Shown: piece by piece, positions 1 to 64,000 of the stretch
How positions within the stretch are numbered: position 1 is the first letter of the stretch
Layout: every line of letters begins with the position of its first letter
NCBI GenBank assembly: GCA_031310005.1
Contig: CM062385.1
Coordinates: 2,666,001-2,730,000, forward strand
DNA: 64,000 nucleotides
Direction of reading: 5' to 3'
From: Dactylellina haptotyla
Lineage: Eukaryota; Ascomycota; Orbiliomycetes; Orbiliales; Orbiliaceae
Translations under genes and position numbers: made by a program
Notes under the pieces: generated by a model
Databases searched by the model: none
Told to the model about the DNA's origin: nothing
The model's input: only the letters and a program-made list of their open reading frames with translations

Positions 1-49
1 CGGTTGGGACGAGCTCGTCGGAACCACGGGATTTCTTGGTTCTGGGCAT
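1..49 (-). CDS. 5' end of a gene running off the left edge
   Basis: An ATG at 49-47 on the minus strand opens a frame that stays open to the window edge and reads MPRTKKSRGSDELVPT. The upstream side (50-200) is A- and G-rich with a run of purines, as is common in fungal 5' leaders. Only 16 residues are visible, basic and polar, with no recognisable domain. The gene would be divergent from the GTPase gene that starts at 466. It could be a chance open frame; the reading rests on the start context and the absence of stops alone. Confidence 0.35.
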   Translation of the reverse strand, partial: MPRTKKSRGSDELVPT

Positions 50-465
50 TTTGAAATGGTTCTTATCGAGGGAGATGAAAGATTTTGAAGTGGTCAAGAT
101 GGATTGTGGACTTGAGCGTTAGGATGGTGAGGATGACATAGAAGAAAAGGAGAGGGAGCCGGATGTCAAGACGAACGTCTTGGGGCACTCTATATACGAA
201 TAAACCAGCTGCAAACTTGTGCGAGCTTATCCAATGCCTATGGGGTCACCAAGAAACCCACACCAGACTAGTTGCATTTGGCTTTTAATATTCGTCTCAT
301 TGCCAGACGCTAGTGTTGTCTTTTGATATCATACAATCTCCTCAACTTGAAACCTTCCAGAATACTGAAGAATCATAGGCAATATTTTAATTACTATATA
401 TTTGACTTTTATAGAACAGACCGGAAGCTCGTAGCACTCTTGACAGAATATATTTCTATTCTATC
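50..465. other. intergenic, putative divergent promoter
   Basis: No coding signal was seen. The right half (about 360-460) is AT-rich with TATA-like stretches just before the GTPase gene. It would serve as the shared upstream region of the edge gene and the GTPase gene. Confidence 0.4.
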
Positions 466-3400
466 GTGGGTCTTATAAGCCCACAAACCCCTGCTGATGC
501 TAACCCCAGTATCCGTTTTATACACCATATGTGGATAGTTCACCACGCTATATCAAAAATGGCGGCCATTACCTCGAAAAAAGATGATCTGAGCAGCAAT
601 CCCCGAGCCTTGGAAAAGCATATCGAAAATCTCATTACGGATGGAAGAGCATTTTTGAAGACAACTGGTCTACAGCTCCAGCATATGCACGACCGCGGCC
701 TTTTAAGCAAGGGAGGAATGAGAGTCCATAAGCACATTCAAAAGTACGAGAATACAGACCTGGGTGCGAGGTCTATCATCGCGTTTATTGGTGAGTCTGG
801 GGCAGGGAAATCTACCCTCCTAAACGCTCTACTTGACTATGAAAAAATAGTTCCAACTGTAAGTTACTTTGAAGAGTGCGTGTCCGTCATGTATCAGGCT
901 AAAGTTTTACTATACAGTCTGGGATGAGGGCTTGTACCTCAGTCGCTACAGAGTTTAGCAGTAGAAAATCCGATATGGTGTTTGAATTCTGTGCTGTTAT
1001 CGAATATATTGATCGGAAAGAATTTGAAGAGGAAGCAGAGAGTCTTCGCTATGACATACTTGATGATGAAGAAGAAGATTACGATACTGAGAGCATGTAC
1101 ACAATCCTGTCTTCCAGCGATGAGGAAAAAGAGCAAAAACCTTTGAACGCTAGATCTTCAAAACGCCGACGCCTGTCGAACTCTTCTGCGGAAGGTGCTG
1201 CGACCGTGGCACGAGCCAAACTGGGAGCCTTGTTCCCTGGCTTCCAAGCAAGTGATTTTGAGGAGATTACCAACAAAATAAACGAATTATATAATGGGAA
1301 TCGCTTTCTCTCAGCGGGTCGCCAGATTATCGAAAGTGATGATGAAGAGAATTTTGTAGAACAAATTCAAGAACTTATCTCGAATAGTGGCACGGACGAC
1401 GAAGATGAACCTCAACTCTGGCCACTCATCAAAGTTGTCAAGTGAGCCCACTCATGCATAATATCTACTTATTCAATTGACATCGCACTAAAATAACGTT
1501 TCATATTATACGCAGAATTTATCTGGATTCAGAAATTCTCAGTAGTGGCGCAGTTCTTGTCGATTTACCGGGAATAAAGGACTGCAATGCCGCTCGTGAA
1601 GCCGTCGCTGGGAAATATTTGGCAAAAGCGAATGAGGTTATCATTGTGTCCCGTTTGAATCGGGTTCTTACAGATGAAACCACCACGAAGCTGGCCGAGA
1701 TGGGCTACTCGAAGCAATTGCGACTTGACGGAAGAAAAAAGATTACTATTGTGTGCTCCTTTGCGGATGTAAGAAGGTTCCGCAATTATAAGTTTTTAAT
1801 GTGGTAAACGGAACTAACGCACCTCGTTAAACTAGCAATACAAGCCCTCCGATGCTAGACAAGAATATCGAAAGAATAAAGAATTCGTTGGAAAGTATGA
1901 CGAACTCATGAGAATTATTAAAAGCGCTCCACGGGGTCGCCAGCTCAAAAAATTAAGGTAACGCGACAATAATCCGTTTCAAGAATACCAGCACAAGGCT
2001 GAGCTAATAGAAGTAAAGTGCCATCGAAAAAGAGAGAGTACTAGATGATACCGAAGATGCAAACGAGAGGTGAATATCAATTGACGCAATCTCATTTAAT
2101 TGAATATTCGAATTAATGATTTCGCCTCTAAATGGAATTTGCAGACTTCAAAAACTTTGCCTTGCCACGAGGAACAAACATGTTCCAGGTGCGGTTCGAA
2201 AAGCATATACCAAGCATCTGGGAGAGGATATACAAGTAAAGACATTCTTAGTTGCCTCTACAGCATATCAGATCCAAGCAGGAAGGCTTGTTACCGAAGA
2301 AAGAGCCAATAACTCGGTTACTGCTGATGAAACACAGATTCCTCAGCTCAGGGAGTTCTGTATCAAGATCCCAACCGTACAAAAACTCTTTCGGATGAAG
2401 TTTTTTATTCATAATATCGCAAGAGCATTCGGAGCAGCTAAATTTCTTGTAGAAGATCTGGGTCCTTCACTAAGCAAAATAAACAGAGAAGGGATTTCCG
2501 ATGAGTTGAATAAAGCTGCAGTTGCCATGAAAAGGGTTAGTCAAAGATATTTCGAAAGTGACATACCGTCGCTAACTTCCTATTGCACAGGCCTTGCTCA
2601 CGTTAGAGACAAATTGCTCGGACAGCATCAAGCTAGAGATTGAAAAGCTCACTGGGGAAACTAGTAAGTAATTTTACGTTTTGCATTTGAATCGGAAATT
2701 AACACTGCATTTAGAAACCTTGTCTTTGGATAGTTCACGACATTGTGCTGAAGTTCAAAAAACAGTTAGAAGTGTAAGTTTGCCAGCTCACCTTCTAGAG
2801 TTCTCTGCTACGCAAATAAGGATATATTTCTAACTTCTAGGGGAAACAGCAATGGAACTACAGTATATCTCATGATGCACTCCTCTCAAGATACCGAAGT
2901 GATACTGATATTAGGTTTCTTAGATACTTACAAACATATTTGTAGAAGAAATGGGGAGCATAAAACTGACTCAAAGAAAAATCTGAATCAGAAATACCTG
3001 GGAGCTTTGGATGACGGGCTCTCTAGGATCTGGGGGGAATCTGTTGGGGGTATTCATAAGAGCCTCACGGGATTCACGTTTAAACTTAGCAGCCAGCTAA
3101 CGGCGTTCGAAGAACGCTGGATGAGTAAGTTGTTTCCATTTTTGGTACTTAACAAAGTAATCTGTCACTAAGGGAAAAGGCATTGTCTGTGAGTATTTCT
3201 GTCATGAATCTGCCGATATGAAGACCAGCGAGGAGCTTGTTCGAAATACCTTGAAAGCAATGGCAATTGGTACTCAAAAGTTACTCCTGGATCAGACTCA
3301 CAGAGTAGATGAAAAGCAAAGGTTGGTTCCCCGTATACTGGAGCTTGAGAATTATTTACCACGACTTGTTTCTTTGATTATAGAGTTATAAATAACCGGT

Positions 3401-3879
3401 CTACTACAGGGAAATCAATCGCCAGTTCAGATCTACAAACCAACTTAAATCAGGACTAGAACAGTCATATCAGGCCGCCGCAAAGTTAACTGGTATGTCT
3501 GCTCCGTGGCTGGTGCGTCATATACCTGGCGGAACTCAGAACTGACTTAGAAACAGGTAAAGGATCATACAATAGTATGATGGATGTTGTTACGAATGGG
3601 CTGAAGAGCACCACAGTCTTTTTGGATATCAGCGAGCTTATTGCAAAGGGATTAGCGGATCTCCAAGTTACACTCAAAGATGAAAACACAAAGTGGTGCA
3701 ATGATATTGGGGAAGAGCTGGAGACCAATATCAAGAACTGGATGGCAGTGTCCGACAAGGTTGAGGAACAAGAATATATCGAGAAACAGAAACTAAAAGA
3801 AATACTTTCTAGATTTGACAAAACACTAAAAAATCTAGTCGATGAGGCTGATTCGCTCGACGGGAAACTTACCATTTAG
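466..3879 (+). CDS. dynamin-like GTPase, SLIP-GC type (paralogue A)
   Basis: Multi-exon gene for a large P-loop GTPase resembling nuclear GTPase SLIP-GC/dynamin-like proteins of fungi. Exons read: 466-858, 918-1441, 1516-1768, 1836-1957, 2019-2069, 2145-2535, 2591-2663, 2715-2773, 2841-2862, 2915-3124, one or two exons within about 3173-3345, 3410-3492 and 3557-3879. The Walker A motif GESGAGKS lies near residue 110, and the G3 motif reads DLPGIKD. The G4 position reads CSFAD, without the usual lysine of (T/N)KxD. A family-typical stretch (TYKHICRRNG) is recovered only if a 52-base intron at 2863-2914 is removed. The rest is helical and coiled-coil-like. Its paralogue lies head-on downstream, with 132 bases between the two stops. 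The borders around 3125-3230 are unsure. Function is unknown; family members are thought to remodel or bind nucleic acid or membranes. Confidence 0.75.
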
Positions 3880-4011
3880 TCCTTTTTCATGGACTGATAT
3901 TAGTTAACTTTGGCGGTAACGGGCAAAATAACATATATTGTTTAATTTTAGGCAGCTAGTTGTTTACCAATTTGATGAAATTAGATTTGAAAATTTCAAG
4001 AAAGGGGATCA

Positions 4012-7000
4012 TTAGATGACTAAGAGAGTTTCTTCGCTGGCTGGAGTTAGGGTCCCGTCCGTTTCGCGAGAATCTTTAATAACCTCTAGTGGCAGGTTGT
4101 TCAGCGTATTTCGTGCTGCTTCATTCTCTCCTCTCGTAAAATATTTGAAACCCTCTAGGATCTCTATCTGCTCTGCATTGATGGTTTCTGAAACCTGGGA
4201 GAGTTGCTCGATTTGTGATTGGTTGGTTTGTAAGGTCTCGAGAATGTCTTTTTCCCCGTACAGATTTCCGAGCGTCTTCTTTTCCAGGGACTGGCCGGCG
4301 AGTAGATAGGAGAATATGTTTTCGATCTCTTTGAGTGCGTAGCTTTGTGCTCGCCCCAAAGATCGGTCGGCATCCTCAATGACTCCTCTAAAATCCTCTA
4401 TAATGCAATCACCAAGTCTCTCAAAGACCTTCTCTTTTTCGAGAGATTCACTAATTTTCTGGATCATAGAAGCGCGAGCACCAGATCCTAGATAATAAAA
4501 TATTAGCGATAATAAAACCAAGTAATACATTAGTCATTAGTGATGAATGCCTTTGATATTTGCCGCTGATTGGTATGTTTCTGCTAGAAATTCCTTCAGT
4601 TTATCTGGGCGAAGAAATGTTCGACTGGCGAGCCTAAAAGTGTTGAAGCAGTTTAATTTGGGAACTAAAATAGAACTCAGATAAATGCTTACCTTAATTT
4701 GTAGCGGATCTTGCAAACGTCGTCTTCTATGAGCCCCGCAATATATCCTTCCAAGTGTCGAATTTCACTTGAAATCAGTCCATCAGATGTATTTAGTAAC
4801 TGTGCATCGCCAAAATTCTCTTTCAAAGAAGCTAGGTAGCAAGAGGCTGTTAATTCTAATTATTGCAAGCTATTTCAAACAGGAATAAGCTTAACCTACA
4901 GATAGTTTTTGTACGGATATCAGTTAATAATACATTGATACCAATTCGGAAATCATCAATGGTTTTGAAAATATGAGCATCGATCTCCTTCCAGATCTCG
5001 CTCAAATTCGTTTTGAGAAGCAACAAGAATTGGACATTCCAGTTTGTAAGTGCATATACTTCGCCGCCACCCGAGCAGACCGCTTTAACAGTGCCTAGGG
5101 TATATTTATTAACAGATCGTGCAAGTCGCCAATGCAATCCAAAATGACCTACTAAATGAGTCCTAAAATTCTTATAGTATTACTAGAAAATGTTGAGATA
5201 TTTTTTTAACCATTGAGCGCGACTCACTGTGGTGTTTTGAAGAAGATTCAATGCTTGCAACATGCTTTCGGGGACCAAATTTTCTAATATTGTAATCAGA
5301 ATCCGAATCCTTGCCGTAAGCAAAAAAAAGAGAATAATCTTACCAGTTGTGAGTATGAAGTCTTTTAGAATCTTGGCTAAATTATCAGAGAATTTTTCAT
5401 GGTGGCTTTCGAGCTCCTAAGCCGTAATTTTGTAAGTCATTTAGTTTGTTAAAATTTTGACAGGTTCTCTGAAACTCACTATTTCAAAGTATCCGAGTAT
5501 TCCATTTATACAGGAGTCAAGAATATGCCAGTGAGCCGGTTGCAAAGGAGTGGAGCATTTAGCCCAATATGACAACCTCCCAATCATTGCTTTAGCCTCA
5601 TTAAATTTCGCATCTGCCAGACGATGTTGTGCGCTGTATGGCATATTTCTGATAAATTCGCGGAGCTTGGTGATGGTATGCCGGTTTAAATCAGACTTGA
5701 AATCCTGTTCGTGGACCGTATCTTTGTTCAAACCAAGATATCCAAATGCATTTGCTGTGAAGAATTCCAAGGCCAAGTCGGGGTCTCCAAGAATTTCCGA
5801 GAAAGCGATCTTTGTTCGAAGTGTAAATAATTCCTCGAGTTTCTGCAAACGAATATTTTCGGTACTGAAGAATTGGGGTTAGACCAGTTCGTGTGTTTCT
5901 AAGCCGTGATGTGGACATACGTTTTCTCAAGTTGAAGAATTTCCGCTTCGTAAGTTTTAGCTTCCGCGCTTGAAAATCTTTGGATTTGGCATCATTTTAT
6001 TTATCCGTAAGTACTATGAATACTCGATATCTCGGCCTGTATTGAACTACGAACCTAGCTCTAGCGCGCTTAAACCGAAGATCTTGGAGTCTGCGTACAA
6101 CAGATCTTAAACTCTCCTGAAAACCGGCGTCTTCTTTAAAATACTCGGAAACTTCAGATAGAAATAGTTTCTATATTTTATCAGCTTGGCACAGGTAACT
6201 TCAGAGAGTAGAAGAGCTCTACTTACATCTGAGAAAGTCAAAACAGCAGTGAGGTTACATTGATATACAGCTAAAACTTCTTCATATCCTAATTGTTTTA
6301 GCTTCTTGAGACTTTTATCATCTAAAATGTTCCTTGCGTCGACAACAATGATGAGATTTTGCACTTTCGCGATATATTCTTGGTTCAAGTTTGTACGAGT
6401 GGCCGAGTCATCTAAGCCCGGAATATCGATTAACATGCTTCCAGCACTCAAGATCTCGGAATCAAGGTAGACTCTATCTAATGTTAGAAAGATCACAACA
6501 CTCAGTTTAATTTGTTCTCTCACCGAATCCTCTTGATAACCGTCCAAATTTCTGGTTGATCTGGCTCTTCTTTACCAGGACTAATAATATACTCCCTCAA
6601 AATATTTGCACACTTCTCCTTATCATTCGCACGTATGATACGGGTTTTATCAGATACAAAATTGCCCCCATGGTATAGCTTTCGAATTCTCTTTAGAAGA
6701 GTTGCCAAGGACTTGAACCTGGAACCAGGAAATAAAGAATAAAACCTGTTAATAGCGGCTTTCCCTTGTCGAGAAGTTGGATCTTCAGGCCCTTCTTGAC
6801 TATTAAGATCACCACATTTCATCTCTACCCAAAGTGCTCTTGCTTCATCCTCTAGTTCTTGCTGAGTAATATATTCAATCTCAATGGTGAAAGCAGGCAT
6901 GTTGACAGAGGATTTTGTAAACTCGGTGGCAACAGGTGCGCAGCTCCCATCGATGGCCTGATTTGATTTCATATTAGCATGATCTCAATATGGGATATGA

Positions 7001-8226
7001 TGAATACTTACAGTTGGGATAAGATCACCAACATCTAACAAAGCATTGAAAAGAGTCGATTTCCCTGTGATTCAAATTAGCCATACGATATTCCGACTTC
7101 CGAACAACATACGGCATGTTGGATTCTCACCAGATCCATGTTCTCCGAGAAAACCGACCAGGGCGGTACTTTCAATTGGACTGTCAAGGAACTTAATAAT
7201 GGCGTTACCGATGCCTGCGTTGTTCGCATCCGCATCTTGTAGGAGTTCTTGAATGGCTGTGTCTTTGTAAATACCCTCGAGGAGTCGTTTGCATTTATAC
7301 AGCTTTTCGAGAAGATGATTGATATTGGGGGGCCGTCTGATAGATGAATCTTGTTCTGTGACATCTTGTTGTATGATCGTATCATAAATCAAGGTGGAGT
7401 CTTCCGGGGCTTGGGATACGCTTAGAGACGAGACTAAAGTTGTATCTGCAGTACTTTGCCTGGAAATAATCTTAACAGATGATGGTACCGACTCTATATA
7501 AGGTTCTGTAGCTTCGGAGAGGTTTAGGCCATCTCGAGATGGTTGAACATGTTGAAATACCATCTCAGACGGAGACCTTTGTTGGATTTCAGGGATAGAT
7601 CCTTCGGAATCTCTCGGAGAAACTTGAGAAGTTACTCTCTCAGTTGGTAACCTTGGCCGAAAAGTGGAGTTTGAGGTCGTCGTCTTTCTTTCGGTGGCTG
7701 GAGATGTTTCAGATATCGTGATTGAATCCTCACGTTGCTGTCGAGTACTCTCCGGCGATGGAGAAGGTTCATCGGATTTGTATTTTGCGCGGCCGTTGCG
7801 GTCATGGCTAATTTCGTAACGGCTAGGAAGAGTCTTAGGTGGCGTGTCGAAGCTAAAGCCATGAGAAACCTGAGTAGATGGGGAGCCTAGAGTGTTCAAT
7901 TCCTTACTTCTCGGAGAAGAAGTACGTCGGGTTTTGCATGTTTTTTGTCTCTTGTATTCAATGAACGCAATTGAGGGCTGGGTAGATCCAGGACTTCTTC
8001 TGCTACGCTCACTCGATAAAATGGGGCGTATGACCCTTTCCCTCGATTGATATCGGTTTTGGCCTCCTGGTGATGGGCTTCTTGAGAAATGTCGTCTTCT
8101 CGGTCTCCTGGTTGAACTGATATGGGAACCTTGAACCTCTTCCCTAGATCCAGAGCGCCTTCTCCGTTGCTTTGGAACTCGACGTCTGAAAGGATCATAG
8201 TCTTGATGAGGCCGTTTGTTGTCCAT
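4012..8226 (-). CDS. dynamin-like GTPase, SLIP-GC type (paralogue B) with SR-rich N-terminus
   Basis: Paralogue of the gene at 466-3879, on the opposite strand. The first exon (8226-7131; an in-frame ATG also exists at 8259) encodes about 300 residues rich in Ser, Arg and Pro, with RS/RRRR patches and little predicted order. It then enters the GTPase domain. Removing an intron at 7130-7065 creates the Walker A GEHGSGKS, so the P-loop is split by an intron. Further exons read include 7064-7012, 6957-6524, 6473-6227, about 6170-6057 and others down to a last exon near 4489-4012. G3 reads DIPGLDD and the G4 region TFSD. The helical C-terminal half aligns exon by exon with paralogue A. The last intron seems to use a GC donor. 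The SR-rich head suggests nuclear location (inference). Paralogue A has no equivalent head. Confidence 0.75.
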
Positions 8227-8663
8227 GACGGCGGATCTCTGTCGATGAGATAGAATCAAATGAACAATAATTTAAGAGTCAAAAGTCTGAAAAAGTACAA
8301 AACAGCAAGTCTTTTTGCGGCCAAATGAGAAACGGAAACTATGATGACGATGATTAAAGAGTAGAATATGACATTGAGTTAAGCGTTGCTGTTGTCATTA
8401 AATAATTCGAAAGATTGTACCCGGGTAGGGAAAAATAAGGTATCATACAAGCCATCTATCCCTTGTTTTAGCAACGACGCTCTGCTATTGGCTTTTGCTC
8501 AATTAAACACTAATCCATAGATACATTCGAGTAATTTCGATATTACCACGCTCTAACTGAATAAAATACGCATCTCAACAGTCCCTAGCTCTACTAACCC
8601 GCGGTTGAGGATACTGATGCATGATGCCTCAGGACCTAGGGCGAAGTACTTTCAAACCGACGT
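8227..8663. other. intergenic, 5' region of GTPase B
   Basis: No coding signal was seen. The segment is AT-rich and lies upstream of GTPase B and downstream of the F-box gene stop. Confidence 0.4.
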
Positions 8664-10081
8664 CTAGCAACCTCCCATTTCAATATCGAGTTCCCTCTTC
8701 CCAGTCGTCCAAGTGTCTTCCCAGAATATATGATCTAAAACAAGCTTTCCGTCTTCGTCCCTAACGATATTCCCAACATATCTACTAGATGACCACATCT
8801 GCTGAAGAGATGGAATGTACTGGGCGAAGTGCCAAAGGTAGACGGGACTTCCAAGCGAATTTTCGGGATAATATTGGATACATTCAAGCTCTCCTGCGAT
8901 ATTAAGAATAGCTAGGCGTTGGAGTCGGGCTAAGACATACGCTCTCTGAACCTTGAAGTTTCCAAAATCTGTTAGCAGCTTTCCGATTTTTAAAAAGTAT
9001 CCCAAAATTAAACGGAAATACTGACAGGTAATATTTCTCCGATTATCGACAAATTTGTAACCGCTGGGATATGGTCAATGAATACTATTAAGAATAGATT
9101 TTAAGTATATTAGCGGCTTTAAAGACAGTTATCAAAACATAAGCGTATTTCCGGTTAAGTGCTAACTTACCAAGGAGTCCCTCTTGCGTAAATTTCCCAA
9201 ATATGCAGACCTTTGTCAGCAGATTTTGGTGTAAGAAGTTCAGAGTACTAATCCCTTTCATAATATTAGCAGCTCGAAAGTCACCGATCCGGCTTAGATA
9301 GCCACCAGCCTTCGCAAAACATGCTTCCTCTCTGATAAAGTCAATGGAATACGGAATGTATTCACTCCCAGACAAACCTGGTGAGTTTTCGAGTTCTTGA
9401 ACTCCACAAGCGCTACCACACAAGCCGATAATCCATTCACTCCCAGCACTAAACTTGAGTGATTTCACATTAGATAAGCCTGTGTTTGCAACATGGTACT
9501 TGCGAAAAATCCGGCGGAGCGCAGTGCTGACTATTTCAGACTTTACAATGAAGTGCAAACTCTCTACATTGATAGCCATTCTAAAAAAGGTAGCTATCAA
9601 GACCATCAAGGTACTGAGGTCCGGCTCCATTAAGGATGTTGGTAACTCCGCTACTATATTAGCCCGAATATCCATTACGAAGCGCAGTTTTCTATCTCGT
9701 GTTTACGGGCGGAGTTAACGTCGCAACGAATCAAGATACTGTCTATATTAAGGTATGAGGAGCTCACCTAACATTCTGGAGGACCCAAGGCGATGAAATA
9801 TATAGCCGCAACATTGCGACTGCTGTCGGCTCCTCTGCTACACTGATTCTGAGGCAGCGGAATAGGTACGGCAGACTTAACGCTCGGAGCTTCCTACAAC
9901 ATCTTGACAGCGAATCGAAGTTTCCACAGCCATCCGTAGGTTGGACAGGCCGTCCGAGGGGTACCGACGTAGGGTACGAGGGTAGTGGCTCAAGTTGTCT
10001 TGGCCTGTCCAAGATGTCGAAAATGTTGAGAATAATCTCTGTCGGGAGGTTTGAAAGCTGCGGTTTTCCTACCGCCATCAT
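8664..10081 (-). CDS. F-box protein
   Basis: Four exons, 10081-9768, 9691-9171, 9084-9026 and 8978-8664, join in frame to give about 402 residues. An F-box lies at the N-terminus (about residues 9-75), starting LSNLPTEIILNIFDIL and continuing through a SLSRCCRKLRALSLPYLFR-type second half, the usual fungal arrangement. F-box proteins carry substrates to SCF (Skp1-Cullin-F-box) ubiquitin ligases. The remaining 320 residues show no leucine-rich or WD repeats that I can name. Fungal genomes carry many such fast-evolving F-box proteins with unknown targets. Two ATGs are adjacent at the start, so the first codon is ambiguous by one residue. The C-terminal exons are supported by frame and splice signals only. 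Confidence 0.75.
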
Positions 10082-10850
10082 TCGAACTTCGCAAACTGTC
10101 GGAAGTCCAGGTATTTGGTAACGGTAGACGCTCTACAAGCTTTTTGATATTCTGGAGTATAAGTTACGTGAAAAAAAGGTACTGCCTCACACTACTGTGT
10201 TTTAGCCAGTTAACTTTGGATTCCAACCAATTATCCCGTCGGGAAGAGTTAAGATTACAAAAAACCGGATGTCACCATGCAATGGGAGTCTATCATATAT
10301 ATAAGCTAAGAGGTCCTCCAACTTTTTTTTTTTTAATATTAAATATCCGACACGGGGTCGATAGCTACTTCGGATAGCAACAGGTTACACACAGAAACAA
10401 CTACGAAATGTGATATTTTATAAAAAATGCTATCATAAAATCAATTTCTTGAATATTCCATTTTGCTGTTGGATTGATCTGTATGTTTACGTAGAGATGG
10501 TATCCTGGTCCGCAGTCTTGTACAAGACTGCCTAGTCCGCACAGCTGCACTATTGTCCACATTATTAGATCAAACCCATCAATCTTGTAATACCGGCTGA
10601 GATGCACTTCCGCAAACTCTACGCGGGAGTCACAATCTCTCTACGCAGAGAATATAAAATAAAACAAAGCCGTCGGATTCAGGCATTAGTTTGAAGCTCT
10701 CCGAGTTCGGCGTCTAGTTTCGCTCACCCTTTCATCACACCGGATGCGTAAACACGCCGTCTGATCGCACAGTACTGTCACAAGTCGGCACTTCCAAACT
10801 GGGAACCGAATTCCCAAAACCACACTCCAACGCAAACGACAGAACACAAC
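10082..10850. other. intergenic, divergent promoter between F-box and BTB genes
   Basis: No open frame worth calling was seen. It holds an oligo-T run near 10324-10334 and AT-rich blocks around 10415-10450, then a more balanced leader before the BTB gene start at 10851. Both flanking genes point away from it. Confidence 0.4.
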
Positions 10851-12359
10851 ATGGCGTTTACAGCCGTCACCCTTCCCATCAATGACCCGAGGTGTGAGCC
10901 ATCTTCCGACTGGAATCTTAGTGCTACCTTCCTATCGCATATCTCGTGAATGGCCCCTTACAGCACAATAAATGCTAATGGTCTTTGCAATTGATTCTTC
11001 CGTTGGAAAACATCCAGTTCCTTCAAGAGCTCTCCTTACTCTGATCTAACTCTCCTCGTCGGGCCATCTCGGACGCCAATTCACGTTCACCAAATTATCG
11101 TCTGCTCCTCCTCTTATTTCTTCAAAAACGCATGTTCCACATTCACAAGTAGCAGCAGTAGCACCTCTCCGAGATCAATACCCATCCCAGATATCTCCGT
11201 CCCAGTCTTACAATCCATCCTCTCGTGGCAATATGGTGGAAAGTACACCCTGCCAGCTCATCATCCCCCTCCCCGATCCACTATCAAAGACACCAACAGC
11301 ACCCCCACTGAGACATCATCACCCGAACCAACGATCTTAGCTACCCTCGTCGCCGCCTCTTATCTCCAAATCCCCCTCATCCAATCCGAGATCTTTCATG
11401 CGATCTCCGAGGAATTCCGCTTTCGTCCGTGGCAAAGATTCCCCAAACCGGTGGAGTTTATAGACACTCTGTGTAACGGCCTCTTGGATCCTAATGGTAC
11501 TAAATATGCAATCTCAGACGTCCTTAACGACGCTAATGGTCACCACAAAGAAGCTGCTACGACTGCTGCTGCAGGATCTGCAGCTAGAGAAAGCCATATG
11601 CATGCGGTGCGATTAGCAAACTTGGGAAACCGCATGACTAGAAGTGCCCACAAAGCAGCTCTCGACAAATGCGTATCCACCATGGTTGCATCACATAATT
11701 TCCAAGATCTAGCGACTGAGATCGAACAAATAAAGAGGACAAAGCTGGAGAACTCGGAAGGTGCGACAAGGAAATCTCCATCCGGTAGCAGCAGCGATCG
11801 TGAGGACGCATTTTTCACGATTATTCTGCCTGCATGGGAGGAATATGTACGAAAAAGAGATATGCGTCGGGTTTTGGACCCTGTTAATGAGTATACAATG
11901 CCCTTTCATGAACCCTTGCGGATGAGTCTCATGTCCAGGTCTTCTGCACCTTGTGACTGTTGTTAGAATTCTGGTTTGCTAATTCGAAGATTCAATGCTT
12001 GTCTCAGCCCTCGGATTGTAAGGGAGGCGAGGGTCCCATTGGCTCCGAGATGGGTATTCATATTTATCGACTTGACGGTTGCAGCAGGGCTCCTCTGGCT
12101 AGTTGTTCGCTATTGGCCAATATTTTCATTCATACTATGGTGGGCCTTTGAGTTATTCGGGATTGGGGTTGCTGTCATTTTGATAAATATCCGAATGTAC
12201 CCGTTATGGCGGTATGTTTTACATATAATTTGTAGCCCCACACAGTAGTATATCGCGTATATTCTGGTACTAACTCGTTGGAATGTCAGTGTATGGTTTC
12301 ATAGTCGCTTTCGACAGCAGCAATTGGCTTCGCAAGAGTCAACGACACAACCAGTTTAG
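10851..12359 (+). CDS. BTB/POZ protein, probably with a C-terminal membrane domain
   Basis: Exon 1 (10851-10891) and exon 2 (from 11018) encode a BTB/POZ domain: YSDLTLLVG, a VHQIIVCSSSYFF core and the QSILSWQYGGKY helix typical of fungal BTB proteins. Read straight through, exon 2 ends at a TAG at 11964-11966. The same frame then stays open for about 93 codons and contains two hydrophobic segments (starting WVFIFIDLTVAAGLLWLVV and FILWWAFELFGIGVAVILI). An intron at 11883-11966, whose AG is the AG of that TAG, would remove the stop in phase 0. A second intron at 12212-12289, with GTATGT and a TACTAAC branch site, leads to a final exon 12290-12359. The spliced product has 406 residues. The donor of the first of these introns (GTTAAT) is weak, so both a soluble and a membrane-anchored form are possible. 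Confidence 0.7.
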
Positions 12360-12632
12360 TTTCCGACTCGAAAATCTACTAAGTAACATATTTCTACCGC
12401 TCTCCGCCAGAGATTTATGTATTGTAATATTGTTAATCGTAGCACTGATAGAAATGTAAATGATTCAAATCATCGTGATTTTAGTATCTCCTTCCTCACC
12501 GAATTTTTATATAAATATACATGCTTCTAAAGTACCGCCAAAACTCCAAAGTATAATACAATTATAAAAGCTAGCATGATTTCTTTTTCATGGCATCATG
12601 AGCTACGAGCAAAAGAAACATACTCTCACCAT

Positions 12633-14517
12633 CTATGACTCCCCGTTGACTTTTGCTTTCCCTTCTCTATCGATTACAAACATCACTGCGGCGTTTCGTC
12701 CTTTGATCTTCAACCACCGCCCCATTCTCATCTCCTGTCCGATTCCCGCGACAATAACACAGCTCTCATCTTCTCTGCCTGATGTTTTTTCGTAGACCGC
12801 AAGACTATTAACTACCCCTCTGAATGGGGTCTTTGTTTCTGCGTCATTTAGTTGTACACCTGTTCCCTCCTCAGTTTCCGCGGTGGCGCCTACACCGATC
12901 ATTCCCACGCTTTCTATGCTCTTCTTATCCTGACTGACCTTCCATGCGCGAATGCAGCCATCCCAACTGCCAGAGAAGAATGTATCAGAGTATGGTATTC
13001 CCGCGAGTGCAGTAACCTGATACGGTTGGCGAGGTATCTTTGGCGGCTCGGGATTTGCTTCCGCAGAGTGTTTAGCAGGATCTATCGGCGGCTGTAAGCC
13101 ATGTGCGAGGGGAACCGTGAACACCGGTTTCTTCTTAAACAGCGACCATAATGATAACGATCTGTCAAAGCCCAAAAATTAGCCCCTCCGTAACCCATCA
13201 ATATCGTAAAAAGATAAACATGGTAAAACATACCCATTATCACTCCCCGTGACAAAATACTCCTCGTCGACCATACAAACACAATCAATACTGCCCTCCA
13301 CATACCTTTCCTCCTCAGCCTGCGCATCTCCATCCCCTCTCCGTCGTCTGATCCTTCCTTCTCCACCACCTCTGAACACCAACTGCGTCTCGTCTATGAT
13401 CTTCCACAACCGTGCGCTCTTATCCCTCGCGCCGACACTGACGCACCTCTCGTACGCTAACGCATCAATCCCCACAACTTCATCTTGATGTCCAAACAGC
13501 GTCTCCACGTACGTCAACTCGTCCAAACTCCACAGTTTAATCGTCCGGTCCGAACTACAGCTGTACAATTGGTTCGTACCACGGCGGAACACCAATCCGT
13601 TTACGGAGTCGCGGTGGTGCTTGAACACTCGTAGTGGTTTCAGGCTTTCTGCATCCCAGATTACAATGCGGGAATCGCGGCCACCAGTGGCGACGAATTT
13701 GCCGTCCGGGGAGGCGGCGAGGCAGAGGATGCTGTCGATGTGGCCTTGGTATGTTGCATCGGTTTTGCGGACGCCCCGGGATGTAGAGCCCTTTACACAG
13801 CGGATTTGCTTGGGTTTCCGGCTCTCCTCTTGGTTTGTTTCTTTACTAGTGGTGCCTGTGACGGAGTTGATGACGGATTCTGGGAGCTGCCATTTGATTA
13901 GGGCGACATCTTTCGTAGCGGTATAAACGTAGGGACTGCAGATTGCGACGGCAGTGGTGGATTTGAATGCGTGGCGGAATTGGATGGGGAGGGAGGAGGA
14001 GAGGGCGAGGGAGGATGCGATGTGGCGGTAGAGTTTGCCGTGGGTTTCTGCGACTGAGGACTTTAGACGCTCGGCGATGTAGTCACGGTCAATTTCGGCA
14101 GCGTCGAAGCCGTGTTCTTCTGTCAGAGGATGAAGAGATCATGTTAGCTACCTATTTCAAACTTGATAACTTGATAGTAAAAGTTTAGACTAGAGAAGGA
14201 AGAGATGTACCAGTCTCAGTGCGCAGATTATCGAGATACTGCTGCGCCAGGCGCAATCGCTTCTCAGCTTCTGTTTCATCCTGGATTGACTCGTCGTCAC
14301 TCTCCGCGGTGGAGATTATGCTGGCAGAGTCTATTGAATCGTCGTCATCGCTGGATATCTCTTCGTCGCGGACCTGTCGCTTCTTCGAGGGACGAGATGC
14401 CGACGTCGAAGGCGGTTTCGAAGCACCAGACGGTTTTCTGGAGGAATTGTTTGGAGTATCTGCGCCTGACCGCTTGCGCTTCCGCTGCGAAGCGGGGACG
14501 GTGAAGAAGGAGGACAT
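12633..14517 (-). CDS. RRP9: U3 snoRNP-associated WD40 protein Rrp9
   Basis: Three exons, 14517-14211, 14119-13234 and 13161-12633, give about 573 residues. The N-terminus (MSSFFTVPASQRKRKRSG) is basic and disordered, followed by an acidic SDDDD patch and the conserved helix EKRLRLAQQYLDNLRTE. A WD40 propeller follows, with clear blades such as GHIDSILCLAASPDGKFVATGGRDSR in part, a blade ending SDRTIKLW and a late blade ending SGSWDGCIRAW. Rrp9 (human U3-55K) binds the box B/C part of U3 snoRNA and is needed for 18S rRNA processing in the nucleolus. An upstream in-frame ATG at 14559 would add 14 residues; the shorter form matches the family start. It is divergent from the proteasome gene at 14932. 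Confidence 0.9.
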
Positions 14518-14931
14518 GGGGAAGAGGTGGACGTGGGAGGGTGTTCTGTCGATGTGCACAAGAAGCTTTCGACTGGCGTCTTTCTTCCTTCCTCCAAATT
14601 TTTTGTGCAGGGATTCTCGCCCGAAGAAACTTTAAGCCGCATCGCACCGCCACAAAGAGCGAAAGCCACAACCCTCCACTACCTCGCGTGGCTGGTGCAC
14701 TCCAACACGAACAACGTCGCTGTGTAGCTTGCGTACTCCCACCTGGTTTACGATATCTTGAGCTTCCACCCCCTCGACACGACAACCGCATCTCCATCTC
14801 ACCCCGTCACGTAGTCCCTGGCATATCTGGAGCTCCAGGCAGACAAGTTCACTCTCGATAGCTTCTGGAATTCGCACAATCACACAACGGCATCCTCAGC
14901 AACAGCTGCAACCTAGCTCCCCTCCTCCACC
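14518..14931. promoter_or_regulatory. divergent promoter of RRP9 and PRE1
   Basis: A 414-base region between two divergently transcribed housekeeping genes. It is fairly GC-rich with pyrimidine-rich tracts just before the PRE1 start. No specific binding site is claimed. Confidence 0.5.
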
Positions 14932-15597
14932 ATGTACGTCCCCTCCCACGCACACCCACTGCAAGATATGGTCCATTCCAAATTCTAACCTCGATGTGAC
15001 AAAAAATTTAGGGACGTCTTACTCGGCATCCGTGGCAAGGACTTCGTGCTAATCGGCACCTCCAAAGCCTTCCTCCACGGCATCACGGTCGTCAAGGACA
15101 CCGACGACAAAACCCGCGCCCTAAACGACCACACCCTCCTCGCCTTCTCCGGCGAAGCAGGAGACACCATCCAATTCGCCGAATTCATCCAGGCAAACAC
15201 GCAACTCTACACGATGCGGCACTCCTGCGATCTACCCGTCTCCTCCGTTGCCAGCTTTGTCCGCTCCGAGCTCGCCAGCAGCCTGCGCAGCCGCCACCCG
15301 TACACGGTCAACATGCTTATCGGCGGGTACGATGCTAAAAAGGAACAGCCGGAGCTGTACTGGCTAGACTACCTCGCTTCATCGGCGGAGATTCCTTACG
15401 CGGCACACGGGTACGCGCAATACTACTGTTTGAGTATTCTGGACGCGCATTACAAGAAGGGCATGGGCGTCGACGAGGTGGTGGGGCTGATGAAGGATTG
15501 TCACGCGGAGTTGAAGAGGAGGATGCCGATTGATTTTAAGGGCCTACAGGTTAAACTTGTGAATAAAGACGGGATCAGCGAGCTAGAAGGCTTCTAA
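14932..15597 (+). CDS. PRE1: 20S proteasome subunit beta-4
   Basis: 195-residue beta-type proteasome subunit. The start codon is split: AT at 14932-14933, an intron 14934-15011 (GTACGT to TTTAG), then G at 15012, giving MDVLLGIRGKDFVLIGTSKA. Family marks include the DDKTR..L..HTLLAFSGEAGDT block, a FAEFIQANTQLY helix, NMLIGGYD and PYAAHGYAQYY, as in yeast Pre1. Beta-4 is a catalytically silent subunit of the inner beta ring, and no N-terminal catalytic Thr is expected or seen. It shares a promoter region with RRP9. Length matches the family (198 in yeast). Confidence 0.93.
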
Positions 15598-16325
15598 AGG
15601 ATGGAATTTTGAGCTTTTGGTAATTAAAAAAAGTAAAAAATCTAGGCATGCATATATAGATAGCATGAAATACCAGGTGCAGTTTTGTGAATAAGCTGCA
15701 TTTACGAAGATTATGATTTATCAAAACGTAGGTTGGTGATTGTGATGGCCAGATGGGATGGCGTGGTAGGTGGGCAGGCTCCAATACGCCGCGTCACCCA
15801 TCATTAAATATATGAGTCGGTACGGCATCTGAATATTACAGTTCACTTGATATAGTCTGCCTAGAAACCCGACAAGACGCAAAGAATAGCCCGTCGGTTT
15901 GTAGTCACAATGCAGTCGAAGGGAGAGAAACTATCACCCGGCCAGAGCATCAATCAAGAACGATTAGAAATAAGTTGGAGGAAAAAAAGGCTGTGACCCT
16001 CAAATATCTTTATCAATTGACCACGAGAAATAAAGACGCAAGTAAAAATAATTAAGAATGGTACACAGTTTGTGACATTTCCAAAACACGTTTGCTTGTG
16101 ATATGCATCCAATGAATTCTGGAGTGTGAAAAAGAAACCGCTGTGTGTTTTCCCTGCTATCCCCTGCATCGACATCACCAAAACACGTAGACACGTGGAA
16201 TAATGTAAGAACGAGAGAGAGGACTCTCCTCTCCTAGAAAATACCCCATCACTCAACGGAAGCCCGCATGTCTCGGAGAGTCCCACCGAGAAGGAGATGC
16301 ACACACAGCCCGAGATGTGAGCCGT
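15598..16325. other. 3' intergenic between PRE1 and tropomyosin
   Basis: This segment lies between two convergent genes and would hold both 3' UTRs. No coding signal was seen. Confidence 0.4.
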
Positions 16326-17138
16326 TTAGATGCCCTCGAGGGAGGCGGCGAGGTCGTCGAGTTCCTTCTTGGTGTTCTTGTGCTCCTGGCATTCCTTCTC
16401 GTACTTCTGCTCCCATGAGTCGCGTTCCGCCTCAGCGGCCGTGACCTTGCGTTCATAGTGTTCGGCCTTGACATCGGTAACACGGAGCCTAGAATTAAGT
16501 ATCATCAATCCCGAATCAGTTTTTCTATGTTCTTTTAAATTTGAAAGTTTGTACCTGATAGCTAGCTGGAAAGAGGCATAGGTATAGGGAGGGGAGCGGA
16601 AGGTAGTTAGCAAGATCTGAACCACAACGGAGGCAATACATACTTCTCGACGGTCTCCTTGAGCTGCTTCTCAAGGCTCTCGGTCTCCTCCTCGAGAACA
16701 GTGACCTTCCTCTGCAGGTTGTCACTGGTGGTTCCATGTTGCGCACCTTCTAGAGCTTCCTTCTTAGCAGCTGAGAGCTGTTCCTCGAGCTTGTCGACAT
16801 CGGCTTCGAGAGTGGTGTTTCTGTGGGTTAAGGAGGACACAGCTTGGTCTTTGGTGGAAGATTCTTCTTCGAGCTTCTTGATCGTTTCCTTCAATTCCCG
16901 GATGGTTGCGTCTTGCTCCTCAATCTTGGCTCCCTGAGAGCTAAGCTTCTGTTGATTTTCAATCCCGAGAAGGGGGGCAGTTAGTTCAAAGTGTTCCGTG
17001 TAGAATCTTCGCCACAAGGGGTGGGGGGTCAATTGATAAGGCGGTGTTGAGGTCAAACTGAGAGATTGTGAAGGCGGGGAGGGGCGGGGCGGGGCAAGAC
17101 GGGATAGCCTCAAAACGTACCTCCTTAATTCTGTCCAT
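16326..17138 (-). CDS. tropomyosin
   Basis: Three exons give 161 residues, the length of fission yeast Cdc8. Exon 1 is 17138-17121 and encodes only MDRIKE, followed by an intron to 16949. Exon 2 is 16948-16644 and exon 3 is 16488-16326. The protein is one continuous coiled coil with heptad spacing and no prolines (for example KLEEESSTKDQAVSSLTHRN), ending LAASLEGI. Tropomyosin polymerises along formin-nucleated actin cables and is needed for polarised growth and cytokinesis. The 155-base intron between exons 2 and 3 contains extra splice-like sites and an 11-base possible micro-exon, which would introduce a stop and so is not used in this model. Confidence 0.9.
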
Positions 17139-18250
17139 TTTGAAGTATTATTTTTTTCGTGGTAACAAGATATAAAACTGTAGAAACTGAGAGGAGGAAA
17201 ACGACGGTGCACGGGAGGTCGATGGGAGGGTGAATTCTAGAGGAAGAGAGAAGGTTGACCAAGGAGTTAGTCGGACTGTTGTTGCGGTGTAGTCTGTCTG
17301 TCTTACGTGTTTTATTGGATGCAGGGGAGAGCAGCAGCAGGCAGGCAGCTCAGGTGGGGTTGTTGCAGCAGCAGCACATCGAAGGAGGGGGTCATACATA
17401 CAAAACGAGGACGGCGAGATGCTATTCTACTACGACTACGGGGAGAAGGAGAAGGAGAAGGAGACGGAGGAGAGGAAGTCCAGCTGGTATATATTTATTT
17501 ACGTATTTATTGGATGAGATGGCAATTTGAGGGGGCGGAAGAAGAGGAGGTGTCCTTGGGCCCTCAGCAGCGAGTGAGCTTCGTCTCTGCGCGGGAGGCG
17601 GCCACTCTGCCGGCTCAGATTAGCTACTCCATCCACCCACTCGAACTACAAATTGGCTGTTGAGAGGGGCACGCTCCTCTCGCTCGGGTGGATCCCGGGC
17701 GCTGTGTTGCGGCGTGAGTTGGGGCCTGTGTTGGCGCCTGTGTTGGCGCCTGTGTTGCAAAGATGTGTTGCTGACTCAGCCCGTTGCTGTGGTGATCCGC
17801 CCACTCTGTTTACCCCCCACGACAACGACCCCGACAACACCATCGCGACCTCTGTCTCTCCATCTCTATCTTCTATCGACGGATGCCGCTAGGTGAAGGC
17901 TCTCGTTCTCTCTCGTCGATGATATCTGTAGCCTATACATATGCTTGTGTCTTGTAATCTGCCCGTCTCAAACCTACTCGTCTGACGGATACATAAAACA
18001 GCTCAAATCTTGTCGTAGCTGGGCTTCTCAAACTGCTACGCTACACTCCATTCCGAGGCGCTTCGCATGCAGCATCGCTAATATTAAAACCCTTCCGCCC
18101 CTCTCAAATTTTAAATAAATAATTATATATATATGACAGCCTTTACACGAACCCGGTCCCTTTTAATTGTACCACCACCCACATCAATCAGCCAACTTTT
18201 CTCTCTTCATCGAATATTGTCACGACTGTTACGACCAACCTCCTCTAAAG
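17139..18250. promoter_or_regulatory. divergent promoter of tropomyosin and the securin candidate
   Basis: A 1.1-kb region between two divergent genes. It is strongly purine-rich on the plus strand around 17430-17475 (GAGAAG-type repeats), so the tropomyosin leader is pyrimidine-rich. It also carries a short 12-base tandem repeat at 17724-17758. Short open frames here show no family similarity. Confidence 0.45.
17724..17758. repeat. 12-base tandem repeat, about 3 copies
   Basis: The unit GCCTGTGTTGGC is repeated twice exactly, followed by a third copy that is one base short. It lies within the promoter region between tropomyosin and the securin candidate. Confidence 0.85.
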
Positions 18251-19534
18251 ATGATGCTCTCAGCCCGCGACCAGGAGAATCGCGTCCAGCTCGGTGGTGT
18301 CCAGACTGGCAAGAACCAGTTCCCAAAAACACCCGGCCAAGGTCCAGCGAAGACACCCTTCGGCGGGAAGAGGAATGACGAGAACGGCGTCAGTGCCATG
18401 CCCATCGCTGGCAAGACCGCCTTCAAAGCTCACGCCGATGCCTTCCAAACCCCTCTCGGTGCGTACCAAGCTATGCATTATCCTCCTAGATCACACGGAG
18501 CCTAACCTGCTAACCTACTTCCCCATCCAGGCCCTCGAAGCCGTGTTCCCCTCGGGGGCAAAGACACCAACGTGAAGGCGAAACACACCATCCAATTCAA
18601 CGACCCTCTCCAGCAAACCGGCAAGCCCAACAAGGCGCCGCCCTCCTCCACCAAACAGACCACCCGTCTCCGTCGCCAGACCCGCCTTTCTGTTACCCCC
18701 GCCAAACCCATCACCCAAGACGAGGACGACGTTCCCGAAATCGAATATATCCCTCCACCCCCAAAGGAATTGCCAGACGTCCCAGAGGATTATGTTAGAA
18801 TCAATGTCGGTGTCATTAAGCAAAACCTCTTCAGAGATGCAAACTCCACCCCTCTATACGATGCCAAACGCCGCGAGCAGTTTCAAAAGCTCACCGAACA
18901 CGATGAAGCTAAAGAAGAGGAAGAACTCCGCCTCAAAGTAGAAGCCATGCTTCTCGAGATGGAACGCGGCACCGAAAAAGGGAAACAAGCCTGGAAAGAA
19001 CTCGACTCCATGGATTTCGACGGCGACGTCACCGTTAGAGAGAAGAAGCGTGTCCCAGCTACCACTCGAGCCTACGAAACTGCCACCAAGTCCAGCCTCG
19101 CCAAACGTGGACCTTCCCGTCCCGCTTCTGCCCTCTCCAACAAGAGCGGAAATAGCGGCACTGTTAGAAAGCCATCATCGTCGGCCCTGCATACCCGCAA
19201 GCCATCTGTTCCCACGAACAAAATGGTCCAACATCCGCGAGAGAATCCACGTACGGGCCTCGTCCCATCGATCACCAAACACGGCGACTATCACAACGCC
19301 GTTGGGCGTAAGCTCGGTCCAATCTATCGTGACGAAATCTTGGAAGCGAAGCGTAAAGTCGACTCGGGTGAGTGCGGTGTTAACGATATCGACTACGACG
19401 AGTTGGAAGAGCGAGCCCTTCGCGAGAGTGAGAAGCGGGTCACGCCCAAGGAGGATATCGAACAGAAAATGCGGGATCTCTTTAGAATGGACGACGAAGA
19501 TGATGAGGTTTACCAGATTCCTTTGGATTTCTAA
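18251..19534 (+). CDS. securin candidate (Cut2-like, PF04856 type)
   Basis: Two exons, 18251-18458 and 18531-19534, encode about 403 residues. The N-terminal 110 residues are basic and disordered, with repeated GGK and TP motifs. Across the splice junction lies RVPLGGKDTN, which fits an APC/C destruction box of RxxLGGKxTN form. Near residue 155 is EIEYIPPPPKELP, which resembles the DIEYMPPP motif I recall from fission yeast Cut2. The C-terminal half is charged and partly coiled-coil, ending in a very acidic tail (MDDEDDEVYQIPLDF). Securin inhibits separase until anaphase. A more distant N-terminal sequence around DQENRVQL could act as a KEN-like signal but is not a canonical KEN box. The call rests on two short motifs and the overall charge layout. 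Confidence 0.6.
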
Positions 19535-20249
19535 TCTCACATTCCTTCTTTTTGTTTCCTTCTAATATGTGGATTTCCCCTCTCCTTGATTTGATATCCC
19601 TCTGTATTGCATGTCTTAATGAGCCTTTGTTCCCCTTTCCTATTTGATAATACTTCCTCCCAACATGTGTTTTCTTCTTCGGATTCGTTTCTTTGCGAAC
19701 TTTTTTGGTATGACGGTTGGTGGGTGGATGGCGTGAACCGGGTGTTTCGAAACTTTCCTCCTCGTTATGCTTCTCTATTTTTTTTTGAATCTTGTACAAC
19801 AGACAGGAGTTGGAATGAGCGGTTGTTGGTCCTGGTGCTTGAAAAATGTACACTAGATGCTTCTGTATCCCCCCCTTTGGTCCCGTGGCCAAAACCTTGT
19901 GAACCAGCCGATATGAGCTGCGGCATGTTAGGCTTTTCTTCTCCGCCATGCTATCACTACGAGGCGAGAGAAAGCCCTCTAAAAATGAATGAAAAAATAA
20001 AGTATGAAGAAAAAAAGACAACTTTTATTGATTCTAGCTGGCCGGTGAATAATAAAATCCTATGAACGCCGTTTGCTTGTGGTATATATACATTCTCTAG
20101 CTTGATCGTTAAAACTCGATTTGTTAGATCTTGGACTCGTGCGTTCAAGAGATCCTCAGCAAACTTGGAAGTCCGTGTCCCTCGATCAATCGTGATAACT
20201 CAAAGTCCCTATAGTCTATAGTTCGTTCCCCCGTACTTCGATCGAATAG
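19535..20249. other. 3' intergenic between securin candidate and TRM112
   Basis: Convergent 3' region. No coding signal was seen; T-rich stretches probably belong to the 3' UTRs. Confidence 0.4.
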
Positions 20250-20876
20250 TTACACTAAAACCTCAGCGTAGTTAGCCCAACCGTGTCAGACAGCATGTAG
20301 GTATATATATATATGTATGCATATACCAATTAAAGATAAAAGGGAGGGAGGAAACTTACCCAAATGACTTGGCAGCAAGAAATTCGCCACGGTCTGATGA
20401 ATCCCATACTCGAACCCGCAGCTCCCACACACCATCTTACCCTCCACGACCTCCGTCTCCATCAACACTTTATGCAACATCCTCATCGTCTTCTCGTCCT
20501 CGTCGTTAGCGCCCATGCTCATCGCTGTATCGTCCCCGTCCGATGGCGACGAAGCGGCAGAAGGGGTAGATATCCTGGCCACGTCCGGCTTGGAATCCGG
20601 TAGCGAAAAGCCGAGTTCTTTGCTACTCGTTACCAGGGCGGGCCAGTCGAGGCGCGGGAGTAGGTTAGAGAGGAGAACTGGGTTGTACGGGACCGATTTG
20701 GAGGCTAGTTCGGCGTCTTTGAAGTGTAGTGGGAAGGATAGCGGGGAGGATTTGCAGGCTTTGACGGCGCAGGAAAGGAAGTTTGCTGTATTTGAAGAAG
20801 GAAGTTTATTAGTTTATGAAAGATTGATTATTTGAGAGAGGTTCAAAGTGTCGTTTTCACCTGTTAAGAGCTTCAT
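20250..20876 (-). CDS. TRM112: methyltransferase activator subunit Trm112
   Basis: Exons 20876-20861 (MKLLT), 20785-20360 and a final coding exon of only 5 bases, 20254-20250 (TG TAA), which supplies the conserved C-terminal SHLV. The product has about 148 residues. Family marks are ANFLSCAVKAC, FPLHFKDAEL, LLPRLDWPAL, the helix around MRMLHKVLMETEVVEGKMVC, GSCGFEYGI and NFLLPSHLV. Trm112 binds and activates several methyltransferases (Trm9, Trm11, Mtq2, Bud23), linking tRNA, eRF1 and 18S rRNA modification. A zinc site normally uses four cysteines; the pair CGSC is visible. The middle contains a low-complexity insertion (SAASSPSDGDD) not present in yeast. Confidence 0.93.
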
Positions 20877-21486
20877 TATTGCGGTGGGGTGTGGTTACGA
20901 TGGCGGGGTTGTATCAGTTTGTGTGAACTGAAGCTTTCGTTGTAGTGATGGGTGTAGTTTTTGGTTGTCGCTAAGATGGGTCGCAAAAAAAAAAAAGTTA
21001 GAGCACAGCAAGCGAGCGAGCTATTACCCATGACGGCCAGGCTACAACAGCGGGGCAGATGGTACTCTTGCGATTAAAAGAAGCTTCGGTGAGCTATGCG
21101 ATACAGGAATTAGCATGTATTTTATATTTATATCCTCAAGAAATATATGCAGTTATCACGTGATATCCTATCCTTTGAAGCCAGACTCTACGAAGCTCGT
21201 ACTATGCTCTCACGCAACATCAATCATATACCTTACCGCCAATTTTATCCTATCACATCTTGAAGCCCGCAAGTACACCGGCGAAACATCAGTGATACCA
21301 CCACTTTTGAGGCATACCTGCCACCGAGGGACTTCTTCCATTAAATCGCTTTTGAATCTAAAGCCGACAAAAGAAGAGAAGAAAAGAAGAAGAAGAAGGA
21401 AGAAATGTAATGTGAAAAGAAGAAACCTAAGCGAACAAATCCAAAAAAAAGCAGTAAATAATTATATACTTTTAATCATCGTCTTA
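20877..21486. other. intergenic upstream of TRM112, downstream of eIF3m
   Basis: No coding signal was seen. It holds an A-rich run near 20985-20996 and a purine-rich stretch near 21369-21405. Confidence 0.4.
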
Positions 21487-23033
21487 CGCCTCCCCCAAAA
21501 CTCCGTCCCCAGAGTGCTGCAACATCCTCTCCGCCGCTGTCTTCTCCTTCTCCGTCTGGTTCTCTACCTGCTTCCTCGCCGCCACCACAACCTCCTTGAT
21601 ATTCCTCAAACTCTCCTTCCAGGTCTCCAGTCTATTCTGAATCTCAACCCACTCCTGTCTCTCAAACTTCCTGTATGTGACTCGATGGATCAGGAACGTC
21701 TGGTTCAACTGCGACAGCTTGCCCTCGACTAATCCGGCACGAATGACATCGATGACCCACAGCTCGACGTCCTCAGCGGGGATGCGCAGTCCTGTTGCGA
21801 TGCGGGAGTATGCTAGCGAGCGATCCGGGGAGGCGGCACCGAGGGATGCGAGTGTTAGGAGGCGCATTTTGCGGGTTACGATCGCTTCGTCGATGTCTAT
21901 TTAAAACATATTAGCTTTGATACCCTACCAGTCGTATATTTCTATAGATATTTTAAGAGGCGAAGTGGTAGATAGGGAACGTACTATTCTGCTCGAGCCA
22001 GCCATCACGCTCCTCGATGAATTCCTCGAGATCCTGGTATTCGCCGCCGACAAAGATCTCAAAGAGCTGGTATAGATCCGGCTGCTCGCCCGCGAGGGCC
22101 TTGATGGGCTCGAGGGTTGTCAGGTCGCCGAATTCCATGTGGTGAGGCAGGGAGATGGCGGCCTTGACGACGCGGACGGCAATTTCCTGGGCTTCTTCTT
22201 CGTCTGCTTCGTCGGCGGGGAAGCGCTGGAGGGCTTGGAGGAGTAATTCATAAAATAGGCTTTTTTTAGACTTTGTTAGCTCTATGCCTTTCCGTGTATT
22301 ATAGTCATGGATATATAGGTAGGTATATATATTTGTGAGATAAAACATACCTATCACCCGCCTTCTCGGCGACATTGGCAACCATGACCAACACCTCCCG
22401 GGTATGTTCGATACCAGCATCCCATTCCGACAACCAACGGTCCAGGCTCTTCAGCTGGGGTTTCAGGGCCTCGAAGAGTCCGTTCTCCTCGACGATGGTG
22501 ACAATGTTTCTGAATACTTCGGATCGTAACGAGGAGTTTGGCGGGAGGACGTTGAAGATTGTTGTGAGGATCGAGAGGGAGAGGGAGGGACCGTTAGAGG
22601 AGTTCTTCAGCGGGAGGGCGAGGTTGGCGGTGACGGTGTCGAGGAGGGAAGGGAGGAGCGGGGAGGTCCGTATTAGGTGGATGAGGAGGTTGTAGGCTGG
22701 GATATATTCTGTTTATTTCTTCGTCAGCATTCGAACTATATCATCGCATATATATGTCTATGTGGGGTATATATGTATATGATACGATGAAGTATGGGTT
22801 TATATAAGGGGAGGAAAGGGATGTATACCCTTCTCAGGAGCTTGCGATAGAGCAGAGCTAGCTTCGACGAGCTTCTCCATGACATCTTCCTTCTCGCCCT
22901 TCTCGAGCATTGGCTGTAGTTCCGGCACGAGGGTTGGTTCGCCGCCTTTCAGAGAGTCAATGTACTCTGCCAGCTCGGCGACTTGGTCGTCGAAGGAGCC
23001 CTCTACGAGGAGGGTATTGACTGCGGATGCCAT
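21487..23033 (-). CDS. translation initiation factor eIF3 subunit M
   Basis: Four exons, 23033-22829, 22708-22351, 22259-21985 and 21896-21487, give about 415 residues. The N-terminus (MASAVNTLLVEGSFDDQVAELAEYID) and the later SLPHHMEFGDLTTLEPIKAL block match fungal eIF3m. The C-terminal third is a PCI winged helix (KMRLLTLASLGA, YSRIATGLRIPAEDVELWVID, GKLSQLNQTFLIHRVTYRKF), followed by a helical tail. eIF3m is part of the octameric PCI/MPN core of eIF3 on the 40S subunit. All junctions are in frame with GT-AG borders. Confidence 0.9.
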
Positions 23034-24133
23034 GATGGGCGTATGTGAGTTATGTGCAGGTGGGGCGAAGTTTTTATATCGAAGTCTAAGCTCTTCGCAA
23101 TGCTATTTCAAGTCGACAGACGGGGGCCGGTAACCGGGAGAATGGTCGGAAAGGGAATTGGTAAAGCGGTATCCCGGGGATTTCTCGTAAGAGGTAGGAT
23201 TAGACCGTTGATGTCGGGCTTGGAATGGTTCGAGGTGGGATGGGGGGGTTCCAACTGTTGCCGTCGTCGAATTTGCTGGCTATTCCCAATTTCGCAGTCA
23301 ACTTTTTTTTCTTTGTTCAGTTTTGTGCGCAACACATCTACCGCGCCAAGACTTGTGGTCGAAACGAGACGCCCGTTTGTCCGTTTACATGTTTCCTGAT
23401 TGGGAGAGCATACCTAACTACAGAACCAACACGAAGAGTGCGCTGCAGTACTCCCAAAATGTGATTATCGTCTGTCTGTTCGTTCCTCAAGTTGGTAGGT
23501 TGGATAACGAGACCAGGTGCTCGTTTCTGTCTAGCTTGATGCTTTTTTTGGAAAGTTGGCTCTCTCTCGCTTTCGCACGGTGTTGCATTCCTCGAACCGC
23601 GGCCGGCCTTCCTAACAAATTCACGCATGTTATCACGGACCGATTGATAACTAAGCACCGAGTAATAGCTCCTCGTGTGCCGCGCCCTCCAAAAGTGTAA
23701 TGTAGGTCGGTCAGTCAGGCACGAGAGTATTTGTATTTATAATAAATACTAGGGGCCAAGCTAGCTCGCGGTACGCACATGTACACACACACGATTCGGC
23801 AGCAAAGCTACAAGTACCTGATCTGTTGCATTGCATTTCTGTCCCCCTCTGTCTGCCCCAGAGTTAAATTCGAATTTTGGAATCTGGGAACCCACTTTCT
23901 TTTTTCGTTTCGCACCCACCCCGCGTAAATACACCCAACCACTGCCACCAACGGACGGAGTCCTCGATCCGACAGGGAAACCTGTTAAAAGTATAAGTAG
24001 GGGCGCAAAAGCGTAAAACTCTCTCTCTCTCGCATAACCGATAATCAATCGATTTTGTACTACCTACTATCGATAGTTGCACTCTGCCGAATATATATAT
24101 CTTCGTAGATCTCGAAAACAAGAATATCTCAAG
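23034..24133. promoter_or_regulatory. divergent promoter of eIF3m and a methyltransferase gene
   Basis: A 1.1-kb region between two divergent genes. Short open frames overlap on both strands but show no family similarity. A short CT-repeat run lies near 24020-24033, just before the methyltransferase leader. Confidence 0.4.
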
Positions 24134-25216
24134 ATGCCTTTGGGACTTGATATGACCCACTTGAAGAGCATGGTGCTCGCCCCGGTCTTGCTGTCCATGG
24201 GCATCGCCAGTACGTACACAAGCACAAGATTTTAAATTCGATGAGGGAAAAAGCAAAATCTCATTGACGGATGAACGGCGGTGTGTTTCTAGGTCTCCCG
24301 CTCGCGGCTATAAGCTTGATATTGAGGGGCGAGCCGTTCGCCGTTTTTAATAAGAATAAACTGTCCGAAGCCAATTTCACATTAATCTGGAGGCTTATCG
24401 GTAATTTCTTCCCTCTCCTGATATACATATTGTCACTATTCGGGGATCTTATTTTTTGTATATCTAGGGAAACCTTCCGGCGATGACTTCAAATTCAGCC
24501 AACAGACGATCTCGCAGGCCTACGGGATAGTTCTCGATCTTGGGTACTTTCTATTCCACAAATCCCTACTGCTCATAAATGAATTGAATAGCTAACAGTG
24601 TAAAATTTAAAAGCCCAGGCACAGGCTTCACAGTCTGCCACTTCGACAGGTCTAAGACGACAAAAATTTTCGGCATCGAGCCCAATAAGAACTTCCACCC
24701 GGCCTTGAAGAAGGCCGTCGAGGCAGCGGGTCTCGCGGACATCTACACCATCATCGGCACTGGTGTCGAAGACGCGGAGACTCTCAAGTCCTTCGGTATC
24801 GAAGAAGGATCGATTGACTCGATCGTGGCGTGCAAAGTACTCTGCAGCGTTCCTGAGCCAAAGGAGATGGCCAAGCAGCTGTATAAGCTTTTGGCGCCGG
24901 GAGGGCAGATGCTAGTATACGAGCACGTCAAGGCGAAGGGGGGACTTAGTGTTTTTATTCAAGGTAACCCTCCCCTTAATATATATTTTTTTTGATTTCA
25001 ACAGGGATAAAAATGGGAGACTAAATGGGTGTTACAGATCTGTCAAATATCATTTGGCCGTTCTTGATGGGTGGTTGTGAGATTCAACGACCGACGGAGG
25101 CGTATTTGTACGGTGCGGGCGATTGGGAGGTGAAGGACTTGAAGCCGGCGGAGGGGTTCAACGGTAGCGAGTTCATCACGTTCACGCACGGCAAGCTGAT
25201 CAAGGCCAAATTGTGA
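24134..25216 (+). CDS. SAM-dependent methyltransferase, METTL7-like
   Basis: Five exons, 24134-24209, 24293-24400, 24468-24543, 24614-24963 and 25038-25216, join in frame to about 262 residues. The N-terminus has a hydrophobic segment (MVLAPVLLSMGIASSLPLAA) that probably anchors it to a membrane. Motif I is LGPGTGF, created exactly by the third splice junction, followed by GIEPN at the end of strand 2. Later come IDSIVACKVLCSVPEP and the LLAPGGQMLVYEHV motif. This is a class I Rossmann methyltransferase of the UbiE/METTL7 kind. The acceptor substrate is unknown; METTL7 relatives act on thiols or lipids at the ER and lipid droplets. Confidence 0.8.
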
Positions 25217-25426
25217 AGTAAATTAAATATATATTTCGGGAATGCTGGTAGCGCGCAGATCGCTAGGGTTGGATTTTTATGGGGTGGTAAGAACGTGGGG
25301 GTGCGTATGTAAGGGAGGCGGGTATCGAAACTTTTATGTGTAGCATTATCATTAATATCGAGGGAGGTCTAAAACGAGCTGTCTTGGCACAGGAAATGCA
25401 GGAGGGAAATTGTATTTTTTGATATA

Positions 25427-26088
25427 TTATGAATTGGCCTCGCCGTATCCACCGGGTATTAACTGCGTTTTTTTGGGGGGGGCACAATTAGCAAGGGTGG
25501 CAAAGAGTAGAGATAGATAGAAGACTGCGTACCATGCAGATGTTGTTTCCGTTGAGCAGGATCTTCTTGAGCTTGACGGGTTCGCCGGAGCTATCACTGC
25601 TTCGCTGTTAGCTACGCCAGCTGATTGATAACGGAGATAGGGACATTTTCAGCCTCAGGGTACGTACAATTCGGTTACATCTTCGAGGACCATATCTGTC
25701 ACGGGATAATATCAGCACCAACGGAGTGGGAAGAGGGTGTCGAGGTGGCGTCGGTGGACAGGTCTGGACCGGGGTAGGTGTAACGTACTGACATAGTCGT
25801 CGAAGCCGACCAATGTGCCGCTGAATTCTGTGTCTGGGGTCAGCTAGGATGGGTGGAAGGCGGGAGGGGACCCGTCTGGGGAAGATGTGGAGGGACAGAC
25901 CTTTCTCGCCCTTCATGACCACCCATATTTTGGAGCCGACACACTTGTCGACAAGCTCTGAGCGACGACGCGGGTTAGCTAGCTGAGCGAGCTGCAGGAA
26001 CAGCAGGGGCCGGACATTGCCGGGAGGCAGAGAGCATGCAGGCTGCACGCGAGAGAGTTTTACCTAAGGGGAGTATCTGCGAGGTCAT
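25427..26088 (-). CDS. LSM5: U6 snRNA-associated Sm-like protein LSm5
   Basis: About 83 residues from six small exons: 26088-26064, 25957-25901, then pieces around 25830-25790, 25690-25660 and 25600-25540, with a last exon ending at 25427. The protein reads MTSQILPLELVDKCVGSKIW, VVMKGEKEFSGTLVGFDDY, VNMVLEDVTEFDSSGEP, KILLNGNNICM, then LIPGGYGEANS. The Sm1 and Sm2 motifs (GTLVGFDDYVNMVL and KILLNGNNI) are intact. LSm5 sits in the LSm1-7 ring for mRNA decay and the LSm2-8 ring on U6 snRNA. Five introns in 83 codons is high. The last intron begins directly after ICM, and the final exon holds only the tail. Exact borders of the middle exons are approximate. Confidence 0.88.
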
Positions 26089-26523
26089 CGTGAGAGCTGC
26101 TGCTGGACTGTGAGTGGAGCGGATGGGAGGGGAGGATGTGGTTGGGTGGTTCAGGTGGCAGGGCGCCTATTGATAGCGATTACCACAGCCAAGCAAAATC
26201 TGCGATTTGCAGAGACAGCCAACGCCGGCGCACGATTGGCTGCCAGAAGCGCCGATGCCCAGACACACACCCGTTTACACTTATTTTAAATATTTTATTA
26301 TTTTTATTAGTACTGTCTGTTTATTTAGATCTCTGAATCGAGAAGAATAGCCATTGTTCTGTTTATCCGGCTGCTGAGGTTTGTCCGGCCCCACCCATCC
26401 ATCCGCCTTTCCTTCTCCGCACGCACCTGAGCATGACGCGCAGCAGCCGTTCCTTCGTGCAGCAGCCTCCCTCGTTCTGTCCCCGCCTGGAACGATAGCT
26501 GCCTTCCTCTGCGATGCGGTTCT
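26089..26523. promoter_or_regulatory. divergent promoter of LSM5 and the exonuclease gene
   Basis: A 435-base region between two divergent genes, with an AT-rich block at 26280-26330. No coding signal was seen. Confidence 0.4.
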
Positions 26524-29500
26524 GTGCTGACCGTTGACTCGACGACATACTTAAATCCCGCAGCCCCCCCCTTCTTAACCAGACGGCCCATCGCCATGAG
26601 CAGACGCATTCCCGCCTTCTCGGTGCCGTCCTCCATCGCCATCGCCAGACCCGTCGCCGCTCGCCCCGCCGCCGTCGCCATGTCCCTCGAACCCGACTGC
26701 TCGACGACGATGAGCTCGAGCACCCCCACGCCCCTGCAGACCCCCCCAACGCTGGCCCGCAACCACTCCCTCCCGCTCACCCCCAGCACGCCCTCCAATT
26801 CTACTGCAAAACTCTGGAACCCGGCCAGAGGCATCATCTTCGCTCCCACCCCCATCACCCCTCCCACCACCTCTCCTCGCTCCTACCGAACGTGGGCTCC
26901 CAGAACCCCCTCGTCCTCCTCTTCTTCTTCTACCCCAAACGCAACCTCAATCCCTCCGGACGACGATGACTCGGCGCCTCTCATCTCCCAAGCTCGGCCC
27001 AATGCCCCGTACTTCACCCGCCCCACCTCTCTCTACCGCAAACAAACCGACTGGGCCGGCATCCTAAACCTTACCCCGGACGGCAAGGAAAAGGAATCCA
27101 CCCCTTCAGGCTTCAACGTCTTCAAAGAGGACATCGCCAAAGCTGGTGAGGCCGAGGAAGGCGGTCCCCTAGCCGAGACCCGCACCTTATTCGATGCGCT
27201 GGAGGAAGGATCAGAGGATCCCGAAGCCGACGAGCTGCTTGAAGGCGAGGAGACCGTCTTTCTCGAGGAGCACGATGAGGAGCTCGAGGATCCCGGGATC
27301 GAAAGGGTCAAGACCCCAGATGGCCTCGAGGTCATCATTTGGAAGAAGAAGCCGCTGGTCTACACGGACGACGCTGAGGCGCACGTGCCCTCTGCCTATC
27401 AGCCGAACGAGGCGCTGGTAAATGCTGCGGTTGAGGCGAAGGGCTACTTCTCGTTAAGTCATTATCTGAAAGTGGAGGATAAACAGGACGCAGTAGAAGG
27501 CGAGGTCGAGGGTGCTGTTGAGGGTACTGTCGAAACTACTGCTGAAAATGCAGCTGCAAGCACTGTTCAAAGTACCGTTCAAAATACTGTCGAAAGTAGT
27601 GCTGAAGTACAAGTTGAAGGAGAAAAGTTGGATGGCCAGGTAGAAGAAGTCAAGGTGGAAGGCAAGACACCAACAGTAGTCTACGTCACAAACGTGCAGG
27701 AAATGGAAAAAGTATCCAAGGAGTTCGAAAACGAGAAATTCATTGGATTCGATATGGAATGGCATTGGGCCAAGCGGCTAGTGCCACCGAGGAACGATAA
27801 AGATATCCGGTAAGCCTATCTGTTGGAGCCCCGTTGGAACACACGCTAACGTACCCGCAGACTCGGTTGTTCCGTCATCCAGATATCAACCGATGAAAAG
27901 ATTGTGATATTCCACCTCGCAAAGTTTCCTGCTGCAACAAGTATGCTTTCTTCCAGTTTGATTTACAATTTATATTGCTGACAAAAGAAACAGAGACATT
28001 CCTATCACCCACCCTGAAAAAGATACTTGAAGACCCCGAGATCATTAAATCCGGGGTCCAGATCAAGAGTGAGCAATCCCAATCCGTTATCCCAGCTGGT
28101 AAATAGCTAACCAAAAACAGACGACATGAGGAGACTTTCTCTCTTGATTCCTATCAACCCAGCAGGCATCTTGGATCTAGCCGACCTCCACAGCCTGCTC
28201 TTCGCAGCTCAGCGCAACGATCTCAAGTCCGGTGAAAAGCTACCCGGTAGTCTGACAGCTCTATGCGAGCTCTATCTCAAGCTGCCACTGTTCAAAGGAG
28301 ATGTCAGGACGAGTGATTGGTCGCTGGCCATGACCGAACAGCAGCGAATATGTAAGCACTACTACAAGTCCCACCAATCAACCAAACTAACAAATGTCCA
28401 GATGCCGCGAACGATGTCTACGCTAGCCACAGGTTATTCGAAGTCATGAACGGAATCCGATGTTCTTTGAACCCTCGACCCGCTTTACCACCCTTACAGC
28501 AAATAAACCACCTGGAAACGTGTGAATTATACTATAAAAAAAAGGCGGAAGCTGCAAAGCCGAAATCTCAAAAGCCAACAGCCATCAGAGTTCCCAAAGA
28601 TCCGAGCCCAGAACTCAGCAAGGCGTACGAATGGATCAAAGAATACGCGAAAACCGTACCTGGCGAAGTGTTGACTGCCACAGTTGCAGACCTTCGATGC
28701 TATACCCTTTGGCATCACCAGGATATGGACGTTGAGGAAGTCGCTGCAGCATGCAGAGACCCACCCCTCGGCACAGGTTACGTCGCGACAAGAATCCTAG
28801 ATGCGGTTCGACAGGAGAAAGATCTCGATTACGACCCACAGAGACTGCTATGGGTATATCAAGATCTCCCGGAACAAGGCCATCGGAGATTCTTCAAGCT
28901 GAAGACTGACATCATAGCTGCCATCAACAAACAGAAGGAACGGGCGGCGTCCGAAGTGACCCCGGACAGCGCGGGATCCAAGGAACAAAAATTTCAATCT
29001 CGGTTTAAACCTATTGGGGGCACCTATGAGCAGACCCCCACACGCGTTCGACGCAATAGCGGAACGCAGTCGCCGCCACGCACGGAGACAACAGCATCCG
29101 TCGCCGTGAAAAAAGAAGGTAGTGACGAGCCTTTGGTACGCCAGCTGCCCCTCAAATTACAGCCGACGAAGTTCAAATTCGTCTCTTCGAGAGTGCAGCC
29201 CTTGAACACACTGGAGCCGCGGGTGAAGCCTCCTCCGCCCGCTCCTTCGCATAGGATCCGGCCAGTTATAGCGCCTTCTCGGAACGATGATGACACTGAG
29301 TTCGCTGAATGGATTAAGAAGCCTGTGGCCAGCGGAAAATCCGACGATCCAGATAGATGGTCGATGATTGAACAGAATCTTAACGCGCTCGGTCCCAAAA
29401 AGCTGAGGTCCCCACCTACTACACCTTTCCGAAATCCTTCGCTGATGAGGGCGCTGGCAGGCGAAGGTGCGGGTCCCGCAGGCGATAGTGTATCCTCGAC

Positions 29501-29684
29501 TATAACTCTTGGCGCCTCTGGTGAATTGGGTGAAGCTATAGAAGGGCTCGACGAGCAGAATTATCGATTAAGCGAGGCGACGGAAGCCGATGACGAAGAG
29601 AGAGCGCTCAAGACGAGCAATACCCGGAAGGTATGGATTGGCGTGCCTAGCAGGCGGGCTAAAGTCCAGACGGAGAAGAGCTGA
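26524..29684 (+). CDS. DEDDy 3'-5' exonuclease domain protein (WRN-exonuclease-like)
   Basis: Exons 26524-27809, 27861-27940, 27994-28068, 28121-28351 and 28402-29684 join in frame, about 984 residues. An internal ATG at 26596 (MSRRIPAF) is an alternative start, giving an Arg/Ala/Ser-rich head. Residues 1-300 are disordered with acidic patches, and a repeat of VEG/VES-type units lies around 27490-27660. The nuclease domain shows ExoI FIGFDMEW (D and E), the ExoII region SGVQIKNDMRRL with its aspartate, and ExoIII YAANDVYASHRLFE (Tyr and Asp of DEDDy). A helical region after it (about 28600-28940) resembles an HRDC-like or helix-turn-helix module. The rest is disordered. It probably trims RNA or DNA ends; the in vivo substrate is not evident. 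Confidence 0.82.
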
Positions 29685-31067
29685 TCGTCTTAATTATTTT
29701 TCGTTTTGAGTTGGTACTTTCTCGTTTTATTTTCAGGGACCCTCCCTCGGGAGTATAAGGGTCAGAAAAAGCGATTCGTGGCGCGATTGCGTGGATGATG
29801 ATGATGGTGTTTGGTGATGGGGAGGTAGGTCTATACGACGACTCCCAGGGGACTATTCCATTCCTTTTCTGTATTACTAGTGCCTACGTTTATAACTCTA
29901 CTTTTTTGAAAGCATTCGGGGTTGGCGTGGGCGTTTTTCTACTCTACTGTACCATAAAATAATAGATAGACCAATCGTTAATTTCTCCCTTCCAGTCTTT
30001 GCATGTCTCATTCGGAAAGATTACTTTTCTAGCTCTGCTGCCTCACGCAATTGTTTCTTCTGGATGGGACGAAAAAGGCCGCTGTAACGCATGCAATCCG
30101 TCACTGTTGACGAATACCGTCGTCCGAAAGTATCGAGCCAAGCAAGGGTGCTCATGCATGTTCCTACGTACGTTCGATGCAGCGAGCGACAAACATGTGC
30201 GTTCCAAAGGGACATGCGAAGCTTTTACCCCGGCTGGCAGCTCAATTGGGGCCCGGCGATTGGCTGCCTGTGGGTGCACAACGATGGGATGTGCTCGAGC
30301 TATGCCCGGCTTTCTGCTTCGTGCATGCACGTAGCTTCTGCCATGGAGCAGGCAGCTTGGAGTTTCCAATGCAGCTCTGCTGGCCGTGTAGGGAGCTAGG
30401 TACGTAGCTCGCACCTGCGCCAGCACCCAGGCACCGCAGCAGCTGGCTGGAATTTGCCAATGCACCTACTGTAGCTAACTAGCTAGCTAGCGAACGAATA
30501 CTAATGGATCCAATGCAGCTGGATCTGAAGCTGAGGTCGGGTCGGATACCGTGTCCTCCTGGCGATAGATGGATGGATGGACTACTCGCTCACCGAGTGT
30601 GCGCGCACGCCAAGTGCGAGTGGGAATCCATGGACCTCCGTAGGCACGTCCTTGTCCCCGGTCTCGCACATTGGCCCTTCACATATCGTTCTCCGAGGCT
30701 TGGCTATTTTCACCCCCTTCTCAGCTAAGGGAGTTTTTAGCTAAGGGAGTTTTTTTTTTGTGGATGAGATTTTCTCTTATCTGTACCGCAATCTGGTCTC
30801 TTGTATGTGGTGGTGTTGGGTTGGTCGAGCTGTGCTACCAGGCCCCCTGCTCGCCCACACACACAAATTGGACTGAGAGCGAGTATATATCGACGACGAC
30901 CCCAACTCCCCTTCTCTCCCTTTCTCTCCCTCTCTCCTTCTTTTCCTTTCTTTTCCCACACGACCGCCATTCCTTTCCATCTCCGTTTGGAAAGAAGATA
31001 CCTGTAAAGAAAGAATAGTAGAGGAGAATCACGGTTGCTGGCTTTTCTCAATTGAACAACCGCAACC
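29685..31067. other. 1.4-kb intergenic before the sphingolipid methyltransferase gene
   Basis: Several overlapping open frames exist on both strands at 30000-30500, but none shows a domain or a credible splice structure. The region contains GCAGCTGG-like and TAGCTAGC palindromic words near 30430-30490 and a long pyrimidine tract at about 30895-30960, probably in the 5' leader of the next gene. Confidence 0.4.
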
Positions 31068-33113
31068 ATGAGTTCTGCCGAAAAGATCTCTGCGGAGACT
31101 TTCGAATACAACAAGACCCCGCCAGCACCTCCAGCTCCACCGGCGAGCACAGAATGCGGCGTCAGAACCACTGATGTAAGTTTGACAAAAACCTCTCCCC
31201 GAGCTTCGGGGCACATCCTTCCAGCTCCCTCTTGTAAAATCCATGCATTTTCAAGCTACCCCCGCGGCCAATTGACCCTGATAACAATCCCTATCGTTTT
31301 ATCTATGTGCATTGTTGCATTCCCCGCTTCAAACGCTAACATGTGGCATTTTACCCGCCGGTAATCCATTAGTACCCATCCATCAAAAACGCCCCCCTCC
31401 CAGCCGAAGGCCCCGGCAGTGGCAGCTTCAACAACCTCCTTCTCGGTGGCGCGCTCTTCATCGTCCCCTACTGGTTCAAATACAAAGTCGGTGGCGGCTT
31501 ATGGACCTTCCTCTTTTTCGCATGTATCACCACATTCCCCATCCTCATGGCCTTCTGGGCCACACTCTCCCGCATCGGTGCGCGGATCAACGAGAAGGCC
31601 AAGCTCCCAGGAAAGGGCGTCGAGCACTATTTGAAATTCAAGGATGCCGAGGATACGAAGAAGTATTCCGGACAGAACAGGATCCCAATGGAAACTTTCC
31701 ACGAGATGTACTTTGAGGGAAAAGTTGAATTCAAAATGGACTGTTTGGAGGCTATGGAATTGAGACACGATTGGGCTTCCTGGGGTTTCACCATCAGCTT
31801 GTTCAGGTTCTTCCTGTTGGGGTTCATTCCTGAGATCTTGGTGCACAGCCGTTCGCAAGGTAAACTCCTCTCTCCTTTAACATCTATCACCAGTGTTATG
31901 AATAAAGAAAATTTGTGATTAACGAAATTCGAACAGACGAGGAACAAGTCCGTGACCACTACGACCGAGGTGACGACTTCTACGCCTGGTTCCTCGGCCC
32001 CCGTATGATCTACACCTCCGGCATCATCAGCGACATCAACAAGGCCGAATCCCTGGAAGAAATCCAAGACAACAAGCTCAAGGTCGTCTGCGAGAAGATT
32101 GGCGTCAAGCCCGGTGACCGCATGCTCGATATCGGCTGCGGATGGGGTACTCTTGCCAAATACGCCTCTGTGAATCACGGTGCCCACGTCACGGGTATCA
32201 CCCTCGGCCGCAACCAGACGAAATGGGGCAACGACGGACTCAGACGCGCGGGCATCCCCGAAGAGCAGAGTAACATTTTGTGCATGGATTACCGTGATAT
32301 TCCTGTCCCCGAGGGCGGGTATAAAGTCATCACCTGTCTGGAGATGGCCGAGCACGTTGGTGTCAAGTACTTTACCAGCTTTTTGAGACAGGTCTACGGC
32401 ATGTTGGATGACGATGGTTGCTTCTTGTTGCAGATTGCTGGCCTGAGAAAGTCTTGGTGAGTTGTTTTACCCCTTTCACCATATAATTATGGTATTTAGT
32501 TTGGCACACGTGGAATTTTGGGCTAATGGGGTTTTTTTATCGAACAGGCAATTCGAGGATCTCATCTGGGGTCTATTTATGAACAAGTATATCTTCCCCG
32601 GTGCGGACGCGTCTACTCCTCTTGGTTTCTTCGTCAGCAGCTTGGAGAGCGCTGGTTTTGAAGTCTGGCACATTGATACCCACGGTGTTCACTACTCTAG
32701 TATGTTAACCTCCCTCTTTTTATATAAGTCATTCCAGTGGTGATTTACAAGCTAACGAATGCGAATAGCTACTCTCTGGTACTGGTACCGCAATTGGATG
32801 GTCAACAAGGAGAAGGTGATCGCAAAGTACGGTGAGCGATGGTTCAAGATCTGGGAGTACTTCCTTGCCTACTCGATCATCATCTCCCGACAGGGTGGTG
32901 CTACCGTTTACCGTAAGTTTCTATTCTACCGTATATAAGAGAGGAATATTATGTTAACGAGAATTTTTTATAGAAATCACACTCCACAAGAACTTGAACG
33001 CCTACCACCGTGTTGAGGATATTCCTCGCCATCACGGCTTCCAGGGTGCGCTCAAGGCTCCACATGATGGGTTTGTCCCAACTTGGTCCACGACTGGTCG
33101 TAAGGGCCTGTAA
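31068..33113 (+). CDS. sphingolipid C9-methyltransferase
   Basis: Six exons, 31068-31175, 31373-31859, 31937-32456, 32548-32699, 32769-32912 and 32974-33113, give about 516 residues. Two hydrophobic segments near the N-terminus (NNLLLGGALFIVPYWF and LWTFLFFACITTFPILMAFW) anchor it in the ER. The catalytic domain is of the cyclopropane-fatty-acid-synthase type: VRDHYDRGDDFYAWFLGPRM, motif I MLDIGCGWGTL, GVTGIT-like HVTGITLGRNQ, and CLEMAEHVG. The enzyme methylates C9 of the sphingoid base in fungal glucosylceramide, which affects growth and sensitivity to plant defensins. Residue content and length match fungal family members. Confidence 0.92.
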
Positions 33114-33725
33114 ACTCATTACGCCTGATTGAAAGTGATGGGTAATAAATGGAGACGAGGGGAAAGGTGGTCATGAGGATGGTGATGAAGAAGCCAAGAG
33201 ATTGAGCGGAAAAAGTTGAAGGAGAAAGTAAAGGAGGACATGTGAATACCAATAGGAAAATGATAAACCTGTAAATACTACGTACGCATGTAAGATACAT
33301 CTTGGCTTGTCCTGGAGGAGAGAGGCGGGGAGCATGGAGGTGTGGTTTTAGATGGGTAGTGGACAGGAATATTTTTATATTTTTTTAAAGAGGAGGAAAT
33401 TATAACACTTTTTTTTTACTGTTATTGGTATAGAGATTCCTTGGTTAAGATTTTATATGTTGATCAAGTATGTTTTCATAGAGGATTCATACAGAGTAAA
33501 TGCTTACTCATCAGAACGTTCTTCTGTGATCTGGATGAGATATCAAAGTCTGGTTACGAGACTGGAGATAGATATCAGAGCGAGGTTGGAAGTGAAGCTT
33601 GAATGTGTTGTGGCGGATGTTTGCTTTTTGGTCGCGACGTTTCTCGACTTGAAATTTTTCTTGAGCTGTGTCTGTCGAACATCATCAACCACTCCACCAC
33701 CTCAGTTTACTACAAGTACGCCGCC
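33114..33725. other. intergenic between the sphingolipid methyltransferase and FCF1
   Basis: It holds the 3' UTR of the methyltransferase gene (purine-rich, with a T run near 33410) and the leader of FCF1. No coding signal was seen. Confidence 0.4.
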
Positions 33726-34456
33726 ATGGGTGTCGCAAAACGGACCCGAAAGTTCGGCGCAGTCAAGCGGGTTCTCAGCTCGCGGGATCCACGATTGTTC
33801 GTCCTCGTATACCCGTTATAATCACTCACCAACTAACTGAGTGTCATTGTAGAAAGAAGAACCAAGAGAAAGAAGCAGCTTTAATCAAGAAGCGCAAAGA
33901 GAAGCCCGATGACGATGTTCAAGAAATGTACGACCTACCTTCTTCCTTTTCTTTTTATTATATAATATACAAGATAGAACATATACTTACCAAAAATCCC
34001 TAACAAAATAGCCCGCAAGTCGCCTCGTCCCTCTTCTTCCAATACAATGAAGCCCTCAAACCACCGTACAACATCCTCGTGGACACCAATTTCCTCAACC
34101 ACACGCTGCAGAATAAACTAGACCCCATCACGGCCTTCCTCGACTGTCTCTACGCCAAATGCATCCCGATCATCTCGGACTGCGTGATGGCCGAATTGGA
34201 AAAGCTAGGGCCGAAGTACAGACTCGCGTTGCGCCTAGCGAGAGACGAGCGGTTCGAACGATTAAAATGCGATCACAAGGGCACGTACGCGGACGACTGT
34301 ATCGTGCGCCGGTGCATCGAGAGTAAGATATACATCGTGGCGACGAACGATAGGGATCTGAAGAGGCGGATCCGGAAGATTCCTGGAGTGCCCGTGATGA
34401 GCTGTGCGAGGGGCAAGTATGTGGTTGAGAGGCTGCCGGATGCGCCGGAGAAGTAA
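33726..34456 (+). CDS. FCF1: rRNA-processing protein Fcf1 (PIN domain)
   Basis: Three exons, 33726-33796, 33853-33927 and 34012-34456, give 196 residues. The start MGVAKRTRKFGAVKR and the basic linker KKNQEKEAALIKKRKEKP are typical. The PIN domain reads PPYNILVDTNFLNHTLQNK, CIPIISDCVMAELEKLG, GTYADDCIVRRC and YIVATNDRDLKRRIRKIPGVP, including the acidic residues of the PIN pocket. Fcf1 (with Utp24-type roles) is an SSU processome nuclease for cleavage at A1 and A2 in pre-rRNA. The first intron uses an unusual GTTCGT donor. Length matches yeast (189). Confidence 0.93.
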
Positions 34457-35716
34457 ATCCCGAGGTTTGGGTTTTTAAATTGGTGATGTTGGGTTATGTT
34501 GGGATTTAGTCCCTTTTGGGGCCAATGGTGAGGTATTTGTGAAGCGGGAAGTGGCGTGAAAAAGAGCTGCGATTGGGGGGATCTCGGAATCCGAAATTTT
34601 TTCTTGTATCTTTGATCGCGTGAGGATTGCGGCGATATAGAGAAAAGATTCACTGATGGAATGGACGGCGTTCGCGGCGCTCAGATCAATCGATTGGGAT
34701 GTATATTTTTATTTTTTAGCTTTTTTGAAATGGGTATTTCCGAGAGGATATCTACATTGCTTTTATAATTGTACCATAGAAACAAAAGCAGTATTGATTT
34801 ATTTGGTCTATCTGACAAGCTGAAAGGCTAATATCCGAGACAAGAGCATCGAATATATCCAACAGGTATTTCAAACTGTTGGCATAACCGGTTTTATGCG
34901 GGACGGGTGCAGGAGGAGTTGCGCAGGGTGCTAACGTTGGATCGCCTCTGCATGCATCTTTTGCAGGCATCTTTTCTCCAATTTTCACATGCTCGAAATG
35001 ATTGTACGAACGGTGAGGCTGCTCGTATTTCGTATGACTGGCTATTTGCGAGTTAGCTACCAATCTAATTATCAGTCGTGCTGCTCTGGCTGAAGCAGGC
35101 TTGAAGGGCCGTCTGCAGAGTAATTGGATATTACACGTCTTTCTCTCCCTCCTAGTCAACCTCTCATCCTCGTCCTCCTCTTCCTCATCCATCTAGCGTC
35201 TTCAGACATCTAGCACCGGGGACCCCTCAGCTCCAGCTCCCCAAAAGGCCACCCGTGATCAAGACACATCTCGACATCCCGCCCAAAGGTGGGACCTGGC
35301 GCTGCGGAGTTTGGAGGCGGCCGACGCCCGACTAAGCTGCAAGCGGCAAGGTATAGCCAAAGCTGGGGTGCATCGTGCAGAAGCCCGCCACAAGCACCTG
35401 ACCGGTTTTCCCGAACGATTGGCCGCGGCGACCGTTTCGTGATCGCTGCAATTTTCTCGACCGAAGCAGAAGGACGGCGCCTGGCGGGGTTCCTTCGTTT
35501 TCACTTCCATTTCGAGGTTCATTTCCGGGGTTCGCTCTTGCTTAAAAGACCCGTCCGCCCTGTCCGCGAAGCATATCATTATCATCATCATTATATTTCA
35601 TTACGACGACCTTACGAAACTTCAATCGTCCTTCCAACTCCTCGATACCTCTTCGATACCTCGATCAATCCGCAGAGCATACACGCATACAGAAGATACA
35701 GAGTAAAGCATAAAAG
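34457..35716. other. intergenic between FCF1 and the INSIG gene
   Basis: No family similarity was seen in the short open frames on either strand. The last 250 bases, before 35717, look like a leader. Confidence 0.4.
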
Positions 35717-37027
35717 ATGGCAGACGCAGACCCGCCGCTCTACAAGCCCACCCCGCGGCGCGGGTTCATCCTCGGTGACGGCTTCGACCCGTCCCCAACC
35801 GACACCCCAACCAACGATCTCCTCTCTCCAAACTCGCCCACCTCTCCCACCGACGGGCCCACCAACGGCGCCATCACCCCCTCAAAACGCTCCCAGTCCA
35901 TACGGAACCTGACAACTTCCGCCCTCTTTGGCATCTACGGGCCTTCCGCGTACGACAGCGTCCCTGGTACCCCAGGCGCCACGACGCGCCAGTCCAGCAC
36001 CGCGAACCTCCTCCTCGCCAGCCTTACCAACAGCGGCATCGGCGGCACACCGCTTTCCACCAGCACGAACGGCCACATCTCCTCCCCTTCCTCACCGTCC
36101 GCCCCGCAAAATGACTTCTCCGGCTCAGACGGCAGCTCGCTGCCCTCCCAGCGGTCCAGACCGATAGCGAACCTCTCACGCCACCACTCCAGACGGAAAG
36201 AACAGGGCAGCCTACTCCAAACCGTCGGAAAATCCACCATCCTCTTCCTCGCCGGCGCGAGCTACGGCCTCATAATCGCCCGGTTGCACGACCAGAGCCA
36301 CATCGCGCCTGTCAAGGTCCCCGTCGAACGCGATACACCAGGATACCTCGCCTTCTGGGGGTTCGCCTCTGTCGTGCTGGGAAGCATCATGCCTTGGGCG
36401 GATGGAATGTGGGAAGACTACCTCTGGGAATCCGGCGATAACTCATCCGAGAAGCAACAAAACGGGAGGACACCCGTTCCTGTGATTTCTGTGAGTGACG
36501 CGGAGGATGCGAAGTCGCTGGATGTCACGCCCGTGTGGAATCCCGCGGTCAGGAGTATCGGCGCTTTCGTGGGGATCGCGTACGCTATTGTAAGTATTTC
36601 CACCCAACAACATCTATTTCTGATTCTTGTATGGAAAAACAGGCGCTAATATGATTGGTTCAATGTGCAGAGAAAACTTCCTTGGGAATCAACATCGCAG
36701 GCCTCGTTAACCCTCGCTTTCGTTAATCCGGTATTATGGTACATCCTCGACCGCACAAAAATGGGCTTCTGGCTATCTGCTCTCGTTGCAATCTTCGGTT
36801 CCCTCTTCTTAATCGGCTTCAATCCAGACTTCGTAGCGATACCGAGCGACGATGGGGTTGGTTTGGTTGAAAAGCTGCGGATGACGACGATGCCTGGAAG
36901 GGGAGGCGTAGAAATGCAGATGCAGGTTATCGGGGCGACGACGTGGATCGCTAGCGTATTGTACGTTAGTTGTTTGTCGTTTGGGAATCTGGGGAGGAAG
37001 TTGAGCGGGAGGGCTGGGCAAATATAA
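35717..37027 (+). CDS. INSIG-domain ER membrane protein
   Basis: Two exons, 35717-36589 and 36671-37027, give 409 residues. The first 165 residues are Ser/Thr/Pro-rich and disordered, with an SIRNLTTSALFGIYGPSAYD segment typical of fungal INSIG proteins. Then come membrane helices: TILFLAGASYGLIIARLHD, YLAFWGFASVVLGSIMPWAD, a helix around IGAFVGIAYAI, SLTLAFVNPVLWYILDRTK and FWLSALVAIFGSLFLIGF. INSIG proteins bind sterol-sensing domains (HMG-CoA reductase, SCAP) in the ER and tune sterol synthesis; in fission yeast Ins1 controls HMG-CoA reductase. A cytosolic loop of about 60 residues with NSSEKQQNGR separates helices. Confidence 0.88.
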
Positions 37028-40000
37028 CCCTTCTTTCTTCCGATCTTTTAAATCTTTTTGGTTCTTTCTTGGAATTATGAGTATGCAAGTGGACGGGAAA
37101 TGCATTCTGGAATGGGTATTCTAGGGAGGGTAAAAATGGTGCTCGAAGAACGTGGTATATGTACATTTATTTATATAGATCTCTATGGATTTTTTAATTT
37201 ACAAAAGAATGAATTTTAATGAGGATTTATCTTTACGCTATATTAATTATATATTCATTGCTCAATGTCCGACCTTAACTCTAACAATCCAATTCATATT
37301 TTCAGGCTTCTGTCCCATAGAACTGCCGATACTCTCATTACCTCCCGTAGGATTTTGGCGCCAGCGTATTTTAGGAGGTTGTGTATTCTCATGTCGGGCT
37401 AGACAGGCTAGACGGGAATAATCATAAAATTGCTCGCTTTCTTCTTCATGGAGGTCTATATAGGTTTTCTGAATTCTTCTCACATTTGATAGGGAAAGTA
37501 TACGGATCCTTGATAGTATAATAACATAATGTGGCAGATCACAAGTTGGTCCGGCGAATATCATAAATGATGATACCATTGTAGTGCTACAGAAACCTCC
37601 CCCGTTGGATATGACAGCGGAGGACATTAGACTGGGGTTAAAACTAGGCATCAATACTAAGTGGCGAGGTCGCGGTGAAGGAGAGAACGAGTGCGCCCAA
37701 AGTTACGTGGGAGTATAGAATGTTGATGGTGGTCTTCTTTTGCTATATTCCATCATCGCCTCCGTCTTTTGGTTCCAATTTACGCTTGATATTGCTTAAC
37801 TTTGAGGGCAATTGCAAGCTACGCTTCGGCTCATTGATGCTGTCCCAATCGTCCGAGCGACTGGGATCCAGCAATTTTTTTGACAGCCATATTTCCAAAG
37901 AATGGTTTTAGCCACTCGACCTTCTTCATCAACTCAAAGGCAATCTCCGGTGTCAAGCCGGGAGGCGCGAAATTTGACACGCTTTTCCCATTTCGCTCCT
38001 CTTGGTATTTGTATTATCCCATTCGTTAGTGTGTACCTAGTCTCTCATTTTATCTAAAGACGCTCGACACGAATGAATATTTTTCAGTAGGAGGTTAGGC
38101 AGAAATGCCAAGTATCTCTTGTATTGTCTGCCATATTATATATTCACTTTTTGCAACAGCCGTAAGGATGCGACGAAACTCATCTGTATTCTTCCACCAA
38201 CTTGACAACATGGGTTGACCGATATCGACCTCATCTCTTTGGCCCATCATACTGAAGAATTCCACTAATTTGGCATGAGGCTGCAATGCAATGTGAGGCG
38301 GATATCTGTATAATATTTCTCTTTTTCCCATTGACTTGAACATTCGATGATTTTTTTTAAATCCTTTCTTATAATATATTTGTATCGACAATCATATTGC
38401 CGACCCTGCTGCATTGAAGATGCAACCTGTTTCCCGCGTCCACGCGTGTCGCTGACCATCACCACTCTCATCGTATATAACAGAGGATCTTGATGACAAA
38501 TTTGCGAATTTCTCAGTGCGTAAATACCAAGTAACTAACCATCATGCCGGCATTTGGGTCTTGGATCGTGGTATTAACTTTGAGAATTAGGTTGTAAATC
38601 ATAGACTGAGGTTTAGACGTGCGTATAGGCTACGCAATCAACTTCACGGCGAATGACTGGTTTCGATACAATGCAATTAAGTTATTTTAAATATTCTTGT
38701 GTATTTTATCATTAAGGGGCTTCTGTCATGTGACAGCAGTTTTCTATTTCTCATAGTTTTTGTACAGTGAATGTATTGTTTTCGTACATAGATATAGAAT
38801 GTATCGATACTAGCTAGCGCTAGAAGGTTGGTTATTTCTGTTGTTAAGTTTCATATTCAGGTCTGTTCCACAGATCTGCCGATATCTGCGGCTATTCGTT
38901 CTTAGAATATATGCCAATGAGCGATCTGCCAGGTTGGTCCCTAATTTTAAAGGTGGGCAGTAACTTGAATACGTTTCATGTTGCCATCATAAAATTAAGA
39001 TGACAGTATACCTGAGGACCTAGGTACAAGACTGCCTGAGGACTTGGATAGTGAAAAGGACGAATAGCATCACAATCAAAAGAATATTCTTTTGTATGTA
39101 GACAGGAATATAGGGTGAATATTGACTGTAAGCTTTCATTCTACTGAAAACGCGCTGTTTGGAATCCCAACGACGTTGCGGATGCCTGGATAACGTTAAA
39201 GCAGGTCCCATACCTGATGGAGTAATCCTCGTTGGGATGACCCAATTTCTTTCCCTGTAGCTCCCACTTTCCCACGTCTTATTCCATACTGTCCGTCACT
39301 TTGATAGACGATTTTCAAAAATATTTAAATCGCAAAAGTCTCCGACAGATAAATTAGTTAGGATGGCTAGCGCAACGTTTTTTCGCAAAATAGCAAACGA
39401 AAGACGTAGGGCTTCCCACATAAGAGCCAGACTGCGTGAGGGGGCGCAGATTTCTCCTCTTACGCACTTGAGCGCATCCGTAAACATGACATCCATCGAT
39501 GGCCATCTTTCCGTACTTATATTATGTTCGTAGGCGCCTGTAACCGCGGTCTAGGTTTCGGTTGAATAATTGCGGGTACCCGCGTCACAACTGAAGTGGA
39601 AGAATGACTCGTAGAGATAATATACTGGCTATAGTACTGGTTGTAGTGGTTAGGATACATCCTGCAAGGTGTCCGGTAGTATTGGAGGTTAATTGGTGGT
39701 GGCTGCGTGGCCTCTGTGGCTGACGCCTATTATCGCCAGCCCTAAACCTTCTCTACCTCTTTGATAGAAATGTACCTCCCTGTGATTGATAGAGAGTTTC
39801 TACTCGAACCTTTTATGTGGAAGCTGAGTAGTGAGATCAGCTTTAGTTTGCTAGTTTTCGCTAGTGACTCCAACCACTTGTGGAAAATCGTTGACTCCAG
39901 TAATTCGGCACGTCGCCAAAATTCATATGCTTTCTGAAACCAGACCGCGCCCGTTAAAAACAGTGGAACGTTGCAGCGCACTGTCTGATCAACGAATGCC

Positions 40001-40744
40001 CATGCTTCAATTGCCACAAGCTAGGCAGATAAAAGTTGTGATTTAGGATTATGTAATAAATCATATCAGCGGTAGCGCAGAGCTGGGCACATGGTGAGGG
40101 ACCCATAGTAAGGGTAGGCATCATACCAAAAATTTATATATGTATGGTGTAATTGATAGTGATATGATTTTAGAATTAGTGGGAAATATATTCCCTTTTG
40201 CATGCAATAAAACATGCTTGGCCTGTATTATATCCAGCCATCTAGTTGCTGAAATTGTCAATTTTAGAGTGTTCAAGGAGACAGGAAAGAAGAGGGGAAG
40301 GTGGAAAGGTGGAGAGGGGCATTCTTTTATAGAGTCTGAGATCTTGGTTGGTAACTCCTAGAACCTCTCCAAGAGAACAAACTCGGTGGTATCAGAAACG
40401 TATGGAATACATGAGAACTCCGGATAACGATATGGAAATACTTGGTAGTTACTATGGAATTCTTTCGAGAAAAATTGCATGATGTCTCACGCCTCCGTTA
40501 TTCCCGATGTTTCACGAAATTCTTTAGAAAACCCAGGCTTTAGTTCAAAAGGCAGCCCTGCCAGCTTTTATTTGCTAATTTGAGCTATTTGTGTAGCTAA
40601 AGAACACCACGAGCCTCAGGCTCAGATGGATATCATCTCGAATACCTCCTTTTCCCCCAAAAGACAAAAAAAAGAGTGGCCTTGTAGACCCAGAAAAATA
40701 GCCCGAAGCTCAATCGCCAATTCTTAAAATCTCGAATTTGCTAT
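37028..40744. other. 3.7-kb gene-poor AT-rich stretch
   Basis: No gene could be supported. The longest minus-strand frames (38391-38095, 39496-39296 and 40017-39742) have protein-like composition, for example a Trp-containing stretch QPMLSSWWKNTDEFRRIL and AWAFVDQTVRCNVPLFL. They cannot be joined by convincing splice sites or tied to a family. They could be remains of a single decayed minus-strand gene. No transposon ends or direct repeats were noticed. Confidence 0.4.
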
Positions 40745-41396
40745 TTATTTCGCAACCTTCTTTGCCAAATCGGCCAATCCCTCTTGACGCTTGTATCGAG
40801 CATCCTGGATAACACCCGCATCAGCGTCGCCGCTGAAGTTGGCGGTCCACTGGACGAAAGTGCTGTTCTGGGATCCACCGGAGGTGATAGGGTAGAGACG
40901 GATAGTGGAGATGACGCTGGAGTAAGATGGAGCTGGATTGGAAGTGATCGCGCTGTAGGTGATGTAATGATCGATGCCTGTATTGGTGAAAATATTAGTT
41001 AACCTGTTTTTGGTGTTGCGTACAGAAAATTTCTACTAGAAATCGATAAAGATTTAACGTACTAGAATGAGCTTCCTGCTTGATGTCAACGACGGTGCCG
41101 TCGACGAAAGTCCACCTGACGACCTGAGTTAAATAGAGCAGTTAGCTAGGTATTCTTTCAGATTATTGTTTATATAAACGAATATTTAGATAAAATGCGC
41201 GGTAGGTGCTGTTCGCGCGAGGGGAACTCACGTCGGTCTCCTCGGAGACACCCTTGACGACCTCACTCTTTGAGAGAGCGGACCACCATTCTGGGAAGGA
41301 ATTGAGCTTGATCAAATGCCAGACGGTGGAGAGCGGGGCATTGATGACGGCCGATTCGGTGACCGAAGTGCTAGTTGGGATCACGATGGTGGACAT
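40745..41396 (-). CDS. SRPBCC (START/Bet v 1-like) domain protein
   Basis: Three exons, 41396-41232, 41123-41063 and 40977-40745, give 152 residues. The fold signature is clear: a first strand ESAVINAPLSTVWHLIKLNSFPEWWSAL, the strand VVRWTFVDGTVVDIKQEAHSS, then DHYITYSAITSNPAPSYSSV, TFVQWTANFSGDADAGVI and a C-terminal helix DARYKRQEGLADLAKKVAK. Similar fungal and bacterial proteins are annotated as polyketide cyclase/Bet v 1-like lipid- or ligand-binding proteins. No catalytic residues can be assigned. It is isolated between two gene-poor stretches, so the neighbours give no hint of its ligand. Confidence 0.82.
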
Positions 41397-44300
41397 CTTG
41401 TACGAAGTTGGAGACTGATAAGAGTTTGAAGAGTTATGCGTCTGTCTATTAGTTTTGCAGGAGAAAACGATTAGAAGAAGTCTTTCTCGTGATTGATAAA
41501 GGTGAGCGCGGGGTAGGTGTAGAAGAATACCTGTCGATTGTGGTTTTGTATGTTCTGTTGGTTTAGGATTGTGGGGTTGGCCTGCAGTTGGAGCTAACGT
41601 TTGCCAAAAGGGAAGAAAGGAATGATATCATCGGCGTGGCGTGTTGTGTTGTAGACGTATTGGGAACGCGCAAACCGTTTGGCGTTAGCTGCCCCGCCGC
41701 AACCAGGGACCATATCCAATCCGATAATTGCAATCTCTGCATCTAGATCACGTCCCTGCCACTATCAGATCACAGCAGTTCCGTGGGCGGGTTCGCGGGT
41801 CAGGGGTCGTGGGATTGATAACAGGTCGCTTTTAGTTTTGACAGGGTGGTAATTTCGCGAGGGTGCTGCTCTGATACTCCGAGATAAGTCGGTATTGACC
41901 TGGAGAGGCAGACACCGCGAGAACTCCCTGGTATCTCGATTGAATTCGAAGCTTATCTATCGAGGGAATTAATCGAGGCCAGTTTGATGAAATAAACCCC
42001 ACATCCCCAGCCTTCGTTTCTTATTAGATTCTATCTTCGGTTTCAATTTGCATATTGCAGATGTTGGCTGGGTTGTTCTGTACTGAGATATATAGAACAA
42101 CACAAAACTCCCCTTCATTTTGGTTCTTTTCGACAAGCCCGATATCGCGATATATCCGTTGTACCATTTGCGGTTTGCTTCAAAGTCCAAGATAAATACC
42201 GCTAGCATTTTTAAATCTATCGCATAATAATGCCTCTACAATTTCCCTGGCTTTTCGGGCAGTTTTTACCCCTGTACATGATATCGCGATATCGGATCAT
42301 CACTATTGAAGCATCCAAAACGTGCCAACAACCTTAATAAAACGTGTACATTAAGTTACCTGAGCGACCCTTCGCTTTATTACACATATAAGTCTTTAAA
42401 TTAAGGGAAGAAATTATATAAAGGTAAGCGGCCGAAAGATTGCCCTTAGGCGAGTTCAGGCCAGGCGATTACCATTGAGCTTATATGGTCTAGGCTCTCT
42501 GCCTTATATTCACGGAGCGCCACAGTCAGATCATGATGGGACCAGGTTTCTTTATCTTCGGATTATAATATTTGCGCGCGTTGCTTTTGGACTCTTGGGT
42601 TAACTCTGAACTCTGAGCTCTGAGAGCCAAGTTCGAAAGAATATTGGGTATGCTTATGATATGAATGCGAGTGACATCGCGCGACATAGTTCTTTGTTGT
42701 CGAATCTCAACAACAAATGCTCAGAATAAAAATGTCAAGCACTACTATTTGAACTAATGTTAATTATTTTGTCCAAAAGCTGGATCATGGCATTCTAAAG
42801 AATCCTGATAATCCGCAATGCTATTTTATGGCTACGGTATACAAACTTTACTTGTGGTGTGGATAAACTTGTGGCTTCAAATATGATTGTGTGGCAAGAA
42901 ATGAGGCCAGCGGGAATGCATGCAGCCCTGTGTTGACATGTTGGATTTCACCGACTTGCAAGGTTTCCCAGTCAGTAATTAAACGACAAAACGTGCGCGA
43001 GGATCACGAAAAACGCATGTTACAGATGGCTATATCGAGGGGGAAATCGAGTAAACGAAAGTGGCATATCGAAATGCGACTCTCTTCGCGAATGGGAAAG
43101 TCGAAATAGCCAAAACCACCGGTAGATGATTTTTTTTTTTTGAATACGACGTTGAGATTGTTTCTTTAAATAGGCCTGTCGGATGATGTCTTGGAGGGAA
43201 ATCGTGGAATGGTTACGTCGCTAGTACGAAAGGAGGCTAGGGCGGATCGATATTTGACCAGGGGGATCGAACACCCTTTTTTGCCTGGTTGTCCATTAAG
43301 GCAGCCCCTAAATGGCACAGGAGAAGGTGTACTTGTTACTTGAAAGGTACCTGTCATTTCGCCCTGTGTCGATACAAGTTCTCTTTCTCTTCTCATCTTG
43401 GTCAGGTACCTTCTGTAGGAAAAAACCTGTAGCGGCAAAAAAGACAGAGTTGGTTTCTGCCAAGTTTAGCTGAGAGGCAGGAGGGACCAAAGAAAGGTAA
43501 GGAGTAACTAGTGCATCTTCGATCGTTCAATCTTCTCTTTTCTCTCTCTTCTTCCTTTCTTTCTTTCTTTTCCATCACCGTCGCTCGTTTTCGTAATTTG
43601 TGGTTCGACATTTTCGCCCAACACCGACACTCGCTTTAATATTTCGACCAACCTTACGAATTTTTTACCTACCGGCTGCTTTTTTGAACGGCATAGGAGC
43701 AGAGCGGCATAAAGGACGGATCTTCCGGTTGCATATTTGGTAGGTGCATATTCTCTTTCGCTGGGTGTTTCTGGTGGTTGGCCTGCGGTGGAAGCATTTG
43801 GCGGAGGATGGTTGTTTGGCGCTGCATTTTTCCCTGCAGGTCCCCCTTTCCCAGCTCTCTCTCTCTCGCAAAGCCAATACCAACAGCTGGAATGCTGGGA
43901 CTCTCGAAAGGCGTAATTCGCGAAGCCCATCAGGGAAAAAAGAGAAGCACAGAGCTGCGGGTCTATTTTCGAGGGCAGGGAGGTATTGGTTGGATATTGC
44001 GGGCTGCAGAGGAGGGAGGAGGCTTACATTAACACTCGGGATGATAAGTTTATGCTGACGAAAGGATTACTCTGACAGACAGACAAGAGATCCTACGACA
44101 TTGTACGAGAGATATATATAACAATATATCTACAACAGGCAGACGAGAAGAGGCATTCCGTCGGCTGATATTTCCTGTCGTTCGCTTTCCGGCTTTCCTC
44201 CTTTCGAGCGAGTTGCGACGACGACACACGCAAAAGACGGCTGTTGTTGTCCCGTCCGCCTTTCGCTTGTTATTTTTGTCCGCACCGCATCGCCCGACGC

Positions 44301-44442
44301 AACAACACGGCCTCACCTCAATCTCCTCGCCTCATCGACGTCCCTTCTCCTCTCCCTCTTCTCCTTTCTCACCACCATCACCACCACCACCAACTGTCCA
44401 GCTGTCTCGTATTTACTGCTGGACTGACACGCGGCGAGAAAG
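41397..44442. other. 3.0-kb intergenic between the SRPBCC and CSI2-like genes
   Basis: No coding gene was supported. Two copies of the palindrome GATATCGCGATAT occur at 42141-42153 and 42280-42292. Pyrimidine-rich DNA lies at 43530-43575 and 44320-44400, the latter probably the leader of the CSI2-like gene. Confidence 0.45.
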
Positions 44443-45678
44443 ATGCGGCCTTCAATTCCAATCTTGCTCCTCCTCGCGGGCCTGTCGACGAATGTCCTCG
44501 CCCAAGGCAACAATAACAATGGGGGGAGTTCTGTGACAAATCCACCGGCGAATACCAATACCAACCCTCCCGCCCAGAACACGAACCAGCCGGCGGCTTC
44601 TCAGAGCAGCAATAATCCAGCTCCTTCGAATACAAATAATCAGCAGCCCGCCCAATCAAACTCGGCTGATAACAAACCAGGGTCTTCAAAGACCGATGAT
44701 AACAAGCCTGCACAAACAACTAACAATCCGCCGCCGGCCTCGCAGACGGAACAGGCACCGGATTTAAATACTGGCACAACGACGAGCCAGAGCGCTGTTG
44801 TGGTCACTGGAGCTGCTGCAACAGGCACAGGTAACGGTAATGACCCGCCGCCTCCCAAGTATACTCCTCCGGCCAATGGCAGATACACCGTTCCGGACTA
44901 CCCTGCTCCGGCGGTCCCCAATACCAAGAATGCGCCTTACATGCAAAGGTCCGACCTTCCTGAAGGAACCGTCTTCATCGCTGTTGGTGCTGCTCTCGGC
45001 CTTATCGGTCTCATCGCCTTCGCCTGGAGGATGGTTGTAGCTTGGCAGTTGCGTCGCTCCATTCGACGCGCCAACATGGTCGCCGTGGACTCCAAAGCTG
45101 GACTCCTCGGCCGCTACGTTGCTCCATCAACCACCAAGAAATCCTTCTACAGCGCTGGTGCCGGTTCTTCTCTGTCTCTCGACCATCTCGGAAGCTCCCG
45201 TACCGGCCTCGGACCAACTCCCAATACCTCTCTATTCTTCTCGCCCACCGCCAATAACAGCTCTCCCGTTCACCAAAACCGCGGATCGCAGTATCTCCCA
45301 GCAGGATACTACGCCCCAGCAGCTTCCTCGAACCTCAATTTCAACGCCTCCCGCGATTCCCTGCCGCGACCTCGTCCTGCAACCCGCGAATCCCACGTCG
45401 CCACCCCACCTGCTTCTCCGTTGCTCACACCAACCGCGAGACGGCCGTCGCCAGGACAGGGCCACGCCCAGGCTCCTAGCATCAGCTCTACTCTCGGTGT
45501 GCAACCGGGTGGTAGAACACCTAGCACATACCTCGAGGATATGCTTGATATCCCATTCCCCGAGGAGCCTGGCATGACCGCAGATCAAGCTCGGCGGAGC
45601 AGCCGGCGAAGGAGCAGTCACTCACACCAGGGAGGACACCAGGGATCACACCAGGGAGGTAGCGGCAGCAGAAGATAG
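44443..45678 (+). CDS. CSI2-like single-pass membrane protein
   Basis: One exon, 411 residues. A signal peptide (residues 1-20, cleavage after LSTNVLAQ-like) is followed by an Asn/Gln/Pro/Ser-rich ectodomain up to about residue 165, with repeated NNP and QPA-type words. One transmembrane helix follows (TVFIAVGAALGLIGLIAFAW), then a basic juxtamembrane segment RRSIRRANMV and a 200-residue cytosolic tail rich in Ser, Pro and Gly. The layout matches fungal homologues of yeast Csi2, a vacuole/bud-neck protein linked to chitin deposition. The tail ends with three HQGG-type repeats. It could also be a wall-stress-sensor-like protein; the transmembrane and juxtamembrane pattern favours CSI2. Confidence 0.65.
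   Translation: MRPSIPILLLLAGLSTNVLAQGNNNNGGSSVTNPPANTNTNPPAQNTNQPAASQSSNNPAPSNTNNQQPAQSNSADNKPGSSKTDDNKPAQTTNNPPPASQTEQAPDLNTGTTTSQSAVVVTGAAATGTGNGNDPPPPKYTPPANGRYTVPDYPAPAVPNTKNAPYMQRSDLPEGTVFIAVGAALGLIGLIAFAWRMVVAWQLRRSIRRANMVAVDSKAGLLGRYVAPSTTKKSFYSAGAGSSLSLDHLGSSRTGLGPTPNTSLFFSPTANNSSPVHQNRGSQYLPAGYYAPAASSNLNFNASRDSLPRPRPATRESHVATPPASPLLTPTARRPSPGQGHAQAPSISSTLGVQPGGRTPSTYLEDMLDIPFPEEPGMTADQARRSSRRRSSHSHQGGHQGSHQGGSGSRR
45625..45660 (+). repeat. 12-base coding repeat, 3 units
   Basis: Three in-frame units encode HQGG, HQGS and HQGG at the C-terminus of the CSI2-like protein. Slippage here would change repeat number without shifting the frame. Confidence 0.85.
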
Positions 45679-47474
45679 ATAAGATAACCGGCTCATGAGT
45701 TTCCTTATACTGTTATTGGGTTTTTCAGCTTGGGTTCTTTTTTGGGAAAGTTTTCTATATATTGTTTTGGCAGCCTGCTTCTTTTATGTGTTTTTTGGAT
45801 TGGCGGAAGAGATTATACTTTTTTGTGAGCCTTTTCAAGTTTTTATACAGGGTACGAAAAAACACTTTTCATCAGGGGATATGTCAAAAATCCAGGAAGA
45901 GAGAGAGAGCGATTTCATCAACGATTATCATCATCATTGGATTGTTACCAACAAAAAGATTGCATTTTCTTGCGTTTCTTTTTTTCATTCGCTCTTCGCC
46001 TTTTTTTCCGCAATAAGCTTTTCTTGTTCGGGTCTCTCCCTCTATTCCGCATTATTAAAGGAGTATTATTATATTTAGTAGCACCACTGATCGAGGTTCA
46101 CCTCTCGTTTTTACTTTCTTTTTCATTCGCTAAATTTCCTTTTTATTTTTCTCTCCTTTATCTTATATTTCCTTGTAACTAACTCCCCATACTTTTTTTT
46201 TTCTTGTAACGATATATTTCGATCAGGAAGAAAAAATAAAAATAAAATACCACCATCTACCTCTATAACTACCCCCGCTATAGCTCCCCGATGAAAAATC
46301 GGAGTATACTGATACTGCCTATAATTGGTTAGCTCCTGTGTCGTAAAAAAATTTCTTCCCTCCTCTAACTGTGTCAAAAAATTCTTCTAAAAAGAAAGAT
46401 AACATTCTTATATTCCGATCCCACACGGGGTAACAGAGATAACACCGAGCATCAGCGGGATGCCTCTAGCACGGTGGGAAAAGAATGCGGCATCCTATTT
46501 TCTTCTTTTCTACGCTTAGTATATGCAATATGCATGTTGCACTCGGAGGGCAGCCTGGGATACGAAAAAGAGGGGAGGGGCGAGGATGGGAGGGGAGGGG
46601 TGAGAATGGAAACGGTTATGCACGCCAGATCAGCGGAATTGGAATGGCGCATCTACCACGTGCATGCGGTAGGCAGGATGGGGAGTGCGGTAGCGAAATA
46701 TAGGTAGCTTGGGAACGGGGGAAACGTAAGCTTCGTACCTTTCTAAGGTGGAAAAGGGAAGGACGGGATGGTAGGTGGGGTTCGACTGGGAAGTCGCCGT
46801 TGGCGGGTTTTGTGTTTTTGGGAGCCATCCTTTTTGGTATACTCTTTCTTCATTGAAGATACTGTAATAATGAATGGGAGGGGTGTTTTCCGTGCACATT
46901 GGGTTACCTTGCTTTCGTTGTTTACGGGTTTTACTTGGGATCGTGCAGTATATCTTGTGTCAGTATATGCGAAAAAAGAGGAAACCGGTTTTGGATATGA
47001 AAAGTTATTACATCTATCTATCTATCTAACCGTCTACGACTAAACGCGGAATGGGTTCATTTGTCGCAAAACTTCTGGCCGTGGCTGCAGATCGTGAAAA
47101 GATACTACGGGATATCCGATTTTCATGTCTGTATGGGAGCGGATAATATCCTTGTTGGGAAACTTTGCGTAGATACTAGCTAATGTCTACCCAGGAAATA
47201 TTTTTGAGTGGTACCGACGAGTGTGGTACCGGTTTCTCGAACAGTCCTAGGGTCATGCTAACGTGAGATTGTCTTTCTATCTTTTCAAGTTTTCTGGAAA
47301 GAGAAAGTGGGGTGTTTCTCGCTGGGCAAGCGGAATTCGGGCGGAATTCGGGTGATTTTAGCAGGGGCTTGATCGATATTTGCATAGAAATATTATTCAT
47401 TTATTCATTATTTTACTCCCAGTTAGACTTCGAAGCCCTATATCTTCTCCAAAGACACTATCCTAGCTATTATA
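45679..47474. other. 1.8-kb intergenic between convergent genes
   Basis: 3' regions of the CSI2-like and GPI-protein genes. It is T-rich near 45760-46200, with a GA-rich patch near 46565-46610. No coding signal was seen. Confidence 0.4.
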
Positions 47475-48371
47475 TTACAAGAACATGGCGAAAATGCCGA
47501 AGACGCAGAAGAGGGTAGAACCCATAGCGATCTGAATGTTGCTAGCAGCTGCTGGGCTGGATTTAGCAGTGGAGCCGGTACCAGTATTGGTAGCTCCTCC
47601 TGCCTGAGTCTGCGAAGCTCCGTTATTGGAACCACCAGCAGAGGTGGCACCAGCTGCATTGACACCAGGAGCGAATTTACCACAGTAATCTTGAGTGAAG
47701 ATACCGAGTTGCGCGACTGCATCGGGTTGGACAGTAGAAAAGTAGCCAACGCAATCCGTGGCTAGACCTGCGAGGTTACCGCTGCAAAGACAGCTGGCAA
47801 CATTTGCAGCAGTAAGCTGGTTTTCGGCTGTTGCACCGCATTGTTGGAGGGAGCTGGCGAGGATATCGCATTGCTTTGATGGCTCGACCGGTGGCCCACT
47901 GGTTGTTGAAGGAAGGGCCGATGTAATCGAAGAACCGGCACTGTTGGCAGCACCTGAGGTAGAAGCGCTGTTGGCAGCAATTGAAACAGAGGCACCGCTG
48001 ACAGAGGCACCACTGACAGAGGCACTGCTGCTGCCACCGCTGCTGCCACCACCGCTTCCACCGGATTGGGAGGCGCAAAATTGGTTGACAGCGTCCAAGG
48101 CTTGAGCGGTTGATTGTCCGAGAGCCTGGGTCATGTCGAGGCCTGTGAGACAATCCTTAAGTGCCGTTGGGAGATTCTTGTCTAAGCAGAAACATTTGTA
48201 GAACGCTTCGAGATCTGCTGTTGCGGAGCTCTCTGAGAGCTTTGTTGCACCGCAGGTATCACTGCCTTTGATAACGGTGTTGCAAGCCTCTGGCAATGTG
48301 TATTGGGCGTTGACATAGCCAGCGAGGAGCACGCTTGAAGCGAGGATGAGGTTAAGCGAGCGTGGAGACAT
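47475..48371 (-). CDS. GPI-anchored cysteine-rich wall protein with two six-cysteine modules
   Basis: One exon, 298 residues. A signal peptide (MSPRSLNLILASSVLLAGYVNA) and a C-terminal hydrophobic tail (IQIAMGSTLFCVFGIFAMFL) preceded by an Ala/Ser-rich region indicate GPI anchoring. Two cysteine modules share spacing: C-x9-C, then C-x-C, then two more cysteines. The first spans about residues 30-104 (KCFC in the middle) and the second about 170-232 (SCLC in the middle). A linker of Ser/Gly/Ala with GASVS repeats separates them. The pattern is CFEM-like but has six, not eight, cysteines per module, so I do not call it CFEM. It probably acts at the cell surface. Confidence 0.75.
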   Translation of the reverse strand: MSPRSLNLILASSVLLAGYVNAQYTLPEACNTVIKGSDTCGATKLSESSATADLEAFYKCFCLDKNLPTALKDCLTGLDMTQALGQSTAQALDAVNQFCASQSGGSGGGSSGGSSSASVSGASVSGASVSIAANSASTSGAANSAGSSITSALPSTTSGPPVEPSKQCDILASSLQQCGATAENQLTAANVASCLCSGNLAGLATDCVGYFSTVQPDAVAQLGIFTQDYCGKFAPGVNAAGATSAGGSNNGASQTQAGGATNTGTGSTAKSSPAAASNIQIAMGSTLFCVFGIFAMFL

Positions 48372-50414
48372 CTCGAAAAGTTTCCAAGGGAAAAGGCCTT
48401 AAAGGAATAAATGTGATGAGGAGAGATTTTCTGAAGCAGACCAAGGGTTAAAAAAGCTTAGTAGCACAGGGTCGCCTTTATATATTATCGTTGATATTGG
48501 GTGGAAACTGGGTTCTCTCTTTTTCTTCTCCCTCTGGAGCCCTTTTTAAGAGTCTCCTCCTCTTATTTAAGAATTCCGTCTTATGTTCCGGAGAGGTGGA
48601 GACTTGCTAGTTAAGAATAGAGAGAGAAAGGCCTATTCCCTTGCCACATTGCACTTCGGCTTGCTGGAGAACATTTCCCACGATTGCGGGAAGTAAATAT
48701 TTCAAATCGATATCTAATATGCTAGTGTTTTTGGTTCGTCGAGTGGCCGTGGAGAGATGGAGAGAAGTGTTGAGCCTGCTGGATGGAAATACCAACTGCG
48801 TCTAATCGAGGTTGGCTAGGTCCAATCAAAATGAGTGCCAATGTTTACCAAGACAAAGAGAGCCGCATTCCATGGAAATTGAAGTCTAGAACTGTGGGTG
48901 GGTGGTATATTCCTTCCCAGCCAGGAACTGAGGGACTGCCGCGAGACGCCCACGGCCGTGCCAATAAGGTTCTTAAAATCACCAACCTCAGCCGCACGAG
49001 ATGGCCAACGGATTGGAGTCTCGGGAATATTAAACCGATGGAGGCCATCTTGGTTGTGGGCAATGTGTAGACGGGTTTCTGTCTTCGGCCTGCACGGCAT
49101 CTTTAGGCAGAGTGGCAATACTGGTCATGAAGTTGCCCACCTAATAATGCATGATATGGGAGTACCAAGTTAGAACTTGATTTAGCACGAGCTCAATGGA
49201 ATCTTGCAGGCTTTGCTCATCCGGATCATTCTGTGACTTCTCGAAGATGGCAACTTCCTAGACGAGATTCTTTCTGGGCGACTCGAAAGCACATCCACAT
49301 ACTCACTTGGGTAGATTATCTGTAATTATCTTAACCTCAACCGCTGTTGCCCAATCCCAGGTTTCGCCCGGGCTCTTCGGTGAGACCTTAGGGTGCCTCT
49401 ATCGAAAAGCCACCGGGGATTCGGAATGTCATGGTGATTCCCCTGGCATGAGAGTTCCACGGCTCGTAACTTTCGAAGCTTCCCGATACGGCAAAGGTGA
49501 TTCCTCACTAGCCACAGGGATGGCGGTGCGCGATACTCCTTGGGGCAACGTCTCTAATATTCTTCGTTCCAATAGGTTAGAAGGTCAAACCGGGGGGTAT
49601 GTTCAAAGCAGAGTCCTCGTACCGCCCTCGAAAGCATTTGGTCTGGTGGCAGAGCCAGAGCGGACTAGCTGGTGGTTCGTGCGTCGGAGGGTGGTCTGTG
49701 ACACGGGTCCCTGTGGTTTCGTCTGAGCCCGACGTGAAGCACAACAACAACACAACCGCCAACTCAAAACCATGGTACAGCAGGCCAGCGCGATACCCGG
49801 CGCGGAAGCCTTCCAGAACGTTACAGCTAGACTCTATTCTATCGAACAAGCCGAGTCTTTCCTCAATGGATATACCCTCCGTAGTGACAGGTGGTGATCC
49901 TCCCGGCCGCTAACTTAACCGAACCTCTCTTGACTTGGTTCAGACCGGTTTAAGAATCTGCTGCATGCTCATATGAAGCCAAACCCGCCAAGACCTCCCG
50001 CAGATATGTGAGCTCGCAATAGTGTTAGCCCCCTCGACACTCGAGAATTCTCAGTAGAATGGCAATGTGACTATGCCTATCCTGCCTCTCCGCCATCTTT
50101 TCCCATGCAAAGAATGTCTGAATCTCTTACCGGATAACTGCGCGACACTCTATCTGTCTTAATGCACCGACGATACGATATGCAGCCACCTTCCAAGATT
50201 TATAAATACGCCGTCTCGCCCACGTCTAGATGCTTCCTTCTCACTCACTATCCCCATCACACTCTCACCAGTGGATAAGGACTACAATGTAGTTCGCCTT
50301 TCTAGACTCTCATTAACTCGTTATAATCTGGCTGGCAGGTCCTTACTCCCTTTTCGCTCTTTTTTTAAAATCCCATTCTCTTTGTTTTGTAAGTTTCTTT
50401 TCCTCTGTGTCAAG
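48372..50414. other. 2.0-kb intergenic
   Basis: Several short frames overlap on both strands (for example around 49307-49726), but no domain or splice structure supports a gene. The last 200 bases, before 50415, are the likely promoter and leader of the secreted-protein gene. Confidence 0.4.
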
Positions 50415-50876
50415 ATGAAGATCTCAACTGCCATCTTGGTTACCATCTTGTCTGCTTCTGCATCAATAGCTCTCCCCATTGCCAATAACGACAGACCCCA
50501 GACTTCTCCAACGTCTGTCTCGACTCTAGCTTCTTCCACTCCAGGTAGTACGCCAGTCGCGGTGCCTCCCAGTGGTAGACCGAACTCACTCGGTCAACGA
50601 CTGAAAGCTAGTATCATGAATGATACAATGTTAAAAGCTCGACTACCATCTGGCAGAGTGGAGTTTCTCCAGACCGTCCCAGACACCATCTGGGATCAGA
50701 TAGCTCTTCTTCCTCCTAGACGCTTCGACCGGGCTCTGGATAAGCTAGTATTCAACGGTCAGATGCCTAACTCGCCCAAAGCACCACTACATTCTCGTGC
50801 TCCCTTCTCCAATTCCAGTGCTGGCGCTGTCAAAATTACCAGGTCCCGGATGCTAGCCGCCCTTCCAGTCAAATAG
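50415..50876 (+). CDS. small secreted protein, cysteine-free
   Basis: 153 residues from the ATG at 50415 (an in-frame ATG at 50271 would bury the signal peptide inside the chain, so the later start is preferred). The signal peptide is MKISTAILVTILSASASIALP. The mature part begins Ser/Thr/Pro-rich, then has a folded-looking segment (LGQRLKASIMNDTMLKARLP, FLQTVPDTIWDQIALLPPRR, DRALDKLVFNGQMP) and a basic C-terminus. It has no cysteine and no known domain. It could be an apoplastic or host-directed effector-like protein, but only secretion is supported. The hairpin array starts about 50 bases after its stop and could lie in its transcript. Confidence 0.65.
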   Translation: MKISTAILVTILSASASIALPIANNDRPQTSPTSVSTLASSTPGSTPVAVPPSGRPNSLGQRLKASIMNDTMLKARLPSGRVEFLQTVPDTIWDQIALLPPRRFDRALDKLVFNGQMPNSPKAPLHSRAPFSNSSAGAVKITRSRMLAALPVK

Positions 50877-50930
50877 ATGGCAAATCCTGGATGCTGCAAA
50901 GAACACAAAACCTCTTATTACTAACTGGTA

Positions 50931-50964
50931 TGATTTTTACCCGCCGGGTGCGATGAGTTGATCA
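50931..50964 (+). repeat. hairpin 1, type A
   Basis: Arms TGATT and GATCA (closing pair U-G) enclose the loop, with variable bases GG. Confidence 0.8.
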
Positions 50965-51069
50965 CTTCCATTAGTATTCCCGACATCCTTAATGTTCTGC
51001 CTTTAGTTAGGTCTAGGACGATACTCTTTACATCTCTACCTTGATTATCCTTAATCCTTAATACCCATT

Positions 51070-51109
51070 GGATAGTGTTTACCCGCCAGGTGCGATGAGT
51101 TCACTATTC
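51070..51109 (+). repeat. hairpin 2, type B
   Basis: Arms GGATAGTG and CACTATTC pair over 8 positions with one G-U. The loop matches the consensus exactly, with variable bases AG. Confidence 0.85.
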
Positions 51110-51178
51110 CTCTGCCTAATCCCCCCAATTCTACGAATCTTACAACTTGATGAAGTAAAATTCACAGAATACCTCCAT

Positions 51179-51218
51179 GGATGATTTTTACCCGCCAGGT
51201 GCGACGAGTTGATCATTC
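51179..51218 (+). repeat. hairpin 3, type A
   Basis: Arms GGATGATT and GATCATTC pair over 8 positions with two G-U pairs. The loop has CGAGTT in place of TGAGTT. Confidence 0.85.
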
Positions 51219-51359
51219 TAATTCCTCCTCTATCCTCATCTCTCTCTCGTAATATTTGTCTTCCTTCCTTTAACTAGGCACAGGAGCAAAGCTGAAACGA
51301 ACTAACGATTCATGAAGTTATGAACAATACAAAAAATGTTAGAAAAACCCAATTAGGAC

Positions 51360-51392
51360 TGGTGTTTACCCGCCTAGTGCGAGAGTTCACCA
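51360..51392 (+). repeat. hairpin 4, type B
   Basis: Arms TGGTG and CACCA are fully paired. The loop carries TA at the variable position and is one base short. Confidence 0.8.
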
Positions 51393-51423
51393 TGTCCACG
51401 CATTGGGCACTTTCGGGTGGATA

Positions 51424-51453
51424 GAAGCTTTAAGGCTTGATGCATTAAGCTTC
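51424..51453. repeat. spacer inverted repeat
   Basis: GAAGCTTTAA and TTAAGCTTC pair with a single unpaired T, between hairpins 4 and 5. Confidence 0.7.
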
Positions 51454-51517
51454 GAAGCACCTTTACGAATTTCCTTGCTTTAACGACTTCACGAAAACAC
51501 TCCGACGGTAGAAGGGG

Positions 51518-51555
51518 ATTGATTTTAACCCGCCTGGTGCGAAGAGTTGATCGAT
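51518..51555 (+). repeat. hairpin 5, type A
   Basis: Arms ATTGATT and GATCGAT pair over 7 positions with two G-U pairs. The loop starts TTAACCC. Confidence 0.8.
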
Positions 51556-51560
51556 ACCTC

Positions 51561-51574
51561 CCGTTCGGGAACGG
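51561..51574. repeat. spacer inverted repeat
   Basis: CCGTTCGGGAACGG, a 6-base perfect stem between hairpins 5 and 6. Confidence 0.75.
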
Positions 51575-51575
51575 C

Positions 51576-51611
51576 TAGTGTTTTACCCCGCCAGGTGCGA
51601 GAGGTTCATTA
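51576..51611 (+). repeat. hairpin 6, type B
   Basis: Arms TAGTG and CATTA pair with one G-U. The loop has an extra T and an extra C on the left and GAGAGGTT on the right. Confidence 0.75.
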
Positions 51612-51747
51612 TGCCACGATAATCTTCTCGTCTCTTTCTAATGACGTGGTGTGCTTTCTTACCTTTGACTGGTGCTTAGGACAAGGACACGCTTTTTAAT
51701 GAGGTTATGATAATTAACGACTCTACTACCTGGGATGGTTGGGAGGA

Positions 51748-51788
51748 AGAAGGATTTTTACCCGCTTGATGCGAGAGTTGATCCTTTT
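51748..51788 (+). repeat. hairpin 7, type A
   Basis: Arms AAGGATT and GATCCTT pair over 7 positions (closing U-G), extending into an A/T-rich run. The loop tip reads CGC-TTGAT-GCG. Confidence 0.85.
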
Positions 51789-51790
51789 TT

Positions 51791-51820
51791 ATTACCCTTC
51801 TCCGTCCTTACAAGGGTAAT
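51791..51820. repeat. spacer inverted repeat
   Basis: ATTACCCTT and AAGGGTAAT, a 9-base perfect stem with a 12-base loop between hairpins 7 and 8. Confidence 0.85.
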
Positions 51821-51854
51821 TGATGTTAACCCGCCAGGTGCGATGAGTTCATCA
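51821..51854 (+). repeat. hairpin 8, type B
   Basis: Arms TGATG and CATCA are fully paired. The loop starts TTAACCC and otherwise matches the consensus. Confidence 0.85.
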
Positions 51855-51960
51855 TGCTCTTTATGGGGGTTTCTTTTAGGTTGAGAATTAGGTGCAGTTT
51901 GGCCTGGTTGCCGTTGCTTCTTATTCGCGACTTTAGAAGATGCTGTGAATGTGGAAGAAA

Positions 51961-51998
51961 TATAGTTTTCAGCTACCTGGTGCAGCAAGTTTACTATA
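51961..51998 (+). repeat. hairpin 9, diverged loop
   Basis: Arms TATAGT and ACTATA are fully paired. The loop keeps only CTGGTGC and AAGTT-like parts of the consensus. Confidence 0.65.
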
Positions 51999-52037
51999 TT
52001 CCTTCCATCATGGTTTCTTATAAAAGAAATAATTGGC

Positions 52038-52071
52038 AGATGTTTACCCGCCCGGTGCGATGAGTTCATCT
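52038..52071 (+). repeat. hairpin 10, type B
   Basis: Arms AGATG and CATCT are fully paired. The loop matches the consensus with CG at the variable position. Confidence 0.85.
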
Positions 52072-52214
52072 TGTCTTCTCTTCTAGTTTACAACTTTACG
52101 ACTCTACGACTTTTACGAATTTCCTTTGTATTAATATTTAGTTGTATGCAGGTCCTCGGAATACTATCTGGTATGGATTCCTTGGTAGCCTTTTCTTAAT
52201 GTATATTAAATAGC

Positions 52215-52250
52215 GGATGAGCACTTCGCCTGGCGCGATGTCCGTCATTC
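52215..52250 (+). repeat. hairpin 11, diverged loop
   Basis: Arms GGATGA and TCATTC pair with one G-U. The loop keeps CGC-CTGGC-GCG and the following ATG. Confidence 0.6.
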
Positions 52251-52255
52251 CAAGG

Positions 52256-52635
52256 GTTTGCTTTTCATTAGAGACTGTCTCGTCTGGTACGGGATTTCGA
52301 CTCTTCGGCGTTCTGGGGATCGGCGTTTTTGGTTTTTTTTAACACTAGCTAGCTCTAGTAACTTGGGAATATATTATTACTTCTAAACTTCATCAAAACA
52401 TTTCCATCTCGACGTGAAAAGAATACAAATTTTCGAATAAATAGTACCTCGTGGTAAATATGCGGTCTAATATACATTCTGATTCTCAGACGGTTTAAGC
52501 TGTTTCACTCAGCCATCCGTGGATGTCTAAGGATTAGTTGGCGGTACAGTTTTAAGAGATCCCAAGAATTTAGTAGGGGGCAGACGAGACTAATCTCGAA
52601 CGCTGGACTTCTAACGTCTTCTGATACAAATCCAC
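52256..52635. other. intergenic after the hairpin array
   Basis: No hairpin copy and no coding signal was seen. It is the 3' side of the tRNA-synthetase-like gene. Confidence 0.4.
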
Positions 52636-54134
52636 TCAAAATCGGTCACCCGGATAAGCCTCTTGTTCAACACTCTGCCATTCCAAACTGTTGGTGTAGG
52701 TGTCTCGAATCGGTTGCAAAAGCTTATTCAGTGCCTTGATAACAACACATTTTAAATCCGCTGGTGTTATAATACCAATAGCGTAGTGCCTCTCAACTTG
52801 CTTAGAAGTGTAGTAATGGGTTGGATGCCCATTTTGGGCGTTGTGAATAGTTAATATAGAGCCTCGCGGCGCACATGGGGATGTAAACGGTGACAGGGTT
52901 TCGAGGAAGTTGGCCCGCTCGGTGGAATTGCATCCAACGTTACCTGCAAGCCGTTCCACTCTCATCTGACTGATCGGCCATATAACATCTAGAAGAAGTC
53001 CGAGAACCCCATTGTTAGAACTGATATCTTTGGGTTGACAGTTTGCCTCCTCGATTTTGTGGCGAACTGTGTCAGGATCATCTAGGAATTCGATCTTGGC
53101 ATCCGCTGTATGAGAGGAAGACATTTTGGAGCATGGTGATGATGGGGAGGAGTTGGCTGGTGAGGAATCCGTGGAATGTGGATATTTCAGGCTGGTAAGC
53201 ATATTATTCCTAATATGTTCGCGGCGTTTGTGGTTAATAAGTGGGAGGAAGGTTACAGAGTGAGTAAATAGGTTATCCTGGTATATAATGAAGGGCGAGT
53301 TAGTAGAATTCCTCCATAGTATATTTAAAGCGTTGAGCTAGGGGTGAAAACTACCTGATCAAGACCACCGAATTGTATATCCATGTCTGTGAATACCTCT
53401 CCAAGAGTTTGATGGATACAGCACAGCAGGGGGCTTAACATATCGGTTTCTGCAACTTCTGAGGTACAATGTGCATCTTCTCGCTTCATTGTTACGACCA
53501 ACTTATGAAACTCCTTTATAAACGCCTCGGAGTATGCATAAGACGATTCGTTAACATGCGTGATTTGTTCAGGTGCAACACCCAAAGAGCTGAGGATAGC
53601 TGTTATAAGGTGGCGGTAGTAAGCCAGCCGTTGGGTCACCAAGGGCAGAGGGTGAACGTAATTCACAAGAAGAGCATATATGTCGACATATAGGATGGTC
53701 GGCTTGCGTTAATAGTAAGTTAGGGAAAAATTTCGATACGTACTCTATTGGCAGCTTAATTAACTTTATAGCTTACCTGCAATCCGGCACGAAGAAAATC
53801 TATCATTTTCGCGAGAGGTACAAAATAACCCACATGCGCTATTGGTATGTTTTAGCGAAATGTGAATTTACAAAATGTGAACATCGTTTGACTTACGCTT
53901 TCCCGTCGGTGCTGTTACTGAGGTACAGAAAACTCGCCGTTAGCCCCTGCATATGAAAATTAAGTTATGTTAGTTTGAGTTCACTTACCCCATGCTATCT
54001 TTGGACTGCAGTTTTCTTTCAGAAGTCTTTTCAAAGTAGTCTCCGTTGTCCAAGGTTCGAAAAGATGTTGTCCCCTTGTGATAAGTTTGTAACGATCCTC
54101 GATTGTTAGGAAAGGGGAATTGACCATGTTCATG
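52636..54134 (-). CDS. tyrosyl-tRNA synthetase-like protein with altered amino-acid pocket
   Basis: Five exons, about 54134-53989, 53917-53897, 53838-53777, 53702-53355 and 53277-52636, roughly 405 codons. It aligns end to end with eukaryotic cytosolic TyrRS. It has the class I HIGH-type motif TGKPHVGYFVPLAKM, assembled across two splice sites, then VDIYALLVNY, DIQFGGLDQ, and the KMSKS-type motif SKMSSS with KIEFLDD after it. The anticodon-binding half follows (NNGVLGLLLDVIWP, ADLKCVVIKALNKLLQPIRD). Comparing with human TyrRS from memory, Tyr39 becomes Ala (KIAWG for KIYWG), Tyr166 becomes Cys and Asp173 becomes Gly, while Gln170 and the QFGG glutamine are kept. ATP-binding parts are intact. 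In the first exon the TyrRS-like frame changes at a run of five T (54060-54064), which could be a true frameshift, a sequence error or a missed intron. Confidence 0.8.
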
Positions 54135-55295
54135 GCAAATTGATAAGTTAAATATTAGAAGGCAAGAGAAATTGCTTCAAAATATGATAGCTTAAAATAT
54201 AGGGATTCTGCTTCACACGCCTAGGACGGTACCTGGTTTACGAGACAAGGGATTGTGATTATAGGGACCAGGGACCTCGAGTGCCATGTTTTCTGATATC
54301 ACATTTTCTCAATTTATAGCAAAGAGAAATGATAAAAAATGTGATATCATGACGAGAGCTCATGGGAACCTGTACGGCGCTCTTGTCTCGACGGGATGTG
54401 GGAGTGGCCATTAATGGCACTTGGTCATGTGTGATGTGCATGGGAGCTGTGAGAATCTCGGAAGCCAAGAAGGAATTCGCTGGAAACTTACCCGAGGCTT
54501 TTGAAAGGCCTATGTCCTATTCTATCAGGCCAATGAACCCTGAATTCGGAAGTGTTTCACACATCCGCGCCACTAACGCCTGAAATTCGAGGCCGAACGA
54601 GTCTGGCCAACACTTAATTCGGATGTTGACTGGTTGCATTTTCCTCAATCTGGCTCGGTCTTGTGTAACAAAGAATATCGCTGTATCCTCCCGTGCCAGA
54701 TGGCAAACAAGACGGCAGGGTACATATATTCTGCTTAGAATACCTTTGCGCATGCACGAGGGTCGGAGCTAAATCTGCGGCTAGGTATCTGAGGAACTCC
54801 CAATAAGCCTATAGAATTAGAAAATGGCAGCTCTATCCGGCTCCGGCGGCACGACGAACTTTTACTGATCGATTCCTCGCCGTCTCACTGTTTTCGGAAT
54901 GTTATTCACGCGTTTTCCTTGTTGCAACATTGTGAAGTTTACCTCATTTTATTATATGGGCAATCCGAGGATGTACGATGTTGCACAAGCACTGTTGGCA
55001 CAAATCTGCGAGGTTATCATGATTGGGAAACGTGTTCCAACCGGAATGTCGAGTTTTTGGGCAATTAGGCATGCGCATGGCTTACTGATTAAGTGAGTGT
55101 TTCGTCGGGGAGAGCTCGGGCGAGAATCGTTAAATGTAGAGCTTTCATCGGAGATGTGAATTCTGTTTGAAAGAATTTATAGGCTTTTGAAGAAGATGAC
55201 TTTGAGATTCTAGTGTATCGTTGATCTTATCCAAACATCAATTCAATAATTTTTTGCTTCATGCTTTTTGTGGTGTTTATCATAAAAAGCACAAT
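54135..55295. promoter_or_regulatory. 1.2-kb divergent intergenic region
   Basis: It lies between the TyrRS-like gene and the Fe(II) oxygenase gene, which point away from each other. Small minus-strand frames at 54753-54517 and 54468-54259 have protein-like composition but no recognisable family, and could be a decayed gene. Confidence 0.4.
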
Positions 55296-56271
55296 ATGAC
55301 CAATTTCTACGAGAAACTTCTACCAGATGGAACCAAAATTTGCGTCGCAAATTTGGAAAAAATCAGCTTGAGGAATCTTGAATCTGAAGATACGGAAGAG
55401 ATACACAAACTTTCCTCTGTTATGACGTCTCAAGGCATCTTTTATATTGACTTTCATGGCAGTCAAATGGGTACTATCTTGTCCGAAAAACTGGGAGAAA
55501 TCTACTATGTCACCCACAAATATTTCGACCAGAGCCAAGAAATGAAGGTTAAAGATTTTAGAGTCGACCAGAAGCCTTCACAGGATCGGGGGTAAGTAGC
55601 CTTCATCTGTTATAATACTGCGTATTAACGTATCTTAGTAACTTATTTTATTCAATCTAGATACAAATTCTGTTTGACTGATGAAACATTCGAGGTAAGA
55701 TAACAGGTTATCCTATGATAGTACGTAAATAAATTAAAAGATTGACGGCTAATATTGGGTTCAGATGGCTTACGATGAACTTGTTAAGGGAGACCTCACC
55801 CTACCCCCTATACTGCACCAAAGCAAGTATACGTTGAAATACTTCTCAGAGATATGTCATAGTACAGCACTCTCGATTCTCCGGGCGCTTTCGAATACAA
55901 TATCCACAGGAGAGCAACTTACACAGCACCACATGAAGTTGGGAACTAGTGATAGCGGGTTGAAACTTGTTTATGAGCCTTTCATGGTGGATAAATCTCG
56001 AGTTTGTGATAATACCCATACTGACAGCGGAACACTAACATTGTTATTTTATGATGAATGGGGCTTGGAAGTACAGCTGCAAGATGGGAAATGGGCATAT
56101 GTTGCGCCGGTTTCCGGGTGTGCCGTTGTGAATGTCGCAGATTACCTAGAGGGAATCAGTGCTAATAGATTTCGTTCTGCGCTGCACCGTGTTACTCAGC
56201 CGGTTGACGGCTTCGCAAAAAGATATTTCTTGTCATATTTTTTACGTCCAGTTGGAAAAATAGAGAGCTAG
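55296..56271 (+). CDS. isopenicillin-N-synthase-like Fe(II)/2-oxoglutarate oxygenase
   Basis: Three exons, 55296-55591, 55661-55694 and 55765-56271, give 278 residues (start at MTNFYEK; an in-frame ATG at 55221 would add 25). The N-terminal DIOX_N-like part includes NLESEDTEEIHKLSSVMTSQGIFYID. The metal site is complete: HTD (about His195, Asp197) and His251 in FRSALHRV. The co-substrate region shows Arg263 in KRYFLSYF, with the usual Ser of the RxS motif shifted to RYFLS, which leaves it open whether 2-oxoglutarate is bound in the usual way. The family includes hydroxylases, desaturases and ring-forming enzymes of secondary metabolism. It is shorter than most fungal members (about 330-350) by loss in the middle. 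It diverges from the TyrRS-like gene. Confidence 0.83.
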
Positions 56272-57626
56272 AGTAGCTGAGAGGTAATTAAAGGTTAACG
56301 GGTTTAAAAATGCTAAATTTCGAGATGTTTGAATCGTTTATATCAAGTAAGAGTTTGTGTAATTAGGAGATATAAGTATTATAGAGCTCATATGTTCGTT
56401 CCTCGACGGCAAGCTTGCAAGGTGATCAAGAAAATTTAAATATAAAAGTCGAGTTAGCTTGCTCAGGATTGTAATAGCTCGGAGGCTTCAAAGTCGTGAC
56501 ATTTAGGGATGATCTTAATGCATGTCATCGCCAACGTCTAGATTGATATTTAATTTATTTACAATTTTATCGGTTACCCAAGAAATGTTTCTTTTCCTAT
56601 GAATGCTAACAGTATGGAATCCAAGTATTTTCGTACTATCTAGAAGGCTGACTTTTATGAGACATTCCTTTCTTTCCTGTGGGTTCTATCTGGAGCAGCT
56701 AGGCACTTCTAAAGAAGGCAGTGCGCTAAATACGGGGATATAGTCTGTCTCAGGATATAGTCTGGAAAACTCTGGGGGTTAAGAAAGAGGAGCTAATGCT
56801 GTATTTTCGAAGAGGTGTCCCTTCTTGGCGCAGAATTTACCCGCATCCGAACCAACCTGAGATAATCGAAAAGTGAATTGTGACAAGGAAATTCAGAAAT
56901 TCAGTTGTGTTACAAATATTCTACCCAAACAACAAGGAAGATGCCGTGGAATCAAGACTTCTATCCGAATTGCCGGAGAACCACCACACTGTAGTATTTA
57001 ACTTCTAGAGATCATGGAGATACTAATGGAAGCGGGTATAAATACCCGTTTGTGGTCCTGTGAGACTTTCTTCCGTCCGGCAAATTGGAGAGGCACGCCC
57101 TTTCACACTACGAAAAGAACATCGGTGGAACATAGTAGAAAATACGTAGCTTTAAATCATCTTGGAGCTCTTGGGTGAAGGTTATCCCTAATTTGATGAT
57201 GCTATTGGCCTGAGAATGTATATTTCGGACGGTTAGACTCCAAGTCTCTGACGGATGCGGCTTTCAGCAGTCGGCCACAAGTACAAAGAGTGGCTATCCG
57301 GTATGTATGATGTCGTATTTAAATGAGTTTTGAAAAGCTTTTTTACAACCTATCATATTTAAAGAAATCGCGATTTGAGGTTGTGATATAATTATTTGTA
57401 CCTGGTACGAATATATTGCTCTTCATAGTGCCTTAAGGCTTGTTTTAAGCATTGGATGATGTACCAATACCATGTTTCTTACAATTGATATTTAATATCA
57501 GATTTTATGCCGGTTATTACGAAAGCAAAGGAAATCTATATCGCATCTCATTTTGTCATACATATTGCAACTTCCAATCCTTTTGATTGCTGCCGAAATC
57601 ATTTCAAATAGATTTTAAATCCAAAA
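56272..57626. other. 1.4-kb AT-rich intergenic
   Basis: No coding signal was seen. It is the 3' side of the oxygenase gene and the promoter side of the di-iron protein gene. Confidence 0.4.
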
Positions 57627-59777
57627 ATGGTATCTTTTATTTTCTCATACCAACTAATCCCCTCAAAATTATCGCGAGCGGGCGATGTCGTTGCACCTCG
57701 AATATTATACCAGAGCTTTCTGACGAATTCGAAGAGCAACTTTCTCATAGGTTCTGTGGTTATAACCGGGGTCTTAATATTCGCTTACGTCGCCAAAGCC
57801 GGCATTCGAGTAACCGCCGCCCAACAGACTTCGCCTATATTTCCCTCAAAGCTCTTCCCTACCACAAGGAGAACTCTCAGAGCGGATTCCATTACCCTAG
57901 CTTATCGGCTTTTATATTACAAACTCCAGAACGCGGAAGATCATCCAGATATCGGTTCTCAGGCTTGGCATAAACTTCAACAACTTTTCGATTTAACCTT
58001 GTCCCGAGCTGCTGAATCCAAGGATACTAGTATTCTCTCAATTTCAAAATATCATTATGAGACACTAGAACTCTTTTTGAAAAGCGTCGAAACTCGGACC
58101 TTGGAGCAATGGGCAGCATATCTGGATCGCCGTTCCCATGGAAGAAGTCGGGAACTATTTAGAGATCAATCCTATGCAGTTCATTGGTTGCGACTCGCCG
58201 CGCCCGTCAAATATGTTGACGGGAACTGGTTAAGCAGAATCCATAACTCTTATATTCCTTTTAACCTTCGACGGATCACCCGTATTGCATGGCAGATATT
58301 CTCCGAAGAATTAGGAGATGGGGACCTCGCAAAAAATCATGTTTACATCTATTCCAAACTTCTTCAGTCTGTTGGGGTATATATTGGTCCCGGTAACTCA
58401 AGCACTTTCGTCGATACATCTGAGAACCCCGGGGAAGATCCACGAGTATGGGCTGCTGCTGTTGCGCAGCTAGCGTTGGGTTTATTTCCAGAAGAGTTGT
58501 TACCTGAGATTCTTGGCTTCAATCTTGCGTACGAAGCTGTGACGCTCGAAACCTTGATATGCGTTCATGAGCTCAAGGAACTCAAAATCGACCCTACGTA
58601 CTTCAACCTGCATGTCACAATCGATAATGCTGATTCGGGACACACGGCAATGGCACTGCAAGCCGTGATAGAATTGATGAAAACGTGCCAAAATCCCACC
58701 GCAGAAGCCAAAATGTGGCGGAGAATCCAAACAGGTTATATACTAGCCGAAGGGCTTCCAGTTAGCCCACGACCATTGACATCCACAGAGTGGATGGTTT
58801 TGGATATATTTTCGAAGAAGTGTGGACCAGCGAAACCTTCACATCGAAGTTGCAAGGGTAAAATTGGTGGAAGAACTCTGGAACAATGGTTAGATCCTTC
58901 TTTCTGGGAACAGCGAAAATATGTATTCTTGGAAGCTCTAGGGTCTTCAAGCTGGATTTCAAGGGGGAGACCGGAGAAAACGAAACTGATTCAAGAAATT
59001 GTGTGGAAAGGGAGAATGTTTGGAGCCTTTACATTAAAAGAGACAGAGGTATTGAAAGACTGGGTGGTAGAAATGGCAGAAATGGATAGAGAGAGTCCTT
59101 GGGGAGATACGAAGACGGCAGCAGGACTGTACAGTCGATTCATAGGCCTCCATCTAACCCCAAAGTTCCATGAGGCGTCGATACAGAGATTCGTTAAGTA
59201 TGAGTCTAAGTTGCTACCAGACATACCGACCCAGATACCGTTTCAAGGTCTTGGGATATGCGAATTCCCTTGGGAAGTATTGCTTGCCGCTGGAGTCCCA
59301 TTTCAGTACTATCTATCTAATCCTACAAGCGCAGCTACATTGCGAGGTATGGCTGTCTTGAGAATCCTTCGAATTTTGAACGGCCTAGGTGATGTTGGCG
59401 ATCTTGTAGCAGGTATGGATGAAGTATTTCAACCCTCAAACGAAAGTGTAGTAGATCTTGCGAGCTATATGAAGAACTACGACACCAAAGAAACAAGTGT
59501 AATATTGGGGCGTGAATGGACATGGCTAGAAGCAATCTCTATAGCTCCAGAAGCAAACTTCCAGTTTCTCGTTGGTGCACAATATGCCATTACTCTCATT
59601 ATGACTGCTTCAGAGGGCTTCAAGATGCGGGACAGAAGCAAAATCATTCCATTGAGGGATATGGGCTTTAAAGTCTATAAGGAATTAGAACGCCTAAATT
59701 TAAAACGAAATTGGGAATGCAAACGGGGTTTCTGGGCAACGATGGATATGATGGCCCAAAATTGCTTCCTGAATTGA
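57627..59777 (+). CDS. haem-oxygenase-like di-iron (HDO) superfamily protein
   Basis: One intronless exon, 716 residues. A hydrophobic helix lies near residues 37-58 (FLIGSVVITGVLIFAYVAKAG). The central domain, about residues 205-345, matches the iron-containing redox enzyme family (PF14518 type): a Glu and His in EELGDGDLAKNHVYIYSKLL (about 228-240), a Glu in FNLAYEAVTLE (about 305), and a His/Asp/His set in YFNLHVTIDNADSGHTAMA (about 328-340). Bacterial relatives such as UndA, BesC and SznF use this fold for O2-dependent cleavage or N-oxygenation. The extra spacing before the last His is kept in fungal proteins that I recall. The C-terminal 370 residues are helical and unrecognised. It could be a membrane-tethered oxygenase of unknown substrate. 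The lack of introns contrasts with its neighbours. Confidence 0.72.
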   Translation: MVSFIFSYQLIPSKLSRAGDVVAPRILYQSFLTNSKSNFLIGSVVITGVLIFAYVAKAGIRVTAAQQTSPIFPSKLFPTTRRTLRADSITLAYRLLYYKLQNAEDHPDIGSQAWHKLQQLFDLTLSRAAESKDTSILSISKYHYETLELFLKSVETRTLEQWAAYLDRRSHGRSRELFRDQSYAVHWLRLAAPVKYVDGNWLSRIHNSYIPFNLRRITRIAWQIFSEELGDGDLAKNHVYIYSKLLQSVGVYIGPGNSSTFVDTSENPGEDPRVWAAAVAQLALGLFPEELLPEILGFNLAYEAVTLETLICVHELKELKIDPTYFNLHVTIDNADSGHTAMALQAVIELMKTCQNPTAEAKMWRRIQTGYILAEGLPVSPRPLTSTEWMVLDIFSKKCGPAKPSHRSCKGKIGGRTLEQWLDPSFWEQRKYVFLEALGSSSWISRGRPEKTKLIQEIVWKGRMFGAFTLKETEVLKDWVVEMAEMDRESPWGDTKTAAGLYSRFIGLHLTPKFHEASIQRFVKYESKLLPDIPTQIPFQGLGICEFPWEVLLAAGVPFQYYLSNPTSAATLRGMAVLRILRILNGLGDVGDLVAGMDEVFQPSNESVVDLASYMKNYDTKETSVILGREWTWLEAISIAPEANFQFLVGAQYAITLIMTASEGFKMRDRSKIIPLRDMGFKVYKELERLNLKRNWECKRGFWATMDMMAQNCFLN

Positions 59778-59915
59778 TGTTGGATACCAATATATAAAAG
59801 GTTCACCGGGCATTTCTTTCAATTTTTTTATAGACCATAGAATCTGAACTGTAAACATAAGCGTTCTATTGAAAGCACGAGAATCAGCAGGCAGCGAAAA
59901 TAAATCTACAATGTT

Positions 59916-60705
59916 CTAAACCACCCCCAAGAACTTCACAAAAGCCTTGGTCACTAGAACTCCATCGTGTTGATCGTCGAGTCTTTGGAGAGCGTCTGCA
60001 TATGTGTCGTCCGGTATTATTTTGCTTTCATTCCTCATCTTAAGGAGTTCACCAGTTATCTCCGGTCTGAATTCTGGATGTCCTTGCACTGTGAATACTT
60101 CGCCGGCTTTATAAAGGGAATGGATTTCTGTCTTGGGAGTGTAGGCGAGAACTTGGAAGCCATTAGGACATTCCCGTACGATATCACGGTTCATAAGATG
60201 CAGCGTCTATAGTGCACGTTAGCTTGTACGTAAACAAACCCAATCTGGTTCTACTTACGATAGTGTCTTTTCCAAATATTTCCTTGCCCTTATCATGAAG
60301 GCTGAGAACTGTTGGCGCAACTTCCCAACCGGCTTCGTTCCTATTGACCAAGCTGCCTAACGCCCGACCTACGATCTGATGCCCAAAGCAGATCCCAATG
60401 ACAGGTATCTTTTTGGCGATACATTCCTTCGTAAATTCAACGAGATTATTGATCCATGGGATATCTTCCCAAGCGTTATACCGGGATCCGGATATCAGAA
60501 TTCCGTCTACAGCGTCACTAGTTGGAAGAGTCTCTTCGGCATTGTACCGGATGGTCGTTATACTGTCAGCCGGGATGTTGAGGCTCTTTGCCGCCTCAGC
60601 AAACAGCGTGGTCCAGACTCCAGCATGCCCACCGAGAGATTTCCGTGCGGCGTCAAGAGGCTGGTCGCACTCGAGTACAGCAAGTTTGAAAGGGTTGGGA
60701 GCCAT
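59916..60705 (-). CDS. class I glutamine amidotransferase-like protein
   Basis: Two exons, 60705-60259 and 60206-59916, give 245 residues. The start MAPNPFKLAVLECDQP at 60705 is preferred to an upstream in-frame ATG at 60777. The nucleophile elbow is GICFGHQIVGRALGS with its cysteine, and the distal catalytic pair is in VQGHPEF (His, Glu), so the triad is complete. Also seen: DGILISGSRYNAWED and a C-terminal DTYADALQRLDDQHDG. Such single-domain fungal proteins resemble the GATase domain of GMP synthase; some cleave gamma-glutamyl bonds in sulfur metabolism and secondary metabolism (GliK-unlike). The true substrate is unknown. It converges with the di-iron protein gene, 138 bases apart. Confidence 0.87.
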
Positions 60706-60948
60706 GGCGGTCAATGATTGGTAAGTTGGAAGGGGAATGGTCGTGATTCGAGATTCGAGATCGTTTGCCAAGCACAAGTTTGTATGATGAAACAGATATA
60801 ATTGTGTTGAGCGAGTTCCTCCTTAAAACTTTAGTTTCCGCATAGAACTTCCAAAAATTCGTGCTTATAATTTATTTTTTTATTTTATTTTATTGATATT
60901 TGTAAAGGGGAAACAGAAATAAATCAATCCAAACTTCAACAAAGGTTA

Positions 60949-63171
60949 TTATAAAGTTGTCAAGTCTTCGAACACCCGATCTAGGCAAGATTCCGATTCA
61001 ACAGTTGAATCAGAGTCTGGCTGGACTATTCCTATATCTGGGTAGAACTTTGGACCTCGCAAAACCATAATCTTGGTTAAATAATTTTGACTAGGACTAG
61101 AGATACCAAGATTGGGGACTCTGTTTCTGTATTCAACATCGCGCTGGAGCCATGGTATCGCGGACTCGAAATTGCCATATTCCATATGAATCTTCCCCAG
61201 CCGATAAAATGTCGTGTACAAACGTGGAGAATCCCAAAATGAGGTTTTTGATTGATGGTATGCAGCGTATTCATAAGATGCTATCACATCTGTCACTCCG
61301 CCCCGGCCCATATGCTTAAGAATATCGCCAAGCATTAAAAACTCAATGGCCATATTTGCGTGGCCATGTGTCTTGTAAAAATGGCCTATGTGGGGGCTTT
61401 TTTGCTTATGCAGCTCGAGTATCTCTTGAATAGCTTTGGCGTGGGTAGGTGCCAATTTCCGTTGCTGATAAAGATTAGCATATCTGAGAATGGTGCGAGT
61501 ACTGTCTGGCATGCTATCCTGATTTTCGTTGCATCCCCGCAGCTCTCTAGAGAGATGATGATACTGCGAATATATTTCTTCTGCCTTTTGATATTCCCCC
61601 GCCCAGATATGTGCGCGAGCAAGGTGTGAGAGCGCATGGGGTCCATCTAAAGTTTGATTCTTCATCAAACCCAGACTTTGCACTTTCTTGAGCAGCAATT
61701 TGGAAAAGGAAATTAGATCCTCAGCATTCGGAGTGTCGATTTGCTCGAGCACTCCAGCAATAGCGAACATAGTTTGAATGACCAGGTAATGATTTGGTCC
61801 AAAAAGGTTCTTCATCTTCAGAAAGTGAACTATCTGTGTTCGAAAGTCGAACCAGAGCCTTGAATTCCTCTCACCCTGAGCGGGTAAGACCACTTTCAAA
61901 ATATTCTGGAAATTCTTTAGAAATATATTCTCTAGAATCCTCCAATCATTTAACTCGTCTAGCGCATTTTTAAGATCGAGTCTAGGTTCGTGATGTAGAA
62001 AGCTCTCAAGTATGCCTAGTGGGAGATGTCCCATATATCGGCCTGGAATGATGGGGATTCGGCTAGTCCACATGATCCTATCATGGCATTGAGAGACACA
62101 CTCATCTGGTCTGCATTCTTGGTTCGCCCTATTAATGACCCACTGCGCGAATTCCTTCCGAATGGAGAGCCATTGGGCAAGGTGGGGGTAGTAATAGTCT
62201 GACCACTTCTCAGGGTGATCTGCGAGCGATAGCTTTTCAAGACCGAATGTACGCATTTGCATTGAGACTACTTCGAAGTTCCTAGCCAATCCTGGGACAA
62301 TAACTCCAAGAGAGTCCTGTGAAGCTTGTTCATTTGCGAGTACGAGGGAAGATGGGTTGGCAGACAGGCTTTCAGGAAAGCCAGGAGAAAATTTTGGAAG
62401 TTGGTCCTTGATTTTATTTCCCTGGTGGCAGATATTGCATTCTCCGTCTACATCGGTCGGGCTAGTAATACCGTGTTCGAGATGAATACCGTTGGCTTCG
62501 ACCTCGTTCGAACGTAGAGCATCATCGCGTTGCGTCGGTTTAACCACCCTGATACCAGATGAACTTATAGATTCTTTAAGATGTTCTCGTTAGTTGATAT
62601 AAACCCCAAATAACTATTATTAACAAAGCCGGCTGCGAAATTCACAAATTCTAACCTGAAGCTTCGGCTCGTCTATTTCTGACTATTAGAGCTTTCTGCG
62701 ATGGTCGAACTAATTGCTCGCCACGAAGCAAATAATCGACATCTGGTCCTCCTTCTTCCTCTCGGATTCTCTCAACTTCCCTTATATAAGCCCGTTGTGC
62801 TTTAGTAGTATTACGATTACTAATACCCCAGCGATCGAGCAGGTATTTAAGTTGATGCAGCCTGTCCAGAATTAGTACAGCCCCATGGTTTTCGAGCAGT
62901 TAAATACATAATGTATCATAGATCCCTAGAGCACTAACTTGATATGGACACCGATATCGCTCAGCGACTTAATAATTTCCTGATGTTTCTGGCCCTTTGC
63001 TCGTGCCGTCTGGATAAATTCCTTGTATTGCGTGAATCCAGCAACAGGTTGCCAGCTCCTCAGTTTCCGAGCAGTGGGGTCGCAAATTTCAAAATTGTTG
63101 TCAGGATCTGCTACTTCGATAACTGAGACCGTTAGACGTAAGGCCTTTTGTTTACGAGATAACCTAGCCAT
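60949..63171 (-). CDS. putative Clr5/TPR-like protein
   Basis: Three exons, 63171-62939, 62861-62656 and 62573-60949, join in frame to about 687 residues. The N-terminus is basic (MARLSRKQKALRLTV) and leads to a helix-turn-helix-like segment across the first junction: IKSLSDIGVHIKLHQLKYLLDRWG, then NRNTTKAQRAYIREVERIREE. This layout with conserved RWG resembles the Clr5-type domain of fungal proteins. A cysteine pair CNIC sits in a disordered linker. The C-terminal 400 residues are helical with TPR-like pairs, e.g. ALSHLARAHIWAGEYQKAEE and TTFYRLGKIHMEYGNFESAI. The second intron has an ACTAAC branch site. It may be a DNA-binding regulator of the neighbourhood; this is inference. Confidence 0.65.
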
Positions 63172-64000
63172 GGTAGTAGTAATGGTATATACGCGGCAAC
63201 GAGTGTATAGATTCCGACACCTCGAGGACCAGTCTCGTAACTTCGAGGACTTCGGCTTGACTGTTTGTTTAAATTTTGTGTTGATCAGAGCTGCGGAGCT
63301 AGAAAGTGACTATTCAAGACGGAAAATCGACAACGGCAGGTGTTTATTAAAATACCGAAAACGCTGAGAAGAATTACAAAACCGGTGAACCTTTCTATTT
63401 GAAATGGAAAGTATAACTTTCATGATATGATTATGCTAGTATCGCAACCAGCTACGAAACCTTGCGCGATGTATATTCATGCATGCATGATCATGTTAAA
63501 GGAGTCCGTCCTCGGATTGGCAGATAAGCCAATGCGCCTAGCCTTGCCAAGCTGAAAAAGTAGAAAATACAAATTAGGACACCTGCAGGAAGAGATGGGG
63601 TATTCGCAATGCCACGGCTATATAATTTTTGAGGCCGTGTACCATGCTAGCATTTTTTACTATACTAAAAATCCTGCCTGATAATCTGCCTAGTAACCAA
63701 ATTGCTGTCCGCCGCACCCACATCTAAAAACTATTTTTAGATTTTCAAAGTTCGTGACTTCTCAATCGCAGTTGCTATATCTATACTACATCCATCAGTA
63801 GGCGAACGAAGTATAGCTAGTTCAAGACCCTAACGTGCTGCAACGTAGAGTCGACAAACTAGACCAAGCATAGTATCCTAAAACCGATAAATTTGAAGCT
63901 GGTGGTACGATGGACGAGGAAATTAGAGAGCGGATAAGAGAGATCTTAACGGGAGGCGGGGCGACAGTCTTGAAGATTAATGTGGTTCATTATTAAATTC
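63172..64000. other. intergenic to right edge
   Basis: No gene could be supported. A 28-codon frame at 63910-63996 (MDEEIRERIREIL onward) is too short to call, though it could be a first exon. Confidence 0.4.

Follow-up and report, generated by a model that had tools for sequence, protein, structure and literature searches.

The locus raises two questions: what is the long row of inverted repeats that lies behind a short open reading frame, and which protein, if any, reads it? In the window (the whole stretch of DNA analysed, 64 kb in length), eleven such repeats, named c1–c11, occupy positions 50926 to 52254 of the + strand, all in the same orientation and at the places listed in the initial annotation, which took them for RNA hairpins. 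The array is real: its RNA hairpins covary and lie behind a gene predicted to encode a secreted protein, and it is apparently undescribed so far. Two further hairpins with five-base loops extend the row to 50926–52295 (+ strand, at least 13 hairpins). The features are as follows.

50415..50876, + strand: predicted 153-aa ORF for a small secreted protein, with a signal-peptide-like start (read by eye)
50926..50970, + strand: hairpin c1, loop CGGGU, class A (U.G closing pair)
51068..51112, + strand: hairpin c2, loop CAGGU, class B (G-C closing pair)
51177..51221, + strand: hairpin c3, loop CAGGU, class A
51355..51398, + strand: hairpin c4, loop CUAGU (breaks CNGG), class B
51515..51559, + strand: hairpin c5, loop CUGGU, class A
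51561..51574, + strand: extra hairpin CCGUU[CGGG]AACGG between c5 and c6, 4-nt CNGG loop, closing pair P 0.13 in context
51571..51617, + strand: hairpin c6, loop CAGGU, class B in its own register
51747..51790, + strand: hairpin c7, loop UUGAU (breaks CNGG; bases 1 and 4 are U and A, not C and G), class A
51816..51860, + strand: hairpin c8, loop CAGGU, class B
51900..51913, + strand: extra hairpin UGGC[CUGGUU]GCCG, 6-nt CNGG loop, closing pair P 0.98
51957..52002, + strand: hairpin c9, diverged core, tip CUGGU predicted at P 0.12–0.13 only
52033..52077, + strand: hairpin c10, loop CCGGU, class B
52158..52181, + strand: extra hairpin GGAAUACUAU[CUGGU]AUGGAUUCC, unrelated stem, loop P 0.77–0.88 in eight settings
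52211..52254, + strand: hairpin c11, diverged core, loop CUGGC
52277..52295, + strand: extra hairpin GUCUCGU[CUGGU]ACGGGAU, unrelated stem of 7 bp, loop P 0.53–0.90 in eight settings
51132..52120, + strand: spacer motif [TA]ACGA[AC]T, seven sites starting at 51132, 51464, 51482, 51716, 52097, 52105 and 52114
52205: ATTAAA within the array
52436..52441, + strand: candidate poly(A) signal AATAAA past the array, the sole + strand AATAAA in 50801–53300

Nine of the eleven named copies have a common core of 23–26 nt enclosed by covarying outer stems, and share one anatomy: an outer stem of 5–7 bp, extended past a bulge, encloses a left-hand UUU and a right-hand U, followed by a neck, a CGC:GCG stem and a five-base loop. 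In c9 and c11, the hairpin and its tip have been kept and the core has mostly been lost. The CGC:GCG stem is intact in 10 of the 11 copies and the loop, as aligned, has five bases in all of them. This tip had been missed by the initial annotation, as had the extra CNGG hairpins, with stems of at least 4 bp, at 51566, 51904, 52168 and 52284. The longer shared loop that it described is present, but its exact identity is looser than claimed: TTTACCCGCC is exact in 5 of the 11 copies (c1, c2, c3, c4, c10) and GTGCGA in 8 (c1–c6, c8, c10), with TGAGTT immediately after GTGCGA in 4 (c1, c2, c8, c10). The 24-nt core, with up to three mismatches, has six matches in the window, versus 0.00 expected, and a covariance model, R1, built from eight copies (c6, c9 and c11 not being in it) recovers those eight and the held-out c6 (E 7.1e-5), with no recovery of c9 or c11 in the search of the array.

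In a model of the neck, ACC can pair with the G and the GU of GAGU, the A's being bulged. The neck is all but invariant and this pairing putative; in c6, the left side has gained a U and a C and the right side a G, the extra C and G being as the pairing would want. An alternative inner fold, ACC[CGCCN]GGU, which is predicted for c1 when cut out (P 0.38) and for c3 in context, was rejected, being broken in c4, c7, c9 and c11, while CGC:GCG is intact in all but one copy.

The strongest test of the outer stems against chance is an arm swap, in which the control consists of real arms from the same array. The 11 own arm pairs sum to -90.6 kcal/mol, versus -53.8 +/- 7.4 kcal/mol with the right arms swapped, and none of 20000 permutations reaches the own-pair energy. 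A weaker test, in which swaps were confined to each of the two classes of arm (c11 omitted, 10 copies used), gives 3 of 20000 permutations as low, about 1.4 of which are expected from the unswapped order itself. The proposal that every copy keeps paired arms holds when summed over the array, but only 6 of the 11 copies pair best with their own arm (which ranks 7th for c1 and 6th for c11). Pairs were counted in eight copies, c6, c9 and c11 being omitted because they are not alignable in register. In these eight copies, 94.4% of cells are paired, versus 80.1% after shuffling (0 of 500 as high), a comparison that the initial annotation had proposed and that comes out in its favour. Two-sided changes are found in five of nine pairs, versus 2.2 when shuffled (2 of 500), and covariation is 0.425 versus 0.144 (0 of 500 as high). 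The number of pair types is a weaker measure (7 versus 4.8, 19 of 500) and is matched at a slide of +3; the inner CGC:GCG pairs are uninformative, because they are invariant in these copies. RNAalifold, run on the same eight, returns 12 pairs, 8 of them with two-sided changes.

The variable pairs also carry a strand signal. Across the eight copies and 12 consensus pairs, there are nine G-U cells versus one A-C cell, four of the nine sitting in one column that may represent a single event. Read on the - strand, the nine G-U cells would be mismatches, and the + strand therefore looks like the RNA strand. Selection on RNA structure, as originally suggested, is thus supported by the compensatory changes, by the excess of G-U over A-C in variable pairs, by the kept core and by the diverged spacers.

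The initial annotation knew of no family with this loop. There is indeed no Rfam match, but the tip is a pentaloop of the form CNGGN, which has been published as the element (SRE) that Smaug and Vts1 proteins recognise. In PMC4053848 (section 9), the SRE loop is given as CNGGN0-3, with five bases best in a range of 4–8 nt, and the same source describes a preference for G just ahead of the loop and favours CUGG. The CNGGN pentaloop appears as the target of both Smaug and yeast Vts1 in PMC4053848 and PMC9893680, and the SRE rules were further drawn from PMC2895634, PMC8118286 and PMC3468468. Strict CNGG is found in 9 of the 11 named copies (c4 and c7 depart from it), in the loops at 52168 and 52284 and, with loops of 4 and 6 nt, at 51566 and 51904. 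Loop position 2 takes all four bases (1.68 bits) and is second in core variability to one bulged column (2.04 bits), as CNGGN predicts.

Counts of such loops speak partly for and partly against this identity. The 283 nt past c10, a stretch picked after sight of the sequence, contain three CNGGN pentaloop hairpins of at least 4 bp, namely c11 and the two extra hairpins on unrelated stems, a number reached by none of 5000 shuffles; the densest 283 nt elsewhere in the window contain one (+ strand) or two (- strand). On a common measure, the array stretch has 3 CNGGN pentaloops of at least 4 bp, versus 0.35 per 1484 nt of strand at other loci of the genome (53 in 227232 nt). With the nine good copies masked, four CNGG hairpins are left (51904, 52168, 52230, 52284), versus 0.51 expected (0 of 1000 shuffles). 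Another + strand stretch of 1524 nt in the window likewise has four, and in the masked array CNGG is tied first with CNTT and TNTA (4 each), the counts for stems of at least 5 bp being 1 for CNGG and 3 for CNTT.

A gene for the corresponding protein is present in the same genome, as a Vts1 family match (E 1.3e-20) followed, some 1.3 kb further downstream and on that strand too, by a SAM domain (E 8.1e-8, locus L025) with yeast Vts1 as its best solved relative (E 9.7e-20). Six of seven RNA-contact residues, taken from PMC9893680 with numbers placed on the alignment by hand, are kept, and L496 is V.

The ORF at 50415..50876 gives the array a plausible setting. Its stop codon ends 49 nt ahead of the first hairpin, and its coding score is 0.124 in its own frame and negative in the five others. 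The gap of 49 nt, the coincidence of the ORF strand with the RNA strand and the position of the sole AATAAA past the array are points for a 3' untranslated region. The array was also considered as protein-coding and rejected, its coding score being negative in the three + frames and its spacings not being multiples of three. On the other side, a convergent ORF at 52636–53202 (- strand), the end of which faces the array, has a weak tRNA-synt_1b match (E 4.8e-5, with no single stretch passing).

The explanation preferred here, tentatively and at rather less than an even chance, is that the array is a putative 3'UTR platform of multiple SREs for Vts1. It would form the 3' untranslated region of a small secreted-protein mRNA in a nematode-trapping fungus, ORF and hairpins sharing one transcript. 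Every hairpin would present its pentaloop, CNGGU, at the end of a short stem, CGC:GCG, and the conserved bulged neck and the freely covarying outer stem would hold this loop out. The SAM domain of Vts1, a member of the Smaug family, would bind many loops per molecule, and the many bound Vts1 proteins would strongly recruit the Ccr4-Not deadenylase, such that the mRNA would be silent or short-lived until Vts1 is removed. Vts1p decay runs through Ccr4p-Pop2p-Not, according to PMC3468468.

Confidence in the Vts1 platform is no greater because of the conservation of the neck, the CNGG breaks, the C before the loop, the scarcity of CUGG, the loop counts and the folding scores. Ahead of the loop, each of the 11 named copies has a C, and the hairpins at 52168 and 52284 have a U; the favoured CUGG is present in three of the nine strict copies only (c5, c9, c11). 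Predicted folding of the array is heavily dependent on context. With a rough SRE score that simplifies the published one (pairing probabilities, 170-nt windows, 25 C), the array reaches 3.99, versus a + strand mean of 0.50 and below the 5.11 of the stretch at 25852, with P of at least 0.7 only at 51534, 51904, 52168 and 52284. The CNTG pattern likewise scores 3.99 in the array, three of the four scoring CNTG sites being c5, c7 and the 51904 hairpin read one base early; the score is blunt because pairs outside the loop are also counted. Blunt as it is, and with the array not at the top of the window, the thermodynamic score was discarded as proof. The stretch with the top rough CNGG-hairpin score in the window (5.11) is 25852–27415 (+ strand), which overlaps an ORF at 26524–27813.

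When copies are cut out, the CNGG loop has a P of 0.79–0.97 in c2, c3, c5, c6 and c10 and of at most 0.38 in c1, c8 (0.19), c9 and c11. Across eight settings, these values swing with the stretch folded: from 0.01 to 0.87 in c2, from 0.00 to 0.98 in c6, from 0.00 to 0.85 in c10 and from at most 0.12 to at least 0.79 in c3, with maxima of 0.21 in c1 and 0.08 in c8. The loops at 52168 and 52284 are steady (at least 0.53). This re-check of folding left the estimate for reading by Vts1 unchanged.

The neck bears most directly on the next most likely explanation, still an unlikely one, that some other RNA-binding protein recognises the hairpins, or that they are a new small structured motif, with the whole neck UUUACC / GA-N-GAGUU as the signature, the loop secondary and CNGG partly due to chance. 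The nine good copies differ, with covariation, in their outer stems, and have a nearly fixed inner stem and neck; the ACC, the bulged A and the GAGUU are almost invariant, which is not required of an SRE. The neck is kept equal to or better than the loop in these copies, and its columns are nearly invariant whereas c4 and c7 alter the loop (CUAGU and UUGAU). Both break CNGG with their stems intact, so the loop is kept no better there than the neck, even if the U and A at bases 1 and 4 of the c7 loop would presumably keep a pair known from Vts1-RNA structures. Such a motif would be unlisted, given that no Rfam family matches. However, the inner stem and neck differ only in c9, c11, 52168 and 52284, and these four have no neck yet carry a C-N-G-G tip, the opposite of what a neck signature predicts; loop position 2, moreover, is free precisely where CNGGN is free.

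A motif in the spacers also counts in favour of a different reader, pointing to a richer RNA-protein complex. [TA]ACGA[AC]T, a pattern picked after sight of the sequence, occurs seven times in 1484 nt, versus 0.38 expected, with two in the densest other + strand stretch. All seven sites lie in spacers following a class B hairpin, in four of the five such spacers, and they are possibly a second single-stranded protein site. It may even be, although we consider this doubtful, that the locus encodes an RNA-protein scaffold new to eukaryotes, in which a dozen unlisted hairpins of two alternating classes, with a second [UA]ACGA[AC]U motif in the spacers, would gather many regulator molecules on one fungal transcript, switching a secreted-protein mRNA sharply or titrating the regulator.

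A third explanation, improbable but in keeping with a sponge design, is that the array is all or part of a stand-alone noncoding RNA soaking up Vts1 or another protein, as CsrB does with CsrA. Many near-identical hairpins on one RNA with unconserved spacers would suit such a role, as would the lack of a second array in the genome searched; the position of the array 49 nt after an ORF with a coding signal, the little room for a promoter outside this ORF and the sole AATAAA lying past the array all argue against it.

The ORF itself belongs to a small, weakly conserved family of secreted-looking proteins: 50415–50876 (+ strand) and the loci L045, L046 and L047, with a shared region around FLQxVPDxIWDQIA (the window copy's part of the alignment). 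The ORF has no Pfam match, and a single-sequence search found no database homologue among 136 candidates. Its weak relatives in its own genome have E values of 0.0015, 0.015, 0.018 and 0.046; three of these four are secreted-looking proteins with a short region in common with the ORF, and the fourth (C8) was omitted, there being no started ORF of at least 90 aa over the match. A profile of the four-row alignment had two matches among the 8000 candidates scored, both in Dactylellina haptotyla CBS 200.50. For the three secreted-looking relatives, the 3' flanks contain CNGG hairpins (stems of at least 3 bp) at 1, 2 and 0 places in 1296, 1188 and 1491 nt, respectively, for comparison with 13 rows in 1500 nt for the array (the L046 flank giving 3 rows at its 2 places), and none of these flanks matches the array model.

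As for the host, the window also encodes, at 57627–59777 (+ strand), a 716-aa protein with a Haem_oxygenas_2 domain that is 94% identical to a protein of Dactylellina haptotyla CBS 200.50. Its next named matches are from Arthrobotrys, Orbilia, Dactylella and Drechslerella, which we take to be Orbiliomycetes. Judging from this one protein, the host probably traps nematodes or is closely related to fungi that do.

The arrangement of the copies indicates how the array may have arisen. The closing pair of the outer stem is U.G in c1, c3, c5 and c7 and G-C in c2, c4, c8 and c10; c6 has G-C in its own register and c9 belongs to neither class. The two classes alternate from c1 to c8, with a chance of 0.03. 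Spacers following class B hairpins have short stretches in common (best z 8.1, 3.0 and 2.9; mean 1.6, 10 pairs), with no sharing between spacers inside a unit (mean z -0.4, 6 pairs) and z up to 4.3 for cross pairs (mean 0.7, 20 pairs). From the alternation and these shared stretches, the array probably grew by duplication, and it seems to be built from a unit of two hairpins, repeated about five or six times, with eroded spacers. The same alternation and shared stretches, together with the decayed look of the 3'-most copies, would fit a decaying tandem duplication of a two-hairpin unit in which the hairpins have no present function. We find this very improbable: the spacers have lost nearly all similarity, but the cores have been kept and the arms have changed in matched pairs, a pattern that neglect does not give.

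Inverted repeats by themselves do not separate RNA from DNA, but the nine G-T cells versus one A-C cell (8 copies x 12 pairs, with 4 of the 9 in one column and possibly a single event) make an array of palindromes acting at the DNA level, as protein or replication sites, scarcely credible.

More arrays elsewhere would have counted as support by the initial annotation. In the array's own genome (39.8 Mb, 11 contigs), a DNA search returned one match, the array itself, and a pattern search revealed no second array, such searches being able to miss a strongly diverged one. The core pattern with up to three mismatches matched nine forward and two reverse places in this genome, 7 of the 11 in the array and 4 elsewhere, with 5 for a control pattern, and 7 of the 31 listed genome places with exact CGCCNGGTGCGA lie in the array. 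Model R1, run over 39 of 48 loci, went below E 0.01 at just two: L042, which is the array itself (9 copies), and L043 of Prauserella muralis (E 1.4e-4). The second, a core-only match in a bacterial locus that the core pattern itself had retrieved, was put down to chance and rejected as a relative. For the 23 remaining matches, E ranged from 0.12 to 9.3, and nearly all of them fall on the words that had fetched the loci. Rfam 15 contains no family reaching its gathering score in the window and none up to E 5 for 50200–52500; no tRNA was found, and viral contigs had 0 matches to the array. Twister-sister, box C/D, SECIS and IRE were dropped on inspection of the sequence and for want of an Rfam match.

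Among the matches listed from the literature on Vts1, SREs, Dactylellina haptotyla secreted proteins and fungal noncoding RNA, a literature from which subscription papers were largely absent, no title or abstract opening described such an array, and no paper in it combined nematode-trapping fungi with Vts1. The main text of PMC5640933, on fungal structured RNA motifs, does not mention tandem, copies, Orbilio-, Arthrobotrys or Smaug, and that of PMC8216456 does not mention tandem, multiple copies, repeat, Orbilio-, Arthrobotrys or Vts1.

If Vts1 reads the array, the locus would provide a natural test of the number of sites against the strength of Smaug-type repression, and a first candidate Vts1 target in nematode-trapping fungi; if the reader is another protein, the array would be a new RNA motif. 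To our knowledge, it is uncommon for a natural mRNA to carry many structured, near-identical sites for a single RNA-binding protein. In bacteria, CsrB soaks up CsrA, and CsrB and RsmZ are sponge RNAs. Like the array, they carry many hairpins with one common loop and variable spacers on one RNA; their protein is a different one, their loop is GGA and they belong to another kingdom, whereas the array follows an ORF. The candidate structured RNAs of fungi in PMC5640933 and PMC8216456 are, as here, short conserved hairpins near or in fungal genes. The SREs described in PMC4053848 (nanos and Hsp83 mRNAs in Drosophila) and PMC3468468 (GFP-SRE and YIR016W in yeast) share with the array the CNGG at the 5' end of the loop and the loop of five bases, and a gene for their reader is present in the array's own genome. 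Unlike the SREs in these sources, the array consists of a dozen near-identical copies in a row, with a conserved neck and a C ahead of the loop.
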